Source: Cryobacterium sp. PAMC25264 (GTDB taxonomy: Bacteria; Actinomycetota; Actinomycetes; Actinomycetales; Microbacteriaceae). From it: a stretch of 64,000 bases of DNA. This document shows positions 1 to 64,000 of this stretch, in pieces. The stretch covers positions 2,852,001 through 2,916,000 of the forward strand of contig NZ_CP080383.1 in the NCBI RefSeq assembly GCF_019443325.1, read 5' to 3'. The notes beneath the pieces were generated by a model. It saw nothing but the letters and a program-made list of their open reading frames with translations, did no database searches and had not been told where the DNA came from. A program made the translations under genes and the position numbers. Positions within the stretch are counted from its first letter, which is position 1; every line of letters begins with the position of its first letter.

Positions 1-171
1 TTACAACGTTGTAGATTGAGCAGGTTCTTCCCCTTCTCGGTGACCTCGCGCCTGGCCCGCGGCGAAGTCGTGCGCGCTCGCATCGACGCAGGCACCTACG
101 ACACCGCCGTGTACGGTGCCGCCCCGCTGATCGACTCCGTCGTCACCGCGGATGCCGAGACCGGCGCTTGA
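1..171 (+). CDS. C-terminal end of an unidentified plus-strand protein (5' end outside window)
   Basis: The frame beginning at base 1 stays open and ends at the TGA at 169-171. The tail reads as a plausible coding segment (RLARGEVVRARIDAGTYD, then a YGAAPLIDSVV stretch). A Gly-Ala-Ala motif near the C terminus resembles the ends of ROK-type regulators and kinases, but this is only a weak similarity by eye. The first 14 bases contain a perfect palindrome typical of LacI operators, so the extreme left could also be intergenic and this tail a gene remnant. Convergent with the lacI gene on its right. Confidence 0.35.
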   Translation, partial: LQRCRLSRFFPFSVTSRLARGEVVRARIDAGTYDTAVYGAAPLIDSVVTADAETGA

Positions 172-252
172 TTTCAGCTCGACCGGCGCGACCTCGACCA
201 CCGGCTCGACCGACGCGACGGGAACCTGCGCGCAGCGGGTTGCGGGGCGGGG

Positions 253-1290
253 TCAGGCGCGGGGGCGGGGCGGGGCGGTGCTCGCGCGCACGATGAGCTC
301 GGGCGTGATGGCCGGGATCAGCTCGGCGGGCTCGCCGCCCATCAGGTGGAGCAGCCGCTCGACGGCGACCCGGCCCACCTCGTCGAAGTCCAACCGGATG
401 GTGGTGAGGCCGGGTTGGAAGTACCGCGCCTCGCTCATGTCGTCGAAGCCGACCACGCTCACGTCGGCCGGAACACTGCGCCCCTGCTCGGTGAGGGCCT
501 TCATGACCGCGAGGGCCATGGCATCGTTGGCGGCCAGCACAGCGGTGATCGACGGGTTCTGGGCGATGAGCAGCCCGGCCCGGTAGCCCGACTCGGCCGT
601 CCAGTCCGTGGTGGCGAAGTCCGGGTTCATCGGGCGCCCGCGACCGCCGAGTTCCGAGAGCCAGCCGGAGCGCCGGGCCTCCGACGCCGTCCAGCCGGGC
701 GGCCCGGCGACGTGCCACACGGTCTCATGGCCGAGGTCCAGCAGATGCCGAGTGGCCAGCTGCGCACCAAGGACGTCATCCATGGTCACGGCGTGCGGGC
801 CGGCCGGGGCTCCCTGCTCGAACCGCACAATGGGAACGTCGAGATCCAGCCCGTCGAGCACCGGCGCGGCCGCCGACATCGGCGCGAGTACGACGATGCC
901 ATCGACGGAGTCCCCGACCAGGGTGTCCAGTGCCGTGCGAATCGTGCGCGGGTCCACATCCGAGATGCTCACCAGGCTCGTCGAGTACCCGTTGCGACGA
1001 GCCTCTTCCGCCACCCCGAACAACACCATGGTCGACCCGTGCACCGGAAGCGAGTAACTGATCACCCCGAGGTTCATCGACCGGTTCGTGGCCAGCGCCC
1101 TTGCGGCGGAGTTTCGGTTGTACCGCAACTGCACGATGGCCTGTTCGACGCGCTCGCGCACCTCGGCACCCACATTGCTGTGTCCATTGACTACCCGCGA
1201 CACCGTCTGCTGGGACACCCCGGCCAGCCTCGCCACGTCGATCATCCGCACGCTGCGCGGCGTCGGTATGGGTCGGGTCTCGGTCTGCAT
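253..1290 (-). CDS. LacI-family transcriptional regulator, likely arabinose repressor
   Basis: A 345-residue LacI/GalR-family repressor. An N-terminal helix-turn-helix (about residues 15-38, VARLAGVSQQTVSRVVNGH) is followed by a periplasmic-binding-protein-like sensor domain (about 70-335) with the usual VIVVLAP-, LAANDAMAL- and VVGFDD-type strands. I chose the ATG at 1290, because the reading frame upstream of it (to 1359) has no ribosome site and would run through the operator. The gene is divergent from araD-araA and two matching operator-like sites lie in the gap, so autoregulation and control of arabinose genes are likely. The effector is inferred from the neighbours, not from the sequence. 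Confidence 0.9.
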   Translation of the reverse strand: MQTETRPIPTPRSVRMIDVARLAGVSQQTVSRVVNGHSNVGAEVRERVEQAIVQLRYNRNSAARALATNRSMNLGVISYSLPVHGSTMVLFGVAEEARRNGYSTSLVSISDVDPRTIRTALDTLVGDSVDGIVVLAPMSAAAPVLDGLDLDVPIVRFEQGAPAGPHAVTMDDVLGAQLATRHLLDLGHETVWHVAGPPGWTASEARRSGWLSELGGRGRPMNPDFATTDWTAESGYRAGLLIAQNPSITAVLAANDAMALAVMKALTEQGRSVPADVSVVGFDDMSEARYFQPGLTTIRLDFDEVGRVAVERLLHLMGGEPAELIPAITPELIVRASTAPPRPRA

Positions 1291-1344
1291 CCTCTCAGGA
1301 TAGAACCACAAACGAGGCAGCACGGAACCATTCAGCGTCGAGTG

Positions 1345-1359
1345 GTAGCGCACTATCAC
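1345..1359. promoter_or_regulatory. LacI-type operator half of a pair (site 1)
   Basis: TAGCGCACTA at 1346-1355 is a near-palindrome (8 of 10 positions) with alternating CG centre, as in LacI-family operators. It is the inverted copy of the site at 1408-1421: both contain GATAGTGCGCTA, on opposite strands, about 63 bp apart. The pair sits between the divergent lacI and araD genes. Confidence 0.6.
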
Positions 1360-1407
1360 TGCTTACGCGTTGGGCGTCATGAACATATGTGCGCTGGTCT
1401 GAGCGTC

Positions 1408-1421
1408 GATAGTGCGCTAAC
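1408..1421. promoter_or_regulatory. LacI-type operator half of a pair (site 2)
   Basis: GATAGTGCGCTAAC, the second copy of the 12-bp GATAGTGCGCTA motif, inverted with respect to site 1. Its position about 80-90 bp upstream of araD fits a promoter-overlapping repressor site. Two sites in opposite orientation could allow looping, which is inference. Confidence 0.6.
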
Positions 1422-1499
1422 ATCAGCTGAACCAGCCAGTCTGACACCCACCCACCTGACAAGGACGTCGACAGTGACCATCACCTCGCCGCAGCGCGC

Positions 1500-2208
1500 A
1501 TGAGTAGCTTTGGACCGCAGATTGAGGTGGCGATTGCCCGGGTGCGGGCGGATATCGCTCGGTTGCACGGGGAGCTGACCGCGAATGGCTTGGTCGTGTG
1601 GACTGGCGGGAATGTGTCGGGTCGGGTGCCGGGTGCTGACCTGTTCGTGATCAAGCCCAGCGGGGTGGATTACGCGGATTTGGCGCCGGAGAACATGATC
1701 CTGTGTGATCTGGATGGCGTTGTCGTTCCGGAGACGCCGGGTTCGGACCGGTCGCCGTCCAGTGACACGGCCGCGCATGCGTACGTGTATCGGAACATGC
1801 CCGAGGTCGGTGGTGTGGTGCACACGCATTCGACCTATGCGACGGCGTGGGCGGCTCGGGGTGAGGAGATCCCGTGTGTGATCACGGCGATGGCTGATGA
1901 GTTCGGCGGTCCCATTCCGGTGGGTCGGTTCGCGATCATCGGTGACGACACCATTGGGCAGGGCATCGTCGAGGCCCTCGCCGGGCACCGCTCGCGTGCG
2001 GTGTTGATGCAGAACCATGGCCCGTTCACGATCGGCAAGGATGCCCGCGATGCGGTCAAGGCCGCTGTATGGTCGAGGACGTCGCCCGTACGGTGCACTG
2101 GCCCGTCAGGGCGGGGACCTCATCCCGATCCCGCAGGACGCGATCGATTCTCTTTTCAACCGTTATCAGAACGTCTACGGACAAGCACCGCAAGGAGCAC
2201 TCAAGTAA
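1500..2208 (+). CDS. araD: L-ribulose-5-phosphate 4-epimerase (frameshifted in this sequence)
   Basis: Class II aldolase/epimerase that turns L-ribulose-5-phosphate into D-xylulose-5-phosphate. Visible: the N-terminal [15 protein letters not shown] substrate loop, the zinc-binding [12 protein letters not shown] motif and the C-terminal RYQNVYGQ tail. The frame breaks twice by one missing base: at about 2068 (before [10 protein letters not shown]) and about 2098 (before [13 protein letters not shown]); restoring both gives a full-length AraD ending at TAA 2206-2208. The start is uncertain: ATG 1500 has no clear ribosome site, while GTG 1474 has AAGGA 8 bases upstream but needs one more base near 1500 to stay in frame. 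TAATG overlap with araA. No araB kinase is adjacent. Confidence 0.85.
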
Positions 2209-3729
2209 TGACATCACCCACGACCCCTCCACGACCCTGGACGCCTACGAGGTGTGGTTTCTCACGGGAGCCAGAACCTCTACGGCGAAGAAACCCTCGG
2301 CAGGTCGCCGAGCAGTCGAAGGCGATCTCGGACGCGTTGAACGCGTCGAGCGCTGTGCCGGTCACGGTGGTGTGGAAGCCGGTGCTGAAGGACGCCGAGT
2401 CCATTCGCCGGGCCGCTCTGGACGCCAACAGTGATGACAACGTGATCGGGTTGATCGCGTGGATGCACACGTTCTCGCCGGCGAAGATGTGGATCGGTGG
2501 TCTCGACGCGCTCCGCAAGCCCCTGCTGCACCTGCACACGCAGGCCAACGTGGAACTGCCCTGGAGCGAGATCGACTTCGACTTCATGAACCTGAACCAA
2601 GCCGCGCACGGCGACCGGGAATTCGGCTACATCCAAACCCGTCTCGGTGTGTCGCGGAAGACCGTCGTGGGCCACGTGTCGAACCCGGCCGTGACCGCGT
2701 CGATCGGCACCTGGACCCGCGCTGCGGCCGGGTGGGCGGCATCACGGAGCATGAAGCTGGCCCGGTTCGGCGACAACATGCGTTACGTCGCCGTCACCGA
2801 GGGCGACAAGACCGAAGCCGAACTGCGGTTCGGCGTGCAGGTGAACACCTGGTCGGTCAACGAACTCGCCGACGCCGTGCACGCCGCCTCGGATGCCGAC
2901 ATCGACGCTCTCGTGGCCGAGTACGAGACCCTCTACGACGTGGTCCCGGAGCTTCGGAAGGGCGGGGACCGGCACGAGTCGCTGCGTTACGGCGCCGCGA
3001 TCGAACTGGGCTTGAAGTCGTTCCTGGAAGCGGGCGGGTTCAGCGCCTTCACCACGAGCTTTGAAGACCTGGGTGCGCTCAAGCAGCTGCCCGGCCTGGC
3101 CGTGCAGCGCCTCATGGAGCAGGGCTACGGCTTCGGCGCCGAGGGCGACTGGAAGACCGCGATCCTCGTGCGCGTGGCCAGCGTCATGGGCGCGGGCCTG
3201 CCCGGCGGGGCGAGCCTGATGGAGGACTACACCTACGACCTCACCCCGGGAGCCGAGCTCATCCTCGGCGCCCACATGCTCGAGGTCAACCCCGCCCTGT
3301 CCACCACCAAGCCGACCCTGGAGATCCACCCGTTGGGCATCGGTGGCCGCGAAGACCCGGTGCGCCTGGTCTTCAACGCCGACCCCGGCCCCGCCGTGGT
3401 CGTCGCGATGAGCGACATGCGCGACAGGTTCCGCCTCGTCGCCAACGTCGTCGAGGTCGTCGAACCCACCGAAGCCCTACCGAAGCTCCCCGTGGGCCGC
3501 GCCGTCTGGCGCCGAACCCGACTTCGCGACCTCTGCCGCAGCCTGGCTCACCGCCGGCGCCGCCCACCACACCGTCATGTCGACAGCCGTCGGCATCGAG
3601 GTGTTCCACGATTTCTCCGAGATAGCCCGCACCGAGCTCCTCGTGATCGATAAAACCACCACCCTGCGGGACTTCACCCGCGAGGTGCGCTGGAACCAGG
3701 CCTACTACCGCCTCGCGCAAGGCCTGTAA
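2208..3729 (+). CDS. araA: L-arabinose isomerase (frameshifted in this sequence)
   Basis: Converts L-arabinose to L-ribulose. The family pattern is clear: N-terminal [10 protein letters not shown], then [14 protein letters not shown], the central [16 protein letters not shown] region and a [14 protein letters not shown] end. Five single-base losses interrupt it: in the CCCC run near 2224-2227, after GGG near 2268, near 2298, and two near 3513 and 3520. Between 2300 and 3510 one frame is intact over about 400 residues. AAGGAG at 2192-2197 serves the ATG at 2208. Together with araD this carries seven of the frameshifts in the window, so this stretch is either poorly resolved or decaying; intact residues on both sides of each break favour sequence error. 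Confidence 0.88.
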
Positions 3730-3744
3730 CCCGCGGGCCGCGCC

Positions 3745-5310
3745 TCAGGCGCCGGCGTGCACGACGCGGTTGCGGCCGTCGCGTTTGGCAATGTACATGC
3801 GCACGTCGGCGGCCCGCAGCAGCGCGGTGCTGGTGTCGCCGTCGGCGGGCGCCAGCGCCACGCCCAGGCTGACGGTGACGTGCAGTCCGGCGGAGATCGG
3901 TGACCAGTCGTGGGAGCCCACGGCCACCCGCACCCGCTCGGACACCTCGATGACCTGGTCCTCCGCGAGCGCGGGGAGGATGAGCAGGAATTCCTCTCCG
4001 CCCAGACGGGCGGCGACGGCCCCGGGGACCGGTGCGAGCGCATCCGTGAGAATGCGACCGAGAGCCCGCAGCACCTCGTCGCCCACCTCGTGCGACAGGG
4101 TGTCGTTGATGCGCTTGAAGTGGTCCACGTCGAGCATGGCGATGGCCACCGGGCTGCCGCCCTCCCGGTGCAGCATGAGCAGCATGGTGAGGTGCTCATC
4201 GACGAATCGGCGGTTGTGCAGGTCGGTGAGCGGATCGCGCTCGGCCATCTCGCGGTAACGTTCGCTTTCCTGACGTGACTCCGCCGTTTGGAACATGGCC
4301 TCGAGGATGCGCCCCTTGGCCTCGTTCTCGCTGGCGCTGAGCGCGATGGACTGGGCGTGGTAGCTCCGGTACGACTCGAAAGCCGCCTGGAAGTCTTCCT
4401 TGGCCGCGTAGGTCTCGGCCTGTTCCCGGGTGACCTCGGTGGTCCAGCGCACCAGGCCGTGCTCCTCGCTCAGCGCCAGGCACCGGTCGATGACGTCCTG
4501 GGCCTGGTCGAAACGCCCCTGGGTGCGATACGTCTCGGCCAGGGTGACCAGCGCCGCCGCGATGCTGTCGGGGTGGTAGTCCACCGGTTTGGCCTCAAGG
4601 GCGGTTTCGAGGGTGGCCGCGGCCTCGTCGAGCCGGCCCGCCACCAGGTAGACCCTGGCGATGGTGTCGCGGGCGTACATGCCGATCGGGCGGTTGTGGA
4701 GCTGCGACAGCGCGATCAGGCTCTCCACGGCGGTCATCGCCTCATCGTGGTTGTGCGCGAGGTACTCGGTGTAGGCGAGGTTGTTCAGAATTTGATAGCG
4801 GATGCTGGTCTCCGGGTCGTCGATGACCAGCCTGAGCGCCTCGTTGTAGCGTCTGCGCGCCTCGTCGAACGAACCCGCCGAGCCGAGGGCATCCGCCAGG
4901 GTCAGCCGGGCGGCCGCCCGCATCAGCGGCACCTCCGAGTCGTCGAGGAGGCTGTTGGCCGCCACGGCGTGCTCGAGGGACAGTGCCCGGTCGCCGACGA
5001 GCTCGAAGATAGAGCCCAACACCTCGTGGCAGCGGGACTGGAGGGCCAGCTCGCCGTGCCGCTCCGCCCAGTCGAGCATGCGCTGCATCTCGACGGCGCC
5101 CTGGCGCGGATCGCCGCGGCGGGTGAGGATCGAGGCGATCTGCACCTCAAGTCGGCGGCCCAGCACTCCGTGCACACCGATGCCGGACAGTTCGGCCAGC
5201 CACTCCTGAGCGGCCGTGAGCGCGACATCCTTGTCGATCCAGTAGTGGCGCTCGATCCACGCCAAACGTGTCTCCGCCGTGCGGTTCCCCACCGTCGCCA
5301 CCGCGATCAC
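3745..5310 (-). CDS. TPR-repeat diguanylate cyclase (GGDEF)
   Basis: A 521-residue cytosolic protein. Residues about 30-330 are an alpha-helical solenoid of TPR-like repeats (alternating A/L-rich helices, for example YHPDSIAAALVTLAETYRTQ). A short linker helix leads into a GGDEF domain (about 350-518) beginning ERDPLTDLHNRRF, with the active-site signature GGEEF at about 437-441. GGEEF is catalytically competent in the family, so synthesis of cyclic di-GMP is expected. No RxxD inhibitory site precedes the signature. No signal peptide or membrane segment. The stop is 15 bp from the araA stop (convergent). Confidence 0.88.
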   Translation of the reverse strand: MIAVATVGNRTAETRLAWIERHYWIDKDVALTAAQEWLAELSGIGVHGVLGRRLEVQIASILTRRGDPRQGAVEMQRMLDWAERHGELALQSRCHEVLGSIFELVGDRALSLEHAVAANSLLDDSEVPLMRAAARLTLADALGSAGSFDEARRRYNEALRLVIDDPETSIRYQILNNLAYTEYLAHNHDEAMTAVESLIALSQLHNRPIGMYARDTIARVYLVAGRLDEAAATLETALEAKPVDYHPDSIAAALVTLAETYRTQGRFDQAQDVIDRCLALSEEHGLVRWTTEVTREQAETYAAKEDFQAAFESYRSYHAQSIALSASENEAKGRILEAMFQTAESRQESERYREMAERDPLTDLHNRRFVDEHLTMLLMLHREGGSPVAIAMLDVDHFKRINDTLSHEVGDEVLRALGRILTDALAPVPGAVAARLGGEEFLLILPALAEDQVIEVSERVRVAVGSHDWSPISAGLHVTVSLGVALAPADGDTSTALLRAADVRMYIAKRDGRNRVVHAGA

Positions 5311-5350
5311 TCCCCCTGTTTCGCCCCAGCCTAGCCGCCGCCACAGGCCA

Positions 5351-5382
5351 ACACCCCGGTGTTTCTCACCCAGTCCGGGTGA
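5351..5382. repeat. Two adjacent short inverted repeats in the GGDEF/SHOCT divergent gap
   Basis: ACACC-CC-GGTGT (5351-5362) is directly followed by TCACCC-AGTCC-GGGTGA (5366-5382). Both are perfect and lie 40-70 bp upstream of the diguanylate cyclase start and upstream of the divergent small membrane protein. They could be operator sites; no regulator can be named. Confidence 0.4.
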
Positions 5383-5431
5383 TCCAGAACCAGCCTGTGT
5401 GATTACCGTGAAGAGCAGCCAAGGACTGTGA

Positions 5432-5456
5432 CCTGCCGCCCCTCAGCGGCGGCAGG
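5432..5456. repeat. Hairpin in the leader of the SHOCT protein gene
   Basis: CCTGCCGCC (5432-5440) and GGCGGCAGG (5448-5456) form a perfect 9-bp stem with a 7-nt loop, ending about 36 bases before the ATG at 5493. No T-run follows, so it is not a classical terminator. Confidence 0.4.
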
Positions 5457-5492
5457 ACCTCGGCCAGACCTTACCGAGAAAGGGTGCCGCCC

Positions 5493-5906
5493 ATGAGTTT
5501 CTGGTCCAGTTTCTGGGATTTCATCGGATTCTTCTTTTGGACATTCGTGTTCGTGTCCTACCTGTTCGCACTCTTCGCCGTGATCGTCGACATCTTCCGG
5601 GACCGGGAGCTCAACGGCTGGCTCAAGGCGCTGTGGCTGATCTTCCTGGTCTTCGTGCCAATTCTCACGGTGCTGGTCTACGTGATCGCGCGCGGCCGCG
5701 GCATGGCCGAGCGTCAGGCCAAGGCCGGAATGCAGGAGCGGGCGATGACCGACGACTACATCCGGACAGTCGCCGCCAGCAGCCCGGCCCAGGACATCGC
5801 AGAGGCCAAGAGCCTCTTGGATAGCGGTGCCATCACGCAGGGCGAATATGCGGTACTGAAGGACCGCGCACTGGGCAACACACAGGCTCGTTCAGATATC
5901 GTCTGA
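5493..5906 (+). CDS. Small membrane protein, PLDc_N-like N terminus and SHOCT C terminus
   Basis: 137 residues. Two strongly hydrophobic segments (about 5-33 and 43-65) flank a charged DRELNGWLKALW loop, the pattern of PLDc_N domains. The C terminus (about 100-130) is a SHOCT module (IAEAKSLLDSGAITQGEYAVLKDRAL). ATG 5493 is preferred over GTG 5484, because GAGAAAGGG at 5477-5485 is placed correctly for the former. Such proteins are common in actinobacteria and have no assigned function. Its last 15 bases overlap the convergent GGDEF-EAL gene. Confidence 0.8.
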   Translation: MSFWSSFWDFIGFFFWTFVFVSYLFALFAVIVDIFRDRELNGWLKALWLIFLVFVPILTVLVYVIARGRGMAERQAKAGMQERAMTDDYIRTVAASSPAQDIAEAKSLLDSGAITQGEYAVLKDRALGNTQARSDIV

Positions 5907-8222
5907 CGGCTGGGGGGCGGTTCGGGCCGCCAACCAGTTCTCCAGTTCCGGCGCCGGAACCGGCTGCGACATGAAGAATCCCTGCGCAAGGTCGCAGCCG
6001 TACCGGGCCAACTCCTCGTAGGCCACACCGCTTTCGACGCCCTCAGCCACCATGCGCAGCCCCAGGCTGTGGGCCAGTTCGATGGTGGACGCCACGAGGG
6101 AGGCGGCGCGAGCGTCGTCGGCCATGGGGAGCACGAAGGACCTGTCGAGTTTGAGTTCGTCGATCGGCAGGTCTCGCAGGTAGGACAGGGAGCTATAGCC
6201 GGTTCCGAAGTCGTCCACCGAGATCTGGATGCCCGCCTCGCGCAGCCGGAACAGCACGTCCCTGGCCCGGTCACGGTCGCTCATCAGAAAGTCCTCGGTG
6301 ATCTCCAGCATCAGCGAGGAGGGTGGTAGCGCCCGGGCGGTGACCATGGCCGCGATCTCCTCCGGCAGGTCCACGTCGACGAGCGAACTGGCCGACATGT
6401 TGACGGCAATGGGCATCGTGCGGCCCTGCTCCTGCCAGAGCGCCGCCTGGTCGAGCGCCATGGTGAGTACGATCCGTGTGAGGGAGTGCATCAGCCCCGA
6501 TTCCTCGACGAGGTCAAGGAACTCCTCGGGCAGGAGCAGCCCCCTGGTCGGGTGCTGCCAGCGCACAAGCGCCTCCACGCCGATCACGGCGTTACTCCGC
6601 ATCTCCACCTTGGGCTGGTAGTACACCACCAGCTGGTCCTCGCTCAGGGCCGTGCGCAGCTCGTGCAGGGTGCGCAGCCGCGTGTCCCCGTGGCTGTCAT
6701 CCTCCGAGCTGTAGACGTGATGGCCCAGCCGATTGGCCTTGGCCCGGTACATCGCCATGTCGGCGCGGCGCATCAGGTCGCTGAGGTCGTGCCCCTGCTC
6801 GGGGAACAGTGCAATGCCGATGCTCACGCTGGTCTGCACCGACAGGCCGTCGAGGGTGAAGGTGCGGGCGAGGGCATCGCGCAGGCCCACTGCGACGGCG
6901 GTGGCCCCGGCCTCGCCGGCGTCGGCAAGCAGGATGGCGAATTCGTCGCCGCCGAGGCGGGCCAGCCGGGCGTTCGGCGGCAGCGCCGCCGCCAGCCGAG
7001 CGCTCACCTGCACGAGCAGCCGGTCGCCCACGTCGTGGCCGAGGCTGTCGTTGACCTCCTTGAACCTGTCGAGGTCGAGCAGCATCAGGGCGTTGTGTCG
7101 CTGCCGGGCCGCGGTGCGGCTGACAACGAGCAGGGCGGGCGCATCCGCGTAGAGGGCCCGCCGGTTGGGCAGGCCGGTCAGGTCGTCGGTGCGGGACTGC
7201 CGGCGCAGCATCCGCTGCCGGAACACCAAGGGGATGGCGGCGAGGGCCACGGTGAGGCCGGCCAGGACGACGGCGAGCACGGGCTGGGCCACCTGGGTAC
7301 CGAGCACGAGCACGCCCAGGCCCGAGGCGACGGCGACGGCCGGCACGAAGAGCGCGGGGGTTTTCGTGCCGCCGAGCGGGGGCCGGCTGGTCGGCCTGCC
7401 CGCCGCGTTGACCCACACGGCCATGAGGGCCAGGCCCAACGCCCAGGCGGCGTCAAGGGGAAGACCGACGAGGTAGAGGCCGTCCACCTCCAGGAGCGCG
7501 TAGATGATGTCGGCCGCAGCGAACACCAGGAGACCGCCGACGAGGAAGGTCCAACGTCGCCCGATGGTGAGCCCCGGAGCGGCGGCGATGCCGGCGACGG
7601 CGGCCACGAGGAGCAGGTCGAACACCGGATACGCCACCGCGACCACGGTGGCCAGCACCTCCGACTCGTCGACGGCCGAGGAGAGCACCGGTGCGAGCAG
7701 GGCCGTGAGGATGGCGGCGGAACCGATGGCACCGACCATACTGTCCAGCAGCACCGACCAGGCCAGTCCCCGCATCTGGCTGCGCACGAGCGCCACCAGG
7801 GCGGCGAGCATCAGCGGATAGAAGAGGAGGTAGCCAACGTCTGCCATCGACGGGAACGGCAGTTCGCCGCCGGCATCCATCACCGTCACGTAGTAGGTGT
7901 CGGCGGCGGCGTTGAGAGTCACCGCGAGGGTGGCGAAGAGCACATCGCCCCTGGCGAAGCCGGTGCGCACCGTGGCGACCCAGAACACCGCGACGGGGAC
8001 CCACTGGGTGAGTTCGCCCAACAAGATGTCGACGAGCGGGTTCGGGACGTCGCCGTGCAGCAACAACCCGATCGTGTACGCCACGACGAGGGCGAACACG
8101 AGCCAGATCGGCCACCGCTCGCCGAGTCCGCGACCGTTCACGCTCGGCCGGGGGATGCCAGACCGGGCACTGCCTGATCGGTTCGCGCCACGCCCGTTCA
8201 CCCGCACGTGGCTCCCCCTCAT
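5892..8222 (-). CDS. Membrane GGDEF-EAL cyclic-di-GMP protein
   Basis: 776 residues. About residues 35-330 contain nine or ten hydrophobic segments, an integral sensor region with no recognisable ligand site. A GGDEF domain follows (about 345-510, TDDLTGLPNRRALY, signature GGDEF at 424-428) and then an EAL domain (about 525-770) with EALVRWQHP at about 550 and DDFGTGYSSLSYLRDL. Both signatures are intact, so synthesis, hydrolysis or both are possible. ATG 8222 is the first start in frame and follows no strong ribosome site; V or M codons slightly downstream are alternatives. Neighbour of the TPR-GGDEF protein, suggesting a local c-di-GMP module. Confidence 0.88.
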   Translation of the reverse strand: MRGSHVRVNGRGANRSGSARSGIPRPSVNGRGLGERWPIWLVFALVVAYTIGLLLHGDVPNPLVDILLGELTQWVPVAVFWVATVRTGFARGDVLFATLAVTLNAAADTYYVTVMDAGGELPFPSMADVGYLLFYPLMLAALVALVRSQMRGLAWSVLLDSMVGAIGSAAILTALLAPVLSSAVDESEVLATVVAVAYPVFDLLLVAAVAGIAAAPGLTIGRRWTFLVGGLLVFAAADIIYALLEVDGLYLVGLPLDAAWALGLALMAVWVNAAGRPTSRPPLGGTKTPALFVPAVAVASGLGVLVLGTQVAQPVLAVVLAGLTVALAAIPLVFRQRMLRRQSRTDDLTGLPNRRALYADAPALLVVSRTAARQRHNALMLLDLDRFKEVNDSLGHDVGDRLLVQVSARLAAALPPNARLARLGGDEFAILLADAGEAGATAVAVGLRDALARTFTLDGLSVQTSVSIGIALFPEQGHDLSDLMRRADMAMYRAKANRLGHHVYSSEDDSHGDTRLRTLHELRTALSEDQLVVYYQPKVEMRSNAVIGVEALVRWQHPTRGLLLPEEFLDLVEESGLMHSLTRIVLTMALDQAALWQEQGRTMPIAVNMSASSLVDVDLPEEIAAMVTARALPPSSLMLEITEDFLMSDRDRARDVLFRLREAGIQISVDDFGTGYSSLSYLRDLPIDELKLDRSFVLPMADDARAASLVASTIELAHSLGLRMVAEGVESGVAYEELARYGCDLAQGFFMSQPVPAPELENWLAARTAPQPSDDI

Positions 8223-8261
8223 GTCTTCGCTCAGCCTATCAATCGGCCGGCGGCGACCCGG

Positions 8262-8903
8262 CTATCGTGCGCGGGCGATGAGGGCGCGCACGAGGTCCAG
8301 CTGCGCGTCGTCGGCGAAGGCTCCGGAGAGTCCGACGACGCTGGTGCCGGCGGCCAGGAACTCCGGGGCGTTCCGGGCAGTGACGCCACCCGTGGCGATG
8401 AAGTTCGTCTCGGGGTACGGGCCCTTCTGCGCCTTGACCCAGGCGGCGCCGAGGAGGGAGGCGGGGAACGCCTTGACCCAGGTGAGCCCGAGGGCGCGGG
8501 CCTGCAGGATCTCGGTCGCGGTGGCGATACCCGGCAGGTGCGGGATGCCGCGGCGCACGCTCTCGGCCACGATGGCCGGGTCGAGTCCCGGTGAGACGGT
8601 GAATGCGACTCCCACGTCAGTGGCGGCGTCGAGCTGCTCCAGGGTGGTCACGGTGCCGGCGCCGATGACGAGCCCACGTTCGGCGGCGGCATCCGCCACG
8701 GCCTGCAGCACGGGGACGGCGTCGCTGGTCTGGATCGGGATCTCGACGTGCTCCACGCCGGCGTCCCAGGCGCGCACCGACAGGCGCACGGCCTCCGCGG
8801 CCGAGAGGCCCCGGAACACGGCGATCACGGGAACCCGGAAGAAGTCCCGGGGGAACCACTGGTCGGTGCTGAGCGGCTGGATGGTGCTGGCTGGTACGGT
8901 CAT
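8262..8903 (-). CDS. kdgA: 2-keto-3-deoxy-6-phosphogluconate (KDPG) aldolase
   Basis: 213 residues, a class I aldolase of the KDPG/KHG family that cleaves KDPG to pyruvate and glyceraldehyde-3-phosphate, the last step of galacturonate breakdown. Visible: VIAVFRG start strand, HVEIPIQTSDA with the catalytic Glu, GAGTVTTLEQ and TWVKAFPAS with the Schiff-base Lys. ATG 8903 has AGGAG nine bases upstream; ATG 8912 overlaps the kdgK stop as ATGA but has the ribosome site directly against it, so 8903 is preferred. Last gene of the uxa operon. Confidence 0.92.
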   Translation of the reverse strand: MTVPASTIQPLSTDQWFPRDFFRVPVIAVFRGLSAAEAVRLSVRAWDAGVEHVEIPIQTSDAVPVLQAVADAAAERGLVIGAGTVTTLEQLDAATDVGVAFTVSPGLDPAIVAESVRRGIPHLPGIATATEILQARALGLTWVKAFPASLLGAAWVKAQKGPYPETNFIATGGVTARNAPEFLAAGTSVVGLSGAFADDAQLDLVRALIARAR

Positions 8904-8908
8904 GCGGG

Positions 8909-9916
8909 TCATCTCCTGAGTTCGGCGACACGCTCGGCGTGGGCCGTGGCGTGGGTGTGATCGGTGGGTTCGTCGGCCGACATGCGCCGGCCGAGCCCGG
9001 GCCGGAAGTCTTCCCGGCTGCCGAGCGCCCACGCGGCACGGGAGTGTCCGCGTTCGAGTCGTTCGGCGGATGGGGCCGCGAGAATCAGGCTGGACAGGTA
9101 ACCGGCCGCGAAGGCGTCGCCGGCCCCCACGGGTTCGACGACCTCGACCCGGCGGGCCGGCACCACGGTGACGGTGTCGGTTTCGTTGGCGGCCAGGGCG
9201 AATTCGGTCGCGTCGATCGATGAGTCCTTCACGACCAGGTAGGGCACGCCGGGCAGCAGGGCGCGCACGTCGGCGGCGGTGACGCAGCCCCAGAGAACGG
9301 CAGCCTCGTCGAGTCCGACGAGCACCACCGTGGCCTTACCGGCCAGGGCGAGCAGGCGTGGTGCGGCCTCCGCCACCGGCCAGAGGCCCGGACGGAAATT
9401 GATGTCGAACGAGACGGAGACGCCCCATTCGGCGGCGTGATCGAGCACGTGCTCCACGAGGGCGGAGCAGGACTCCGACAGCGCGGGGGTGATCCCGGTG
9501 GTGTGCACCCACCGGGCGCCGGCCAGGGGCCAGCCGACGGCATCCGCGATCTTCAGCGTGGATGCCGCCGAGCCTTGGCGGTAGTAGAACACGTGGGCTC
9601 CACTACCGGTGTCGGGCTCCTTGAGGTAGAGCCCGGTTGGTGCATCGAGTGAGCGACCGACCCACCGGGTGTCAACGCCTGCGTTGTTCAGCGCGGCGAT
9701 GATCTTGCTGCCCACGGGGTCGGTGCCGACCGTGCTGGCCCAGGCCACCGTGTGGCCGAGCTCGGCCAGGTGCATCGCCACATTGGACTCTGCGCCGCCG
9801 GTGCCGAGGGTGAAGGCGCTGGCTTGGTCGAGCGGCAGGGAGGTGGTGGGGGTGAACATGCCCATGGTTTCCCCGAAGCACAGCACCGTGGGAGTCGTGT
9901 CGTGGTGGTCGCCCAT
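8909..9916 (-). CDS. kdgK: 2-keto-3-deoxygluconate kinase, PfkB family
   Basis: 335 residues. PfkB/ribokinase fold: N-terminal VLCFGETMGMFTP, a GGAESNVAMHLAELG substrate loop (about 39-53), and the C-terminal EPVGAGDAFAAGYLSSLI anion-hole/catalytic Asp motif. It phosphorylates 2-keto-3-deoxygluconate made by UxaA. Starts at ATG 9916, sharing one base with the uxaA stop (TGATG), so translation is probably coupled. Confidence 0.92.
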   Translation of the reverse strand: MGDHHDTTPTVLCFGETMGMFTPTTSLPLDQASAFTLGTGGAESNVAMHLAELGHTVAWASTVGTDPVGSKIIAALNNAGVDTRWVGRSLDAPTGLYLKEPDTGSGAHVFYYRQGSAASTLKIADAVGWPLAGARWVHTTGITPALSESCSALVEHVLDHAAEWGVSVSFDINFRPGLWPVAEAAPRLLALAGKATVVLVGLDEAAVLWGCVTAADVRALLPGVPYLVVKDSSIDATEFALAANETDTVTVVPARRVEVVEPVGAGDAFAAGYLSSLILAAPSAERLERGHSRAAWALGSREDFRPGLGRRMSADEPTDHTHATAHAERVAELRR

Positions 9917-11460
9917 CAGGTCACGGCTCCGATGTGCCACGGGACGAACTCTTCCTGGCCCACGTTGAATTCTTCGCTGACGGTCTGCTTGCCGCTGGCG
10001 ACGGCGATGATCATGTCGAGGATCTCGGCACCGACCTCGTCGACGCTCGCGTTGCCGTCCGCGATGCGGCCGGCATCGATGTCGATGTCGTCCCCCTGGC
10101 GCAGGAATAACTCGGTGTTGGTGCCGACCTTGATGCTCGGGGTGGGCTTGCAGCCGAACACCGAGCCGCGGCCGGTGGTGAAGACCACGACGGTGGCGCC
10201 TCCGGCGACGAGGCCGGTGACCGAGACCGGGTCGTAGCCGGGGGTGTCCATGAATCCCAGGCCCCTGGTGTCGATCGGTTCGGCGTACTCGTACACGGCG
10301 GCCAGGTCGGCGTGGCCGGCCTTGGCCACGGCGCCCAGCGACTTCTCCAGGATGGTGCTGATGCCACCGGCCTTGTTGCCTGGGGAGGGGTTGTTGTCCA
10401 TGGTGCCGCCGTTGGCGTGGATGTAGGTCTCCCACCAGTCGATCCGCTCGATCAGCTTGTGGCCCACGGCAGGCGTGACGGCACGGGCGGTGAGCAGGTG
10501 CTCGGCCCCGTAGATCTCGGGCGTTTCGGCGAGAACGGATGTTCCACCGTGCGCCACGAGAACATCCGACGCCCAGCCCAGGGCCGGGTTGGCCGTGATG
10601 CCGGAGTAGCCGTCGGAGCCGCCGCAGTTCAGGCCCAGCACGAGTTCGGAGATGTCGATGGGTTCGCGGTGGCGGGTGTTGATCTGCTCGGCCAGGGCGA
10701 GGATCTTCTCCACGCCCGCGGCAACCGTGTTGCGCATGCCGCCGGTCTCCTGGATCGAGAGGGACTCCACGACGGTGTCGCTGGGCAGGGTGCCCTCGGC
10801 CAGCACCAGGCTGGTGGGGGTCATCTCGCAGCCGAGGCTGAGCATCAGCACGCCGGCGATATTGGGGTGCCGGGCGTACCCGTTGAGGGTGCGGAGCAGC
10901 ACCTGCGCGCCCTCGCTCTCCAGGACCAGGCCGCAGCCGCTCTGGTGGGTGAGGGCGATGACACCGTCGACGTTCTCGAACCTGTCGAGGGCGTCGCCTC
11001 GGAACCGGTCGGCGATGAGCTTGGCGGTGGTGCCGGAGCAGTTGACGGTGGTGAGGATGGCGATGTAGTTGCGGGTGCCGGCCCGGCCGTCGGCCCGGCG
11101 GAAGCCGTCGAAGAAGCGACGTTCCGTCGGGACCGCCAACTCGGTGTGCACGGTGCCGAATTCGTGGCTGCGGGCGGCGAGGTCCATACCGATGTTCTGG
11201 CTGTGCACCTGCTCGCCGCGGTGGATCGGCGCCGTCGCGACGCCGATCGACTGGCCGTACTTGTGCACGGTGGAGCCGACGCTCATGTCGGTGAGGGCGA
11301 TCTTGTGGCCGCTCGGAACGAGCGTGGTGACGGTGAGGACACCGTCGCCGACGGGAAGGGACTCGCCGGGGAGGAGGTCCCGGAGGGCGACTGCGACGTC
11401 GTCACCCTCGGCCATGACCAGCACGGAGGTGCCGGTCGTGATGCTTTCAATGTGTGACAT
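9916..11460 (-). CDS. uxaA: Altronate dehydratase
   Basis: 514 residues, full length for UxaA. An N-terminal SAF-like domain (about 10-100, PSGHKIALTDMSVGSTVHKYG) is followed by the UxaA/GarD catalytic region (RADGRAGTRNYIAILTTVNC, LTHQSGCG, LGLNCGGSDGYSGITANPA), with conserved Cys residues that fit Fe binding. It removes water from D-altronate to give 2-keto-3-deoxygluconate. ATG 11460 lacks a strong ribosome site; the gene follows the transporter by 48 bp. Confidence 0.93.
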   Translation of the reverse strand: MSHIESITTGTSVLVMAEGDDVAVALRDLLPGESLPVGDGVLTVTTLVPSGHKIALTDMSVGSTVHKYGQSIGVATAPIHRGEQVHSQNIGMDLAARSHEFGTVHTELAVPTERRFFDGFRRADGRAGTRNYIAILTTVNCSGTTAKLIADRFRGDALDRFENVDGVIALTHQSGCGLVLESEGAQVLLRTLNGYARHPNIAGVLMLSLGCEMTPTSLVLAEGTLPSDTVVESLSIQETGGMRNTVAAGVEKILALAEQINTRHREPIDISELVLGLNCGGSDGYSGITANPALGWASDVLVAHGGTSVLAETPEIYGAEHLLTARAVTPAVGHKLIERIDWWETYIHANGGTMDNNPSPGNKAGGISTILEKSLGAVAKAGHADLAAVYEYAEPIDTRGLGFMDTPGYDPVSVTGLVAGGATVVVFTTGRGSVFGCKPTPSIKVGTNTELFLRQGDDIDIDAGRIADGNASVDEVGAEILDMIIAVASGKQTVSEEFNVGQEEFVPWHIGAVT

Positions 11461-11508
11461 GAGAATCGATTCGTTAGATGCTGCGGTTACGCGGTGCGGT
11501 CGGCCCGA

Positions 11509-12969
11509 TCAGGACTGGCCGATGATGCCCTTTTCCCAACGGCCGGCTTCGAGGTCGAGGGCGATGGACGTGTACTTGTCGTCGGACAGGTTGTAGAGGA
11601 AGTAGACGATCACGGCGGCAGCGGCGAGGGCGATGGCCGGGTAGAGGGTCATCACGGCCTTGATACCGAAGAGGGTCTCCTCCGACTGGCTCGCTCCCTG
11701 AGCGATGTAGCCGGTGACGGCCAGCATCCCGGCGCCCACCAGGGCGGCGATGGACTGGGCGATCTTGCGGGAGAAGTTGAAGGCCGCGTAGGTCATGGTC
11801 TCCTTGCGCACCCCGGTGTGCCATTCGCCGTAGTCGATGGTGTCGGAGACGAAGGCCCAGGTGACGGCGTTCGGGATGGCCAGGGCCATGTAGCCGATGG
11901 TCACCAGGAGCATGAAGGTCCACAGGTTGGTGGGGATGATGAAGTTGAGGCCGTTGGCGATGACGCCGATGATGAACCCACCCATGGCGGTGCGCTTCTT
12001 GCCGAACCGGGCGACCAGGCGCGGCACGAACATGATGCCGATGATGGAGGCGCCGATCATGACGAGGTTGAGGATCGGCTGCAGGGCGATGTTGCCGAGG
12101 TTGTACTGCGCGAAGAAGATCATCATCATGTTGTTCACGTTCATCGCGGAGATCGTGAAGAGGGTCATCAGCACCAGGCCGAGGAGGGGACGGTTGGTGA
12201 AGATCGCCTTCGCGTAGTCCTTCATGCCGTTCTTCTCGAAGCCCACGGCGCGGTTGACGTAGACGCGTTCCTTGGTGCCGCGGTAGCAGACGTAGAAGGA
12301 CGCGATGCCGATGATGGCGAAGACCGCGGAGGCCCACATGTAGTTGGTGCCGGTCATGCCGCCGAACATCATCATGATCGGGATGAACGCGAAGCCGCAG
12401 ATCCACTGGGCGCCGAGCGAGCCGGCCTGCCGGGTGGTGGCGAGCTGCGCGCGGTCCTTGACGTGACGGGTCATCACCGAGGCCAGCGACCCGTAGGGGT
12501 CGTTGGTGAAGGAGTAGATGAGACCCCAGATGGCGTAGCTGCCGGCCGCGAAGGCTATCTTCCAGCCCATGGTGACGTCGGGCATCGTGAAGGTGACGAC
12601 GGTCATCACGCCCAGGAGGATCGAGGAGATCATCATGACGGGGCGGAACTTGCCGCGCTTGCCGAACTTGCGGCTGTCGATGTAGGCGGCGGCGATCGGG
12701 TCCATGAACGCGTCGAAGATCTTGGCGAGGGAGAAGATCAGGGCCACGACGCCGGCGGCGATGCCGCAGGTGTCGATCCAGAACTTGGTCAGATAGGACT
12801 GACCGAGGTCGAACATGAACCCGTTGCCGAAGTCGCCGAAGCCGTACGAGACCTTTTCCTTGGTGGAAATTCGCTCGATGACGGCGGGTGCGTCGATCGT
12901 GGTGGTGGAACCGGCCTGGCCGGCAGGGCCGGCTGGGGCGCCGACGTCAATACCATCGTGGATAGCCAT
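11509..12969 (-). CDS. GPH-family (MelB-type) sugar/uronide transporter
   Basis: 486 residues with about 12 membrane segments. It opens with the family signature KVSYGFGDFGNGFMFDLGQ (about 36-54) and has the IFDAFMDPIAAAYIDSRK cation/sugar loop typical of the glycoside-pentoside-hexuronide:cation symporters. Its place inside the uxa operon makes galacturonate (or an oligo-galacturonide) the likely substrate; this is context, not sequence. The C-terminal tail (about 455-486) is cytosolic. Confidence 0.88.
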   Translation of the reverse strand: MAIHDGIDVGAPAGPAGQAGSTTTIDAPAVIERISTKEKVSYGFGDFGNGFMFDLGQSYLTKFWIDTCGIAAGVVALIFSLAKIFDAFMDPIAAAYIDSRKFGKRGKFRPVMMISSILLGVMTVVTFTMPDVTMGWKIAFAAGSYAIWGLIYSFTNDPYGSLASVMTRHVKDRAQLATTRQAGSLGAQWICGFAFIPIMMMFGGMTGTNYMWASAVFAIIGIASFYVCYRGTKERVYVNRAVGFEKNGMKDYAKAIFTNRPLLGLVLMTLFTISAMNVNNMMMIFFAQYNLGNIALQPILNLVMIGASIIGIMFVPRLVARFGKKRTAMGGFIIGVIANGLNFIIPTNLWTFMLLVTIGYMALAIPNAVTWAFVSDTIDYGEWHTGVRKETMTYAAFNFSRKIAQSIAALVGAGMLAVTGYIAQGASQSEETLFGIKAVMTLYPAIALAAAAVIVYFLYNLSDDKYTSIALDLEAGRWEKGIIGQS

Positions 12970-13021
12970 GACTCACATACACTCTTTCAATTCTCGATAT
13001 TCAGGCAGAACGGGACGCATC

Positions 13022-13076
13022 GGTGCGGCTCGTCGTGGTGCGGGATAGCGGTGGTGCGGATGCTGCGGTGGTGCGG
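13022..13076. repeat. Four GGTGCGG repeats, 15-17 bp apart
   Basis: GGTGCGG occurs at 13022, 13037, 13053 and 13070 in the 118-bp gap between uxaC and the transporter, i.e. CCGCACC four times in the operon transcript with steps of 15, 16 and 17 bp. Two copies are embedded in a longer GGTGGTGCGGA. The spacing could reflect protein binding or just slippage. Confidence 0.55.
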
Positions 13077-13087
13077 AACGGCCGGGC

Positions 13088-14473
13088 TTAGAGGCCGAAG
13101 TAGGTGTGCGCGTTGTTGTACGAGATGTCCTCGACCATCCGTCCGAGGAGCGCTTCGTCGTCGGGAACCTCGCCGAGTTCGACCCATTCGCCGATGAGCT
13201 CGCAGAGGATGCGGCGGAAGTATTCGTGCCGCGGGTAGGAGAGGAAGCTGCGGGAGTCGGTGAGCATGCCGACGAAGTTCGACAGCAGGCTCTCGTCGGC
13301 GAAGGTCTGCAGTTGCAGGCGCATGCCGGAGCGGGTGTCGTTGTGCCACCAGGCGCTGCCGAGTTGCATCTTCTGCACGGTGTCCTTCTGGTACGAGCCC
13401 ATCAGGGTCACCAGCGGCAGGTAATCGTTGGGGTTGAGAGAGTAGAGCATGGTGCGCGGAATCGAGTCTTCGGACTCCATCGAGTCGAACAGCGCGGCCA
13501 ACGGTTCGGCGACGGGACGGTCGTTCATACCGTCGTAGCCGGTGTCGGGGCCGAGGATGTCGAGCATGCGCCGGTTGGTGTTGCGCAGGGCGTGCAGATG
13601 CAGCTGCATGGTCCAGTTCTTCGCCGTGTACAGGCGCATCAGTGCCTTGAGCACCGCGGTACGGTACTGGGCGATCTGGGTGTTGCTGAGGGCGCCGCCC
13701 GCGATGGCGGTGGTGACGATGGCGTCGAGTTCGGGCTCGGTCGACTCCGCGTACACGACCGTGTCGAGGGCGTGGTCGGAGAGCCGGGCGCCCATCGAGT
13801 GGAAGAAGTCCACCCGGGCGGAAAGCGCGACGACGATGTCGGCGAAGGTGCCGATCTTCACGCCGGCGGAGGCGCCGAGGATGACCAGGTAGTCGGCGTA
13901 ACCGGCGGCGTGGATGTTGATGGCCTTGTCGGGGCGGAACGCCGGGACGACGGTGAAGGCCTTCTCGGTCTTGAGCAGTTCGTGCCAGTGCAGGTCGTCG
14001 GCCGGGTCATCCGTGGTGCAGATGGCCGTGACGTTGCTGGAGCGGATCAGGCTGCGGCGAGTGAAGCCGGCGGTGGCCAGCTGGGCATTGGCGCGGTCGT
14101 AGATCTCGCGGGCGGTCTCGCGGCTGAGCACCAGGTCGATGTCGAAGAACCGGCGGAGCTCGAGGTGGGTCCACACGTAGAGCGGGTTGCCGAGGGCCTT
14201 CTCCACGGTGCCGGCCCAGGCGTAGAACTTGGCGAAGTCGTCGCCGTCGCCGGTGATGAGGTTCTCCGGCACGCCGTTGGCACGCATCAGGCGCCACTTG
14301 TAGTGGTCGCCCTTCAGCCAGACCTCGGTGATGCTGGCGAATCGCAGGTCTTCGTAGATCTCCTGCGGGTTCAGGTGGCAGTGGAAGTCGATGATGGGCA
14401 TGTTCTTGGCGTGGTTGTGGAACAGCTTCTTCGCCATGTCGGTGCCGAGCAGGAAATCGTCGTTGAGGAGCAT
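13088..14473 (-). CDS. uxaC: Glucuronate/galacturonate isomerase
   Basis: 461 residues, amidohydrolase-superfamily uronate isomerase turning D-galacturonate into tagaturonate (or glucuronate into fructuronate). Visible: MPIIDFHCHLNP metal site near residue 30, NRRMLDILGPDTGYDGMND, the WWHNDTRSGMRLQLQ segment and a GMLTDSRSFLSYPRHEYFRRILC end. ATG 14473 is preceded by AGGACC; the frame upstream (to 14551) lacks family similarity. Confidence 0.94.
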   Translation of the reverse strand: MLLNDDFLLGTDMAKKLFHNHAKNMPIIDFHCHLNPQEIYEDLRFASITEVWLKGDHYKWRLMRANGVPENLITGDGDDFAKFYAWAGTVEKALGNPLYVWTHLELRRFFDIDLVLSRETAREIYDRANAQLATAGFTRRSLIRSSNVTAICTTDDPADDLHWHELLKTEKAFTVVPAFRPDKAINIHAAGYADYLVILGASAGVKIGTFADIVVALSARVDFFHSMGARLSDHALDTVVYAESTEPELDAIVTTAIAGGALSNTQIAQYRTAVLKALMRLYTAKNWTMQLHLHALRNTNRRMLDILGPDTGYDGMNDRPVAEPLAALFDSMESEDSIPRTMLYSLNPNDYLPLVTLMGSYQKDTVQKMQLGSAWWHNDTRSGMRLQLQTFADESLLSNFVGMLTDSRSFLSYPRHEYFRRILCELIGEWVELGEVPDDEALLGRMVEDISYNNAHTYFGL

Positions 14474-14510
14474 GATCTGCGGTCCTTTAGTCGAGGGTGG
14501 GTGGTGCGCT

Positions 14511-16919
14511 TTACGCGAGGACGGTGAGGTCGGCGAGGGTGGCGCGCACACCCCGGTCGCGCAGGCTGGTCAGCCCGGTGGCTACCTGCTCGACAAGTCC
14601 GTCGAGGACGGTGAGGTCGGTGCCCCACAGGGTGGTGTCGGCCAGGATCGTGGCGACGTAAGCATCCGTGTCGGCGGCGGCGGCGTACGCCGCATGGAAC
14701 GCCGCGATGGTCTCGGCGCTGTCGACCGGGGTGATGGTCACGCTCGGGTCGCCACTGTAGGTGAGCAGGATCGCGGACAGGGCGAGGGTGACGCGGGGCG
14801 GGAAGGTGCCGTTGGCGGTGTGGAAGTTCAGCAGGATCGGCAGCAGGCGGCTCTTGTACTTGGAGGCGCTATTCAGGGCGATCGAGGCGAGTTCGTGGTG
14901 CATGAACGGGTTCTCGAAGCGTTCCTTGACCGACTCGGCGTAGGCGGCGAGCTCGTCATGCGGCAGGTCCAGCACGGGGATGATCTCCTCGTACATCTCC
15001 TCGTGCACCAGCGGCCCGAAGTCGGGGTCGAGCATGACGTCCCGCACGGTCTCGACGCCGGCGAGGCGGGCGAGGGAGGCCATGGTGGTGTGCGGGGCGT
15101 TGAGCAGGAAGACCTTGCGTTCGCGGTACGGGGTCATGTCGTCGGTCACCGTGACGTTGAGTCCGGCCTTCGCCAGCGGAAGGGTTTCGGTGAGCGCCTG
15201 CGGGCCCTCGAGCACCCACAGCAGGAACGGTTCGGCCTTGACGATCAGGCGGTCCTCGAAGCCGAACTCGGCGCACAGTTCCTCGGCCCGGTCCTTCGGG
15301 TAGCCGGGAACGATCCGGTCGACGAGGCTGGAGTAGAAGGTGTTGCTCGTGTTGACCCAGGCGGTGAACGCGTCGCCGAGTTCCCAGTGTGCGGCGGTGG
15401 CCAGCACGGTCTCCTTGAGCTTGTCGCCGTTGTGCTCGATGAGCTCGCAGGGGATCAGCGTGAAGCCCGTCTTGCCCAGCTCGAATCGGCGGTAGAGCAG
15501 CGCGGTGAGCTTGCCGGGGAAGCTGGCGTGCGGGGCGTCGGTGCGGAGGTCTGCAGCGCTGTAGACGATGCCCGACTCGGTGGTGTTGGAGAAGATGAAC
15601 TCGATGTCGTCGTTCTCGGCCAGGGCCAGGTAGGCCTCGTAGTCGACGTAGGGGTTGACCGTGCCGGTGACGACAGTCATGACCTCGTGGGACTGCACCT
15701 CTTCACCGTCCTGCTTGCCCTCGAGCAGCACCGTGTAGAGGTTGTCCTGCTCCTCGAGCATGGCGACGAGGCCGCCGGCGAGGGGCTGCACGATGGTCAC
15801 GCCGCCGTTGAACAGGCCCTGCGTGTTCATCTGCTGCAACTGCCAGTCCACGAACGCCCGCAGGAAGTTGCCCTCACCGAACTGGATCGCCCGGGTGGGC
15901 AGGGTGTCGCTGGGGTGGATGGCGCGGGTGAGTCGTTCCATGGTGTGGGGGTCCTCTGCGTTCTGGTGGGGCTGGGTGTGCGTGGGGGTGGTCGGCTCGT
16001 CGCGCGCGGGCTCTGGTTCGACGCTGAGTGTGACGCCCATCCGGTGCTGGGCGCCGGGGGCGAGAACCCGGGCCTGGCCCTGCACGTTGCAGGCTTCGAC
16101 GCACACGGTCTGGGTCCATTCCTCGTCGCCGAAGTCGCCCATCGCGGCAGCTTTGGTGCTGCCGGGGTTCCAGACCACGGTCTGGGCCGCATCCGTGTCG
16201 CCGACCAGGATGCTGCGGTGGTTGCCGGTGTCGTCGATGGTGACGACCCGCGGCATCGGGTAGACACGGTCGATCTCGGCGCCGGTGAAGGCCACCGGCA
16301 GGGCCGCCGACGCGGTGACCGGCGGGGACACCGTGCGGTCGAGGTAGGGCAGGTCCTGCAGGCCGAGCAGGGTGGTGCCGCGGGCGTCGGCCACCGCGAA
16401 GTAGGTGTGGAAGGCCGTCTCCACCGAGACCGGGGCGGCACCGTCGTTGCGCACCGTGAGGGCGAGGGAAAGGGTGGCGCCGATCCGCACGGTGTAGCGC
16501 AGGGAGACCGGCTGGGCCGTGCCGGTGGAATCCCGGTGCGAGCCGGCCAGTTCGAAGGTGAGCACGGCATCCGGGCCCTCGAGGGCGGCGGCGGTGAGGG
16601 TCCACGCGGAGATGCGGGCCCAGCCGTGGTTGGGCGCGGTGGCGTCGCTGAGGTTGGGGCCGAACCAGGGGAAGCAGACGGGAATGCCGCCGCGCAGGGC
16701 CGCCGTGGGGGTGAAGGCGCCGCTCTCGCTCATCCACAGAACGGGCTTCTGCCCGGCGGGCGTCCACTCGGCGACGTGGGCGCCGTGCAGATAGACCAGG
16801 GCGGTGGCGGCGGGGAGGAACACTTCGACGGCCGGCAAGTCGCCCTTGGCCGTCACCAGACGGATGCCTACCGGCAGGGTTACGACGCCTGTCACCGGTT
16901 CGTTATCGGTTGCCTTCAT
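14511..16919 (-). CDS. uxaB: Fusion: hexose-6-phosphate mutarotase (YeaD-like) + tagaturonate reductase (UxaB)
   Basis: 802 residues in one frame. Residues 1 to about 302 are an aldose-1-epimerase/YeaD-like domain (HGAHVAEWTP, GGIPVCFPWFGP, HGWARISAW, ending near DEEWTQTVCVEACNV). A Pro/Thr/His-rich linker (about 303-326) leads to residues 327-802, a complete mannitol-dehydrogenase-family UxaB (IQFGEGNFLRAFVDWQL, LNAPHTTMASLARL) that reduces tagaturonate to altronate with NADH. No stop codon occurs in any of the three frames across the linker, so a single indel is not hiding two genes. An internal ATG at 15941 has AGAGGA nine bases upstream and could also yield free UxaB. Strong AGGAGGAAA site precedes ATG 16919. 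First gene of the operon. Confidence 0.85.
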   Translation of the reverse strand: MKATDNEPVTGVVTLPVGIRLVTAKGDLPAVEVFLPAATALVYLHGAHVAEWTPAGQKPVLWMSESGAFTPTAALRGGIPVCFPWFGPNLSDATAPNHGWARISAWTLTAAALEGPDAVLTFELAGSHRDSTGTAQPVSLRYTVRIGATLSLALTVRNDGAAPVSVETAFHTYFAVADARGTTLLGLQDLPYLDRTVSPPVTASAALPVAFTGAEIDRVYPMPRVVTIDDTGNHRSILVGDTDAAQTVVWNPGSTKAAAMGDFGDEEWTQTVCVEACNVQGQARVLAPGAQHRMGVTLSVEPEPARDEPTTPTHTQPHQNAEDPHTMERLTRAIHPSDTLPTRAIQFGEGNFLRAFVDWQLQQMNTQGLFNGGVTIVQPLAGGLVAMLEEQDNLYTVLLEGKQDGEEVQSHEVMTVVTGTVNPYVDYEAYLALAENDDIEFIFSNTTESGIVYSAADLRTDAPHASFPGKLTALLYRRFELGKTGFTLIPCELIEHNGDKLKETVLATAAHWELGDAFTAWVNTSNTFYSSLVDRIVPGYPKDRAEELCAEFGFEDRLIVKAEPFLLWVLEGPQALTETLPLAKAGLNVTVTDDMTPYRERKVFLLNAPHTTMASLARLAGVETVRDVMLDPDFGPLVHEEMYEEIIPVLDLPHDELAAYAESVKERFENPFMHHELASIALNSASKYKSRLLPILLNFHTANGTFPPRVTLALSAILLTYSGDPSVTITPVDSAETIAAFHAAYAAAADTDAYVATILADTTLWGTDLTVLDGLVEQVATGLTSLRDRGVRATLADLTVLA

Positions 16920-17070
16920 GTTTCCTCCTCGTTGAGAATCAGCTTGTGAGCTTCTCGCTGTTCCGCCTGGCAGAATCTAAGTCCGCCACATGAACTCACC
17001 ATAACCACGTTCAGAATCCGACCGCAACTTGCCAGGGCCTTCAATCCGACTCAGACCCTAACTGGGGGCA

Positions 17071-17097
17071 GGAATATGACGGATCCGGATTTGTCAA
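17071..17097 (-). promoter_or_regulatory. Candidate uxa operon promoter with palindrome
   Basis: On the minus strand TTGACA (17097-17092) is a consensus -35 box; possible -10 hexamers TATTCC or CATATT follow at 13-15 bp, shorter than ideal. The spacer contains the palindrome ATCCGGAT (17083-17090), which could bind the adjacent IclR regulator and is consistent with a short spacer needing activation. The rest of the 300-bp gap (16920-17219) shows no gene. Confidence 0.35.
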
Positions 17098-17219
17098 GGG
17101 TCCGACGGCATTGAATTCCGGGACGTGGACCACTGAGCGGCACAGATATTCCACAAGCGTGGTTAACTGTCCATAAGACAGAACGCCGGATCATCGGCGA
17201 CAGCGCAGAGGCAGGACAC

Positions 17220-18017
17220 ATGGGACCTTCGTCAACCAGCGACCCCGAGAGCACAAGCGCGCCCGCGACCTCGGCCAAGGACAACGCCGCCCAGAAGCTG
17301 CTGCGGGTGCTCGAGGCCGTCTCGAACCCCGGCGACGCCCACCGGCTCAGCGACCTGGTCAAGGAGACCGGGCTCGCCAAGACCAGCGTGTTCCGTCTCC
17401 TGTCGGAACTGATCGATAGCGGGTACGTGGCCCGCCGGCCCGACGGAAGCTACGCGCCCGGGCGGGCGTTCCGCCTGCTCGCCCTCAAGCTCACGGCCGC
17501 GCCCGACGACTCAGACCTGATCGGTGACCGGCTGCGGCGTCTGCAGGCTGACGTGCACAGCACCATCCACTTCGCGCTGCGCACCGGCGACTACGCCACC
17601 TACGTGGAGAAGATCGAGGATACGGCCCAGCCCATCCAGATCGCCTCCCGGGTGGGCGCGCAGATTCCGCTGCACTCCACCGCCATCGGCAAGGCGATCC
17701 TGGCGCACCTACCCGAAAGCGAGGTGCGCAGCTACGCCACCCGCACCGGGTTGCACACCCGCACCGAGTACACCATCACCGATGTGGCAGGGTTGCTCGC
17801 CGACGGCCGACTGGTGCGCAACCGCGGGTTCTCCATCGACGATCAGGAGAACGAGGAGCACATCCGCTGCATGGCCGTGCCGGTCTTCGACACGCAGCAG
17901 CACCTCATCGGCGGAATCGGCATCACGACCATCGCTCCCCTGGTTCCCCGGGAGAAGCTCGAGGCGTACGCGCCCCTGCTGATGACCGCGGCGCGCGACG
18001 TGATGACGCTGCTGTAG
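17220..18017 (+). CDS. IclR-family regulator of the uronate operon
   Basis: 265 residues. N-terminal winged helix (about 22-80: AAQKLLRVLEAVSNPG, LSDLVKETGLAKTSVFRLLSEL) and C-terminal IclR effector domain (about 95-262, with IPLHSTAIGKAILAHLP and GGIGITT signatures). Divergent from the uxa operon, so regulation by a KDG-like intermediate, as for KdgR-type proteins, is a reasonable inference. Confidence 0.9.
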   Translation: MGPSSTSDPESTSAPATSAKDNAAQKLLRVLEAVSNPGDAHRLSDLVKETGLAKTSVFRLLSELIDSGYVARRPDGSYAPGRAFRLLALKLTAAPDDSDLIGDRLRRLQADVHSTIHFALRTGDYATYVEKIEDTAQPIQIASRVGAQIPLHSTAIGKAILAHLPESEVRSYATRTGLHTRTEYTITDVAGLLADGRLVRNRGFSIDDQENEEHIRCMAVPVFDTQQHLIGGIGITTIAPLVPREKLEAYAPLLMTAARDVMTLL

Positions 18018-18031
18018 ACGCGCTCTGCCCG

Positions 18032-19129
18032 CTAGGGCAGCGTCTCGCAGGCCAGCCGGTCGTTGTCGGAGTCGAGACCGGCGATGTCACCGTAAGTCGG
18101 GTAATAGGTGTTGAACCAGTTCTGCGCCTCGGCGCGGGTGGCGAAGTCGCCACAGTCCTTGTCGCCAGGCCGCGCGGGTGCCGACACCGTCGGCGAGCTC
18201 GGGGCGGTGCTGCCGTGCACGTCCGGGGCGGGGAATCCCGCGGCGGCCCACTCGGGGTAGCTGACGGCACGGTTCACCAGCGGTCCGGCGTAGACGACCG
18301 TGGGGTCACCGGCGGACCGGTAGAACTGGTCACCGGGGAATCGCTGCACCACCTGCGGGGTGGGGAATGATTCGGCGGCCCACTCGGCGTAGCTGAGCTT
18401 CGCGCCCTGACCGCCGGCGATGTCGTTCATCCCGCCGATCTCGGCGGACCAGCTCAGCTTCTGGAAGCCGACGTTGTCCAGTCGCTCGAAGTCCTGGAAG
18501 CCCGAGTCGGCCCACTCGGAGTAGTTCAGCTTGTGCACCACTCCGTCGCCACCCTGCACGAAGAGTTCGGCCGAGGTGGACCACTGGTAGTACGAGCTGC
18601 CGAGGATCCAGCCCGCGTTGCGGACCGCCGGGTAGTGGGCCTTCTGGTACTGCGGGAAGGTGAGTTCGTCCCACTGCCAGGTGTCGGAATCCGTCTGCCA
18701 GAAGGTGACGCCGTACACGGTGGCCGACCACGGGTACTTCACGTACGCGGTGGGGGCCGGCTGCACCGCGGCGAACTTGTAGACGTCGCGGTAACGCTCG
18801 AAGCTGATCGGGGTGGGCGTCACGCCGTCGACGAGTTCGTAGACCGTGTCGAGGTAGGCGATCTTGGCGAGGGTCCAGGTCTGTTCTGCCGGGTCCGTGG
18901 GAACCGGGCTGGGCTCCGGGGTCGCGGTCTGGGTCGGGGCCTCGGTCGGCGCCAGGGTCGGCGCCGGAGTCTCGCTCGCCGCCGGCGTGGGCGTGGGTGT
19001 CTCCACCGACGAACCGTTCAGACCGGATGTGATCGATGCAGTCCCAGCCAGTGCAGGCTGGGGTGCGGCGATACAGCCGATAGTGACGATGGCGATGGCG
19101 GCCAGGCCGCGCATAGAAATCTTGATCAC
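18032..19129 (-). CDS. Secreted repeat protein with C-terminal excalibur domain
   Basis: 365 residues. A signal peptide (about 1-28, hydrophobic core then PALAG) precedes a Thr/Pro/Glu-rich low-complexity stretch (about 38-82). Residues about 165-320 hold four repeats of roughly 45 residues marked by a LSYAEWAAESFP-like block (LTFPQYQKAHYP, LNYSEWADSGFQ, LSYAEWAAESFP, VSYPEWAAAGFP). The C-terminal 40 residues are an excalibur calcium-binding domain: KDCGDFATRAEAQNWF and DSDNDRLACETL with the DxDxDG-like loop and two Cys. Extracellular location expected; function unknown. Confidence 0.8.
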   Translation of the reverse strand: MIKISMRGLAAIAIVTIGCIAAPQPALAGTASITSGLNGSSVETPTPTPAASETPAPTLAPTEAPTQTATPEPSPVPTDPAEQTWTLAKIAYLDTVYELVDGVTPTPISFERYRDVYKFAAVQPAPTAYVKYPWSATVYGVTFWQTDSDTWQWDELTFPQYQKAHYPAVRNAGWILGSSYYQWSTSAELFVQGGDGVVHKLNYSEWADSGFQDFERLDNVGFQKLSWSAEIGGMNDIAGGQGAKLSYAEWAAESFPTPQVVQRFPGDQFYRSAGDPTVVYAGPLVNRAVSYPEWAAAGFPAPDVHGSTAPSSPTVSAPARPGDKDCGDFATRAEAQNWFNTYYPTYGDIAGLDSDNDRLACETLP

Positions 19130-19197
19130 GTGTGATTCCCCCTCGAATTACCCTCAGGCTAGTGGCCGGCCGGCTCCGACGGGGTGAACGGCAGAAG

Positions 19198-19679
19198 TCA
19201 GTCTGTGTCGGTCGTTGCCGCCGAGCCGAGCACGCGGCGGGGGCCGGCGCCATCCGTGCGCAAACGGTCCTCGGAGTTCAGCACGGCGCACCGCGACTGG
19301 GAGAGGCAGCCGCAGCCGATGCAGCCGGTGAGTTCGGCCTGCATCCGCTCGAGAACGGCCCGCTGACGGGCCAGGTGCTCACCCCAGGTAGCCGATATCG
19401 CGCCCCATTCGACACGGCTCGGCGGGCGGTCGTCGGGCAGGTCGCTGAGCATCTCGGCCACCTCGGCCAGCGGGATGCCATAGCGCACGGATACCTGGAT
19501 CAGCGCGATGCGGCGCAGAACGTGCCGGGGAACATCCGGGCGTTGGTGCTGGAGCGCACGGCGGGGATCAGCCCGAGCGTCTCGTAGTAGCGAATGGTGG
19601 ACACCGCAACGCCCGCGCGGGCGGCCACCTGGCCGATTGGCAGGAGGTCGTGGCTGGATAAGTGCTCTGACACGGACAT
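19198..19679 (-). CDS. soxR: Redox-sensing MerR-family regulator SoxR (frameshifted in this sequence)
   Basis: About 160 residues after correction. N-terminal MerR helix-turn-helix (LLPIGQVAARAGVAVSTIRYYE) and C-terminal [2Fe-2S] cluster motif CIGCGCLSQSRC (C-x2-C-x-C-x5-C), the SoxR hallmark. One base is missing in the C run at 19527-19530: the frame with the HTH ends in a stop shortly after, while RHVLRRIALIQVSVRYGIP continues in the next frame. Starts at ATG 19679; a perfect SoxR box lies just upstream, shared with sodA. Confidence 0.88.
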
Positions 19680-19684
19680 TCTCC

Positions 19685-19715
19685 TTGATCTCAAGTGCAC
19701 TTGAGACGATAGCGT
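19685..19715 (+). promoter_or_regulatory. sodA promoter with 19-bp spacer containing the SoxR box
   Basis: Forward -35 TTGATC (19685-19690) and -10 TAGCGT (19710-19715) are separated by 19 bp, the stretched spacing that MerR-family activators correct. The SoxR box lies between them. A start about seven bases after the -10 would fall on the A of the sodA ATG at 19722, implying a leaderless transcript. Confidence 0.6.
19689..19706. promoter_or_regulatory. SoxR box (perfect 18-bp palindrome)
   Basis: TCTCAAGTGCACTTGAGA is a perfect palindrome with the core CTCAAGT-ACTTGAG of the enterobacterial SoxR box; only the two outer and two central base pairs differ. It sits in the 42-bp gap between divergent soxR and sodA. 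Confidence 0.85.
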
Positions 19716-19721
19716 AAACAA

Positions 19722-20345
19722 ATGACCGCATACACGCTCCCCCAGCTGACCTACGACTACGCCGCCCTCGAGCCTGCTATCAGCGGGCGCATCATGGAAC
19801 TCCACCACAGCAAGCACCACCAGGCCTACGTGACCGGTGCGAACGCCGCGCTGGACCAGCTCGCCGAAGCACGCGAGTCGGGCAACCTGACCTTCGTCAA
19901 CAAGCTGCAGAAGGACCTCGCGTTCAACCTCGGTGGTCACGTCAACCACTCCATCTTCTGGACGAACATGTCGCCGAACGGTGGCGACAAGCCCACCGGT
20001 GAGCTCGCCGCGGCGATCGACGACACCTTCGGCTCGTTCGAGAAGTTCCAGGCGCACTTCACGGCTGTGGCCATGGGCGTGCAGGGCTCCGGCTGGTCGA
20101 TTTTGGCCTGGGATACCCTGGGCCAGCAGCCGATCATCGTGCAGCTCTACGACCAGCAGGGCAACCTCCCCGCCGGCATCGTTCCCCTGCTCATGCTCGA
20201 CGTCTGGGAGCACGCCTACTACCTCGACTACCAGAACGTTCGCGCTGACTACGTGAAGGCATTCTGGACGGTCACCGACTGGGCCAACGTCTCCGCGCGC
20301 TTCACGAATGCGCGGGACACGACCTCGGGTCTCATCACGCTGTAA
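19722..20345 (+). CDS. sodA: Superoxide dismutase (Fe/Mn family)
   Basis: 207 residues, full length. Metal ligands are visible as the first His in [13 protein letters not shown], the His in [10 protein letters not shown], and Asp and His in [26 protein letters not shown] carries the conserved active-site neighbourhood. Metal choice (Mn, Fe or either) cannot be settled by eye. No Shine-Dalgarno is present between the -10 and ATG 19722, consistent with leaderless translation. Cytosolic; protects against superoxide and appears to be a direct SoxR target. Confidence 0.94.
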
Positions 20346-20360
20346 AACGCTTCATCGAAA

Positions 20361-20394
20361 GGGGTGCTCGGCCGTCGGTCGGGCGCCCTTTTTT
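20361..20394 (+). terminator. Rho-independent terminator of sodA
   Basis: GGGTGCTCG pairs with CGGGCGCCC (with G-T pairs) around a GCCGTCGGT loop, followed by TTTTTT, 15 bases after the sodA stop. Confidence 0.75.
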
Positions 20395-20836
20395 GTGCCC
20401 AGTGGCGAATGTTCCCCGATGAGCAAGGACGAACTCGTCGAGGCAATCCAGAAAGAGAACGCGAGGCTCACGCGGGCCGCTGCCGGGTAATCGCACCGAG
20501 CAGGGAGGGAAGGACCCTCGGAACGGTGGAGGGTGAGGTCTGGTTCCTCGAATGGCGCGCCTGGTGGGGATTCCGGCAGAGGCCGCTTGGTTGCGTTGCC
20601 TGGACCTGGCTTCGCCGCCGCGGCTGGGTAGCTGGCAGTGCGGACGAGGTCGTGGGTGCGGGTGTTGGCGTAGGTTTTCGGCGGCCATGGACCGGCGGGT
20701 GAGTTCCTCGTCGTCCCACGACGACCTGTACGCCTTTCCGGTGGGGTCGAGGCGACCGGATTCGACAGGGTCGCCGTGTAGGCCGGCCACGATCTGGGGG
20801 TCGTGGCCGAGCCCTGTGGAGGAGCGGCCGGGTCGG
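20395..20836. other. Intergenic stretch without a recognisable gene
   Basis: 442 bp between the sodA terminator and the PdxH-like gene. Short open frames on both strands (for example a 23-codon MSKDELVEAIQKENARL frame at 20419) show no family pattern. The sequence may be the remains of a lost gene, but I cannot identify one. Confidence 0.5.
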
Positions 20837-21361
20837 TTAGCCGGGCAATTCGTAGCGGTGACGAACGTGGTGTCGATCCGCGCTGGCCTGCCAGAATTCG
20901 ACCTCGGTGGGTCGCAGGGCGTAGAGCTGCCAGGCCGGGTTCGCGGCGGCGTTGGCCGCGGGGCGTTCGGCCCAGTCCCGGGCCGAGGCCTCGGCGGACA
21001 GCTCGACCACTGAGCCGACCAGCCGCACCTGGCGGCCCAGCTCCGACCAGTAGAAATTCATTGCCGCCCGTGGATTCCCGGCCAATTCCCGTCCCTTGCG
21101 TGACGTGCGCGCCGTGGCGAACTGCCAGCCCTCCTCATCGAGGTTCTTGAGGATCAGCATGCGGGACGACGGCATGCTCGCTTCGCCGACCGTTGCCAGG
21201 CTGAAGGCGTGCGGCTGGCGCACCCCGGCGGCGAGCGCCTCGTCGAGCCAGTCGAGAAACAGCTCGACCGGATCGGCCGGCGCCATGGTCGGGTCGAATC
21301 GGGGCAGGTCGTCGGGAAAATCGGGCAGGGCACGCAGCCGGCTTCTGAGGTTTTCGGTCAC
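20837..21361 (-). CDS. Pyridoxamine 5'-phosphate oxidase-like flavoprotein (short form)
   Basis: 174 residues against about 210-220 for PdxH. The FMN-binding split-barrel is clear (AFSLATVGEASMPSSRMLILKNLDEEGWQFAT, NPRAAMNFYWSELGRQVRLVG) and the C-terminal block LRPTEVEFWQASADRHHVRHRYE matches the PdxH dimerisation region with its substrate Arg/His. The region between them is shortened, and the protein stops at ELPG without the usual WxxxRLxP tail. It may be a true PdxH or a PhzG-like relative. Confidence 0.75.
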   Translation of the reverse strand: MTENLRSRLRALPDFPDDLPRFDPTMAPADPVELFLDWLDEALAAGVRQPHAFSLATVGEASMPSSRMLILKNLDEEGWQFATARTSRKGRELAGNPRAAMNFYWSELGRQVRLVGSVVELSAEASARDWAERPAANAAANPAWQLYALRPTEVEFWQASADRHHVRHRYELPG

Positions 21362-21459
21362 GTCGCGAGCCTACCCATCTCCCCGCGAACCGTGAGCAAA
21401 GCACCGAAATCGGGCGATTTGTGGGGCTTAAGTCACAGTTCGCGGAGGGGCGGGCGGGG

Positions 21460-22665
21460 TCAGACCCAGGTGCCGTGGTGCAGGGTGGCGGTCACGTGCA
21501 GGGCGGCGTCGAGAAGGACCAGGTCGGCTCGGAGACCGGGGTGGATACGGCCGCGATCGGTGAGCGAGAGCAGGTCGGCGGGATTCTGGGTGGCCGCCCG
21601 CACGGCGAACGCCAGCGGCACGCCGGCCGTGAGCACCGCGAAACGTACGGCCTTGCTCAGGGTGAGCACGCTACCGGCGATGGTGCCGTCGGCCAGCCGG
21701 GCCTCGCCGTTGGCGACCGTCACGTCCAAGCCACCCAGCTTGTAGTCGCCGTCGTCGGCACAGGCCGCGGCCATGGCATCCGTCACGAAGACCGGCCTGG
21801 CCCGGCTCTCGGCGACCAGTCGCACCACGGCCGGATGCAGGTGCACACCGTCGGCGATCAGCTCGGCGAACACCGACGGGTCCTCCAGCACCGCCAGTGC
21901 AGCACCCGGCTCGCGGTGGTGCAGCGGGCGCATGGCGTTGAAGACGTGGGTGCCCACGGTGACGCCCGCCTCGATGGCGGCGCGCGAGGTCTCGTAGTCC
22001 GCATCGGTGTGCCCGATTGCGGCGACCGAGCCGTACTCCACGATCCTGGCCACCGCTGCGAGGCCGCCGTCGAGCTCGGGAGCGATGGTCACCATGCGCA
22101 CGGCCCCCGCGCCGGCCTGCATCAGCCTGTCGACACTCTCCGAAGTGGGCTGCAGTAACAACCGCTCGGCATGGGCTCCGCGATGCACCGGGCTGAGCCA
22201 CGGCCCCTCCAGGTGGATGCCGGCCAGCAGGCCGTCGCGCACCAGCCCGGCGAGCGCCGCCACCAGGATCTCCATCTCGGCGATGGGCGCCGTCACCAGA
22301 CTCGCCATCATGGTGGTGGTGCCGTGCTCGCGGTGCGTCGCCACGATGCGGTGAGCCGCGGCCCGGGTATCCGGGTCGTTGAAGCTCACCCCGCCGCCGC
22401 CGTGGCTGTGCGCGTCCACGAAGCCGGGCGCCAGGATGCCGTGCGGCACCGCCACATCCGCCGGACGGGGCGGTGTGCCGCCGCCGCAGCCCACAATGAG
22501 GCCGGCGCGCACCTCCACCCAGCCCGGGGAGAGCTCCCGGTCGGGCAGGATCACCGTGCCCGCCGCGATCAGCAGCGGGGTGTCGGATCCCGGACCCGCG
22601 TCACCCGGAAGCGACGGGACGGCCTCGCCCTGGGCGGGCGGCTGGGCGGAGGTGAGCGGTGTCAT
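21460..22665 (-). CDS. nagA: N-acetylglucosamine-6-phosphate deacetylase (GlcNAc locus copy)
   Basis: 401 residues, amidohydrolase family. Motifs: GFVDAHSHGGGG, IHLEGPWLSP (catalytic Glu), IGHTDADYE, THVFNAMRPLHHR and VTDAMAA with the catalytic Asp. It removes acetate from GlcNAc-6-P before NagB. ATG 22665 has GGAG seven bases upstream. A second NagA is encoded in the sialate operon (45415-46614); the two are clearly diverged. Confidence 0.92.
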   Translation of the reverse strand: MTPLTSAQPPAQGEAVPSLPGDAGPGSDTPLLIAAGTVILPDRELSPGWVEVRAGLIVGCGGGTPPRPADVAVPHGILAPGFVDAHSHGGGGVSFNDPDTRAAAHRIVATHREHGTTTMMASLVTAPIAEMEILVAALAGLVRDGLLAGIHLEGPWLSPVHRGAHAERLLLQPTSESVDRLMQAGAGAVRMVTIAPELDGGLAAVARIVEYGSVAAIGHTDADYETSRAAIEAGVTVGTHVFNAMRPLHHREPGAALAVLEDPSVFAELIADGVHLHPAVVRLVAESRARPVFVTDAMAAACADDGDYKLGGLDVTVANGEARLADGTIAGSVLTLSKAVRFAVLTAGVPLAFAVRAATQNPADLLSLTDRGRIHPGLRADLVLLDAALHVTATLHHGTWV

Positions 22666-22786
22666 GGCGGGTCTCCAGGAAATGGGGCGGCGGGGCGGAG
22701 CGGGTATCCGACGGGGATCTGGCGGGGCAGAACCTCGGTCGGATGGGGCGTGCGGCACGCCGCGCGGGAGTCGGGCGGGTGTCAGC

Positions 22787-23299
22787 TCAGGTGTTCACGG
22801 TGAGGAAGACATCCCCGGCCGTGAGCCCGAGTCCGGCCACGACGGCGTCGGACAGGCCGATGTCGGCACGGGTACGGTCCAGGACGATCACGGGAGCGAT
22901 CGGGTCGCGGCCCGACGCCACGACGGCGGGTACGTCGTAACTGACGATCATGTCGCCGGCCGCCACGGTGTCGCCCTGCGCCACGTGCAGGGTGAAACCC
23001 GCACCGGCCAGTTCCACGGTGTCGATACCGAGGTGCACGAGCACCCCGATCCCCTGCGGGGAGACGATGACGTAGGCATGCGGGAAGACCTTGAGCACCG
23101 TGCCGCCGATCGGCGCGATGGCGTCGACGACTTCGCGGGGCGGGTCGATGGCCGCTCCCGGGCCGACGATCTCCTGCGCGAAAGTGGGGTCTGGCACCGT
23201 CTCGAGGGCCACAGCACGGCCGGGGATCGGCGCCAGCACGACCAGCGGCGCGAGCGTCTGTGCGGTCACAAGCTCAACCGTCGGCTCGACCGCGGTCAC
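22787..23299 (-). CDS. PTS EIIA component, glucose/GlcNAc family
   Basis: 170 residues. The EIIA-Glc signature surrounds the phosphorylated His in GVLVHLGIDTVELAGAGF, preceded by GGTVLKVFPHAYV. GTG 23299 overlaps the EIIB stop as GTGA. It passes phosphate from HPr to the adjacent EIIB; with separate EIIB and EIIC genes this is the split GlcNAc PTS arrangement known from Streptomyces. Confidence 0.9.
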   Translation of the reverse strand: MTAVEPTVELVTAQTLAPLVVLAPIPGRAVALETVPDPTFAQEIVGPGAAIDPPREVVDAIAPIGGTVLKVFPHAYVIVSPQGIGVLVHLGIDTVELAGAGFTLHVAQGDTVAAGDMIVSYDVPAVVASGRDPIAPVIVLDRTRADIGLSDAVVAGLGLTAGDVFLTVNT

Positions 23300-23529
23300 C
23301 GGAGGTCTTCGATATCGTCGGCGAGGTTGTCGGCCTCTGGGCCCACCACGACCTGCACGATGGTTCCGTTGCGGAAGACGCCGTGGGCGCCCGCGGCCTT
23401 GAGCGCCGCCTCGTCCACCAGGCCGGCATCGGTCACCTCCGTGCGCAAACGGGTGATGCAGGCCTCGATGTCCACGATATTTCCGGAGCCACCGAGGCCC
23501 GCCAGGATCTGCTCTGCCTTGCTCGTCAT
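23296..23529 (-). CDS. PTS EIIB component, glucose/GlcNAc family
   Basis: 77 residues, a stand-alone EIIB of the GlcB type: AEQILAGLGGSGNIVDIEACITRLRTEV contains the phosphorylated Cys followed by TRLR. AGGAG suits the second of two tandem ATGs (23529); 23532 is the alternative. Ends with a GTGA overlap to EIIA. Confidence 0.88.
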   Translation of the reverse strand: MTSKAEQILAGLGGSGNIVDIEACITRLRTEVTDAGLVDEAALKAAGAHGVFRNGTIVQVVVGPEADNLADDIEDLR

Positions 23530-23621
23530 CATCTTCTCCTCGGGTACTGCGTGGCACCGGGGTGCCGGGAACGGTCGGGACGGAGCACCTCGCGGACCGA
23601 GATGCCCGTGCGAACCGGCCC

Positions 23622-23650
23622 TTGACAACGGACCGCCGCACCTTCATTAT
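23622..23650 (+). promoter_or_regulatory. gntR (nagR/dasR-like) promoter
   Basis: TTGACA (23622-23627), 17-bp spacer, CATTAT (23645-23650): close to consensus on the plus strand. The same bases read GATAAT on the minus strand (23651-23646), a likely -10 for the EIIB-EIIA transcript, so the two divergent promoters share their -10 region. Confidence 0.65.
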
Positions 23651-23660
23651 CGAAGTAATT

Positions 23661-23680
23661 GGACCGTACCAGTACGGACC
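23661..23680. promoter_or_regulatory. Operator palindrome at the GlcNAc regulator
   Basis: A 20-bp near-palindrome centred on CCGTAC-CA-GTACGG, flanked by GGA and ACC, eight of nine base pairs matched. It lies just downstream of the gntR start site and upstream of the divergent EIIB -10. AGTGGTCTGGTCTGA at 23691-23705 resembles one half of the DasR consensus (A-C/G-TGGTCT-AGACCA). Likely bound by the adjacent GntR protein. Confidence 0.55.
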
Positions 23681-23738
23681 AAAAAGCGAAAGTGGTCTGG
23701 TCTGAGAATTGACCGATCGCCAGAAAGAAAGGTTCGCC

Positions 23739-24488
23739 GTGGCGACACAGCTCGACGAAGGACCGGTACTCGCCGGCGGCGCGGTGCCGAAACACACGCA
23801 ACTGCGCTCGATCCTGCTCGATCGGGTAGAGACCACGCTGGCCCCGCACGCCGCCATCCCCCCGGAGCGCAAGCTCATGACCAAGTACGGTGTGAGCCGG
23901 TCGACGGTGCGTGAAGCCATCCGGCAGTTGGTGGAGGAGGGCGTGCTGTACCGCATCCAGGGCAAGGGCACCTTCGTCGCCGGCGAACGCGTGCAGAGCG
24001 ATCTGCACCTCGCCTCGTTCACCGAAGACATGCGGCGGCGCGGCCTGGTGCCGGCGACCGTCGTGATCGCGGCGGCGCTCATCGACGCCCCGCTGGAGGT
24101 ACGGGCTGCCCTCGGACTCAAGTCCGGCGCTCAGGTCTACCAGGTCGAACGGCTCCGCCTGGCCGGCGGCATCCCGATGGCCTTCGAACGCGGCTATTAC
24201 CCGGTGGCCCTGGTGCCCGGGCTGGGCGAGCAGGACCTGACCCGGTCGCTCTACGCGACCTTCTCAACCGAATACGGGCTGCGCATCGACCACGCCGAAC
24301 AGACCGCCTGGGCAGAGACCGCGGATGCGGCGCTCGCCGAATCGCTCGGCACCCCGCCGGGCACGCCCCTGCTGGTTTTCCGACGCACGTCCTCCGCAGG
24401 GTCGACCCCGCTCGAGTACATCACCTCCTGGTATCGCGGTGACCGCTACCAGATCCACATGACCCTCGACCTGCACCACGAGTTGTAA
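23739..24488 (+). CDS. GntR/HutC-family regulator (DasR/NagR-like)
   Basis: 249 residues. N-terminal GntR winged helix (about 18-85; PPERKLMTKYGVSRSTVREAIR and LYRIQGKGTFV) and C-terminal UTRA effector domain (about 95-245; QVYQVERLRLAGGIPMAFERGYYP). GTG 23739 follows AGAAAGG; an in-frame TTG at 23709 lacks a site. Divergent from EIIB-EIIA-nagA and upstream of EIIC-nagB, the normal place for a GlcN-6-P-sensing regulator. Confidence 0.9.
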   Translation: MATQLDEGPVLAGGAVPKHTQLRSILLDRVETTLAPHAAIPPERKLMTKYGVSRSTVREAIRQLVEEGVLYRIQGKGTFVAGERVQSDLHLASFTEDMRRRGLVPATVVIAAALIDAPLEVRAALGLKSGAQVYQVERLRLAGGIPMAFERGYYPVALVPGLGEQDLTRSLYATFSTEYGLRIDHAEQTAWAETADAALAESLGTPPGTPLLVFRRTSSAGSTPLEYITSWYRGDRYQIHMTLDLHHEL

Positions 24489-24661
24489 CCACACAGACCT
24501 TTCCCCGCCCCGCTCAGGAGCGCCCGTCCCACGCCGCACCCCGGCGCTATTCGGCGCGCCGTCGCGAGACGATCCGCAGCACCGTTCAGAGCACCATCCG
24601 CACCACGCACGGCAGTCCCCGCCACACCCCATGCACACGCGCCAACCACCAGGAGGAATCT

Positions 24662-25906
24662 ATGTCCAGCACCACCGTAGATGCCGGGACGGGACGCAAG
24701 ATCCCCGGCCTCGCCCAGCTCCAACGCATCGGTCGCAGCCTCATGCTGCCCATTGCGGCACTTCCCGCCGCCGGTCTGCTCCTGCGTCTCGGCCAGCCCG
24801 ACCTACTCGGCGCGATCCCCGGCTTCGAGACCGGGGCGGCCGTGATCGCCTCGGCCGGTGGCGCCCTGTTCGACAACCTCCCCCTGCTGTTCGCCCTCGG
24901 CGTCGCAATCGGCTTCGCCAAGAAGGCCGACGGCTCGACGGCGCTGGCTGCCGTCGTGGGCTATCTCGTCTTCAGCAACGTGGGCAAGGCCATGTCGCCG
25001 GCCGTGATGGGCCTGCCCGCCGAGGGCGCCGACCAGGTGCTCGTCAACTACAACGTGCTCGGCGGCGTGCTCATGGGCGTCGTCTCCGCGGTGCTCTGGC
25101 AGAAATACCACCGCATCAAACTGCCCAGCTACCTCGCCTTCTTCGGGGGCCGCCGGTTCGTGCCGATCATCACTGCCGTGGTGGCCCTCGTGCTCGGGGT
25201 GCTTCTCAGCTTCATCTACCCGGCGTTCAGCAGTGGGCTCACCGGGTTCGGCGAGTTCGTGAGCTCGAACGACATCTGGGGCGGATTCCTCTACGGCACG
25301 GCCAACCGGCTGTTGATCCCGGTCGGGCTGCACCACATCCTCAACTCGATGATGTGGTTCGTGATCGGCGACTACAACGGCGCCACGGGTGACCTGCACA
25401 GGTTCTTCGCCGGCGACCCCACCGCGGGCTCGTTCATGACCGGGTTCTTCCCCATCATGATGTTCGCCCTCCCGGCCGGCGCCCTGGCCATCTGGCAGGA
25501 AGCCAAGCCCTCGCAGAAGAAGATCGTGGGTGGCATCATGCTCACCGGTGCCCTGACGGCGATGCTCACCGGCGTCACCGAGCCGCTCGAGTTCTCCTTC
25601 ATGTTCGTCGCGTTCCCGCTCTACGCCATCCACGCCGTGCTCACCGGCTCGTCCCTCGCCCTGGTCAACGCATTGGGCATCCGCGACGGCTTCAGCTTCA
25701 GCGCCGGCGCCTTCGACTACATCCTCAACTTCGGACTGGCCGAGAAGCCGCTGCTGCTGATCCCCATCGGGCTGGCGTACGCGGCGATCTACTACTTCCT
25801 GTTCCGATTCGTCATCCGCCGCTGGAACCTGCGTACCCCCGGCCGCGGCGACGACGAGATCGCGGAGGCCGGCGCGCCGGACTCCGCCTCGGCGACGACC
25901 GTCTAA
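24662..25906 (+). CDS. PTS EIIC component, N-acetylglucosamine type
   Basis: 414 residues, about ten membrane segments. NagE/PtsG-type EIIC: LQRIGRSLMLPIAALPAAGLLLRLG start, NRLLIPVGLHHILNSMMWF, and TGVTEPLEFSFMFVAFPLY sugar-binding loop. No fused EIIA or EIIB, which are encoded 1.3 kb upstream. Near-perfect ribosome site AGGAGGAA at 24650-24657. The 173-bp leader from the gntR stop shows no clear promoter. Confidence 0.93.
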   Translation: MSSTTVDAGTGRKIPGLAQLQRIGRSLMLPIAALPAAGLLLRLGQPDLLGAIPGFETGAAVIASAGGALFDNLPLLFALGVAIGFAKKADGSTALAAVVGYLVFSNVGKAMSPAVMGLPAEGADQVLVNYNVLGGVLMGVVSAVLWQKYHRIKLPSYLAFFGGRRFVPIITAVVALVLGVLLSFIYPAFSSGLTGFGEFVSSNDIWGGFLYGTANRLLIPVGLHHILNSMMWFVIGDYNGATGDLHRFFAGDPTAGSFMTGFFPIMMFALPAGALAIWQEAKPSQKKIVGGIMLTGALTAMLTGVTEPLEFSFMFVAFPLYAIHAVLTGSSLALVNALGIRDGFSFSAGAFDYILNFGLAEKPLLLIPIGLAYAAIYYFLFRFVIRRWNLRTPGRGDDEIAEAGAPDSASATTV

Positions 25907-25916
25907 CCTCACCCGA

Positions 25917-25952
25917 CCGCGGGCCGGGCGCCCTCAAGCGCCCGGCCCGCGG
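25917..25952 (+). repeat. 14-bp perfect hairpin between EIIC and nagB
   Basis: CCGCGGGCCGGGCG (25917-25930) pairs without mismatch with 25939-25952 around an 8-nt loop. No T-run follows and nagB starts 40 bases later in the same direction, so partial termination or mRNA end protection is more likely than a full stop. Confidence 0.7.
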
Positions 25953-25991
25953 CCACTCTCACCAAACACCGATCCGCACCAGGAGTATCCA

Positions 25992-26777
25992 GTGGCCGAA
26001 GTAGTCATCCTCGAGAACGAAACCGCGGCGGGAATCCTCGCCGCCGCTACGATCCGCGACCTCATCGATCGACAGCCGGATGCCGTCCTCGGCCTGGCCA
26101 CCGGATCCACCCCGCTCTCCGTCTATAGCGCGCTGGCGGCGTCCCTGCGCCGGGACCCCCTGGACGTCTCCCGGGTGCGCGGCTTCGCGCTCGACGAATA
26201 CGTGGGGCTGCCGGAGGGCCACCCCGAAAGCTACCGCGCCGTCATCACCCGCGACGTGGTCGACCCCCTCGGCCTCACCCCCGGCAACATTCAGGTTCCC
26301 AACGGCAACCCCGCCACCCTCGCGACGGCCGGCGCCGACTACGAGAACGCCATCCTCGCGGCGGGAGGCATCGACCTGCAGATCCTCGGCATCGGACGCA
26401 GCGGCCACGTGGGGTTCAACGAACCCGGCTCGTCGTTCGCGTCGATCACCCGGGTCAAGACGCTCACCGAGAAGACCCGCATCGACAACGCCCGTTTCTT
26501 CGCCTCGCCCGACGACGTGCCGATCCACTGCATGACGCAGGGGCTCGGCACCATCCGCCGGGCGCGGCACCTGATCCTGCTCGCGTTCGGCGCCGAAAAG
26601 GCGGATGCCATCGCCGCGGCCGTGGAGGGCCCGGTCACCTCGAGCAAACCCGGGTCGGTGATTCAGCTGCACCCGCACGTCACCGTTCTCGTCGACGAGG
26701 CCGCGGCCTCCCGGCTGGAGAACATCGCCTACTACCGGTACGCCTGGGCGAACAAGTACGCCGGGCAGGGCATCTAG
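25992..26777 (+). CDS. nagB: Glucosamine-6-phosphate deaminase (GlcNAc locus copy)
   Basis: 261 residues, converts GlcN-6-P to fructose-6-P and ammonia. Motifs: GLATGSTPLSVY (phosphate loop), ALDEYVGL (catalytic Asp), and GIGRSGHVGFNEPGSSF. In the last motif the Asp of the usual N/T-DGH triad is Ser; other bacteria have Asn here, so activity is likely retained. GTG 25992 has AGGAG six bases upstream. Its stop overlaps the convergent lysE-family stop by 3-4 bases. Confidence 0.92.
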   Translation: MAEVVILENETAAGILAAATIRDLIDRQPDAVLGLATGSTPLSVYSALAASLRRDPLDVSRVRGFALDEYVGLPEGHPESYRAVITRDVVDPLGLTPGNIQVPNGNPATLATAGADYENAILAAGGIDLQILGIGRSGHVGFNEPGSSFASITRVKTLTEKTRIDNARFFASPDDVPIHCMTQGLGTIRRARHLILLAFGAEKADAIAAAVEGPVTSSKPGSVIQLHPHVTVLVDEAAASRLENIAYYRYAWANKYAGQGI

Positions 26778-27436
26778 GCGGTCGACGGGGCGGCCAGGGC
26801 GGCCAGCGCCGCCCCGGCCCCCAGCAGGATCACCAGGAGATACCCGGCGCGACCGACGAGGACCTGACCGCGCGGCGTGATCCGGCCACCCCAGAACGCC
26901 CCGGCCGCCACCAGCCCGAGTTGCCAGGCGAGCGAGGCAATGGCCACCCCGGCCACGAACGCCGTGGCAGCCACCGCGCCGCCGGGCGCAGCCAGAGTGG
27001 GCCGCAGGGCCGTGGTCAGCGCCGCGAAGTAGAGCAGAGTGGCCGGGTTGACCGCGGTAAGGCCGAGCAGCAGCAGGAAGAACCTGGCAGGTGCCGGGCG
27101 TCGCACACTGCTGCGGCCCGGCTGATCCTGGCTGGCCGTAGGCCGGCGCCGCTCCCGCAGCAGACCGGCCACACCGAGCGCCATCAGCATCGCCCCGGCC
27201 AGCAGCCCGGCCGCTGCGCCCCACTCCCCCAGCACCGGCGCCACGACTGCCCCGGCGCCCAGCGCGACGATGCAATACACGCTGTCCACGAGCGCCACCG
27301 CTGCAGCGCCGGCCGCGCCCACAACGAACCCACCGGCGACCCCCTGGCGCACGAGTAACAGCCCGATGGCGCCGAGCGGAACGGCCACTCCCAACCCGGC
27401 CAGCGCCCCCGCACCGAACAGCCCCAGAATTTCCAT
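26774..27436 (-). CDS. LysE/RhtB-family amino acid exporter
   Basis: 220 residues, five to six membrane segments. LysE features: AVPLGAIGLLLVRQGVAGGFVVG near the N terminus and GLTAVNPATLLYFAAL in the second half (the conserved NP). ATG 27436 is chosen over the one at 27451, because family members begin close to the first helix. Divergent from an Lrp-type regulator, the usual arrangement. Confidence 0.85.
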   Translation of the reverse strand: MEILGLFGAGALAGLGVAVPLGAIGLLLVRQGVAGGFVVGAAGAAAVALVDSVYCIVALGAGAVVAPVLGEWGAAAGLLAGAMLMALGVAGLLRERRRPTASQDQPGRSSVRRPAPARFFLLLLGLTAVNPATLLYFAALTTALRPTLAAPGGAVAATAFVAGVAIASLAWQLGLVAAGAFWGGRITPRGQVLVGRAGYLLVILLGAGAALAALAAPSTA

Positions 27437-27504
27437 GGGCCGATCCTGCACCCCCTCCCACGCGGTGACCTAGATTTTTGCGGCGGCGCGGCTACACTCG
27501 CGGC

Positions 27505-27945
27505 ATGGACAGTCTCGACAGCGAAATCATCGGCATTCTGCGCGACGATGGCCGCATTTCGTTCAGTGCGCTGGGCACCGCGGTGGGGCTCAGCACAAAC
27601 GCCGCGGCGGCCCGGGTGCGCAAGCTCGAGGCCAACGGCGTGATCGTGGGATACCGGGCGATCCTGGCCGATGACACCCCGCTGGGCGCCCTCGGCATGG
27701 AGGCGTTCATCGATGTCCGGCTGCGCGCCGACGCCGACTCCGAGACGTTCCTGCACGCCGCCCTGGCCGAGCCCGAGGTGCGCGACGCGGTGCACGTGAC
27801 CGGACCCTACGACTATCTGCTGCACGTGTGGGTCTCAGACACCACCCACCTGAACGGCTTGCTGCACAGGCTCAAGAAGAAGGCCGGCGCCGGCCAGACC
27901 CAGACCCGACTGGCCCTGCGCCCGCCCGCCACCGCGAGGGAGTGA
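27505..27945 (+). CDS. Lrp/AsnC-family regulator
   Basis: 146 residues: N-terminal HTH (LDSEIIGILRDDGRISFSALGTAVGLSTNAAAARVRKLEANG) and C-terminal RAM domain (VTGPYDYLLHVWVSD). Likely controls the divergent LysE-type exporter; 68 bp separate the starts. Confidence 0.9.
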   Translation: MDSLDSEIIGILRDDGRISFSALGTAVGLSTNAAAARVRKLEANGVIVGYRAILADDTPLGALGMEAFIDVRLRADADSETFLHAALAEPEVRDAVHVTGPYDYLLHVWVSDTTHLNGLLHRLKKKAGAGQTQTRLALRPPATARE

Positions 27946-27991
27946 CCCGCCCGCTGCCGTCGACCCCGTCACCGCTCGGTACGCTGGCAGG

Positions 27992-28741
27992 ATGAGCGAC
28001 TTCGGCACCTTCGCCCCCACCCTGGTGGGGGTCGCGGCGCTGGTGGCGCTGACCATCACGGTGCTGTGGGGCACCCACATCCCGAATCCGTTCGCCCCCT
28101 CCCTGGCGATCCTGCGCGGCGCGGTGCAGCTCATGCTCATCAGCGTGATCCTCAGCGGCGTGATCACGAGCCCGCTCTGGGTGACCGTGGCGCTCCTGGT
28201 GATGTTCACCGTGGCCGCCGTCACCGCCGCCCGCCGGTTGGGCGGCCGCCGGAAACACATCGTGCTGGTCGCCTCCGCCATGGGCGCGGGCATCGTGACC
28301 ACCCTGCTCATCGTCTTCGTCAGCGGCGCCATCGAGTTCTCGCCCCGGTACGCCCTCGCGATCGGCGGCATCGTCATCGGCAACTCCATGTCGATCGCCA
28401 CCCTCGCCGGCCGCCGGCTCACCGAGAGCGTGAACGACCACTGGGACGAGGTGGAAGGGTGGATGGCTCTGGGCGCGACCCCGCGGCAATCCACCCTCGG
28501 CCTGGCGCGCAATGCGGTCTATTCGGCGCTCATCCCGTCCACCGACCAGACCAAGACCACCGGGCTCGTCACCCTGCCCGGCGCCTTCGTCGGCGCCATC
28601 TTCGGCGGCGTCTCACCGCTGGAGGCCGGCCGGTTCCAACTCGTGGTTCTGGCGTCGATCATGGCCGCCGGGTCGATCACCGCCGTCGTCGTGGTGCGAA
28701 TGCTCGCACCCGTACGGATGCGCCCTGCGGCACTCCAGTGA
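27992..28741 (+). CDS. UPF0014/FetB-like ABC permease
   Basis: 249 residues with about seven membrane segments. Family signature is clear: SLAILRGAVQLMLISVIL, IGGIVIGNSMSIATLAGRRL and STDQTKTTGLVTLPGAFVGAIFGG. E. coli FetB works with the ATPase FetA in iron export; no ATPase gene is next to this one. Overlaps azlC by GTGA. Confidence 0.88.
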   Translation: MSDFGTFAPTLVGVAALVALTITVLWGTHIPNPFAPSLAILRGAVQLMLISVILSGVITSPLWVTVALLVMFTVAAVTAARRLGGRRKHIVLVASAMGAGIVTTLLIVFVSGAIEFSPRYALAIGGIVIGNSMSIATLAGRRLTESVNDHWDEVEGWMALGATPRQSTLGLARNAVYSALIPSTDQTKTTGLVTLPGAFVGAIFGGVSPLEAGRFQLVVLASIMAAGSITAVVVVRMLAPVRMRPAALQ

Positions 28742-29493
28742 GCCCCAGCGGGCCCGCCTCCCTCCGTCACTCCCCCGGCGCCCGGGTGGGTCTGTCGATC
28801 GCCGTCGCGACCGGGCTGTACGGCATCTCCTTCGGCGCCCTCTCGGTCGCGTCGGGCCTCGACGTCTGGCAGACCGCGGTGCTGAGCCTGCTGCTGTTCA
28901 CGGGAGGCTCGCAGTTCGCGTTCATCGGGGTCATCGCCGGCGGCGGCACCCCTGTGGCAGCGGCGAGCGCGGCCGCGCTACTGGGCATCCGCAATGCCGT
29001 GTACGGGATGCAGATGAACGTTCTGCTGCATCCGCGGGGCTGGCGCCGGTTCGCCGCCGCACACGTGACCATCGACGAGTCCCTCGCCACCAGCACCGGG
29101 CAGACCGACCCTCTCGAGCAGAAGCGCGGCTTCTGGGTCGCCGGCGTTGGGGTCTTCGTGCTCTGGAACCTATTCACCCTGATCGGGGCGCTCGCCGGCG
29201 ACGCGCTGGGCGACCCCAAACAGTGGGGCCTCGACGGGGCCGCGGTCGCCGCCTTCCTCGGCCTGCTCTGGCCCCGGCTGCGGTCACGGGATGCCGGCGC
29301 CATCGCCGTGGTCTCTGCGCTGGCCACCCTGCTGGCCGTGCCATTCGTGCCGCCGGGCATCCCGATCCTCGTGGCCGCTGTCGTGGCCGGACTGATCGGT
29401 TGGTTCGGCTCTCGGGACGCCCCGCCCCGCGAGGGCCTGGAGCCCGATGTCGACCCGTACCCGCAGGGCGACGGACGGAGCCCTCTGTCGTGA
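28738..29493 (+). CDS. azlC: AzlC-family branched-chain amino acid exporter subunit
   Basis: 251 residues. AzlC motifs: GLYGISFGALSVASGLDVWQ, FTGGSQFAFIGVI and GIRNAVYGMQMN. Starts with GTG 28738 inside the upstream stop and ends with a GTGA overlap to azlD, so the three genes probably form one transcript. The partner azlD completes the exporter. Confidence 0.9.
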   Translation: MSPSGPASLRHSPGARVGLSIAVATGLYGISFGALSVASGLDVWQTAVLSLLLFTGGSQFAFIGVIAGGGTPVAAASAAALLGIRNAVYGMQMNVLLHPRGWRRFAAAHVTIDESLATSTGQTDPLEQKRGFWVAGVGVFVLWNLFTLIGALAGDALGDPKQWGLDGAAVAAFLGLLWPRLRSRDAGAIAVVSALATLLAVPFVPPGIPILVAAVVAGLIGWFGSRDAPPREGLEPDVDPYPQGDGRSPLS

Positions 29494-29801
29494 CGCTCTG
29501 GTTCTGGATCGTGGTGGCCTGCGTCGCCGGGTTCCTCACGAAGCTGCTCGGTTATCTGGTGCCCCGCACCTGGCTGACCAACCCGCGCGTCGCCCGGGTT
29601 GCCGGCACCCTGACGATCGGACTACTGGCCTCGCTCACCGTCGCCAACGCCGTGGCATCCGGTCAGGCCCTGGTGTTGGACTCCCGGCTGGGCGCCCTCG
29701 CGGCGGCGGCTCTCGCGCTGTGGCTCAAGGCGCCGTTCCTGCTGGTCGTGATCGTGGGAGCCGCAGCCGCAGCCGGACTGCGGCTGCTCGGGATGCCGTA
29801 G
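29490..29801 (+). CDS. azlD: AzlD-family branched-chain amino acid exporter subunit
   Basis: 103 residues, four membrane segments, with the AzlD opening (TKLLGYLVPRTWL) and closing (WLKAPFLLVVIVGAAAAAGLRLL) blocks. GTG 29490 overlaps the azlC stop. Confidence 0.88.
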   Translation: MTLWFWIVVACVAGFLTKLLGYLVPRTWLTNPRVARVAGTLTIGLLASLTVANAVASGQALVLDSRLGALAAAALALWLKAPFLLVVIVGAAAAAGLRLLGMP

Positions 29802-29916
29802 CCGACCCTCCCCCTCCGCTGGGGTGCCATAACAGGGGACCCTTCGGTGTGCAGGACGGCTTCCTGGTGAGCGATGCTTGATACCCCGCATTCGATTTAG
29901 AGATTTCTGGAGAACC

Positions 29917-30960
29917 ATGCTCACCGTCACCGCCTATGCGGCGCCGTCTGCGACCGCGCCCCTCGTCAAGACCACCATCGAGCGACGGGAGCTCGGCCCG
30001 GCCGACGTTCTCATCGACGTCAAGTACTCCGGCATCTGCCACTCCGACATCCACACGGTCCGCGGCGAGTGGGGCCCCATCCAGTACCCGCAGGTGGTCG
30101 GCCACGAGATCGTGGGAATCGTCTCCGCCGTGGGATCCGACGTGAGCCTGCACCAGGTCGGCGACCGGGTGGGTGTCGGCTGCATGGTGAACTCCTGCCG
30201 CGAGTGCGAGAACTGCCTGGCCGGTGAGGAGCAGTACTGCCTCCGCGGCAACACCGGCACCTATGCCAGCGTGGACCGCGACGGCACCATCACCCAGGGC
30301 GGCTACGCCACACACATCGTCGTGGTCGAGGACTTCGTTCTCAAGGTTCCCGAGAGCATCCCGTTCGAGGCCGCGGCACCGCTGCTCTGCGCGGGTATCA
30401 CCACCTACTCGCCCCTGGCGCACTGGAAGGCCGGCCCCGGCCGCAAGGTCGCCGTCGTGGGCATGGGCGGCCTCGGCCACATGGCCGTGAAGATCGCCCA
30501 TGCCATGGGCGCCGAGGTCACCGTGCTCTCGCAGAGCCTGAGCAAGCAGGAGGACGGCCTGCGCCTGGGCGCCGACCACTACTACGCCACGAGCGACCCG
30601 GCCACCTTCGAGACCCTCGCGAACACCTTCGACCTCATCATCAACTCGGTCAGCGCCTCCATCGACATCAACGCCTACCTGTCGCTGCTCCGCCTGGACG
30701 GCACCCTGGTGAGCGTCGGCGCCCCGCCCGAGCCGCTCCCGGTGCAGGTGTTCAGCCTGTTCGGCAACCGTCGTTCCTTCGCCGGCTCCGGAATCGGCAG
30801 CATCCGCGAGACCCAGGAAATGCTCGACTTCTGCGCCGAGCACGGCATCGCGCCCGAGACCGAGCTCGTGGCGGCCGACTACATCAACGAGGCGTACGAG
30901 CGAGTGCTGGCATCGGATGTGCGCTACCGCTTCGTGATCGACGTGGCGACCATGGCCTAA
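29917..30960 (+). CDS. Zinc-dependent NAD(P)-alcohol dehydrogenase (CAD/YahK type)
   Basis: 347 residues. Catalytic zinc ligands in SGICHSDIH and GHEIVG, structural zinc Cys cluster [15 protein letters not shown], and a [13 protein letters not shown] nucleotide-binding motif; this matches the cinnamyl-alcohol/aldehyde reductase subgroup. Acts on alcohols or aldehydes; the substrate is not set by context. ATG 29917 follows TGGAGAA. Confidence 0.92.
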
Positions 30961-30977
30961 CCCGGCCGGATGACCGC

Positions 30978-31024
30978 AGAAGGCGCCGCCCCGGCCGATT
31001 AATCGACCGGGGCAGGCGCCTTCT
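30978..31024 (+). terminator. Long hairpin terminator after the alcohol dehydrogenase
   Basis: A stem of about 23 bp (AGAAGGCGCC pairs with GGCGCCTTCT; the inner part pairs with one mismatch and a bulged A) begins 18 bases after the stop. The 3' side ends in TTCT, not a long T-run. Between 31025 and 31287 I see no gene; that stretch is the leader of the next small gene. Confidence 0.65.
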
Positions 31025-31287
31025 CCTGTTCGTTGACGACGATTGTTGTGAGCGGGGCCTGCACAGCTCTCGGTTGTGTTAGTGTGGGTAGTTGCGCGTC
31101 GATCTTTATCACGATTCGACCCCTCCGCTGCCCCAATCCATGGCCGGAGCCGCACACCCTCCGATCGGGTTCATCCCCATTCGGAACCACTCGACCGGAA
31201 TACCGGTCGGTCATTCACGCTGCAGAAATTCGGCGTGCGCAACGTTGCGCGCCGCCTTCACACGTCACAACGAAAAGTTCGCTTCAC

Positions 31288-31497
31288 ATGTTTACTCCCA
31301 CTATCAACCTCGACAACGCCACGGATGCCATCGAAACCCTGGCTCCCGAACACCAACAGGCGATTCACCTGGCCTACTACGCCGGCTTCAACAACGATCA
31401 GGTCGCCAACCTGCTCGGGGTGAGCGTCGACGTGGCCGATTCCCGCCTCAGCGAGGGGCTCACCCACCTCCGCGAGGCGCTGCGCGTCGCCGCCTGA
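31288..31497 (+). CDS. Stand-alone sigma-70 region 4-like protein
   Basis: 69 residues that match only the sigma region-4 helix-turn-helix: LAPEHQQAIHLAYYAGFNNDQVANLLGVSVDVADSRLSEGLTHLR. There is no region 2, and the upstream frame (31033-31287) has no sigma-like sequence. It could be a small HTH regulator, a remnant of an ECF sigma gene, or a mis-called start. No ribosome site is obvious. Confidence 0.55.
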   Translation: MFTPTINLDNATDAIETLAPEHQQAIHLAYYAGFNNDQVANLLGVSVDVADSRLSEGLTHLREALRVAA

Positions 31498-31567
31498 CCT
31501 TCCCGTTCCTTCACGCCGCGTCTACAGTCGGCGTCCGACTGACCGTGCACCCGAGCATTATCGCGTC

Positions 31568-31745
31568 GTGATCATCGGCGGCGGCAACGCCGGCCTGTCG
31601 GTAGCGGGTCGGCTGCCCGCACCCCCACGACCGGCGGCGCCCTGCGCAAGCAGACCCTGGTCCCGGCGAAAAACCTGAACGCGGTGCTGAACGGCAGCCC
31701 CCGGCGAAAAGATACGACGGGTACTCCGTCTGTCCGTTCACCGCC
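31568..31745 (+). pseudogene. Remnant of an FAD/NAD(P) oxidoreductase (sulfide:quinone reductase-like)
   Basis: VIIGGGNAGLSVAGRL (GTG 31568) is the N-terminal FAD-binding motif of an SQR-like flavoprotein. It runs directly into TTGGALRKQTLVPAKNLNAV and, after an indel near 31712, YDGYSVCPFT, which belong to the C-terminal end of the same family. About 250 central residues are missing, so this is an internal deletion derivative. From 31746 to 31920 nothing recognisable follows. Length, frame changes and missing centre all argue against function. Confidence 0.6.
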
Positions 31746-31930
31746 CTGGGTGTACGTGCACCTGATCCTCAAGGAGCGTGTTCAGCGCGGGTTGCGGATG
31801 GGCACACGGGGAGAATGGCGCGGCGAACACTCTGCGTGCGGCGGCGAGGCGATCCTGGAGGCGTGCAGGTCGTCCGGCCGGACGCGCTCTCCGACGACAA
31901 CGTGATATTTCGAATGTTCGTCTCGATCTC

Positions 31931-31950
31931 GCGAACAAATGCGAACAAAG
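31931..31950. repeat. Tandem 10-bp direct repeat upstream of the HNH gene
   Basis: GCGAACAAAT and GCGAACAAAG are adjacent, with a third inverted CGAACAT at 31914-31920. An inverted TCTCAC...GTGAGA pair (31984-31989/32005-32010) lies closer to the start. The region is unusually AT-rich for this window and probably holds the promoter. Confidence 0.45.
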
Positions 31951-32020
31951 TTTCGAGACTGGTTCTCAAATTAAATGACTGAATCTCACAATTTTGATCG
32001 AATCGTGAGAGAATGGAGTC

Positions 32021-33787
32021 ATGGACGAAGAGCTCGAAAGAGGCTCCACACCACCGGCGGGAACATCTCCCACCGGACCGACTCACGCCCGTCCGAACCC
32101 CGGCGACTGGAACACCGGCCTTGCGACCCCGCCCGTGAGTGCGGCACCGCTTCACTCCACGATAGACGGCACCTCCGACACCCGAGCCGCCGCTTCGCCC
32201 TCGCCGAGGGCGGCGAAAGAGCAGCCCGTGTGGCGGGAACCGGACGAGCTTCCGGCGGTTCAGCGGGCGCACACCGGAGCCTTCGGCGACAAGCTCTCTG
32301 CCCTCACCGACGCGGCGCGCACCATGCAGGCCGTGATGGACTCCATCGACGCCGCTGGGCTCAACGATGCCGAAGCGGTCGCGTTGACCCAGAAGGTCGA
32401 GCAGCTCGGTCGGGCGGTCGACGCGGCCAGGGTCACCACTGCCACGGTGATCAGCGGCCGCGCGCACCGCGGTCTGGGCACCGACTCGCTCGCCTGGCGA
32501 CTGGGGGCCTCCCACGAGAACGAGCTGCTCACGCTCCTCACCCGAGCCTCGGTGCCCGAGATGAAGCGGCGGGTTGCCCTGGGTGAGAAGGTCGCACCGC
32601 GGGTGTGGGCCGGCATGGTCCTCGAGCCCGTGTTTCCCATCGTGGCTGCCGCCCTGGCCGCCGGCGAACTCGGAGTGGACGCGGCCGAGAACATCGTCAG
32701 GGGTCTGGCTGACTACAAGGTCCACGGCCGCTTCGATGCCAACCCCGCCGATGTCGACGCCGCCGAACGGGACCTGGTCATGTCCGCGACCGGGTCGCTC
32801 TTCGACCGCAGACCCACGAACGAAGCCACCCGTCCAGGCACGCAGGCCACCGGTCCCGTCGTCCGGCTGGGCGACTCGGACGGGTTCACCTTCACGGCTG
32901 ACCGCATCAACGAGATGACCAAGCCCTGGCAGGCACGCTTGAACCCCAACGGCGTTGCACCGAACGAGGCGATCGTGGAGGCGAAATCCACGTTCACCTT
33001 CGGCCGACTCCGCGATGACGGGCTCTACCCCATCCGCGGTGGCGTCACCCCAGACCTCAAGGGTCGCATGGACCGGCTCTTCGACACCTATCTCTCCGCC
33101 CGGTCCGCGCCCGCCTTCCCCAGCGCGGAAGAGCAGGAACGAATCGAGGCCGGCGAACTGGTCCCCGGTGCGGTATTGGATGAGCGCACCGGCGGTGAGA
33201 AGCGCGCCGACATTCTGCGCGGCATCCTCACCCAAGTCGCTCAGGACCCCCGCACCCCGACCATGGGCGGAATGCCACCCGTCGTGATGGTCCACGTGAA
33301 CGCCACCGATCTACTCGCCGACTTGGGCGTCGGCTGGATCGACGGTGTGGACGCCCCCCTCTCGATGAAGACGATCAACCAGATGATCGACAACGGCGGC
33401 ATGCAACCCATCTTTTTCGGCGGCAACGGGGCTGTTCTGGGGTTGGGTACCAAGGCCCGCTGCTTCTCGCCTCTGCAGCGCAAGGCAATCACCGCCCGGG
33501 ATGGTGGCTGCATCCTCTCGGGGTGCACCTGCCCACCACAGTGGTGCGAAGTGCACCACGTGGTCCCCTGGCAGAACGGCGGCGCAACCGATGTGAGCAA
33601 CGGGGTGCTGCTGTGCTGGTATCACCACCACACGATCACCAGCGGCACCGGCTGGAAGATCCGCATGGTCGACGGGATGCCCCTGGTGAAGGCTCCACAC
33701 TGGATCGACCCCGCCGGGCGGTGGCGCAGACCCAACAAGCACCGGGCACATGACACGGCCCCAGACGGCCCCCGGAATACCGGATAG
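32021..33787 (+). CDS. DUF222/HNH nuclease-domain protein (13E12 family)
   Basis: 588 residues. N terminus (about 1-75) is low complexity. DUF222 covers about 90-430 (EAVALTQKVEQLGRAVDAAR, ENIVRGLADY). The C terminus has the HNH core: RDGGCILSGC, CEVHHVVPWQNGGATDVSNGVLLCWYHHHTI. Such genes are multicopy and variable in actinobacteria; roles in DNA repair or mobility are suspected, none is proven. It follows a decayed gene, so this is an accessory-looking stretch. Confidence 0.85.
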   Translation: MDEELERGSTPPAGTSPTGPTHARPNPGDWNTGLATPPVSAAPLHSTIDGTSDTRAAASPSPRAAKEQPVWREPDELPAVQRAHTGAFGDKLSALTDAARTMQAVMDSIDAAGLNDAEAVALTQKVEQLGRAVDAARVTTATVISGRAHRGLGTDSLAWRLGASHENELLTLLTRASVPEMKRRVALGEKVAPRVWAGMVLEPVFPIVAAALAAGELGVDAAENIVRGLADYKVHGRFDANPADVDAAERDLVMSATGSLFDRRPTNEATRPGTQATGPVVRLGDSDGFTFTADRINEMTKPWQARLNPNGVAPNEAIVEAKSTFTFGRLRDDGLYPIRGGVTPDLKGRMDRLFDTYLSARSAPAFPSAEEQERIEAGELVPGAVLDERTGGEKRADILRGILTQVAQDPRTPTMGGMPPVVMVHVNATDLLADLGVGWIDGVDAPLSMKTINQMIDNGGMQPIFFGGNGAVLGLGTKARCFSPLQRKAITARDGGCILSGCTCPPQWCEVHHVVPWQNGGATDVSNGVLLCWYHHHTITSGTGWKIRMVDGMPLVKAPHWIDPAGRWRRPNKHRAHDTAPDGPRNTG

Positions 33788-33910
33788 CCCGGACCATGAA
33801 GCGGCGCGCCCGGTCAGCTGATAGTCGCCTTTCTCCGGCTCTACGGGCACCCACCGGACTGGTCTGACTCCGCACCGACCCGCCCCACGGAACGCCCTAG
33901 TCTGGCTAGC

Positions 33911-34690
33911 ATGCCTATCCTCGACTCAACCCAGGTCGCCCTCGTCACCGGCGTGGGCCGTCGCCGATCGATCGGGGCGAGCCTCGCGGTCGGGCTGGCC
34001 CAAGACGGCTGGGACCTCGCACTGAACTATTGGCGGCCCTACGACGACCGGCTCGGCTACGAGCGCAGCGCTGACGACCCCGAAGCCATCGCCGACGAGT
34101 GCCGTGCCCTCGGCGTTCGAGTCCAACTCGTCCCCGGCGACCTCGGTGACCCCGACGTGCCCGCCGCGCTCCTGACTGCTGCACAAGTCCTCGGTCCGGT
34201 GACCGGCCTGGTCATGTCGCACTGCGAATCGGTGGACAGTTCGATCCTCGACACGGAAGTCTCGGCCTGGGACCGGCACTTCGCGGTGAACGCCCGCGCC
34301 ACCTGGCTGCTCATCAAGGCCTTCGCCGAACAGTTGCCGGCATCCGTGGCACCGGGCACCGTCGGCGGCCGAATCGTGGCCCTGACCAGTGACCACACTG
34401 CGAACAACCTGCCCTACGGCGCCAGCAAGGGGGCACTCGACCGCATCGTGATCGCCGCCGCCGTTGAGCTGGCCGACCGCGGGGTGCGCGCGAACGTCAT
34501 CAACCCCGGCCCCATCGACACCGGCTGGATGGACGACGCGGTGCGGACCTGGGCGACGTCCGCGACACCCGCCGGTCGGCTCGGCACTCCCGCCGACACG
34601 GCGAACCTCGTGCGGTTCCTGTTCTCCGAGCCGGGCTCATGGATCACCGGTCAACTGCTGCACAGCAACGGCGGCTTCAAGATCGGTTGA
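33911..34690 (+). CDS. Short-chain dehydrogenase/reductase
   Basis: 259 residues. Rossmann motif VALVTGVGRRRSIGASLA, NARATWLL in place of NNAG-type strand 4, and catalytic YGASKGALDRI (Tyr and Lys). The C-terminal GSWITGQLLHSNGGF is typical of FabG-like members. Convergent with nanR (stops 9 bp apart), so probably not part of the sialate operon. Substrate unknown. Confidence 0.85.
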   Translation: MPILDSTQVALVTGVGRRRSIGASLAVGLAQDGWDLALNYWRPYDDRLGYERSADDPEAIADECRALGVRVQLVPGDLGDPDVPAALLTAAQVLGPVTGLVMSHCESVDSSILDTEVSAWDRHFAVNARATWLLIKAFAEQLPASVAPGTVGGRIVALTSDHTANNLPYGASKGALDRIVIAAAVELADRGVRANVINPGPIDTGWMDDAVRTWATSATPAGRLGTPADTANLVRFLFSEPGSWITGQLLHSNGGFKIG

Positions 34691-34699
34691 CAGAGGGGC

Positions 34700-35413
34700 T
34701 TACGCCGTCGCGGCGGAGATCGACTTCTGCAGGGGGCGATAGTGCTCGACCACCGCTTTTCGATAGCCCTCCACGTCCCCGCGCAGCGCGGCGGCGAGCA
34801 TATCGCCGTGTGCTTCGGCGGTGTGTCGGATGTCCGCCGGCATGGCGATTCCCAGCTGGGGAATTACCGCGGTGTGAATATCCCAGAAGGCGCCGACCAA
34901 CTGTACGGCCAGCCGGTTGCCGGTCACGGCGAACAGCTTTGTGTGAAAAGCCCGGTCGGCCTCTAGAAACCCTTCGCCTCGGGATGCCTTGTCGATCATC
35001 TCGTCCACGAGCGCCGCCAGCTCCGTCGAGTCTGCTTCAAGAGCGCCGTTCACAATGACGTCGGCCATGGCGAGGTCCAGGGCGAGCCGCACGTCGACGA
35101 CCTCACGCAGGGCCGCCAGCGATCCCTCCGGCGACAACACACCGCGGAACACGAGCGCCTCGACCATGGGGTCCAGCGACATGGCGCCGACGTAGGTTCC
35201 GTGCCCGTGGCGTACGTCGACGATGTCAAGGGTCGCGAGAGTTCTGATCGCCTCGCGAACTGACGAGCGGGAAACATCGAGGGTCTCGCAGAGTTCGGGC
35301 TCGGTCGGCAGCAGGTCACCCGGCTTGAGATTTCGGGTGAGGATCAATTTCTTGATCTCGTCGGCCGCGGTAGAACGCCGCATGCGCGACGTGTGCTTGT
35401 CGATCTGTGACAT
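34700..35413 (-). CDS. nanR: GntR/FadR-family regulator of sialate genes (NanR-like)
   Basis: 237 residues. GntR winged helix (about 12-80, LPTEPELCETLDVSRSSVREAIRTL and VRHGHGTYVG) plus a FadR-type FCD effector domain (about 95-230) with His/Asp residues for a metal. ATG 35413 has GGAGA five bases upstream. Divergent from the transporter and the nan genes, with an operator palindrome in the 132-bp gap. Naming rests on context. Confidence 0.85.
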   Translation of the reverse strand: MSQIDKHTSRMRRSTAADEIKKLILTRNLKPGDLLPTEPELCETLDVSRSSVREAIRTLATLDIVDVRHGHGTYVGAMSLDPMVEALVFRGVLSPEGSLAALREVVDVRLALDLAMADVIVNGALEADSTELAALVDEMIDKASRGEGFLEADRAFHTKLFAVTGNRLAVQLVGAFWDIHTAVIPQLGIAMPADIRHTAEAHGDMLAAALRGDVEGYRKAVVEHYRPLQKSISAATA

Positions 35414-35463
35414 CCAGTCTCCGTCCCCTCGGTTTCCCCGACGTGACAATTTGGTTTCCACCA

Positions 35464-35511
35464 TTGCGTCGGGGCCGAACTTGTGTCTACAGTACATCAG
35501 ACGTCAGATGT
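35464..35511 (+). promoter_or_regulatory. Promoter and operator of the sialate operon
   Basis: -35 TTGCGT (35464-35469), 18-bp spacer, -10 TACAGT (35488-35493). Immediately after it, ACATCAGACGTCAGATGT (35494-35511) is an 18-bp palindrome with eight of nine pairs matched and a GACGTC centre, well placed for repression of the start site by NanR. Ribosome site GGAG at 35537-35540 precedes the lipoprotein ATG 35546. Confidence 0.6.
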
Positions 35512-35545
35512 CCTGCAATGCTTTCCCGTCCCTCTTGGAGAACTC

Positions 35546-37140
35546 ATGAATCGAATACCCACCCGCCGTCGTATGGGTCGTCTCGCTGCCGCAGTAGCTG
35601 GCACCGTCGTGACCGCCATCGTGTTAGCCGGCTGCGGAGCATCCACCCCGATCCTAGCGAGGACAATGCCTCAGCCGAGGTCGATCCGAACGGCATCATC
35701 GAAGCCGGAATCTCGTATTCCCTGAACGGTAGTTTCGACCCGATGATCGCCTCAGGCGCAGTGACGGTCGCCGCCAACTGGCACATCTTCGAGGGGCTCG
35801 TCGACCTGGACCCCGTCACCAAGGAGCCCTACGCGGCGCTCGCTGCGGATCTCCCGACGAAGGTCGACGACACCACTTTCGAGATCGACCTCCGAAAAGG
35901 TGCAACCTTCCAGAACGGCGAACCCGTGACACCGGAAGATGTCGTGTACAGCTACGAGCGGGTCCTCAACCCGGACAGCGGATCGCTGTTCACGACGTAC
36001 ATCGATTTCATCAACTCGGTCACCGCGGTCGATGATGACACCGTTCGAATCACCACCGACTACCCGTTCTCGCTGATCAATGAGCGCCTCGGCATCGTCA
36101 AAATCGTTCCGAAGGCTGTCGTCGAGGCAGACCCCGAAGGCTTCGGCGCCAACCCGATCGGCTCCGGACCCTACTCGCTGGTCTCCGCGGTTCCCGAGGA
36201 CAAGATGGTCTTCGAACGCTACGACGACTACAACGGCCCGCGCCCCGCGCTCGCGGCCGGCATGAACTGGAACCTCCTGGCTGACGCGGCCGCTCGCGTG
36301 ACGGCCATGTCCTCCGGCACCATCCAAGCCATGGAGGACGTTCCGTACATCGATGTCGACCAGCTCGCCTCATCGGCCGATGTAGACAGCGTCCAATCGT
36401 TCGGACTCCTTTTCATGATGTTCAATACGGATGCGGCTCCGTTCGACGACCCCCGCGTGCGCCAGGCGTTCTTCTACGCGCTCGACATGGACAAGATCAT
36501 CGAAACCGGCATGCTCGGCAACGCGACCGCGGCCACATCCTTCCTTCCCGAGGACTACACGAACTACCACGAGGCGTCCACGGTCTACACCTATGACCCC
36601 GACAAGGCCGAAGAACTGCTCGACGAGGCCGGCGCGTCCGACCTCTCGATCACGCTCCTCACCACCGACACGGGCTGGGTCAAAGAAGTCGCTCCGCTGA
36701 TCAAGGAGTCCCTGGACGCCATCGGAGTCGACGTGACCCTGGACATCGGCCAGTCGGCCGCTGCCTACGCCAAGGTCGATTCCGGCGACTACACCGTCAT
36801 GGTCGCCCCGGGTGACCCCTCCGTGTTTGGCAACGACCCCGACCTCCTCATGAACTGGTGGTACGGCGACAACGTTTGGACAAACACCCGCACCAACTGG
36901 GCGGACACGGAGGAATACGCCCAACTACGCGGCCTGCTCGACAGTGCAGTGCAGGAGGACGGCAGCACGCAGCAGGAGACCTGGAACGAAGCCTTCGATT
37001 TGATCTCCGAGCAGGCTGTACTGTACCCGCTCTTCCACCGCAAGCTCCCCACCGCGTGGAGGGGGCAGGAACTGACCGGTTTCCAGCCCGTCCCCACCAC
37101 CGGGCTGTCCTTCCTCGACGTGGGCGTCGCCGCAAACTAA
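35546..37140 (+). CDS. Solute-binding lipoprotein, family 5, sialate ABC transporter (frameshifted in this sequence)
   Basis: About 531 residues after correction. The N terminus is a lipoprotein signal (MNRIPTRRRMGRLAAAVAG, ending in the lipobox LAGC). One base is missing in the CCCC run at 35646-35649; beyond it the mature protein continues in the next frame (DNASAEVDPNGIIEAGISYS) through a complete DppA/OppA-like fold (TPEDVVYSYERVLNPDSG, AFFYALDMDKIIETG). Its place next to nan genes fits SiaE/SatA proteins of Corynebacterium and Haemophilus ducreyi, which are family 5 sialate binders. Confidence 0.85.
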
Positions 37141-37159
37141 CCGTCGTCCACCCGCCCAA

Positions 37160-37191
37160 GGGGGAGGTGCGCATCTGCGCGCACCTCCCCC
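37160..37191 (+). repeat. 13-bp perfect hairpin between binding protein and permease
   Basis: GGGGGAGGTGCGC (37160-37172) pairs perfectly with 37179-37191 around ATCTGC, 20 bases after the binding-protein stop. No T-run. Such hairpins usually raise the level of the upstream binding-protein mRNA over the permease mRNA. Confidence 0.7.
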
Positions 37192-37219
37192 GCCCCCCAC
37201 TCTTAGGAAGGAGCGGTCC

Positions 37220-38175
37220 GTGTCCAACACCCTCCGCCTCATCGGCCGTCGGCTCCTGCAGCTGCCGATCATGATCCTGGGCATCACATTCCTGGTTTTC
37301 TTCGTGATGTCTTTTTCCCCCGTCGACCCGGCACGCACCGCACTCGGAGAAACCGCGTCCCGGATGCTCTGGAGTCTTACCGCGATGCGCAAGGCCTCAA
37401 TGACCCACTGCTCGTGCGGTACGGCGACTTCCTCGCCGGTTTGCTGCGCGGCGACCTGGGGACCTACTCCGCTCGGAGCCTCCCCGTCAGCGAAGAAGTC
37501 GCTCGGGCCTTTCCCATCACACTCTCCCTCACCTTCCTCGGTCTGGTGATCGCTGTCGTTCTCGCCCTGGCGCTCGGAGTCCTCGCAGCCGTCTACCGCG
37601 ATCGGTGGCCAGACAAGATCATCCGCATCGTGGGTGTCGCGTCACTGTCCACGCCGTCCTTCTGGCTCGCCATCCTCCTCATCCAGCTCTTCACCCTGCA
37701 GCTATCGATCCTTCCCGCCTCAGGCCGGCTTCCGGACTTCAGCTCGGATCCGGTCGGCTGGTTGGCCCGGATGGCCCTGCCGGCGGTCGCGCTTGCCATC
37801 CCCGTCACAGGTCAGCTGTCACGAGTCGTCCGCACCTCCATGGTGGAGGAACTCGACCGGGACTACGTGCGGACCGCGCTCGGCGCCGGCATCCCCCGAC
37901 ACATCGTGGTCGCCCGGAACGTGCTGCGGAATGCTCTGATCACCCCGGTCACGGTGCTCGGACTCCGCGTGGGATATCTCATCGGCGGCGCCGTGGTGAT
38001 CGAGGTCATCTTCGCCATCCCCGGAATGGGAACGCTGATCCTCAACGGCGTGACCAACAACGAACCCAATCTCGTGCAGGGGGTCACCCTCGCGGTCGCC
38101 CTGGCCTTTGTCGTGATCAACATCATCGTCGACCTCCTGTACGTGCTGATCAACCCAAGAATTAGGGCGGTTTGA
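37220..38175 (+). CDS. ABC permease, DppB type (frameshifted in this sequence)
   Basis: About 318 residues after correction, six membrane segments, a DppB/OppB-type permease (SiaF-like by context). GTG 37220 has AGGAAGGAG upstream. One base is missing in the CCC at 37359-37361: LGETAS is followed in the next frame by PDALESYRDAQGLNDPLLVR, as the family requires. The EAA loop (EELDRDYVRTALGAGIP) and GYLIGGAVVIEVIFAIPGMG are intact. Confidence 0.86.
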
Positions 38176-38179
38176 GACC

Positions 38180-40243
38180 ATGCGACGCACACTAGCCGAA
38201 CGACTTTCGGTACCAGGCCTGCGCCTTGCCGGCCTGTCCATCGGGTCAAGAATCTGTCTGGCAATCATCACTGTGATCGCCCTTTCCGCGATCTTCGCAC
38301 CGCTGGTGGCTCCATTCGACCCCCTGGCATCCGGCCCGCCGGTGCAGGCGCCCAGCGCTGAACACTGGTTCGGCACGGACCGGCAGGGGCGCGACATCTT
38401 CTCGCGGCTCCTCTACGGCGGCCGGTACTCATTGGCGATCGGCCTCGGCGCGACGCTGAGCGCCCTCGCGGTGGCATCGGTACTCGGCGCAATCGCCGCC
38501 ACTGCATCCAAGTGGATCGCCGAGACCCTGATGCGCGTGATGGACGTCGTCATGTCATTTCCCGGAATCGCTTTGGCGGCCGTCTTCGTCGCCGTGTTCG
38601 GCAAGTCACTTCCGGTCCTGATCTTCACCATCGCCTTTCTCTACGTCCCCCAGCTGACCCGAATCGTGCGCGCCAACATCCTCGACCAGTACGGCGACGA
38701 CTACGTCGCTGCCGTACGGGTCATGGGTGCATCAACACCACGGATCATCGTCAAGCACGTCGCCCGCAACACAATGGCACCGGTACTGGTGTTCGCCACG
38801 GTTCTCGTCGCCGACGCGATCGTGTTCGAAGCGTCCCTGTCATTCCTTCAGGCCGGCGTCCCCGACCCTGAGCCCTCCTGGGGCAATGTGATCGCGTCTG
38901 GTCGGAATCTTCTGATGAGCGGTGCGTGGTGGGCGACGTTCTTCCCCGGCCTGCTCATCATGCTCTCGGTGCTGTGCCTGAACATCCTCTCCGAGGGGAT
39001 GACCGATGCCATGCTCACCCAGAAGACGCGAAAGATCACCACCACAGCCGCCGCGACCGACGAGGCGACGAGCACGCTCGAAGCCAACCAGTCGGAAGGC
39101 GCCGCCTCGGGGGCCGGACTCACCGGGGACACCAGGTCCGACGGCGCCGAGGTACCCATCGTGACGGTCGCCATACCCACGTTGGAAGCCACCACGACAG
39201 CCGTCCCACTGGAAGAGCGGCTCGCCGCCCTTCGTGACATCGAGCTCGGGCGCTCGGACCGGTTGCAGTTCACAACCGACGTGCCGCCGCTGCTCGAGGT
39301 CAGAAACCTGTCGATCTCCTTCCCGCGCCACGGCGACGTCAGTGTCGTTGACAACGTCAACTTCACGGTGCGCCCAGGCGAGACCATGGCATTGGTCGGC
39401 GAGTCCGGGTGCGGCAAGTCGATCACCTCCCTCGCCATCATGGGTTTGCTCGACCCGCGGGCGACGATAACCGGCCAGATCCTCTTCGACGGCAAGGACC
39501 TTCTGCAGATGGCGCCCAAGGAGCGCAACGCGCTCCGTGGTCACGACATCGCGATGATCTACCAGGATGCTCTGAGCTCGCTCAATCCCGCCATGCTGAT
39601 CCGTTCGCAGATGAAGCAACTGACCTCGCGAGGCGGCACCCGCAGCGCGGAGGAGCTTTTGCACCTGGTCGGCCTCGAGCCGAAACGCACTCTGGCGTCG
39701 TATCCGCATGAGTTGTCCGGTGGGCAGCGTCAGCGAGTGCTCATCGCCATGGCCCTCACCCGGAACCCACGGCTGGTCATCGCGGACGAGCCGACAACGG
39801 CTCTGGATGTGACAGTTCAGGCTCAGGTCGTCGATCTGCTCAACTCGCTCCGCGAGGAACTCGGATTCGCCATGGTGTTCGTCTCCCATGACCTCGCCTT
39901 GGTCGCCGAACTCGCGCACCGCATCACCGTGATGTACGCGGGCCAGGTTGTCGAGCAAGCGACGACCCGGGAGCTGCTCACCCAGCCGCTGCACGAATAC
40001 ACTCGCGGGCTGCTCGGTGCTGTGCTCTCGATCGAATCCGGTTCCGATCGCCTCCACCAGGTCCCCGGGACTGTACCGTCGCCGCGAGACTTTCCGGCCG
40101 GCGACCGTTTCGCGCCACGATCGTCCACCCCGGCACGAGGCCGCGGGGTCACCCCCGTACGCCGCCGTCTCGACGGGACGGATCACTACTATGCCGCGCA
40201 TCCCGAGGACGCGCCGATCCTGCCACTAGGAGGCACACGATGA
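38180..40243 (+). CDS. Fused ABC permease-ATPase (DppC-DppD type)
   Basis: 687 residues. Residues 1 to about 285 are a DppC permease (FGTDRQGRDIFSRLLYG, EAA loop DDYVAAVRVMGAS). A Thr/Ser/Ala/Glu-rich linker (about 285-375) leads to a DppD ATPase: Walker A GESGCGKS (about 410), LSGGQRQRVLIAMAL, Walker B VIADEPTTALD, and the oligopeptide C-terminal extension. Corynebacterium SiaG has the same fused layout. Overlaps the next ATPase by ATGA. Confidence 0.9.
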   Translation: MRRTLAERLSVPGLRLAGLSIGSRICLAIITVIALSAIFAPLVAPFDPLASGPPVQAPSAEHWFGTDRQGRDIFSRLLYGGRYSLAIGLGATLSALAVASVLGAIAATASKWIAETLMRVMDVVMSFPGIALAAVFVAVFGKSLPVLIFTIAFLYVPQLTRIVRANILDQYGDDYVAAVRVMGASTPRIIVKHVARNTMAPVLVFATVLVADAIVFEASLSFLQAGVPDPEPSWGNVIASGRNLLMSGAWWATFFPGLLIMLSVLCLNILSEGMTDAMLTQKTRKITTTAAATDEATSTLEANQSEGAASGAGLTGDTRSDGAEVPIVTVAIPTLEATTTAVPLEERLAALRDIELGRSDRLQFTTDVPPLLEVRNLSISFPRHGDVSVVDNVNFTVRPGETMALVGESGCGKSITSLAIMGLLDPRATITGQILFDGKDLLQMAPKERNALRGHDIAMIYQDALSSLNPAMLIRSQMKQLTSRGGTRSAEELLHLVGLEPKRTLASYPHELSGGQRQRVLIAMALTRNPRLVIADEPTTALDVTVQAQVVDLLNSLREELGFAMVFVSHDLALVAELAHRITVMYAGQVVEQATTRELLTQPLHEYTRGLLGAVLSIESGSDRLHQVPGTVPSPRDFPAGDRFAPRSSTPARGRGVTPVRRRLDGTDHYYAAHPEDAPILPLGGTR

Positions 40244-41046
40244 GTCAACCCATCATCGAGCTTCAGGACGTACACGTACGGTTCAAGACCCGCACGTCCG
40301 GCCTGTTCACCAAGAGCTATATTGATGCGCTCGCGGGTGTCTCACTCACGGTCAGGCGGGGACAAACCCTCGGCATCGTCGGAGAATCCGGCTCGGGAAA
40401 GTCCACCGCCGCGAAAGTTCTCGTGGGTCTGCAGCAGCCGACGGCGGGTCAGGTTGTGTTCGCCGGCGAAGCCGTCTCCTCGTTCACTCCCGGTGTGCGC
40501 CGACGCCTCGGCAGCATCCTGTCGGTCGTCTTTCAAGACCCGGCGACCGCCCTGAACGCCCGGATGACGGTGCGAGACGCGCTGCTGGATCCGATGCAGG
40601 TGCACCACGTCGGCGAGCCCTCGCACCGCGAACTCAGGGTGAAGGAGCTTATCGGCCTGGTCGGCCTCCCGACGTCGGCCTTGGACGCGCTCCCCGCCCA
40701 ACTCTCCGGTGGTCAGCGTCAGCGCGTCGCGATCGCGCGCGCACTGGCTCTCAACCCGCAGGTGATCGTGGCGGACGAGCCCACCTCGGCCCTCGATGTC
40801 TCGGTGAGAGCACAGATCCTGAACCTGCTCACCGACCTCAAGAACGAACTGAACCTCGGCATGGTCTTCATCTCCCATGATATCCAGACCGTGCGCTACC
40901 TCTCCGACGAGATCGCTGTAATGAACAGGGGCCGTGTTGTCGAGTTCGGGGACGCTGCCCGCGTCTTCAACGACCCCGCTGATCCCTACACACGCAGCCT
41001 CCTCGGAGCCGCGCCTTCACTGCTCAACCCGCATTCACCCGCCTGA
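40240..41046 (+). CDS. ABC transporter ATPase, DppF type
   Basis: 268 residues: Walker A GESGSGKST, Q-loop VFQDPATALN, signature LSGGQRQRVAIARAL, Walker B VIVADEPTSALD. Second ATPase of the sialate importer (SiaI-like). Shares ATGA with the fused permease-ATPase. Confidence 0.92.
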   Translation: MSQPIIELQDVHVRFKTRTSGLFTKSYIDALAGVSLTVRRGQTLGIVGESGSGKSTAAKVLVGLQQPTAGQVVFAGEAVSSFTPGVRRRLGSILSVVFQDPATALNARMTVRDALLDPMQVHHVGEPSHRELRVKELIGLVGLPTSALDALPAQLSGGQRQRVAIARALALNPQVIVADEPTSALDVSVRAQILNLLTDLKNELNLGMVFISHDIQTVRYLSDEIAVMNRGRVVEFGDAARVFNDPADPYTRSLLGAAPSLLNPHSPA

Positions 41047-41072
41047 CACATCAACCTCAATTGGACGTACAG

Positions 41073-42017
41073 ATGACTTCCCTCGCCACTCCCTCCACCA
41101 TCCGTTTCGCCGGCATCATCCCCCCTGTCGCGACTCCTCTCCATCCGGACGGGACTATCGACCACGCGTCCCTCGCCCGCCTCGTCGACTACCTGATCGG
41201 CGCCGGTTGCGCTGGCCTCTTCGCGCTGGGTTCCACCGGCGAGACCGCGTACTTCACCAATGCACAACGAGTGGAGATCGCCCGCACCATCGTCAACACC
41301 ACGGCAGGGCGCGTGCCGATCATCGCCGGGGCCATAGAACTGACGGCCGTGCGCGTGATCGAGGTCGCCCGCCAGCTCATCAAGGTCGGGGTCGATGCGA
41401 TCGTCACCACCGCGCCGCTGTACACGTTGAATTCGACCGCCGAGGTCGCCGCACATTTCCGCACCATCGCGGCCGCCATCGACGCGCCGCTGTGGGCGTA
41501 CGACGTTCCCGTGCGCGTCCATTCGAAACTCAACCTGGACCTCCTCATGGAGCTGGCCACTGAGGGAGTTCTGCACGGCGTGAAGGACTCATCCGGCGAT
41601 GACGTCGGGTTCCGTCGCCTTCTGGCTGCGAACGAGGCCGCGGGGCATCCGCTGCAGGTTCTCACCGGGCACGAAATGGTCGTCGACGCGATGCTCCTTG
41701 CCGGCGCCGACGGAGTAGTTCCCGGCTTCGCGAACGTCGAGGCCGAGGGATACGTGCGGTTGTGGGAGGCCGCCGCTCTCGGAGATTGGGACACCACGCG
41801 GGCAGAGCAGGTCCGCATCAACCGACTGTTCGAGGTCGTCTTCCAGCCCTCGGGCCTGTCCGGCGATGCGACAGGCGTCGGCGCCTTCAAGGCAGCGATG
41901 CTCGCGCGCGGTCTGATCGATCACGCCACCGTGGCGACCGGTGTCGAAGCTCTTGACGACGCCGCGGTGACGAAGATCCGCGCGATTCTCGCGGACCACG
42001 ACCTGTTGCCGGTGTGA
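41073..42017 (+). CDS. nanA: N-acetylneuraminate lyase (DapA/NanA family)
   Basis: 314 residues, TIM-barrel class I aldolase. GSTGE loop (ALGSTGETAYF), Tyr in WAYDVPVR and Schiff-base Lys in HGVKDSSGD. Family alone covers several 2-oxoacid lyases; the ABC transporter, NanK, NanE, NagA and NagB make sialate to ManNAc plus pyruvate the best reading. ATG 41073 is preferred to TTG 41061; neither has a strong ribosome site. TGATG overlap with nanK. Confidence 0.85.
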   Translation: MTSLATPSTIRFAGIIPPVATPLHPDGTIDHASLARLVDYLIGAGCAGLFALGSTGETAYFTNAQRVEIARTIVNTTAGRVPIIAGAIELTAVRVIEVARQLIKVGVDAIVTTAPLYTLNSTAEVAAHFRTIAAAIDAPLWAYDVPVRVHSKLNLDLLMELATEGVLHGVKDSSGDDVGFRRLLAANEAAGHPLQVLTGHEMVVDAMLLAGADGVVPGFANVEAEGYVRLWEAAALGDWDTTRAEQVRINRLFEVVFQPSGLSGDATGVGAFKAAMLARGLIDHATVATGVEALDDAAVTKIRAILADHDLLPV

Positions 42018-42967
42018 TGAACGACGTCATGCTCGCCGTCGACATCGGAGGCACGAAGACCGCCGTCGCCCTCGTCGACTCTGACGACACCATCCTCAGC
42101 CGGGCCACACGGCCGACACCGGGCTCGGCAGGACCGGGCGCCGTCGTCAGCACGGTTGTGAACCTGGCCACCGAGCTGCTCGACCGGATGCCCCAAGCGA
42201 TTCTCCGTGGTGTCGGCATCGGTACCGCCGGAGTCGTCGACGTGCGCTCGGGATCGATCGTGTCCTCGACCGACACTCTTGCCGGCTGGGCCGGCACCCC
42301 GCTCGCCGACGCTGTGCGCAGGGGCATGGGCACCCGACTGCCGGTCAACGCGGTTGTCCATGTGCAGAACGACGTCGACGCTCACGCCGCAGGCGAGATT
42401 CGCCACGGCGCAGCACTCGGCGCCGACAGTGTGCTGGTCGTGGCGGTCGGCACCGGTGTCGGCGCCGGTGTGATTCTCGGCGGTCGCGCACTCCGGGGGG
42501 CGCGCCACGTCGCCGGAGAGATTGCGCACGTCCCCACTCCCGGCGCCGAACACCTGAGGTGCACGTGCGGGCGGTCCGGTCATCTCGAAGCGATCGGGTC
42601 AGGTCTGGGCCTGTACCGGCACTACCTCTGGCTCGGCGGAGATCCCGCCGAAACGGATGCGCGGGGTGTGGGCGGCCGGGCCGCAACCGGGGATGTTCTC
42701 GCAGCCCGCGCCGTGCGCGATTCCGCTGCGGCCGTGGGACGTGCGATCGCAGCGGTGGTGACCGTCCTCGATCCCGAGCGCGTGGTTATCACCGGCAGTG
42801 TGCCCACGATCGGCGACGCCTGGTGGAGTGCCATGGACGCCGCGTTCCACGCCGAAGTGATCGACGCGCTCCAAGGGGTGCCGCTCGTCGCCGGCACCCT
42901 CGGCGGCGACGCTCCGTTGCGCGGAGCTGCCGCATCCGCGTGGGCCGCTGTGAGGGGAGAGTCATGA
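42017..42967 (+). CDS. nanK: ROK-family kinase, N-acetylmannosamine kinase
   Basis: 316 residues. ATP loop LAVDIGGTKTAVALVD, catalytic region QNDVDAHAAGE, GTGVGAGVILGG, and the ROK zinc motif, here CTCGRSGHLEAIGSG: the usual third Cys (CxCGxxGCxE) is His. Phosphorylates ManNAc in this pathway by context. ATG 42017 shares a base with the nanA stop; GTG 42014 is an alternative. Confidence 0.86.
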   Translation: MNDVMLAVDIGGTKTAVALVDSDDTILSRATRPTPGSAGPGAVVSTVVNLATELLDRMPQAILRGVGIGTAGVVDVRSGSIVSSTDTLAGWAGTPLADAVRRGMGTRLPVNAVVHVQNDVDAHAAGEIRHGAALGADSVLVVAVGTGVGAGVILGGRALRGARHVAGEIAHVPTPGAEHLRCTCGRSGHLEAIGSGLGLYRHYLWLGGDPAETDARGVGGRAATGDVLAARAVRDSAAAVGRAIAAVVTVLDPERVVITGSVPTIGDAWWSAMDAAFHAEVIDALQGVPLVAGTLGGDAPLRGAAASAWAAVRGES

Positions 42968-43668
42968 CGACGCGTGCCGAGAGCATTATCGGCCTTCTCA
43001 CCGGTGGGCTGATCGTCTCCTGCCAGGCCTACCCGGGCGAGCCCATGCGCGACCCCAAGACGATGGCACAGATCGCCCGCGCGGCCGTGCTCGGCGGTGC
43101 CGTCTCAGTGCGGCTGCAGGGCATCGCCGACATCCGGGCTGCCGCCGACATCACCGTTCCGATCGTCGGGCTCGTCAAGGACGGTGGCTCCGGCGTCTTC
43201 ATCACCCCGACGCTCGAGCATGCCCGTGCCGTCGCGGATGCCGGGGCGAGCATCGTCGCGATCGACGGCACACGTCGGCCCCGCCCGGACGGGCTCACGC
43301 TGGCCCAAACCGTCGCGGGGCTGCGGGCAACACATCCGGACGTCCTCGTGATGGCCGATTGCGGTTCCCTCGACGACGCGATCGCTGCCGAGCAAGCGGG
43401 CGCAGACATCCTCGGCACGACCCTCTCCGGCTACACCGGTGAGCGCAATAAGACATCAGGGCCCGACCTTGATCTCATCCGGAGCATCGCCACGCGTTGC
43501 GTCCAGCCTGTCGTCGCGGAGGGGCGAATCCATACACCGGCCGACGCCGAAGCGGCACGTCGAGCGGGCGCCCATGCCGTGTGTGTGGGTACCGCGATCA
43601 CGCATCCAACCACGATCACGTCGTGGTTCGTTGAAGCATTGGCGACCACATCAGGGAGAGTCAGCTAG
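42964..43668 (+). CDS. nanE: N-acetylmannosamine-6-phosphate 2-epimerase
   Basis: 234 residues, the NanE TIM barrel: GGLIVSCQAYPGEPM, GAVSVRLQGIADIRA (catalytic Arg), PIVGLVKDG with the Lys, GASIVAIDGTRRPRPD and VVAEGRIHTP. Turns ManNAc-6-P into GlcNAc-6-P. ATG 42964 overlaps the nanK stop as ATGA; the end shares a base with the GTG of nagB. Confidence 0.93.
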   Translation: MTTRAESIIGLLTGGLIVSCQAYPGEPMRDPKTMAQIARAAVLGGAVSVRLQGIADIRAAADITVPIVGLVKDGGSGVFITPTLEHARAVADAGASIVAIDGTRRPRPDGLTLAQTVAGLRATHPDVLVMADCGSLDDAIAAEQAGADILGTTLSGYTGERNKTSGPDLDLIRSIATRCVQPVVAEGRIHTPADAEAARRAGAHAVCVGTAITHPTTITSWFVEALATTSGRVS

Positions 43669-44447
43669 TGGAAGTAATCATCGTCCGGGAAGACCGGATC
43701 GGCGACCTCGTTGCCGACGAAATCGCTGCGCTCATGGCACGCAAGCCTGACGCGGTATTGGGGCTCGCCACCGGGTCGAGCCCCCTGCGCATCCACGACG
43801 CTGTGGCCGACCGGGTCGCCGAGGGCACGATCTCACTGGCCCGGGCCCGTGCGTTCACGTTGGATGAATACGTGGGCCTGACTGAGGGGCACCCCTGTTC
43901 CTACCGCACGGTGATCGAGCAGGACTTCGTCTCCCGAGTCGATCTGCCCACAGACGCCGTGCAGGGCCCGAACGGCGGCGCAGCCGATCTGCCTGCCGCC
44001 TGCGCCTCCTTCGAGAGCGCGATGCGGGAGGCGGGCGGTGTCGACCTGCAAATTCTGGGGATCGGCACCGACGGTCATATCGCCTTCAACGAGCCTGCCT
44101 CGTCGTTCACTTCGCGCACGCGGGTGAAGACCCTCACAGACCAAACTCGCCTCGACAACGCGCGGTTCTTCGACGGCAACGTCGATGCGGTTCCCGTGCA
44201 TTGCCTCACCCAGGGGCTCGGAACGATCATGGAAGCCCGTCACGTCGTGCTGGTCGCGACGGGCGCCGGAAAGGCTGAAGCGGTGCGACAGCTCGTCGAG
44301 GGCGCCGTGTCGGCGCTCTGGCCGGCCACAATCCTCCAGCATCACCCGCATGTCACCGTGTTCGTCGACGACGAGGCGGCCGCGCAGCTGGAACTGGCGG
44401 ACTACTACCGCTCCACGTACGCTCACCGAGACAGTGTGATCCGATGA
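43668..44447 (+). CDS. nagB: Glucosamine-6-phosphate deaminase (sialate locus copy)
   Basis: 259 residues. GLATGSSPLRIHD phosphate loop, TLDEYVGL, and the canonical GIGTDGHIAFNEPASSF triad, unlike the Ser variant in the GlcNAc-locus copy. GTG 43668 overlaps the nanE stop (TAGTG); the end overlaps the next gene by ATGA. Confidence 0.93.
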   Translation: MEVIIVREDRIGDLVADEIAALMARKPDAVLGLATGSSPLRIHDAVADRVAEGTISLARARAFTLDEYVGLTEGHPCSYRTVIEQDFVSRVDLPTDAVQGPNGGAADLPAACASFESAMREAGGVDLQILGIGTDGHIAFNEPASSFTSRTRVKTLTDQTRLDNARFFDGNVDAVPVHCLTQGLGTIMEARHVVLVATGAGKAEAVRQLVEGAVSALWPATILQHHPHVTVFVDDEAAAQLELADYYRSTYAHRDSVIR

Positions 44448-45418
44448 GGTACGAGCCGCCGGCCGAGCCCCTGGCACCTCGGGGAGCGCTCGTCAGCGCT
44501 TATGCCGCCTCGCCCGCCCACGGCAGTTGGGATCCCGTCCTCGAGGGGGAGCTGCTTCGGGGATTGTGCGCGCTGCCCGATGTGGTCGGGCTTGAAATAC
44601 CCTGGCTGGGTGCCATTCACCCGCACGACAGTGCGTGGTTCCTGCACAATGTTCCTGCCGGCGCGCAGTTGTCTCTGACCGCATTGCCGTTTGTCATGAA
44701 GCGATGCCGAGAAGCCCCTCACTATGGGATCGCGTCTCCGGATCGTGCGGGCAGGACGGCAGCGCTCGCCGACCTGCGGCGCCTGGCCGCCGACGTGCGG
44801 ATGCTCACCGAGCAGTCTGAGGCCGAGGTGGCCGTGGTCAGCCTGCACACCGCCCCCGCCGGGGGCGCAGACTCTGCAGCTCTTGCCGAGTCGCTCGCCG
44901 AACTCACCGACCTCGACTGGAATGGGGCTCAGCTCGTCATCGAGCACTGCGACGCTGTCATGCCGGACCACCCGTTCGAGAAGGGCTTCCTCCCGGTCGC
45001 CGACGAGATCGCCCTGGCCGCCCAGTCGGGCGCGTCCATCGGCATGTGGGTGAACTGGGGGCGCTCGGCCATTGAACTGCGCAGCGCAGACTCCGTCACC
45101 TCACAGATCGCCGCAGTTGCGGGCTCCGGGCTCCTGACGGGGCTCACGTTCTCGGGGGCGAGTGCCGCCGACGGTCCCTATGGCCACGCTTGGAGTGACG
45201 CGCATCTTCCCGTCCTCAGCGCCGACCCGGCATCCGGGTCGCTCCTCGACGACGTTCATGTGCGGGCGGCTCTCAGCGCTGCGGCCGACGTGGAGTGGCT
45301 GGGCGTGAAAGTCAGCCGTCGGCCGCACGATCGGACGGCGGCGGACATCGTTCGCACCGTCGAGAGCAACCTCTCGGCGATCCGCAACGTTCAAACGGAT
45401 GGTGAGGTGAAGGCATGA
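44444..45418 (+). CDS. DUF4862-family protein of unknown function in the sialate operon
   Basis: 324 residues, no signal peptide, no membrane segment. The pattern of alternating strands and helices with conserved VGLEIPWLG, SLHTAP, LVIEHCDA and WVNWGRSAIE looks like a xylose-isomerase-type TIM barrel and matches what I know of DUF4862. Conserved His/Glu/Asp in EHCD could bind a metal, an inference. It is translationally coupled on both sides (ATGA into it and ATGA out to nagA), so it is a real operon member. Possible roles: epimerase or mutarotase for a sialate derivative; unproven. Confidence 0.75.
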   Translation: MRYEPPAEPLAPRGALVSAYAASPAHGSWDPVLEGELLRGLCALPDVVGLEIPWLGAIHPHDSAWFLHNVPAGAQLSLTALPFVMKRCREAPHYGIASPDRAGRTAALADLRRLAADVRMLTEQSEAEVAVVSLHTAPAGGADSAALAESLAELTDLDWNGAQLVIEHCDAVMPDHPFEKGFLPVADEIALAAQSGASIGMWVNWGRSAIELRSADSVTSQIAAVAGSGLLTGLTFSGASAADGPYGHAWSDAHLPVLSADPASGSLLDDVHVRAALSAAADVEWLGVKVSRRPHDRTAADIVRTVESNLSAIRNVQTDGEVKA

Positions 45419-46614
45419 CCGGTCTGCTCGTACACTCCGCTCGGCTCATCACCGCCAACTCCCCCGGTGACATCCGCGACGACCCGACTGGTTGGGTGCG
45501 CATCCGCGACGGCATCGTGACAGCCACCGGCACGATGGAAGGCTGGGCCCCCGACGGGGACGAAGTGGTCGACGCCAGCCAGATCGGCGGGCCAGGTGCG
45601 ATCATCACCTCCGGCCTCGTGGATATCCACAACCACGGCGGAGCGACCTTCGCGTTTGACGGCAGCATCGAAGAGATCCTGCAGGCAGTCGACGCTCATG
45701 CCGCCCACGGCGTGACCCGGATCGTGCTTTCTCTTGTGAGCGCCCCTCCCCGTGCCCTTGAGGCTCAGCTGACCCGGATCGCCGCCGCCCGGGGCGAGCA
45801 GCCCGGCATTCTCGGCGCCCACCTCGAGGGTCCATACATCGACAGTGATCGCTGCGGAGCCCACGACCCAGCCGCCCTTCATCCGCCCGAAGCGCACGAG
45901 CTCGCCCGCCTGCTCGCGACGGGGGTGGTCCAGCAGGTGACGCTCGCACCCGAACTGACCGGCGGTATCGAGGCGGTGCGCCAGATTGTCGCCGCCGGGA
46001 GCGTTGCGGCCATTGGGCACACCGGCGCTGACGCGGGCACCACGCTCCGTGCGATCGATGCCGGAGCCAGCCTTCTGACTCACACTTTCAATGCGATGCC
46101 ACCGGTGCATCACCGGGTGCCGGGGCCGATCGGTGCCGCGGCGGCGGACGACCGGATGATCCTCGAGATCATCGCTGACGGCAGTCACGTCGACCGCACG
46201 ATCGTCCGGATGCTCTTCGCCGCCGCACCCGGCAGGGTGGCACTCGTCAGCGACGCGATGGCCGCCGCTGCAGCGTCCGACGGCGAGTACCTGCTCGGCG
46301 CCCAGAAGGTCACCGTGAGAGATGGGCTCGCCACTCTGCACGGCACCAGTGTCCTCGCCGGTTCAACCTTGACCCTGGACCGTGCCCTCCGCAACGTAGT
46401 GTCGTGGGGCATTCCGCTCGGTGCGGCGATCGCCTCAGCAACCGTCGTGCCGGCCCGAGCGATACAACGCGACGACCTCGGCCGTCTCGAGGTGGGCTGC
46501 CGCGGTGACCTGGTGATCTGGGACAGCGCCCTGGTCCCTCGTGCCGTGTGGCGCGACGGTGTCCGTATCGTCGCGGACGCCGTCGCGCACAACCGTCCGC
46601 TCGCGGCCGGATGA
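45415..46614 (+). CDS. nagA: N-acetylglucosamine-6-phosphate deacetylase (sialate locus copy)
   Basis: 399 residues. SGLVDIHNHGGATF, GAHLEGPYIDSD, AIGHTGADAG, LTHTFNAMPPVHHR and LVSDAMAAA are the NagA metal and catalytic motifs. Starts in an ATGA overlap with the DUF4862 gene and ends in ATGA with the broken esterase gene. Confidence 0.93.
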   Translation: MTGLLVHSARLITANSPGDIRDDPTGWVRIRDGIVTATGTMEGWAPDGDEVVDASQIGGPGAIITSGLVDIHNHGGATFAFDGSIEEILQAVDAHAAHGVTRIVLSLVSAPPRALEAQLTRIAAARGEQPGILGAHLEGPYIDSDRCGAHDPAALHPPEAHELARLLATGVVQQVTLAPELTGGIEAVRQIVAAGSVAAIGHTGADAGTTLRAIDAGASLLTHTFNAMPPVHHRVPGPIGAAAADDRMILEIIADGSHVDRTIVRMLFAAAPGRVALVSDAMAAAAASDGEYLLGAQKVTVRDGLATLHGTSVLAGSTLTLDRALRNVVSWGIPLGAAIASATVVPARAIQRDDLGRLEVGCRGDLVIWDSALVPRAVWRDGVRIVADAVAHNRPLAAG

Positions 46615-47015
46615 AAGCCGCCGTGGCACGGTCAGAGAACAACTCTGTGCCGCTGGCACGACAGGTCGAACCGGCCCTCCGTTCGTTGGGCGATGCTCTG
46701 CCGACGGATTATCGGCGTGCCCGGCGCCATGACGGCGTACCGTCTTCAGGCCCAGTCACGAGCCACGAGCGCCGAGGTCAACGCAGCCCGATGCGGCTTG
46801 TCCTCCTCCGAGCGCTCCTCGGGCGGTGTCCCGGTAACCGTCTTCCAGGCGCCCGGAGAGCCCGCGGTCGCCCGTGTGATCTTTCTTCACGGCGGCGGCC
46901 TTATCGCCGGGGACCGGTTCGCCGGTGCAGACATCGTCGCCCGGCATGCCCTCAAGTTGAGACTCGAGGTCTGGTGCGTCGAATACCCGGCCGGCGGCTC
47001 GGTGACCGTTGGCCC
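46611..47015 (+). pseudogene. Truncated alpha/beta-hydrolase (HSL-type esterase)
   Basis: ATG 46611 overlaps the nagA stop and opens ENNSVPLARQVEPALRSLGD; after a frame change near 46700-46720 the protein continues as TAYRLQAQSRATSAEVNAA and then VARVIFLHGGGLIAGDRF, the oxyanion-hole HGGG motif of hormone-sensitive-lipase-type hydrolases. It stops at VWCVEYPAGG, before the catalytic GDSAGG Ser, Asp and His. About 200 C-terminal residues are missing and a 47-bp inverted repeat follows. As last gene of the sialate operon it may once have been a sialate O-acetylesterase. Confidence 0.6.
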
Positions 47016-47062
47016 AGGACGATGCCCTCCCGATCCGGCGCAGATCGGGAGGTCATCGTCCT
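47016..47062. terminator. 47-bp inverted repeat, probable bidirectional terminator
   Basis: AGGACGATG-C-CCTCCCGATC (47016-47035) and its complement (47043-47062) form a 20-bp stem with one mismatch and a 7-nt loop. It stands exactly between the broken esterase and the convergent GH1 gene, 11 bases from the latter's stop. No T-run on either side. Confidence 0.6.
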
Positions 47063-47072
47063 GTCATGCGGG

Positions 47073-50572
<3,500 letters not shown>

Positions 50573-50656
50573 GGGGTTCTCCTTCATTGAAGAATCCCGA
50601 GCTTCACGCGGTGACCCTGACGCGGCTTCGGATTCGGTTCTGTTTTCTTTTATGGG

Positions 50657-50674
50657 CGGGAGCGGTTGCTCCCG
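50657..50674 (-). repeat. Hairpin between bglG-type gene and the PTS gene
   Basis: CGGGAGC-AACC-GCTCCCG on the minus strand, a perfect 7-bp stem just downstream of the antiterminator gene. No T-run follows, and no RAT-like sequence precedes it, so its role is unclear. Confidence 0.45.
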
Positions 50675-50691
50675 TGTTCGGGGACCGCCGG

Positions 50692-51513
50692 CTACAGGAA
50701 GCTGGCGATGTGCAGGCCGATGTAGACCTTTTCGGACGCGCTCATTGCATGACCGTGGCTGCGCATGACGAACGCGTCGACCCTGTCGACGCAGGCGAAC
50801 GCGGCGGGCTTCTGCTCACGCAGGATGCGCAGCAGTTCGGCATCGTCGCGCTGCACGGTCTCGCCGAGCAGCACTCGCTGTGCGAAGAAACGCAGGTGGG
50901 TGACGAAGCGGAGATAGGCGGGGCTGTCGTCGTCGTAGGCGATGCCGAAGTTCAGCCGCACGATGTCGAGGATCGAGTGGGTGAGCTCCATCAACCGGGT
51001 GGCGCTGTCGGCGGCGCCGCCCACTTGGGCGTTGATGATGTGCAGGGCGATGCTGATCGCCTCGTCGGCCGGCAGTTCGATGCCGAGCTTCACGTTCAAT
51101 TCGGTCACAGCGCTCTTGGCGAAGGCGTATTCGGTGGGGTAGAACCGGCGCACCTCCACGGCGAGCGGCACCGTGAAGTCGCCGCCGTCCCGCACCCGGG
51201 CCACGGCGAAGGAAAGGTGGTCGGCCAGCGAGGCGTACAGGCTGTCACTGATCTTCACCCGTAGCTCCTCGCGGGCCCTCGTGACGATGTCGGCGGTGGC
51301 GGTAAGCACATCTGCGGGGATGGAGCCCACAATGGACGCGAAGTGCCGGCTCGCGGCGGCGTCGTCCAGCCGGAAGATCTCGATCATCGATTCGTCGATC
51401 GATTCGCCGGGCTTGGACTTGAAACCCAGGCCCTTGCCGAAAACGATCACTTCCTGCAAGGAGTCGTCGAGACCGTCGACAACGTTGTTGTTCAGTACTC
51501 GCCTGACGATCAC
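50692..51513 (-). CDS. BglG/LicT-family transcriptional antiterminator
   Basis: 273 residues. N-terminal CAT RNA-binding domain (VRRVLNNNVV...EVIVFGKGLGFKSKPGESID) and two PRD domains (about 65-170 and 175-273) with the regulatory His in DHLSFAVAR, ALHIINAQ and GLHIASFL. The PTS phosphorylates these His residues in response to beta-glucosides. A RAT-type RNA target lies in its own leader. Confidence 0.92.
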   Translation of the reverse strand: MIVRRVLNNNVVDGLDDSLQEVIVFGKGLGFKSKPGESIDESMIEIFRLDDAAASRHFASIVGSIPADVLTATADIVTRAREELRVKISDSLYASLADHLSFAVARVRDGGDFTVPLAVEVRRFYPTEYAFAKSAVTELNVKLGIELPADEAISIALHIINAQVGGAADSATRLMELTHSILDIVRLNFGIAYDDDSPAYLRFVTHLRFFAQRVLLGETVQRDDAELLRILREQKPAAFACVDRVDAFVMRSHGHAMSASEKVYIGLHIASFL

Positions 51514-51577
51514 TGCTTATCCACCATCACCCTGCTTCGGGAACACTCCAGCTGTCGTCGTCTTCGAGAACAGCACT

Positions 51578-51604
51578 GGTGTTGCCTGCAGGAGCAGTGA
51601 CAAG
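51578..51604 (-). promoter_or_regulatory. RAT antiterminator RNA target in the bgl leader
   Basis: On the minus strand TTGTCACTGCT is followed by CCTGCAGGCAACACC, closely matching the ribonucleic antiterminator consensus (GGATTGTTACTGCT...GCAGGCAAAACC). The following bases (CCAGTGCTGTT ... GACAGCTGGAG) can form a competing hairpin. A palindrome CACGG-GGTA-CCGTG (51620-51633) and TACGAT upstream mark the likely promoter. Confidence 0.75.
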
Positions 51605-51712
51605 CCGAAAAGATCGTAACACGGTACCCCGTGCGAAAACCAGGGCAGCACACGCACAGCCGGCCGACTGCGGTGCGGAAGACTGGGGGAACCGCAATGG
51701 CAAAGGACCACC

Positions 51713-53218
51713 GTGACTCCCTCAGCAGAACTCCTCTTCTCCCTCGAGCATTGGTTCGACCACGACGCCCCGGTGTCACCCTCGATCAGCTACGCGCTCT
51801 TTGATCGAAGCGGCGTTCTGTTCCACCACGGGATCGGAGAGTTCCAGTTCGACGGCCGTGCTCCCGCGCTCGACACGGTCTACCGCATCGCCTCGATGTC
51901 GAAGAGTTTCGAGGTGGCAGCCGTGCTCGCGCTGCGCGACCGGGGGCTGCTCCGCCTGGACGACCTGGTTTCAGCCCACGTTCCGCAGTTCACCGATCCT
52001 GTCGACGCATCCGGTGTGCCCCTTCCGGTCACGCTCCACATGCTGATGAGCAACTGTTCGGGTCTGCCAGAAGACAACGGATGGGCCGACCACGAGCTCG
52101 GGCTCAGCCGGGCGGATTTTCTAGCGGTCATTGCGGCCGGACTTCGGTTCGCCGACCTGCCCGGTGTCGGGTACCAGTACTCCAACATCGGATTCTGGCT
52201 GCTCGGTGTCGTCGTTGAGAACGTCTCCGGGCAAAACTTCGCTGAATTCGCGACAGCTTCCCTGCTCGACCCTCTCGGTCTGTCGGCCACCCGCTACGAC
52301 ATCGCGCACTACCCGGAGCACGGCGTGGGAGCGGGCATCGCTCAGGGCTTCGGCACCTTCGACGACGGCACGACCTGGTTCGATCGTCCCGTCGTGGGCA
52401 CGGGTATCGGCGGCTGCGCAGCGAGCCTGTTCAGTACGGTGTCTGATATCGCGCGCTGGAGCGGCTGGCTCTCGAGCGCCTTCGATCCGGACAACAGCGA
52501 TGACACGGTGCTCAGCCGCGCGTCGCGTCGGCTCATGCAACGGGTGCACACCTTCCACCCCTCCTCCACGGATCACCCGGCCGAGCGGACGCTCGAGGGT
52601 TCCGGCTATGGGCTCGGGCTCGCCATCGACCATGACGTGAGGTTCGGTGCGATCGCCCAGCACTCGGGTGGCCTGCCCGGCTGGTCGTCGAACATGCGCT
52701 GGCACCTCGCCTCCGGACTGGGCGTTGTCGTGTTCGCCAACACCAACGGCGTGCGACCCGGCATCGCCGCCGCCGCCATGCTTCGCGCTGCGCTGGCCGA
52801 CCAGGATGCGCCGGCCCGCGAAACCGTGCTGCTCCCGTCGACGGTTGCAGCGGCCGTCGCGATCGATGCGGCCATCGTGGGCGCCGGCGATGTCACGGCT
52901 ATCGACGCTCAGCTCAGCCCCAACCTCCTCAGCGATGTGCCGGCAGAGGAACGCGCGACCCGGCTCGTCAAAGCTCTTGCCGAGGTGGGAGGTCTCGCGG
53001 ATGCCCGTTCGATTCCCCCGCTGGCGGATCGACTCGCGTGGTGCGTCTCGGCGGCGCAGCTCACGTTCACAATTCCGGGACGCGAGGGCGAACTCGAGTG
53101 CCGGTTCGAAATGACACCGACGCAACCCGCTCTCGTGCAGCGCCTTGACATCGAGAAGAGGCCGGCCGTAACGGCACTCTCGCCGACCGTGCGCCACTAC
53201 CGCCCGCTGATTGCATGA
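51713..53218 (+). CDS. Serine hydrolase, class C beta-lactamase/esterase family
   Basis: 501 residues. SxxK motif in IASMSKSF, YxN in YQYSNIGFW, and HSG in AQHSGGLPGW: the three catalytic motifs of the penicillin-binding-protein-like hydrolases (EstB, D-aminopeptidase). No signal peptide, so cytosolic. A C-terminal domain of about 110 residues follows the hydrolase. GTG 51713 with AAAGGA upstream. Divergent from bglG but not obviously related to it. Confidence 0.87.
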   Translation: MTPSAELLFSLEHWFDHDAPVSPSISYALFDRSGVLFHHGIGEFQFDGRAPALDTVYRIASMSKSFEVAAVLALRDRGLLRLDDLVSAHVPQFTDPVDASGVPLPVTLHMLMSNCSGLPEDNGWADHELGLSRADFLAVIAAGLRFADLPGVGYQYSNIGFWLLGVVVENVSGQNFAEFATASLLDPLGLSATRYDIAHYPEHGVGAGIAQGFGTFDDGTTWFDRPVVGTGIGGCAASLFSTVSDIARWSGWLSSAFDPDNSDDTVLSRASRRLMQRVHTFHPSSTDHPAERTLEGSGYGLGLAIDHDVRFGAIAQHSGGLPGWSSNMRWHLASGLGVVVFANTNGVRPGIAAAAMLRAALADQDAPARETVLLPSTVAAAVAIDAAIVGAGDVTAIDAQLSPNLLSDVPAEERATRLVKALAEVGGLADARSIPPLADRLAWCVSAAQLTFTIPGREGELECRFEMTPTQPALVQRLDIEKRPAVTALSPTVRHYRPLIA

Positions 53219-53252
53219 ACGCTAGTTTGCTGGCCGACCGGCTGGAGTGAAG

Positions 53253-53714
53253 CTACTGGTCGGCGCCGTCGAGGAGGATCACGAGCTCGTCAAGCTCGAC
53301 GTCCCAGCCCTCTCGGTTCTGCTCGAGACGGTCACGACGGTAGAGGGTGCCACCGGGAAGCTTATCGAAGCCCGATTCGACCACCGTGACATCCGTTCCG
53401 GTACCAGCGTCAGCGAGGCTAAAACGCACGTGCGTCGAATACTCGTCGAGCTCGTCGGCGGGGATTCCCGACCAACGGAAGCCGAACGAGTCCGCGGGGA
53501 CAACCTCGGTGATTTCGATCGGGAAGGTGCCGTAGTCCTCCCATTCGACACTGCCAGTAGCCCCGGCATCGAGCGCGGTGAAACTCACGCTATCCCCGAA
53601 CCACGTGGCCATCACCTCGGGTACGGTCAGCGCCTCCCAGACGCGCGCCCGCGAGGCCTCGGTGTGCACGGTGCGGGTCACGGTGTGGCCCTTGATTCTT
53701 GCGTGGTCAGACAC
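53253..53714 (-). CDS. SRPBCC/AHSA1-domain protein
   Basis: 153 residues, a single START-like fold: VTRTVHTEASRARVWEALT, MATWFGD, GFRWSG, GWDVELDELVILLD. Members bind hydrophobic ligands or act as Hsp90 activator-like domains; no specific role. GTG 53714 has AAGGAA five bases upstream and is preferred over the in-frame ATG at 53753. Confidence 0.8.
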   Translation of the reverse strand: MSDHARIKGHTVTRTVHTEASRARVWEALTVPEVMATWFGDSVSFTALDAGATGSVEWEDYGTFPIEITEVVPADSFGFRWSGIPADELDEYSTHVRFSLADAGTGTDVTVVESGFDKLPGGTLYRRDRLEQNREGWDVELDELVILLDGADQ

Positions 53715-53885
53715 GGTGATTCCTTCACGTTCGAGCTGAGCGCGACGGGGCAATGCCCGCCGAGCGGCACGTCACCTGGTTCTGCAAACGCGCTTCATCG
53801 AGCGTACCCATGATTGCGTGCCTGTTCACGGCCCGAGCCCGCTCAGCTCTGCGGTTCTTGCGGGCAGTGGCCGCGTCTGGGTAGC

Positions 53886-53920
53886 AAAAAACCCCGTAAT
53901 CACTGGGATTGACGGGGCTT
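53886..53920 (-). terminator. Terminator of tRNA-Ser
   Basis: Minus strand: CCCCGT...ACGGGG stem with AAT/ATT inside, followed by TTTTTT (53891-53886), just after the tRNA 3' end. Confidence 0.8.
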
Positions 53921-53924
53921 TTCG

Positions 53925-54014
53925 TGGCGGTACCGGTGGGATTTGAACCCACGGTGGAGTCTCCCCCACACAACTTTTCGAGAGTTGCACCTTCGGCCGC
54001 TCGGACACGGTACC
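53925..54014 (-). tRNA. tRNA-Ser (CGA)
   Basis: 90 nt including an encoded CCA. Acceptor GGTACCG/CGGTACC with discriminator G, anticodon stem CAACT/AGTTG with loop CTCGAAA giving anticodon CGA (reads UCG), a long variable arm (GTGTGGGGGAGACTCCAC region) as in serine tRNAs, and GGTTCAAATCC in the T arm. Confidence 0.95.
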
Positions 54015-54090
54015 GAGAGCGATTGTAGTTGAGTTGCGCGTGCGGCGCGAATCCGGGCAACTGTCAGAGCCTGGAGGTACTCTCTCCACC

Positions 54091-54873
54091 GTGACAAACG
54101 ACACCTCCACTCCCCGCACCCTTGCCCTCACCGCGGGCGCCGTGGCCGCCACCGCCGGGCTCGGCGCCGCCGCCATGGTCAACTACCGCAAGTTCCGGCT
54201 GCGCCTGGCCGCCAACGCCGCCGAGCTCAATGAGACGCTGCCGGTCAACTCGCTCTGGTGGCGCACCCACGCCAAGGAGAAGGGCGACCTGCTCTACGTC
54301 GCCATCGGAGACAGCGCCGCGCAGGGCATCGGCGCGAGCGCGCCCAACCGCGGATACGTGGGGATCCTCGCCGACCACATCCGCCTGGCCACCGGACAGA
54401 GCCTGCGGGTGGTCAACCTCAGCGTCTCGGGCGCCACCGTGGACCTGGCCGTGCGCGACCAGCTGCCGCGGTTCACGAAGCTACAGCCCGACTTCGTGAC
54501 CGTGGCGATCGGCGCCAACGACATCGCCCAGTGGGATGCGGCACGCTTCGAGGCGGGCATCCGGGAGGTGTTCGCGGCGCTACCGCCACACGCCCTGGTG
54601 GCCGACCTGCCGTGCTTCCACCTGCCACACAACGAGCGCAAGGTGGCGACGGCCAACCGGATCGTGCGCGACGTGGCCGCCGAGCGCGGCCTCACCGTGG
54701 TGCCGCTGCACGCGACAACCCACCGTGAGGGCTGGCGCAGCGTGTTCACCCAGGTCGCCAACGATTTCTTCCACCCCAATGACCGCGGTTACCGCGTCTG
54801 GGCGGAGGCGTTCCTCCCCGACGTGAGCGCCGTGGCGTCCCGCCGGGTTCCCCAGACTGCGCTGGCCGACTAG
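54091..54873 (+). CDS. SGNH/GDSL-type hydrolase with N-terminal membrane anchor
   Basis: 260 residues. One hydrophobic segment (about 9-30) then an SGNH esterase domain: block I VAIGDSAAQGIG (Ser nucleophile), block III GANDIAQWD, and C-terminal DFFHPNDRGYRVWAEAF (Asp and His). Probably faces outward. GTG 54091 with GGAGG upstream. Substrate unknown. Confidence 0.85.
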   Translation: MTNDTSTPRTLALTAGAVAATAGLGAAAMVNYRKFRLRLAANAAELNETLPVNSLWWRTHAKEKGDLLYVAIGDSAAQGIGASAPNRGYVGILADHIRLATGQSLRVVNLSVSGATVDLAVRDQLPRFTKLQPDFVTVAIGANDIAQWDAARFEAGIREVFAALPPHALVADLPCFHLPHNERKVATANRIVRDVAAERGLTVVPLHATTHREGWRSVFTQVANDFFHPNDRGYRVWAEAFLPDVSAVASRRVPQTALAD

Positions 54874-54919
54874 GCCGGCCGAACCGGGACTGTCGGCGGC
54901 CGCAGCTAGGCTCGCTGAC

Positions 54920-56283
54920 ATGGCCAAACCTGTCTCCAACTTCCGGTGCACCGAATGTGGCTGGACCACGCTGAAATGGGCGGGCCGCTGCGGCGAATGC
55001 CAGCAGTGGGGCACTGTGGTGGAAACTGCGGAGAAGACCGGCATCAGCCGCTCGGTCACCCCGTCGGTCGTGAGCGGACCCGGCGTCGCCCGGCCGATCA
55101 CTCACGTCGACACGACGGCGGTGGCGCACTGGCCCACCGGCATCGACGAGTTCGACCGCGTGCTCGGCGGCGGCATCGTGCCCGGCTCGGTGATCCTGCT
55201 CAGCGGCGAGCCCGGGGTGGGCAAGTCCACGCTGCTGCTCGAGGTGGCGTCCAAGGCCGCGATCGCGAAGTCCCGGGTGCTCTACGTGAGCGCCGAGGAG
55301 TCGGTGGCGCAGGTACGCCTGCGCGCCGAACGCACCGGGGCGCTACAGCCCGAACTCTACATCGCCGCCGAAACCGACCTGGCCACCATCCTCGGCCAGA
55401 TCGACGCGGTCAAGCCCGACCTGGTGATCATCGACTCGGTACAGACCGTCTCCAGCGCGCTCAACGACGGCCAGGCCGGCCAGCCCGGGCAGGTGCGCGA
55501 GGTGGCGTCCACGCTGATCCGGCTCGCCAAAGACCGCAACCTGCCGGTGCTCCTGGTGGGGCACGTGACCAAGGACGGCACCATCGCCGGCCCCGGCTGC
55601 TCGAGCACCTCGTCGACGTGGTGTGCCAGTTCGAGGGCGATCGACACACGGCGTTGCGCTTCGTGCGGGCGCTGAAGAACCGATTCGGCTCCACCGACGA
55701 AGTGGGCTGTTTCGAGATGACCGGAGACGGTATCAGCGAGGTCGCCGACCCGAGCGGGCTGTTCCTCAGCCGCGGCACAACCGCGGTCTCCGGCACCTGC
55801 GTGACGGTGGCGATGGAAGGCCGCCGGGCGCTGCCCGTGGAGGTGCAGGCGCTCGTGATCGACACCGCCATGCCCAACCCTCGCCGGGTCACCAATGGCG
55901 TGGACGGGTCCCGGGTGGCCATGCTGCTCGCGGTGCTGGAGAAGCGGGTGGGCTACCCGCTGTCGAAGAAGGACGTCTACGTGTCGACGGTGGGCGGGGT
56001 GCGGCTGGTGGAACCCGCCGCTGACCTGGCCATTGCGATCGCGGTCGCGTCCGCGCTCAAAGACGAACCCATTGCCCACAACGTGGTCGCGTTCGGCGAG
56101 ATCAGCCTGGCCGGTGAGATCCGGCCCGTCTCGGCCGCCAAGCAACGCGCCACCGAGGCCGCCCGGTTGGGCTTCACCACCCGCATCGACGCCTCCAGCA
56201 GCACTGTTCAGACGGCCGTGCTCCGGGCGCTCGGCACGGGGCTCTCCCGGCGCGACGCCGAGCTCGACAAGGCGTTCGGCTAG
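54920..56283 (+). CDS. radA: DNA repair protein RadA (frameshifted in this sequence)
   Basis: About 454 residues after correction. N-terminal zinc finger (FRCTECGWTTLKWAGRCGEC), RecA-like ATPase with Walker A GEPGVGKSTLL, RadA motif ALKNRFGSTDE, and a C-terminal Lon-protease-like domain. One base is missing in the C run at 55591-55594: DGTIAGP continues as RLLEHLVDVVCQFEGDRH in the next frame. Helps process recombination intermediates. Expected to be essential or conserved, so an error is more likely than a pseudogene. Confidence 0.92.
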
Positions 56284-56331
56284 GGCCCGCCGGGCGATGC
56301 TCGGTGCCAGGCCGCGACTGAGGGGGCGGGC

Positions 56332-56751
56332 TCAGGCCGTCGGGCCGCCCTCGTCGCCGATCGGCCCGAGCGCCTTGAGCAGGTCGGCCGGCGCCGCCTG
56401 CATCACATGCGGGCCGGCGATATCGAAGAACACCATCTCGAGAGTGGCGCTGTGCACGGTGAGGAACTCGCGCAGCCATTGCGCGTCGCCCACCATCACC
56501 TGCGGGTTCACCTCGTCGGGGATCATCTGGGCGTAGTTCGCGCCGGAGGAGAAGAGCAGCAGCATCCGTTTGTCGCTACCCTCACGGCCGAAGACCCGCA
56601 CCTGCTCGGCGGTGCCGTTGACCACGAGTTGCGGCACGATCACCACGTCGTTGCGCAGGGCGTAGGCCACAGCGGCCACATCCTGCGCGGCCAGGGCGGT
56701 GGCGAGTGCTTCTGAGCGGGTGTCCGGGGTTGCGTCTGTCACGTGTTCCAT
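56332..56751 (-). CDS. SseB N-terminal-domain protein
   Basis: 139 residues resembling the SseB N-terminal family (VVIVPQLVVNG, RMLLLFSSGANYAQMI, VFFDIAGPHVMQ). Common in actinobacteria with no established function. Start at ATG 56751; GTG 56742 is a close alternative. Confidence 0.6.
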   Translation of the reverse strand: MEHVTDATPDTRSEALATALAAQDVAAVAYALRNDVVIVPQLVVNGTAEQVRVFGREGSDKRMLLLFSSGANYAQMIPDEVNPQVMVGDAQWLREFLTVHSATLEMVFFDIAGPHVMQAAPADLLKALGPIGDEGGPTA

Positions 56752-56844
56752 TCAATCATCCACGCCCGAGCAGGGCCCACCTCACGACTCAGCCGGCAGC
56801 GAACGCGGCGGGCGGATGCGGCGCGTGGGTACCTCAGGCCGGGC

Positions 56845-57480
56845 TCAGTTGAGCAGGAACTGGGTGGGGCTGGCGGAGGTGACCCCGCCCACACTCACCG
56901 AGAGATAGTAGGAGGCCCCTTCACCGGGGACGGGCTCCCGGTCGGTGATCTCGCAGGTCTCCGGGCTCGACCGGGTGCGGTCCCAGGTGACCGGGGTCTT
57001 GGTGCTCACCGCGACGCCGGGCTCGAGCGTGACCTCGGCGTCGGACGGGTCGGTCTGGCAGTCGGTGGAGGTCCAGTACACATCCGCGCCGCTGGTGATG
57101 GTGAACACCTGGGTGGAGGTGCCGGCGTTGAGGGTGCACGACGTGCTGCCGGTGTTAGTGACGCTCAGGGAGAGTTGCGGCTCGTCGCCCGGGTCGTAGG
57201 ACCCCTGATCGGTGATGGCCTCGACGACGAGCGCCGCCGGGTCACATGCGGCACCGGCGGCGGGCGTCTCGGCGGCAGGGTCGGTGCCGGCGGGCGGGTC
57301 GGTCGAGGCACCGGTGGCCGCCGGGCCCGGGGTGGCGGCCGGGTCGCCGCCACTGCCGGGCCACACGAAGATCAGCACGATGATGAGCAGCACAGCGAGC
57401 AGGCCAAGGCCCACTACAAGACGACGGCGCCGGTAGACGGCACTGGCCTGGGGGCCGACGGGGTGCTTGGTCGTCGACAT
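56845..57480 (-). CDS. Membrane-anchored protein with extracellular beta-rich domain
   Basis: 211 residues: short cytosolic basic N terminus (YRRRR), one membrane helix (about 22-40), a Gly/Ala/Pro/Thr linker (about 43-77), then a 130-residue domain with three Cys (STSCTLN, STDCQTD, ETCEITD) and an immunoglobulin-like strand pattern. No family recognised with confidence; it resembles the DUF4232-like extracytosolic domains. Confidence 0.65.
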   Translation of the reverse strand: MSTTKHPVGPQASAVYRRRRLVVGLGLLAVLLIIVLIFVWPGSGGDPAATPGPAATGASTDPPAGTDPAAETPAAGAACDPAALVVEAITDQGSYDPGDEPQLSLSVTNTGSTSCTLNAGTSTQVFTITSGADVYWTSTDCQTDPSDAEVTLEPGVAVSTKTPVTWDRTRSSPETCEITDREPVPGEGASYYLSVSVGGVTSASPTQFLLN

Positions 57481-57533
57481 GGTTCCAGGCTAGCGAGGTC
57501 TACCGGCGCCGCCGGTAATGCCTTGCGTGTCGG

Positions 57534-60044
57534 TTACGATTCCATCGAAACCCGACGACGACGCTGCAGCAGGACCCCACCGAGCACGAGCATCAGCAGG
57601 CCGCCGGCCAGCCAGGGGCCGGCCTCAAGCCCGGTGTTCGCCAGGCCCGTCGCGGTGGCACCAGCGGCCGAGACCGTGATCTCGGCCCAGCCGATCACGG
57701 CGCCGGAGGCGTCCTGCACGATGATCCGGTGCGTGCCAGCGGCCAGGTCGGTGGGCAGGACCGCCGTGATGGTTCCCACGGCGCTGACCTGCTTCCAACC
57801 ACCCAGGTTGACCGGCGTGGACCGCACCCAGGCGGAGACGTACTGACCGGCGAAGGAGGTGCCCACGGTGACGGTGATCTTGTCGCCGGGCGCCACGGTG
57901 GAGTCGGACAGCGTGATGGTGCCCTTCAGGGCGGCCGTCAACGCGGACTCGGCCGCGGCCGTGGGCGCGGTGGCGGGTGCCGACGGTCCCGTCGTCGGCA
58001 GCGGGGTCGGCTCCGTCGTCGGGGCGGGCGTCGGGGCGGGCGTCGGAGCGGGCGTCGGGGTCGGTACCGCTGCGGTGACCGCCAGGGGCACCCGCACGAC
58101 GGTGCCGGATTCCTTGGCTGTCAGGGTGAGGACGCTGCTGGCTGCGGCGTCGGCCGGAACCGTGACGGTGACGGTGGCGGCACCGTTGGCGTCAACGGCT
58201 GCGGGAGCGAACGTCGTGCTGCTGCCACCCCAGGCCACCGCGAGTTGGGTGTTCTTCGGCGCTCCGGTGGAGGTGAGGTTGAGCTGCGACACGGAGAAGC
58301 TGACGCTGTCGCCGGGCTTGACGGCCGTGGTCAGCACTCCGGTGACGGAGGCCTGGCGGGCCGCGAACGACGGCGAGAGCGGGCTGTTGGCGGTGATGTA
58401 AGAGATCCAGGCGTCCCGGTCGACCAGCCCGGAGTCCCGGGTTCCGGTGCCCTGCGAGAAGATCCGGAAGTTGTCGCCGCCGGTGAGCAGGAAGTTGAAC
58501 GAGCCGATCCGGTAGCCGCGGGCGACGTCGATGGGCTCGCCGTCGATCCAGATGCCGGTGATGCGGTCGCCTTCGGGGCGGGTCGCGTCGAACGTGTAGT
58601 TCACGTTGTCGGAGAGGCCGAGCTGGAGGTACGCGCGGCTGGGCACGGCGCCCTTGTCGTCACGCTGCCACTGCTGCTCGAGAGCCGTCTTGAACTGCGC
58701 GCCGGTGAGGGTGGTGGTCCACAGGTTGTTCAGGAACGGCAGCACCGCGTTGGCCTCGGCGAAGCTGACCGACGAGTCCGGGGTGGTGGAGAGCTCGGCG
58801 CGCATGCCGCCGGGGTTCACAATGCCGATCTCGGCGCCGCCCTTGGCCGGGTCGGACAGGGAGGCGCGCAGCGAGTTGGCCACCAGGGTGCCGAGCGTCG
58901 ACGGAGCGGACCGGTCCTCGACCACCGGGGTGGCACCGCCGATGGAGGCGCGGGTGATCGGCGCGGTGATCGAGCCGACCGCGACGCTGCCGGTGACGGC
59001 CGCCTGGGCGAGCGCGGCATCCGTGATGGACTTGACCGTGGCGACGCGGGGGAAGGCGCTGACCAGGTCGGCGTCGGCGGTGGTGCTGCGCTTGACGTTC
59101 TGGTTGGTCACCGTGCTGGTGCTCTGGGTGGCGGGGTCATAGCTGAGCACGACCTGGCCGATGTTCTCGCCGTAGCTGCCGGTCTGCAGCACCGGGCGGG
59201 TCACGCCCGCCGTGGCGCCGGGCACCTGGGCGTTCCAGGCGTACTGCTTGTGCGTGTGGCCGGTGAAGATGGCGTCGACCTCGGGTGCGGTCTGCGTCAC
59301 GATCTTCGCGAACGCGCTGTCGGTGAGGGCGAGCTCCTGCTCGAGGGTGGCGTTCTCGACAGTGCCGGATCCGGCGCCCTCGTGGTACTCGGCGATGATG
59401 ACGTCGGCCTCGCCGTTCTCGGCGTTGCCGTCGGTGAGCTGCGCGGCGACCCGGTTGACCGCGGCGACGGGGTCGCCGAAGCTCAGGGTCGAGATGCTGT
59501 TGGGCGACACCAGGGTGGGGGTCTCCTCGGTGACGGTGCCGATGATGGCGACCTTCACGCCCTGCACGTCCTTGATCGTGTATTCCTGCAGGGCGGGGGT
59601 CTCGGTGCCGGCGAGGTAGACGTTCGCTCCGAGGTAGTCGAAGTCGGCCTCGTCGGAGACCCGTCCGGTGAGGTCGGCGAAGCCCTGGTCGAACTCGTGG
59701 TTGCCGACCGCGGAGGCCGACAGCTCGAGGGCGTTGAGCACATCGAGAGTCGGTGTGTCCTTCTGCGACGCGGAGGCGTACAGCGAGGCGCCGATGTTGT
59801 CACCGTCCGAGAGGAACAGGGTGCTGTCGGGGTGCTGGGCGCGCAGCGTCTCGACGGTTCCGGCGAACTTCACGGTGTTCGCGTCGATGCGTCCGTGGAA
59901 GTCGTTGATGTTCAGCAGGTTCAGCTGCACCGCGCCTTCCGGTGCGGCGAATGCGGGCACCGCCACGACGGGAGCGGCCACGAGGCACGCTCCGATCACT
60001 GCGGCGAAGGCCAGCCGAAGCGGGCGGGACGGATTGTGCGACAT
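57534..60044 (-). CDS. Sortase-anchored 5'-nucleotidase
   Basis: 836 residues. Signal peptide (about 1-33); metallophosphatase domain (about 40-300: LLNINDFHGRID, SDGDNIGAS, VGNHEFDQG, TGHTHKQY); 5'-nucleotidase C-terminal domain (about 340-520); an Ig-like stretch; a Pro/Thr linker; a 90-residue module (about 705-800: YVSAWVRSTPVNLGGW, DLAAGTHRIIVQDASG); and a LANTG sorting signal, membrane helix and RRRR tail. Hydrolyses extracellular nucleotides or related phosphoesters. The same C-terminal module and sorting signal occur in the adjacent nuclease. Confidence 0.9.
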   Translation of the reverse strand: MSHNPSRPLRLAFAAVIGACLVAAPVVAVPAFAAPEGAVQLNLLNINDFHGRIDANTVKFAGTVETLRAQHPDSTLFLSDGDNIGASLYASASQKDTPTLDVLNALELSASAVGNHEFDQGFADLTGRVSDEADFDYLGANVYLAGTETPALQEYTIKDVQGVKVAIIGTVTEETPTLVSPNSISTLSFGDPVAAVNRVAAQLTDGNAENGEADVIIAEYHEGAGSGTVENATLEQELALTDSAFAKIVTQTAPEVDAIFTGHTHKQYAWNAQVPGATAGVTRPVLQTGSYGENIGQVVLSYDPATQSTSTVTNQNVKRSTTADADLVSAFPRVATVKSITDAALAQAAVTGSVAVGSITAPITRASIGGATPVVEDRSAPSTLGTLVANSLRASLSDPAKGGAEIGIVNPGGMRAELSTTPDSSVSFAEANAVLPFLNNLWTTTLTGAQFKTALEQQWQRDDKGAVPSRAYLQLGLSDNVNYTFDATRPEGDRITGIWIDGEPIDVARGYRIGSFNFLLTGGDNFRIFSQGTGTRDSGLVDRDAWISYITANSPLSPSFAARQASVTGVLTTAVKPGDSVSFSVSQLNLTSTGAPKNTQLAVAWGGSSTTFAPAAVDANGAATVTVTVPADAAASSVLTLTAKESGTVVRVPLAVTAAVPTPTPAPTPAPTPAPTTEPTPLPTTGPSAPATAPTAAAESALTAALKGTITLSDSTVAPGDKITVTVGTSFAGQYVSAWVRSTPVNLGGWKQVSAVGTITAVLPTDLAAGTHRIIVQDASGAVIGWAEITVSAAGATATGLANTGLEAGPWLAGGLLMLVLGGVLLQRRRRVSMES

Positions 60045-60128
60045 TGTTCTCCTCGAAAGTCGACCTGTGATGACGGGGTGCGTGATGGCGGGGATGGGTC
60101 TGGCGGTGTCGGCAGCCTAACGACGCTG

Positions 60129-60170
60129 GATGTCCGGCGGGTTACGTAGTCTCAAACGTGCTCGGATGAG
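60129..60170 (-). promoter_or_regulatory. Shared upstream element of the 5'-nucleotidase gene
   Basis: Contains TGTCCGGCGGGTTACG (60129-60144) and the palindrome TGCTCGGATGAGCA (60157-60170, one mismatch), matching a similar pair upstream of the nuclease gene at 63583-63623 with almost the same spacing (12 and 11 bases between). Reading toward the gene the order is palindrome, then CGTAACC...CCGGACA, then a TAGGCT -10-like hexamer. Confidence 0.6.
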
Positions 60171-60270
60171 CAGCTACGTGGTGGTCTGCCCAACATGTGA
60201 GCAGGGCGGGCGGGGGTAGGGCCGGGCACCGGTGGCGTCGGTGCCCGGCCGTCGAGGGGTGGAGCGCCGG

Positions 60271-63200
60271 TCAGGCGCCGGTGACGGTGCCGCGGCGCCG
60301 GCGGGCGAGCACGGTGCCCGTCAGCACGGAGCCGAGCAGCAGCAGCAACAGGGCGCCGCCCAGCACGGGAAGTGGCTCAACGCCCGTGCTTGCCAGGCCG
60401 CCCGTTGCCACCGTGTCGGCCGCGACGACGGTGATCTCGGTCCATCCGATCACGCCGCCTGCGGCGTCCTGCAGGATGATCCGGTGCGTGCCGGCGGCCA
60501 GGTCGGCGGGCAGAGCGGTGGTCACCGTGCCCGCGGCACTGACCCGCAGCCAGCCGCCGAGGTTGACCGGAGTGGAGCGGACCCAGGCGGACACCGTCTC
60601 TCCGACGTGTTGGGTGCCTGCCGTGATGGTGATGGCCGAACCGGCCGGGTACCGCACCAGGTTCGTGCTGATCCGGTCCCGCAGCGTCTCGGTGAGGGCA
60701 CTCTCCGGCGCGGCGGCAGGTGGTCCAGCGGGGGTCTCCGGCGTGATCGTCGGGGTAGGCGCCGGCGTGGTCGGGGCGGGCGTGGTCGGGGCGGGGGTGG
60801 TCGGGGCGGGGGTCGGCGCCGGGGTGCTGGGCTCCGGTGCCGGCTCGGTCGGGGTCGCCAGGTTCAGGCCGAGCACCACAGGGTCGTGGTCAGAGGAGCG
60901 GTACGGATCGGCGACGTAGAAGTCGGTGGCGTTGGAGTTGTACCGGCTGTACTCGAGGGCCACCGATTCGACCGAGTTGATGTTCCACACATCCACCGCC
61001 GCCACGGCGGCATCCGCCTCGACCGACGCGAAGACGTGGTCGAGGGAGCCGACCGAACCGTCGTAGGCGTAGGTGTACTCGCCGCTCTTGGCCTCCTGGT
61101 TGAGGTAGCCGGCGTCGGTGATCACCTTGATCGGGTCTTCCTGGTCGTAGGCGTTGAAGTCGCCGGTGAGGAATACCCGGTCGATGCCGGTCTGGGCCGA
61201 CATGGTGTCGGCGAAGGCCACCAGGGCGGTCGCCTGGTTCACGCGGGAGGCGTTGGACGCACCCTGCCCGTCGCCCATGTCGGCGTCCACGCCGGTACCG
61301 GACCCCTTCGACTTGAAGTGGTTGACGATGGTGAGGAATCGACTGCCGGTGTCGCCGACCAGCTGGAAAGCCTGGGCGAGCGGCTGGCGGGCGTTGCTGA
61401 ACGCGGCGGAGCCGGTGAGGATGGTCGACGCGCCCACGGTTTCGACCGCGGCCTTCTGGTAGATGAAGGCGGTGCGAATGACGTCCTCGTTGGCCGGCAG
61501 AGACGCCGGGGACGGCACGTATGCCCAGGTGTCCGTGCCGAGATCGGCGTTCAATGCGGCCACGAGAGTGCCCAGCGCGGTGTCGCGGTCCTTGCCGAAC
61601 ACGGCGGAGTTCTCGATCTCCTCGAGCGAGATCACCTGCGCGTCGAGGGCGTTGATGGCCGCGACGATCTTGGCCTGCTGGCGCAGGAAGTTCGCCTGGT
61701 CGGCGGCGCCGCGGGCGTCGCATCCGCTGCGCACGGTGATGTTGGCCCCGGCACGGTCGGTGTAGTAGCTGCAGCCGGTGAGGGTGTCGCCGGTGGTGGA
61801 GAAGTAGTTGAGCACGTTGAAGGTGCCCAGGCGGATGTCGCCGCCCACGTCCTCCGGGGCGGCCGTGCGGGTGTCGGCAAACGTGGCCGGCTGCACGGTG
61901 GCGGCGTTGGCTGGGACCAACGCTTCTTGGGGCTGGAGCTTCCAGGCGGAGTTGCGGTAGTCCAGGATCGCCGGCTGGGTGAAGGTGACGGCCGCGCCGA
62001 TGCGCACGGGGGCTTCGGTGGACAGGTAGGGAACCGGCTTACCCTGATTGCTGGAGCTGAGGTAGTTGGTGCTGGCGCCGTCGTCGAGGGTGATCGCCCG
62101 GGCGGCGTTGGCGGCCACGGCGGCCGTGTAGCCGGCGCTGCCGGGCCGGTCGGTCACGGTGGGGTTGACCAGGGGCGTGGTCCCGGCCGCGAGGCCGATC
62201 TCGGCGTACTGGTTGGTGGTGTAGTTGTTGGTGACCGTGACGTCGCCGACCGGGGTCACGAGCATCCCTTCGAGACGTTCTCGCTCGGCATCGGTGCTGG
62301 GCAACGTCAACTCGCTGGGTAGCGGCGCGGTGATGCCGCTGCCGTCAAGGGGGGTGATGTCGTCCAGGGTGCCGATGGTCATCTGGGTGAGGCCGTAGTA
62401 CTCGCTGACCGTACCGACGACGCTCACGTAGTCACCGACCGCGACCGAGCTCGTCAGGGTCTTGGTGTACACGAAGATGCCGTGCGAAGCCGCATCGGTG
62501 CTGCTGCCGCCGGTGCCCGGGGTCTGCAGGTAGAAGCCGGCGAAGCCGCCGACGGGTAAGCGGCCGTGACGATGCCGACGGTCTTGACGGTGCTTCCGGC
62601 CAGCGGGCTGGTGTCGCCGGTTCCCTGGATGGCGCTGATGGCGGTGGTGTCGGTCGGCGGGGCGGGCGGTGTTGTGGGTTCGGGTGTATCGGTGGGCGGC
62701 GGGGTGGGGGTGGCCGCCGTCTGGCCGGCCGCGTTGGTGGGCGTGATGCTCGCCGACAGGCTGATGTCGGTGGCGTTGTTGTCGGTGTCGGCGAACGCGG
62801 TGCGGTTCAGCGACTTGACGTCGGTGTTCGATGACGGAGCCGGGGCGACGGCCGCCTCGAAGGTGAGCGAGGCGCCGTAGCCGACCAGGTCGATGACGGC
62901 AGCGTTGCCGGCCGAGTTGCCGGCCTCCAGGCTCAGGGCCGAGGTGGAGTCAGCGAGGATCAGGGTTCCGCTGGTGCCGCTGGGGTTGAGGGTGGAGACC
63001 TGGTCGGGGGTGGGCAGGGCGGCACCGTTCGCGCCGTTCGCATTCGACCCGCCGGAGACGAGATAGTACCCCTTGGCCGGGATCGTTCCGGTCAGAGCGA
63101 CGGCCGCCGGGCTGTCGGTGACGACGCCTGTGGCCTTGCGGTACTGCAGCGACCAGGAGGACAGGTCGATGGCTGTGTCGGTGGGGTTATACAGCTCGAC

Positions 63201-63380
63201 GAACTTGGCCGAGAAGGCGGCTCCAGCGCTGCCGCCGCTGAGGTAGGCCTCATTGATCACGACTCCGGTGCCGGCGGGGTTGGCCTGGGCAGGGATCGCC
63301 ACGAGCGGGACGAGTGCCAGGCACGCTCCCAGCGCTGAGGCGAGGGCCAGCCGAAGCGGGCGGGGTGGGGCGAACGACAT
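60271..63380 (-). CDS. Sortase-anchored extracellular nuclease with lamin-tail domain (frameshifted in this sequence)
   Basis: About 1036 residues after correction. Signal peptide (about 1-32), a lamin-tail domain (VVINEAYLSGGSAGAAFSA, VELYNPTDTAIDLSSWSLQY), then an ExeM/NucH-like OB and endonuclease/exonuclease/phosphatase region (EEIENSAVFGKDRDTALG, VNHFKSKGSG, TGDFNAYDQEDP, SSDHDPVVLG), a Pro/Thr linker, the same YVSAW-type module as the 5'-nucleotidase (VSAWVRSTPVNLGGW), and LASTG, membrane helix, RRRR. One base is missing in the GGG at 62554-62556. Degrades extracellular DNA. ATG 63380 with GGAG. Confidence 0.88.
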
Positions 63381-63582
63381 TGAAGACTCCTGGTGAATGC
63401 GATGAACGGCTGAGTGAACAGGGTGCAGGGCAGCAGGGCAGCAGGTCGTACGGGGGTGGAATTCGGGTTCCGGTACAGCACACCGAGCAGGCTTTCGGGC
63501 ACGCCGCACACACCGAGGCAGGCAGCGCACACCGAGGCGAGTCGGCCGGGAAGTGCTGTCCGGTGAGCTTAACGACCGACTG

Positions 63583-63623
63583 TGTCCGGTTGGTTACGAG
63601 AGATCTAATTGCTCAGATGAGCA
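63583..63623 (-). promoter_or_regulatory. Shared upstream element of the nuclease gene
   Basis: TGTCCGGTTGGTTACG (63583-63598) and the perfect palindrome TGCTCA-GA-TGAGCA (63610-63623) repeat the arrangement found upstream of the 5'-nucleotidase gene. A further half site CATCTGAGC sits at 63645-63653. The rest of 63381-63658 shows no gene. Confidence 0.6.
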
Positions 63624-63658
63624 GAGAAAAGGTTCCATCGCCCACATCTGAGCGGATG

Positions 63659-64000
63659 TCAGGTCAGGCGCTTGAGCATCCGGGTGTTGCCGAGGGTATT
63701 GGGCTTCACCCGGGCGAGGTCGAGGAACTCGGCGACACCCTCGTCGGGAGAGCGCACGAGTTCGGCGTAGACGTGCGGGTCGACAGTCTCGGTGCCCATG
63801 TCCAGGAATCCGTGCCGGGTGAAGAAGCCCACCTCGAAGGTGAGGCAGAACAGCCGGCTGAGGCCGAGCTCGCGGGCATCCGCTTCCAGCCGGTCGAGAA
63901 GCGCATGCCCCACACCGCGGCCGAGCCAGTCCTGGGAGACCGCGAGGGTGCGCACCTCTCCGAGGTCCTCCCACATCACGTGCAGGGCGCCGCAGCCCAC
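63659..64000 (-). CDS. GNAT N-acetyltransferase, ArgA-like (5' end outside window)
   Basis: C-terminal 113 residues of a GNAT protein: EVRTLAVSQDWLGRGVGHALLD holds the acetyl-CoA loop (RGVGxxL), followed by LFCLTFEVGFFTRHGF and a VKPNTLGNTRMLKRL end. This is the pattern of the short actinobacterial N-acetylglutamate synthases. The N terminus lies beyond the right edge. Confidence 0.8.
   Translation of the reverse strand: MGCGALHVMWEDLGEVRTLAVSQDWLGRGVGHALLDRLEADARELGLSRLFCLTFEVGFFTRHGFLDMGTETVDPHVYAELVRSPDEGVAEFLDLARVKPNTLGNTRMLKRLT

Follow-up and report, generated by a model that had tools for sequence, protein, structure and literature searches.

Why does an actinobacterial operon for sialate catabolism carry, between nagB and nagA, a gene for a protein of the uncharacterised Pfam family DUF4862, and what might the product do there? 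The gene lies in the window, the whole stretch of 64,000 nucleotides of Cryobacterium sp. PAMC25264 that was analysed, in a run of genes ordered SBP_bac_5, permease, permease-ATPase, ATPase, nanA, nanK, nanE, nagB, DUF4862, nagA:

35407 to 37140, + strand: SBP_bac_5 solute-binding protein of a presumed sialate ABC transporter (PF00496, 271 bits; the true start is probably later)
37220 to 38175, + strand: dppB-like ABC permease, in two overlapping ORFs in different frames
38180 to 40243, + strand: dppC/dppD-like ABC permease-ATPase fusion, named by eye
40240 to 41046, + strand: dppF-like ABC transporter ATPase, presumed sialate transporter, named by eye; homologues adjoin nanA in relatives
41061 to 42017, + strand: nanA, of the DHDPS/N-acetylneuraminate lyase family; does not reach the NanA equivalog cut-offs
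42014 to 42967, + strand: nanK, a kinase of the ROK family; does not reach the NanK equivalog cut-off
42964 to 43668, + strand: nanE, N-acetylmannosamine-6-phosphate epimerase (PF04131, 178 bits, scored on the translation from 42940)
43668 to 44447, + strand: nagB, glucosamine-6-phosphate deaminase (381 bits against a subfamily cut-off of 326)
44444 to 45418, + strand: DUF4862 protein, 324 amino acids, PF16154, predicted xylose-isomerase-like TIM barrel
45415 to 46614, + strand: nagA, N-acetylglucosamine-6-phosphate deacetylase (Amidohydro_1, 216 bits, just below the NCBIfam nagA cut-off of 226)

The first-pass annotation had described a DUF4862 reading frame within a sialate operon, coupled by ATGA to both nagB and nagA, and this was confirmed. 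The ORF matches PF16154 with 279.9 bits (E 3.5e-83; Pfam cut-off 25) over profile positions 1 to 287 of 291, which is its full length, and it shares one ATGA with the nagB stop (44444-44447) and another with the nagA start (45415-45418). DUF4862 was the sole Pfam match of the protein at E 0.001, a DUF386 domain not being among the matches. With DHDPS, ROK, NanE and SBP_bac_5 family genes in line, the run is, as far as its sequences tell, a sialate (nan) operon, in which nanA and nanK, both under curated NCBIfam cut-offs, are named from family and context, the ABC permeases and ATPases were named by eye from the sequence, and the nanE start was set at 42964 by its ATGA overlap with the end of nanK. 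The dppB-like permease falls into ORFs at 37220-37549 and 37414-38175 in different frames, where relatives have a single intact ORF of about 318 amino acids; either the gene is broken or the sequence contains an error. The permease-ATPase is one ORF of 687 amino acids, like a long ORF (median 699 amino acids) in 19 fetched loci. Downstream of the operon, on the minus strand at 47073-51513, ORF translations judged by eye suggest a GH1-type phospho-beta-glucosidase, a beta-glucoside PTS permease and a BglG-type antiterminator.

The idea that DUF4862 supplies a missing core step was rejected, as nanA, nanK, nanE, nagA and nagB all lie beside it. The first-pass annotation had gone further and stated that no known step is missing, which did not hold once ring opening was considered. 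NanA uses the open form of Neu5Ac, which accounts for less than 0.5% in solution according to PMC8141875, and a review likewise states that the sialate aldolase requires the open form (PMC10017367). In E. coli, as described in PMC8141875, the DUF386 protein YhcH/NanQ, a zinc protein, supplies open Neu5Ac in the cytoplasm; its loss slows growth on Neu5Ac in medium of pH 6, with little effect expected at more alkaline pH, and small 2-keto-3-deoxy acids are largely open already. Our search for YhcH had 14 positives among 236 genomes from the phylum, but none among the 297 from the order, which include the window's own, and none among 120 from the family, and the NanM model TIGR03547 matched nothing in the window's genome. 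Among 132 fetched loci, E. coli NanQ had no match and E. coli NanM matched only a Pseudoalteromonas locus. A survey of actinobacterial sialate catabolism covers nanA/K/E, nagA/B, sialidase, nanOx, transporters and regulators, and a term search of its main text returned none of 'hypothetical', 'DUF', 'unknown function' and 'mutarotase' (PMC8754123); a term search of a metagenomic survey returned neither YhcH nor 'DUF' (PMC10570557). In the open-access PMC papers searched, from 2015 on and with few subscription papers or preprints among them, neither DUF4862 nor PF16154 is named.

The distribution of the family is patchy. DUF4862 was found in 50 of 297 genomes of the window's order, in 22 of 299 of its family and in 2 of 396 across the phylum, these two being the window's own and one below the Pfam cut-off. 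Only one of 14 control genomes, that of E. coli, gave a match; the matching gene is not yihM, and an identity of DUF4862 with YihM was ruled out, as YihM matches AP_endonuc_2 and not DUF4862. Plasmid matches were confined to Pseudoalteromonas and two Azospirillum records, besides three weak ones (E 0.06 to 4), and the viral contigs searched gave no match. The window's genome has a second copy (L027:9523-10437; C1:1065516-1066391), downstream of heparinase II/III-like, DUF4962, DUF624 and KDG-kinase-like PfkB genes, in what is possibly a uronate locus. In genome G708 a DUF4862 gene without stops (L116) is accompanied by a second match split over two frames (L123:9500-10479).

Is the association with sialate genes more than an accident of this operon? 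Of the 72 distinct DUF4862 loci that the family and order searches gave, 69 were inspected together with their surroundings (G938, G957 and G850 were left out, as was the weak match G013; G686 is L026). Addition of L025, L029 and L030, found by similarity, brought this set to 72, in which some stretches stop at contig ends. A locus was counted as sialate-linked if tblastn within the fetched stretch, with the nan proteins of the window and of Pseudoalteromonas as queries, found at least two of nanA, nanK and nanE, or SBP_bac_5 together with one of nanA, nanE, nagB and sialidase; L097, L100, L102 and L125, whose sole matches were a nanA-like gene and a sialidase-like one, were not counted. By this definition 20 of the 69 loci from genome searches are sialate-linked, and 22 of 72 with the additions. 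Fourteen of the 22 have DUF4862 in the same orientation as nanE, nanK or nagB and within 100 bp of it, as measured between tblastn alignment ends, and genome L118 shares the window's order nanA-nanK-nanE-nagB-DUF4862-nagA, so that the arrangement in the window is not due to chance. On the family tree, sialate context is conserved within clades and present in several separate ones; it requires at least 10 changes, and none of 200 shuffles required fewer than 15. Far from the Actinobacteria, a nan cluster on a Pseudoalteromonas plasmid carries DUF4862 together with sialidase, nagA, a DHDPS-family lyase, a mutarotase-family kelch protein (229 bits against a cut-off of 243), NanR, an SSS transporter, NanE, a ROK kinase and nagB. 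Within the order, NanE occurs in 40 of 50 genomes with DUF4862 versus 53 of 247 without (odds ratio 14.6, p 5e-15), a figure inflated by the relatedness of the genomes; counted by genus, it is 20 of 25 versus 21 of 69 (p 3e-5). For these counts NanE was accepted at E < 1e-40 and the list was read by hand, which kept 93 of 186 genomes with any match and dropped G925, whose NanE is split (2e-18). Residues separating sialate-linked from other DUF4862 members gave weak signals only. The window's genome also has a second NanE gene (L185:9706; C1:1969208-1969795) near nagB- and nagA-like genes, with no nanA or nanK found in its 20-kb stretch.

The sialate link is thus real but not exclusive. The first-pass annotation had inferred from the coupling that the product must matter to the pathway; the recurring, non-random link supports a connection, but 'must' was too strong, since 37 of the 53 NanE genomes of the order that have no DUF4862 contain complete nanA-K-E loci. 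No other gene could be put forward as a substitute in these 37 loci: every cluster that occurred in more than 6 of them also occurred among the 18 DUF4862 loci used for comparison. The gene caller used here was a simple one and located nanA in just 27 of the 37 loci. Conversely, when seven NanE loci of DUF4862 genomes were inspected, at least five genomes were seen to have a complete nan operon and DUF4862 elsewhere. The neighbourhood survey that the first-pass annotation had proposed, with a location mostly away from nan or amino-sugar genes as evidence against its reading, gave that picture for most loci, 49 of the 69 lying away from sialate genes, but several of these lie beside other sugar-acid or carbohydrate genes. 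One such context combines a TRAP transporter, KduI (5-dehydro-4-deoxyglucuronate isomerase, 402 bits), an SDR and a 2-hydroxyacid dehydrogenase. At L041, DUF4862 is set with 4-base overlaps between a 3-hydroxyisobutyrate-type dehydrogenase and an epimerase/dehydratase-family gene, and an SBD_N/NBD_C sugar-binding kinase-type gene is next but one; at L032 and L049 it is found with DHDPS-family proteins, and a further context is a sulfatase/ABC/MocA group. In L083, L092, L104, L106 and L126, DUF4862 adjoins tRNA-ribosyltransferase and thioredoxin-like genes; the fetched stretches of these five contain no nan genes, and all five genomes have a strong NanE elsewhere. Judging by gene content, several of the non-nan contexts look like sugar-acid or carbohydrate loci, and the tRNA-ribosyltransferase group does not.

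The TIM-barrel, isomerase-like fold suggested earlier by eye was borne out by structure prediction: the model is an eight-stranded barrel that matches solved members of the xylose-isomerase-like superfamily, entry 1xyl among them, and the predicted fold is that of a xylose-isomerase/ketose-3-epimerase TIM barrel. The model was built from 3 sequences and has pLDDT < 50 at residues 238-263. At the level of sequence profiles, PF01261 (AP_endonuc_2) does not match the window protein and reaches only E 0.033, below the cut-off, for the Pseudoalteromonas member; hhalign against 37 AP_endonuc_2 rows, two proteins being entered twice, gave E 6e-5 with a probability of only 64%, and no valid match with 8 rows; and sequence searches of the PDB returned no credible match. 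The metal site, which the first-pass annotation had wanted searched, departs from that of the predicted relatives: Asn204, present in 72 of 72 rows, occupies the position of the strand 6 metal-ligand Asp, and hhalign aligns it to the D-x-x-H motif. At the ends of strands 7 and 8, where relatives of the fold have the metal ligands His and Glu, conserved Ser237 and Lys289 are found, in a region where the hhalign alignment is unreliable. On these alignments, DUF4862 lacks the ligand Asp of metal-dependent ketose 3-epimerases and isomerases. Across 34 diverse members sixteen columns are invariant; 14 of these hold polar or charged residues, and several fall at predicted ends of barrel strands, a pattern that points to an active site.

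The reading we put forward, with a probability of roughly one in three, has DUF4862 opening the ring of Neu5Ac so that NanA can act on it. An isomerase/epimerase TIM barrel with a rewritten metal site would then serve as a cytoplasmic accessory enzyme of sialate catabolism, acting as an anomerase or 'openase' on the pyranose ring of incoming Neu5Ac and passing the open 2-oxo form to NanA. Invariant residues at the barrel mouth, with Glu167-His168, Asp252/His254 and Lys289 as candidates, may provide acid/base catalysis. Xylose isomerase opens the sugar ring before isomerising, as is also named in the title of entry 1xyl; ring opening is the first half-reaction in the sugar isomerases of this fold, and loss of the metal may have left the opening and removed the isomerisation. 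DUF4862 would fill the place of YhcH/NanQ, absent from the genomes of the order that were searched, and paralogues outside nan loci might act on other cyclic 2-oxo sugar acids. A ring opener would fit the operon setting, the lack of YhcH and an accessory distribution, as the loss of YhcH is expected to have little effect at more alkaline pH (PMC8141875). Against it stand the 37 complete nan loci, whose genomes have neither DUF4862 nor YhcH, so that an anomerase is not indispensable there; the majority of loci that are not sialate loci, together with the genomes that keep the gene off a complete nan operon; and the Pseudoalteromonas cluster, which has a mutarotase-family protein as well. Sialate ring opening by a TIM-barrel fold has no precedent that we are aware of, and an anomerase explains the uronate contexts poorly, because small 2-keto-3-deoxy acids are largely open.

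These non-nan contexts are better suited by the main rival, that DUF4862 is a 2-oxo sugar-acid isomerase or epimerase, comparable to the 2-oxo-tetronate isomerases, which in nan operons rescues or converts a rarer ulosonate (KDN, Neu5Gc or an epimer) or a by-product for NanA or later enzymes. The predicted ketose 3-epimerase/isomerase fold, the dehydrogenase, epimerase/dehydratase and kinase-type neighbours at L041, and the KduI/TRAP genes and 2-hydroxyacid dehydrogenases that adjoin DUF4862 at other loci all speak for it, and an accessory distribution would suit an optional substrate. The invariant Asn in place of the ligand Asp, however, makes metal-assisted proton or hydride transfer unlikely, and the neighbouring genes imply no sialate variant; we regard this reading as possible but doubtful.

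A distinctly unlikely role is that of a hydratase or hydrolase of anhydro- or lactone sialates (2,7-anhydro-Neu5Ac, 2,3-EN or the 1,7-lactone), beside or instead of NanY. A tie to anhydro forms had been suggested in the first-pass annotation, and several DUF4862 loci do have sialidase genes, but the NanY counts lend it no support: true NanY relatives (44-52% identity) occur in 4 of the 22 sialate-linked DUF4862 loci, are absent from the other 18, and occur in 2 of the 37 DUF4862-free nan loci (Fisher p 0.18), so the counts do not back DUF4862 as an indicator of the 2,7-anhydro route. The part of the window that was searched gave no NanY relative, and PMC8754123 assigns transporters of the SBP_bac_5 type, such as this operon has, to Neu5Ac and not to the anhydro form. 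A NanY relative is also present in L142, a NanE locus without nanA that is outside both compared groups. The degraded metal site and the wide range of gene contexts would agree with a regulator that binds sugar acids without catalysis, or with a pseudoenzyme scaffold coupled to NagB/NagA; the active-site pattern of the invariant columns renders this improbable. Least probable of all is that the gene is a chance passenger in this operon; most family members do reside elsewhere and the 37 nan operons do without it, but direct linkage recurs in separate clades and is matched by genome-level co-occurrence.

If DUF4862 is a ring opener, an uncharacterised Pfam family gains a function, the gap at the ring-opening enzyme in actinobacterial sialate catabolism is closed, and an isomerase fold has been reduced to its ring-opening half-reaction. 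The wider proposal is more doubtful: that DUF4862 is a metal-free TIM-barrel sialic acid ring opener, takes the place of YhcH in the nan operons of actinobacteria and of at least one marine gammaproteobacterium, and founds a larger family that acts in sialate, uronate and related pathways by opening or tautomerising cyclic 2-oxo sugar acids.

Among known systems, NanM and the cyclically permuted mutarotases have the Neu5Ac anomerase activity proposed here for DUF4862, but NanM is described as a beta-propeller, periplasmic in E. coli (PMC10017367, PMC8141875), whereas DUF4862 is a predicted TIM barrel that would act in the cytoplasm. NanY/NanOx (GFO_IDH_MocA), the 2,7-anhydro-Neu5Ac enzyme, is like DUF4862 optional in nan clusters, but it is a Rossmann oxidoreductase, present with or without DUF4862. 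The D-tagatose and L-ketose 3-epimerases and xylose isomerase, AP_endonuc_2-like TIM barrels, have a ligand Asp where DUF4862 has its invariant Asn, with conserved Ser237 and Lys289 at the predicted ends of strands 7 and 8. The 2-oxo-tetronate isomerase OtnI and hydroxypyruvate isomerase belong to the fold class predicted for DUF4862; no match to their family was seen among its Pfam and NCBIfam results, but OtnI acts on 2-oxo sugar acids beside kinase and dehydrogenase genes, and L041 is somewhat alike. YhcH/NanQ, finally, is of a different Pfam family (DUF386, PF04074, as against PF16154), is a zinc protein and has a fold other than the TIM barrel predicted for DUF4862; in operon position and proposed role the two are alike, YhcH/NanQ being a cytoplasmic accessory gene beside nanK/nanE (nanK-nanQ in E. 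coli).
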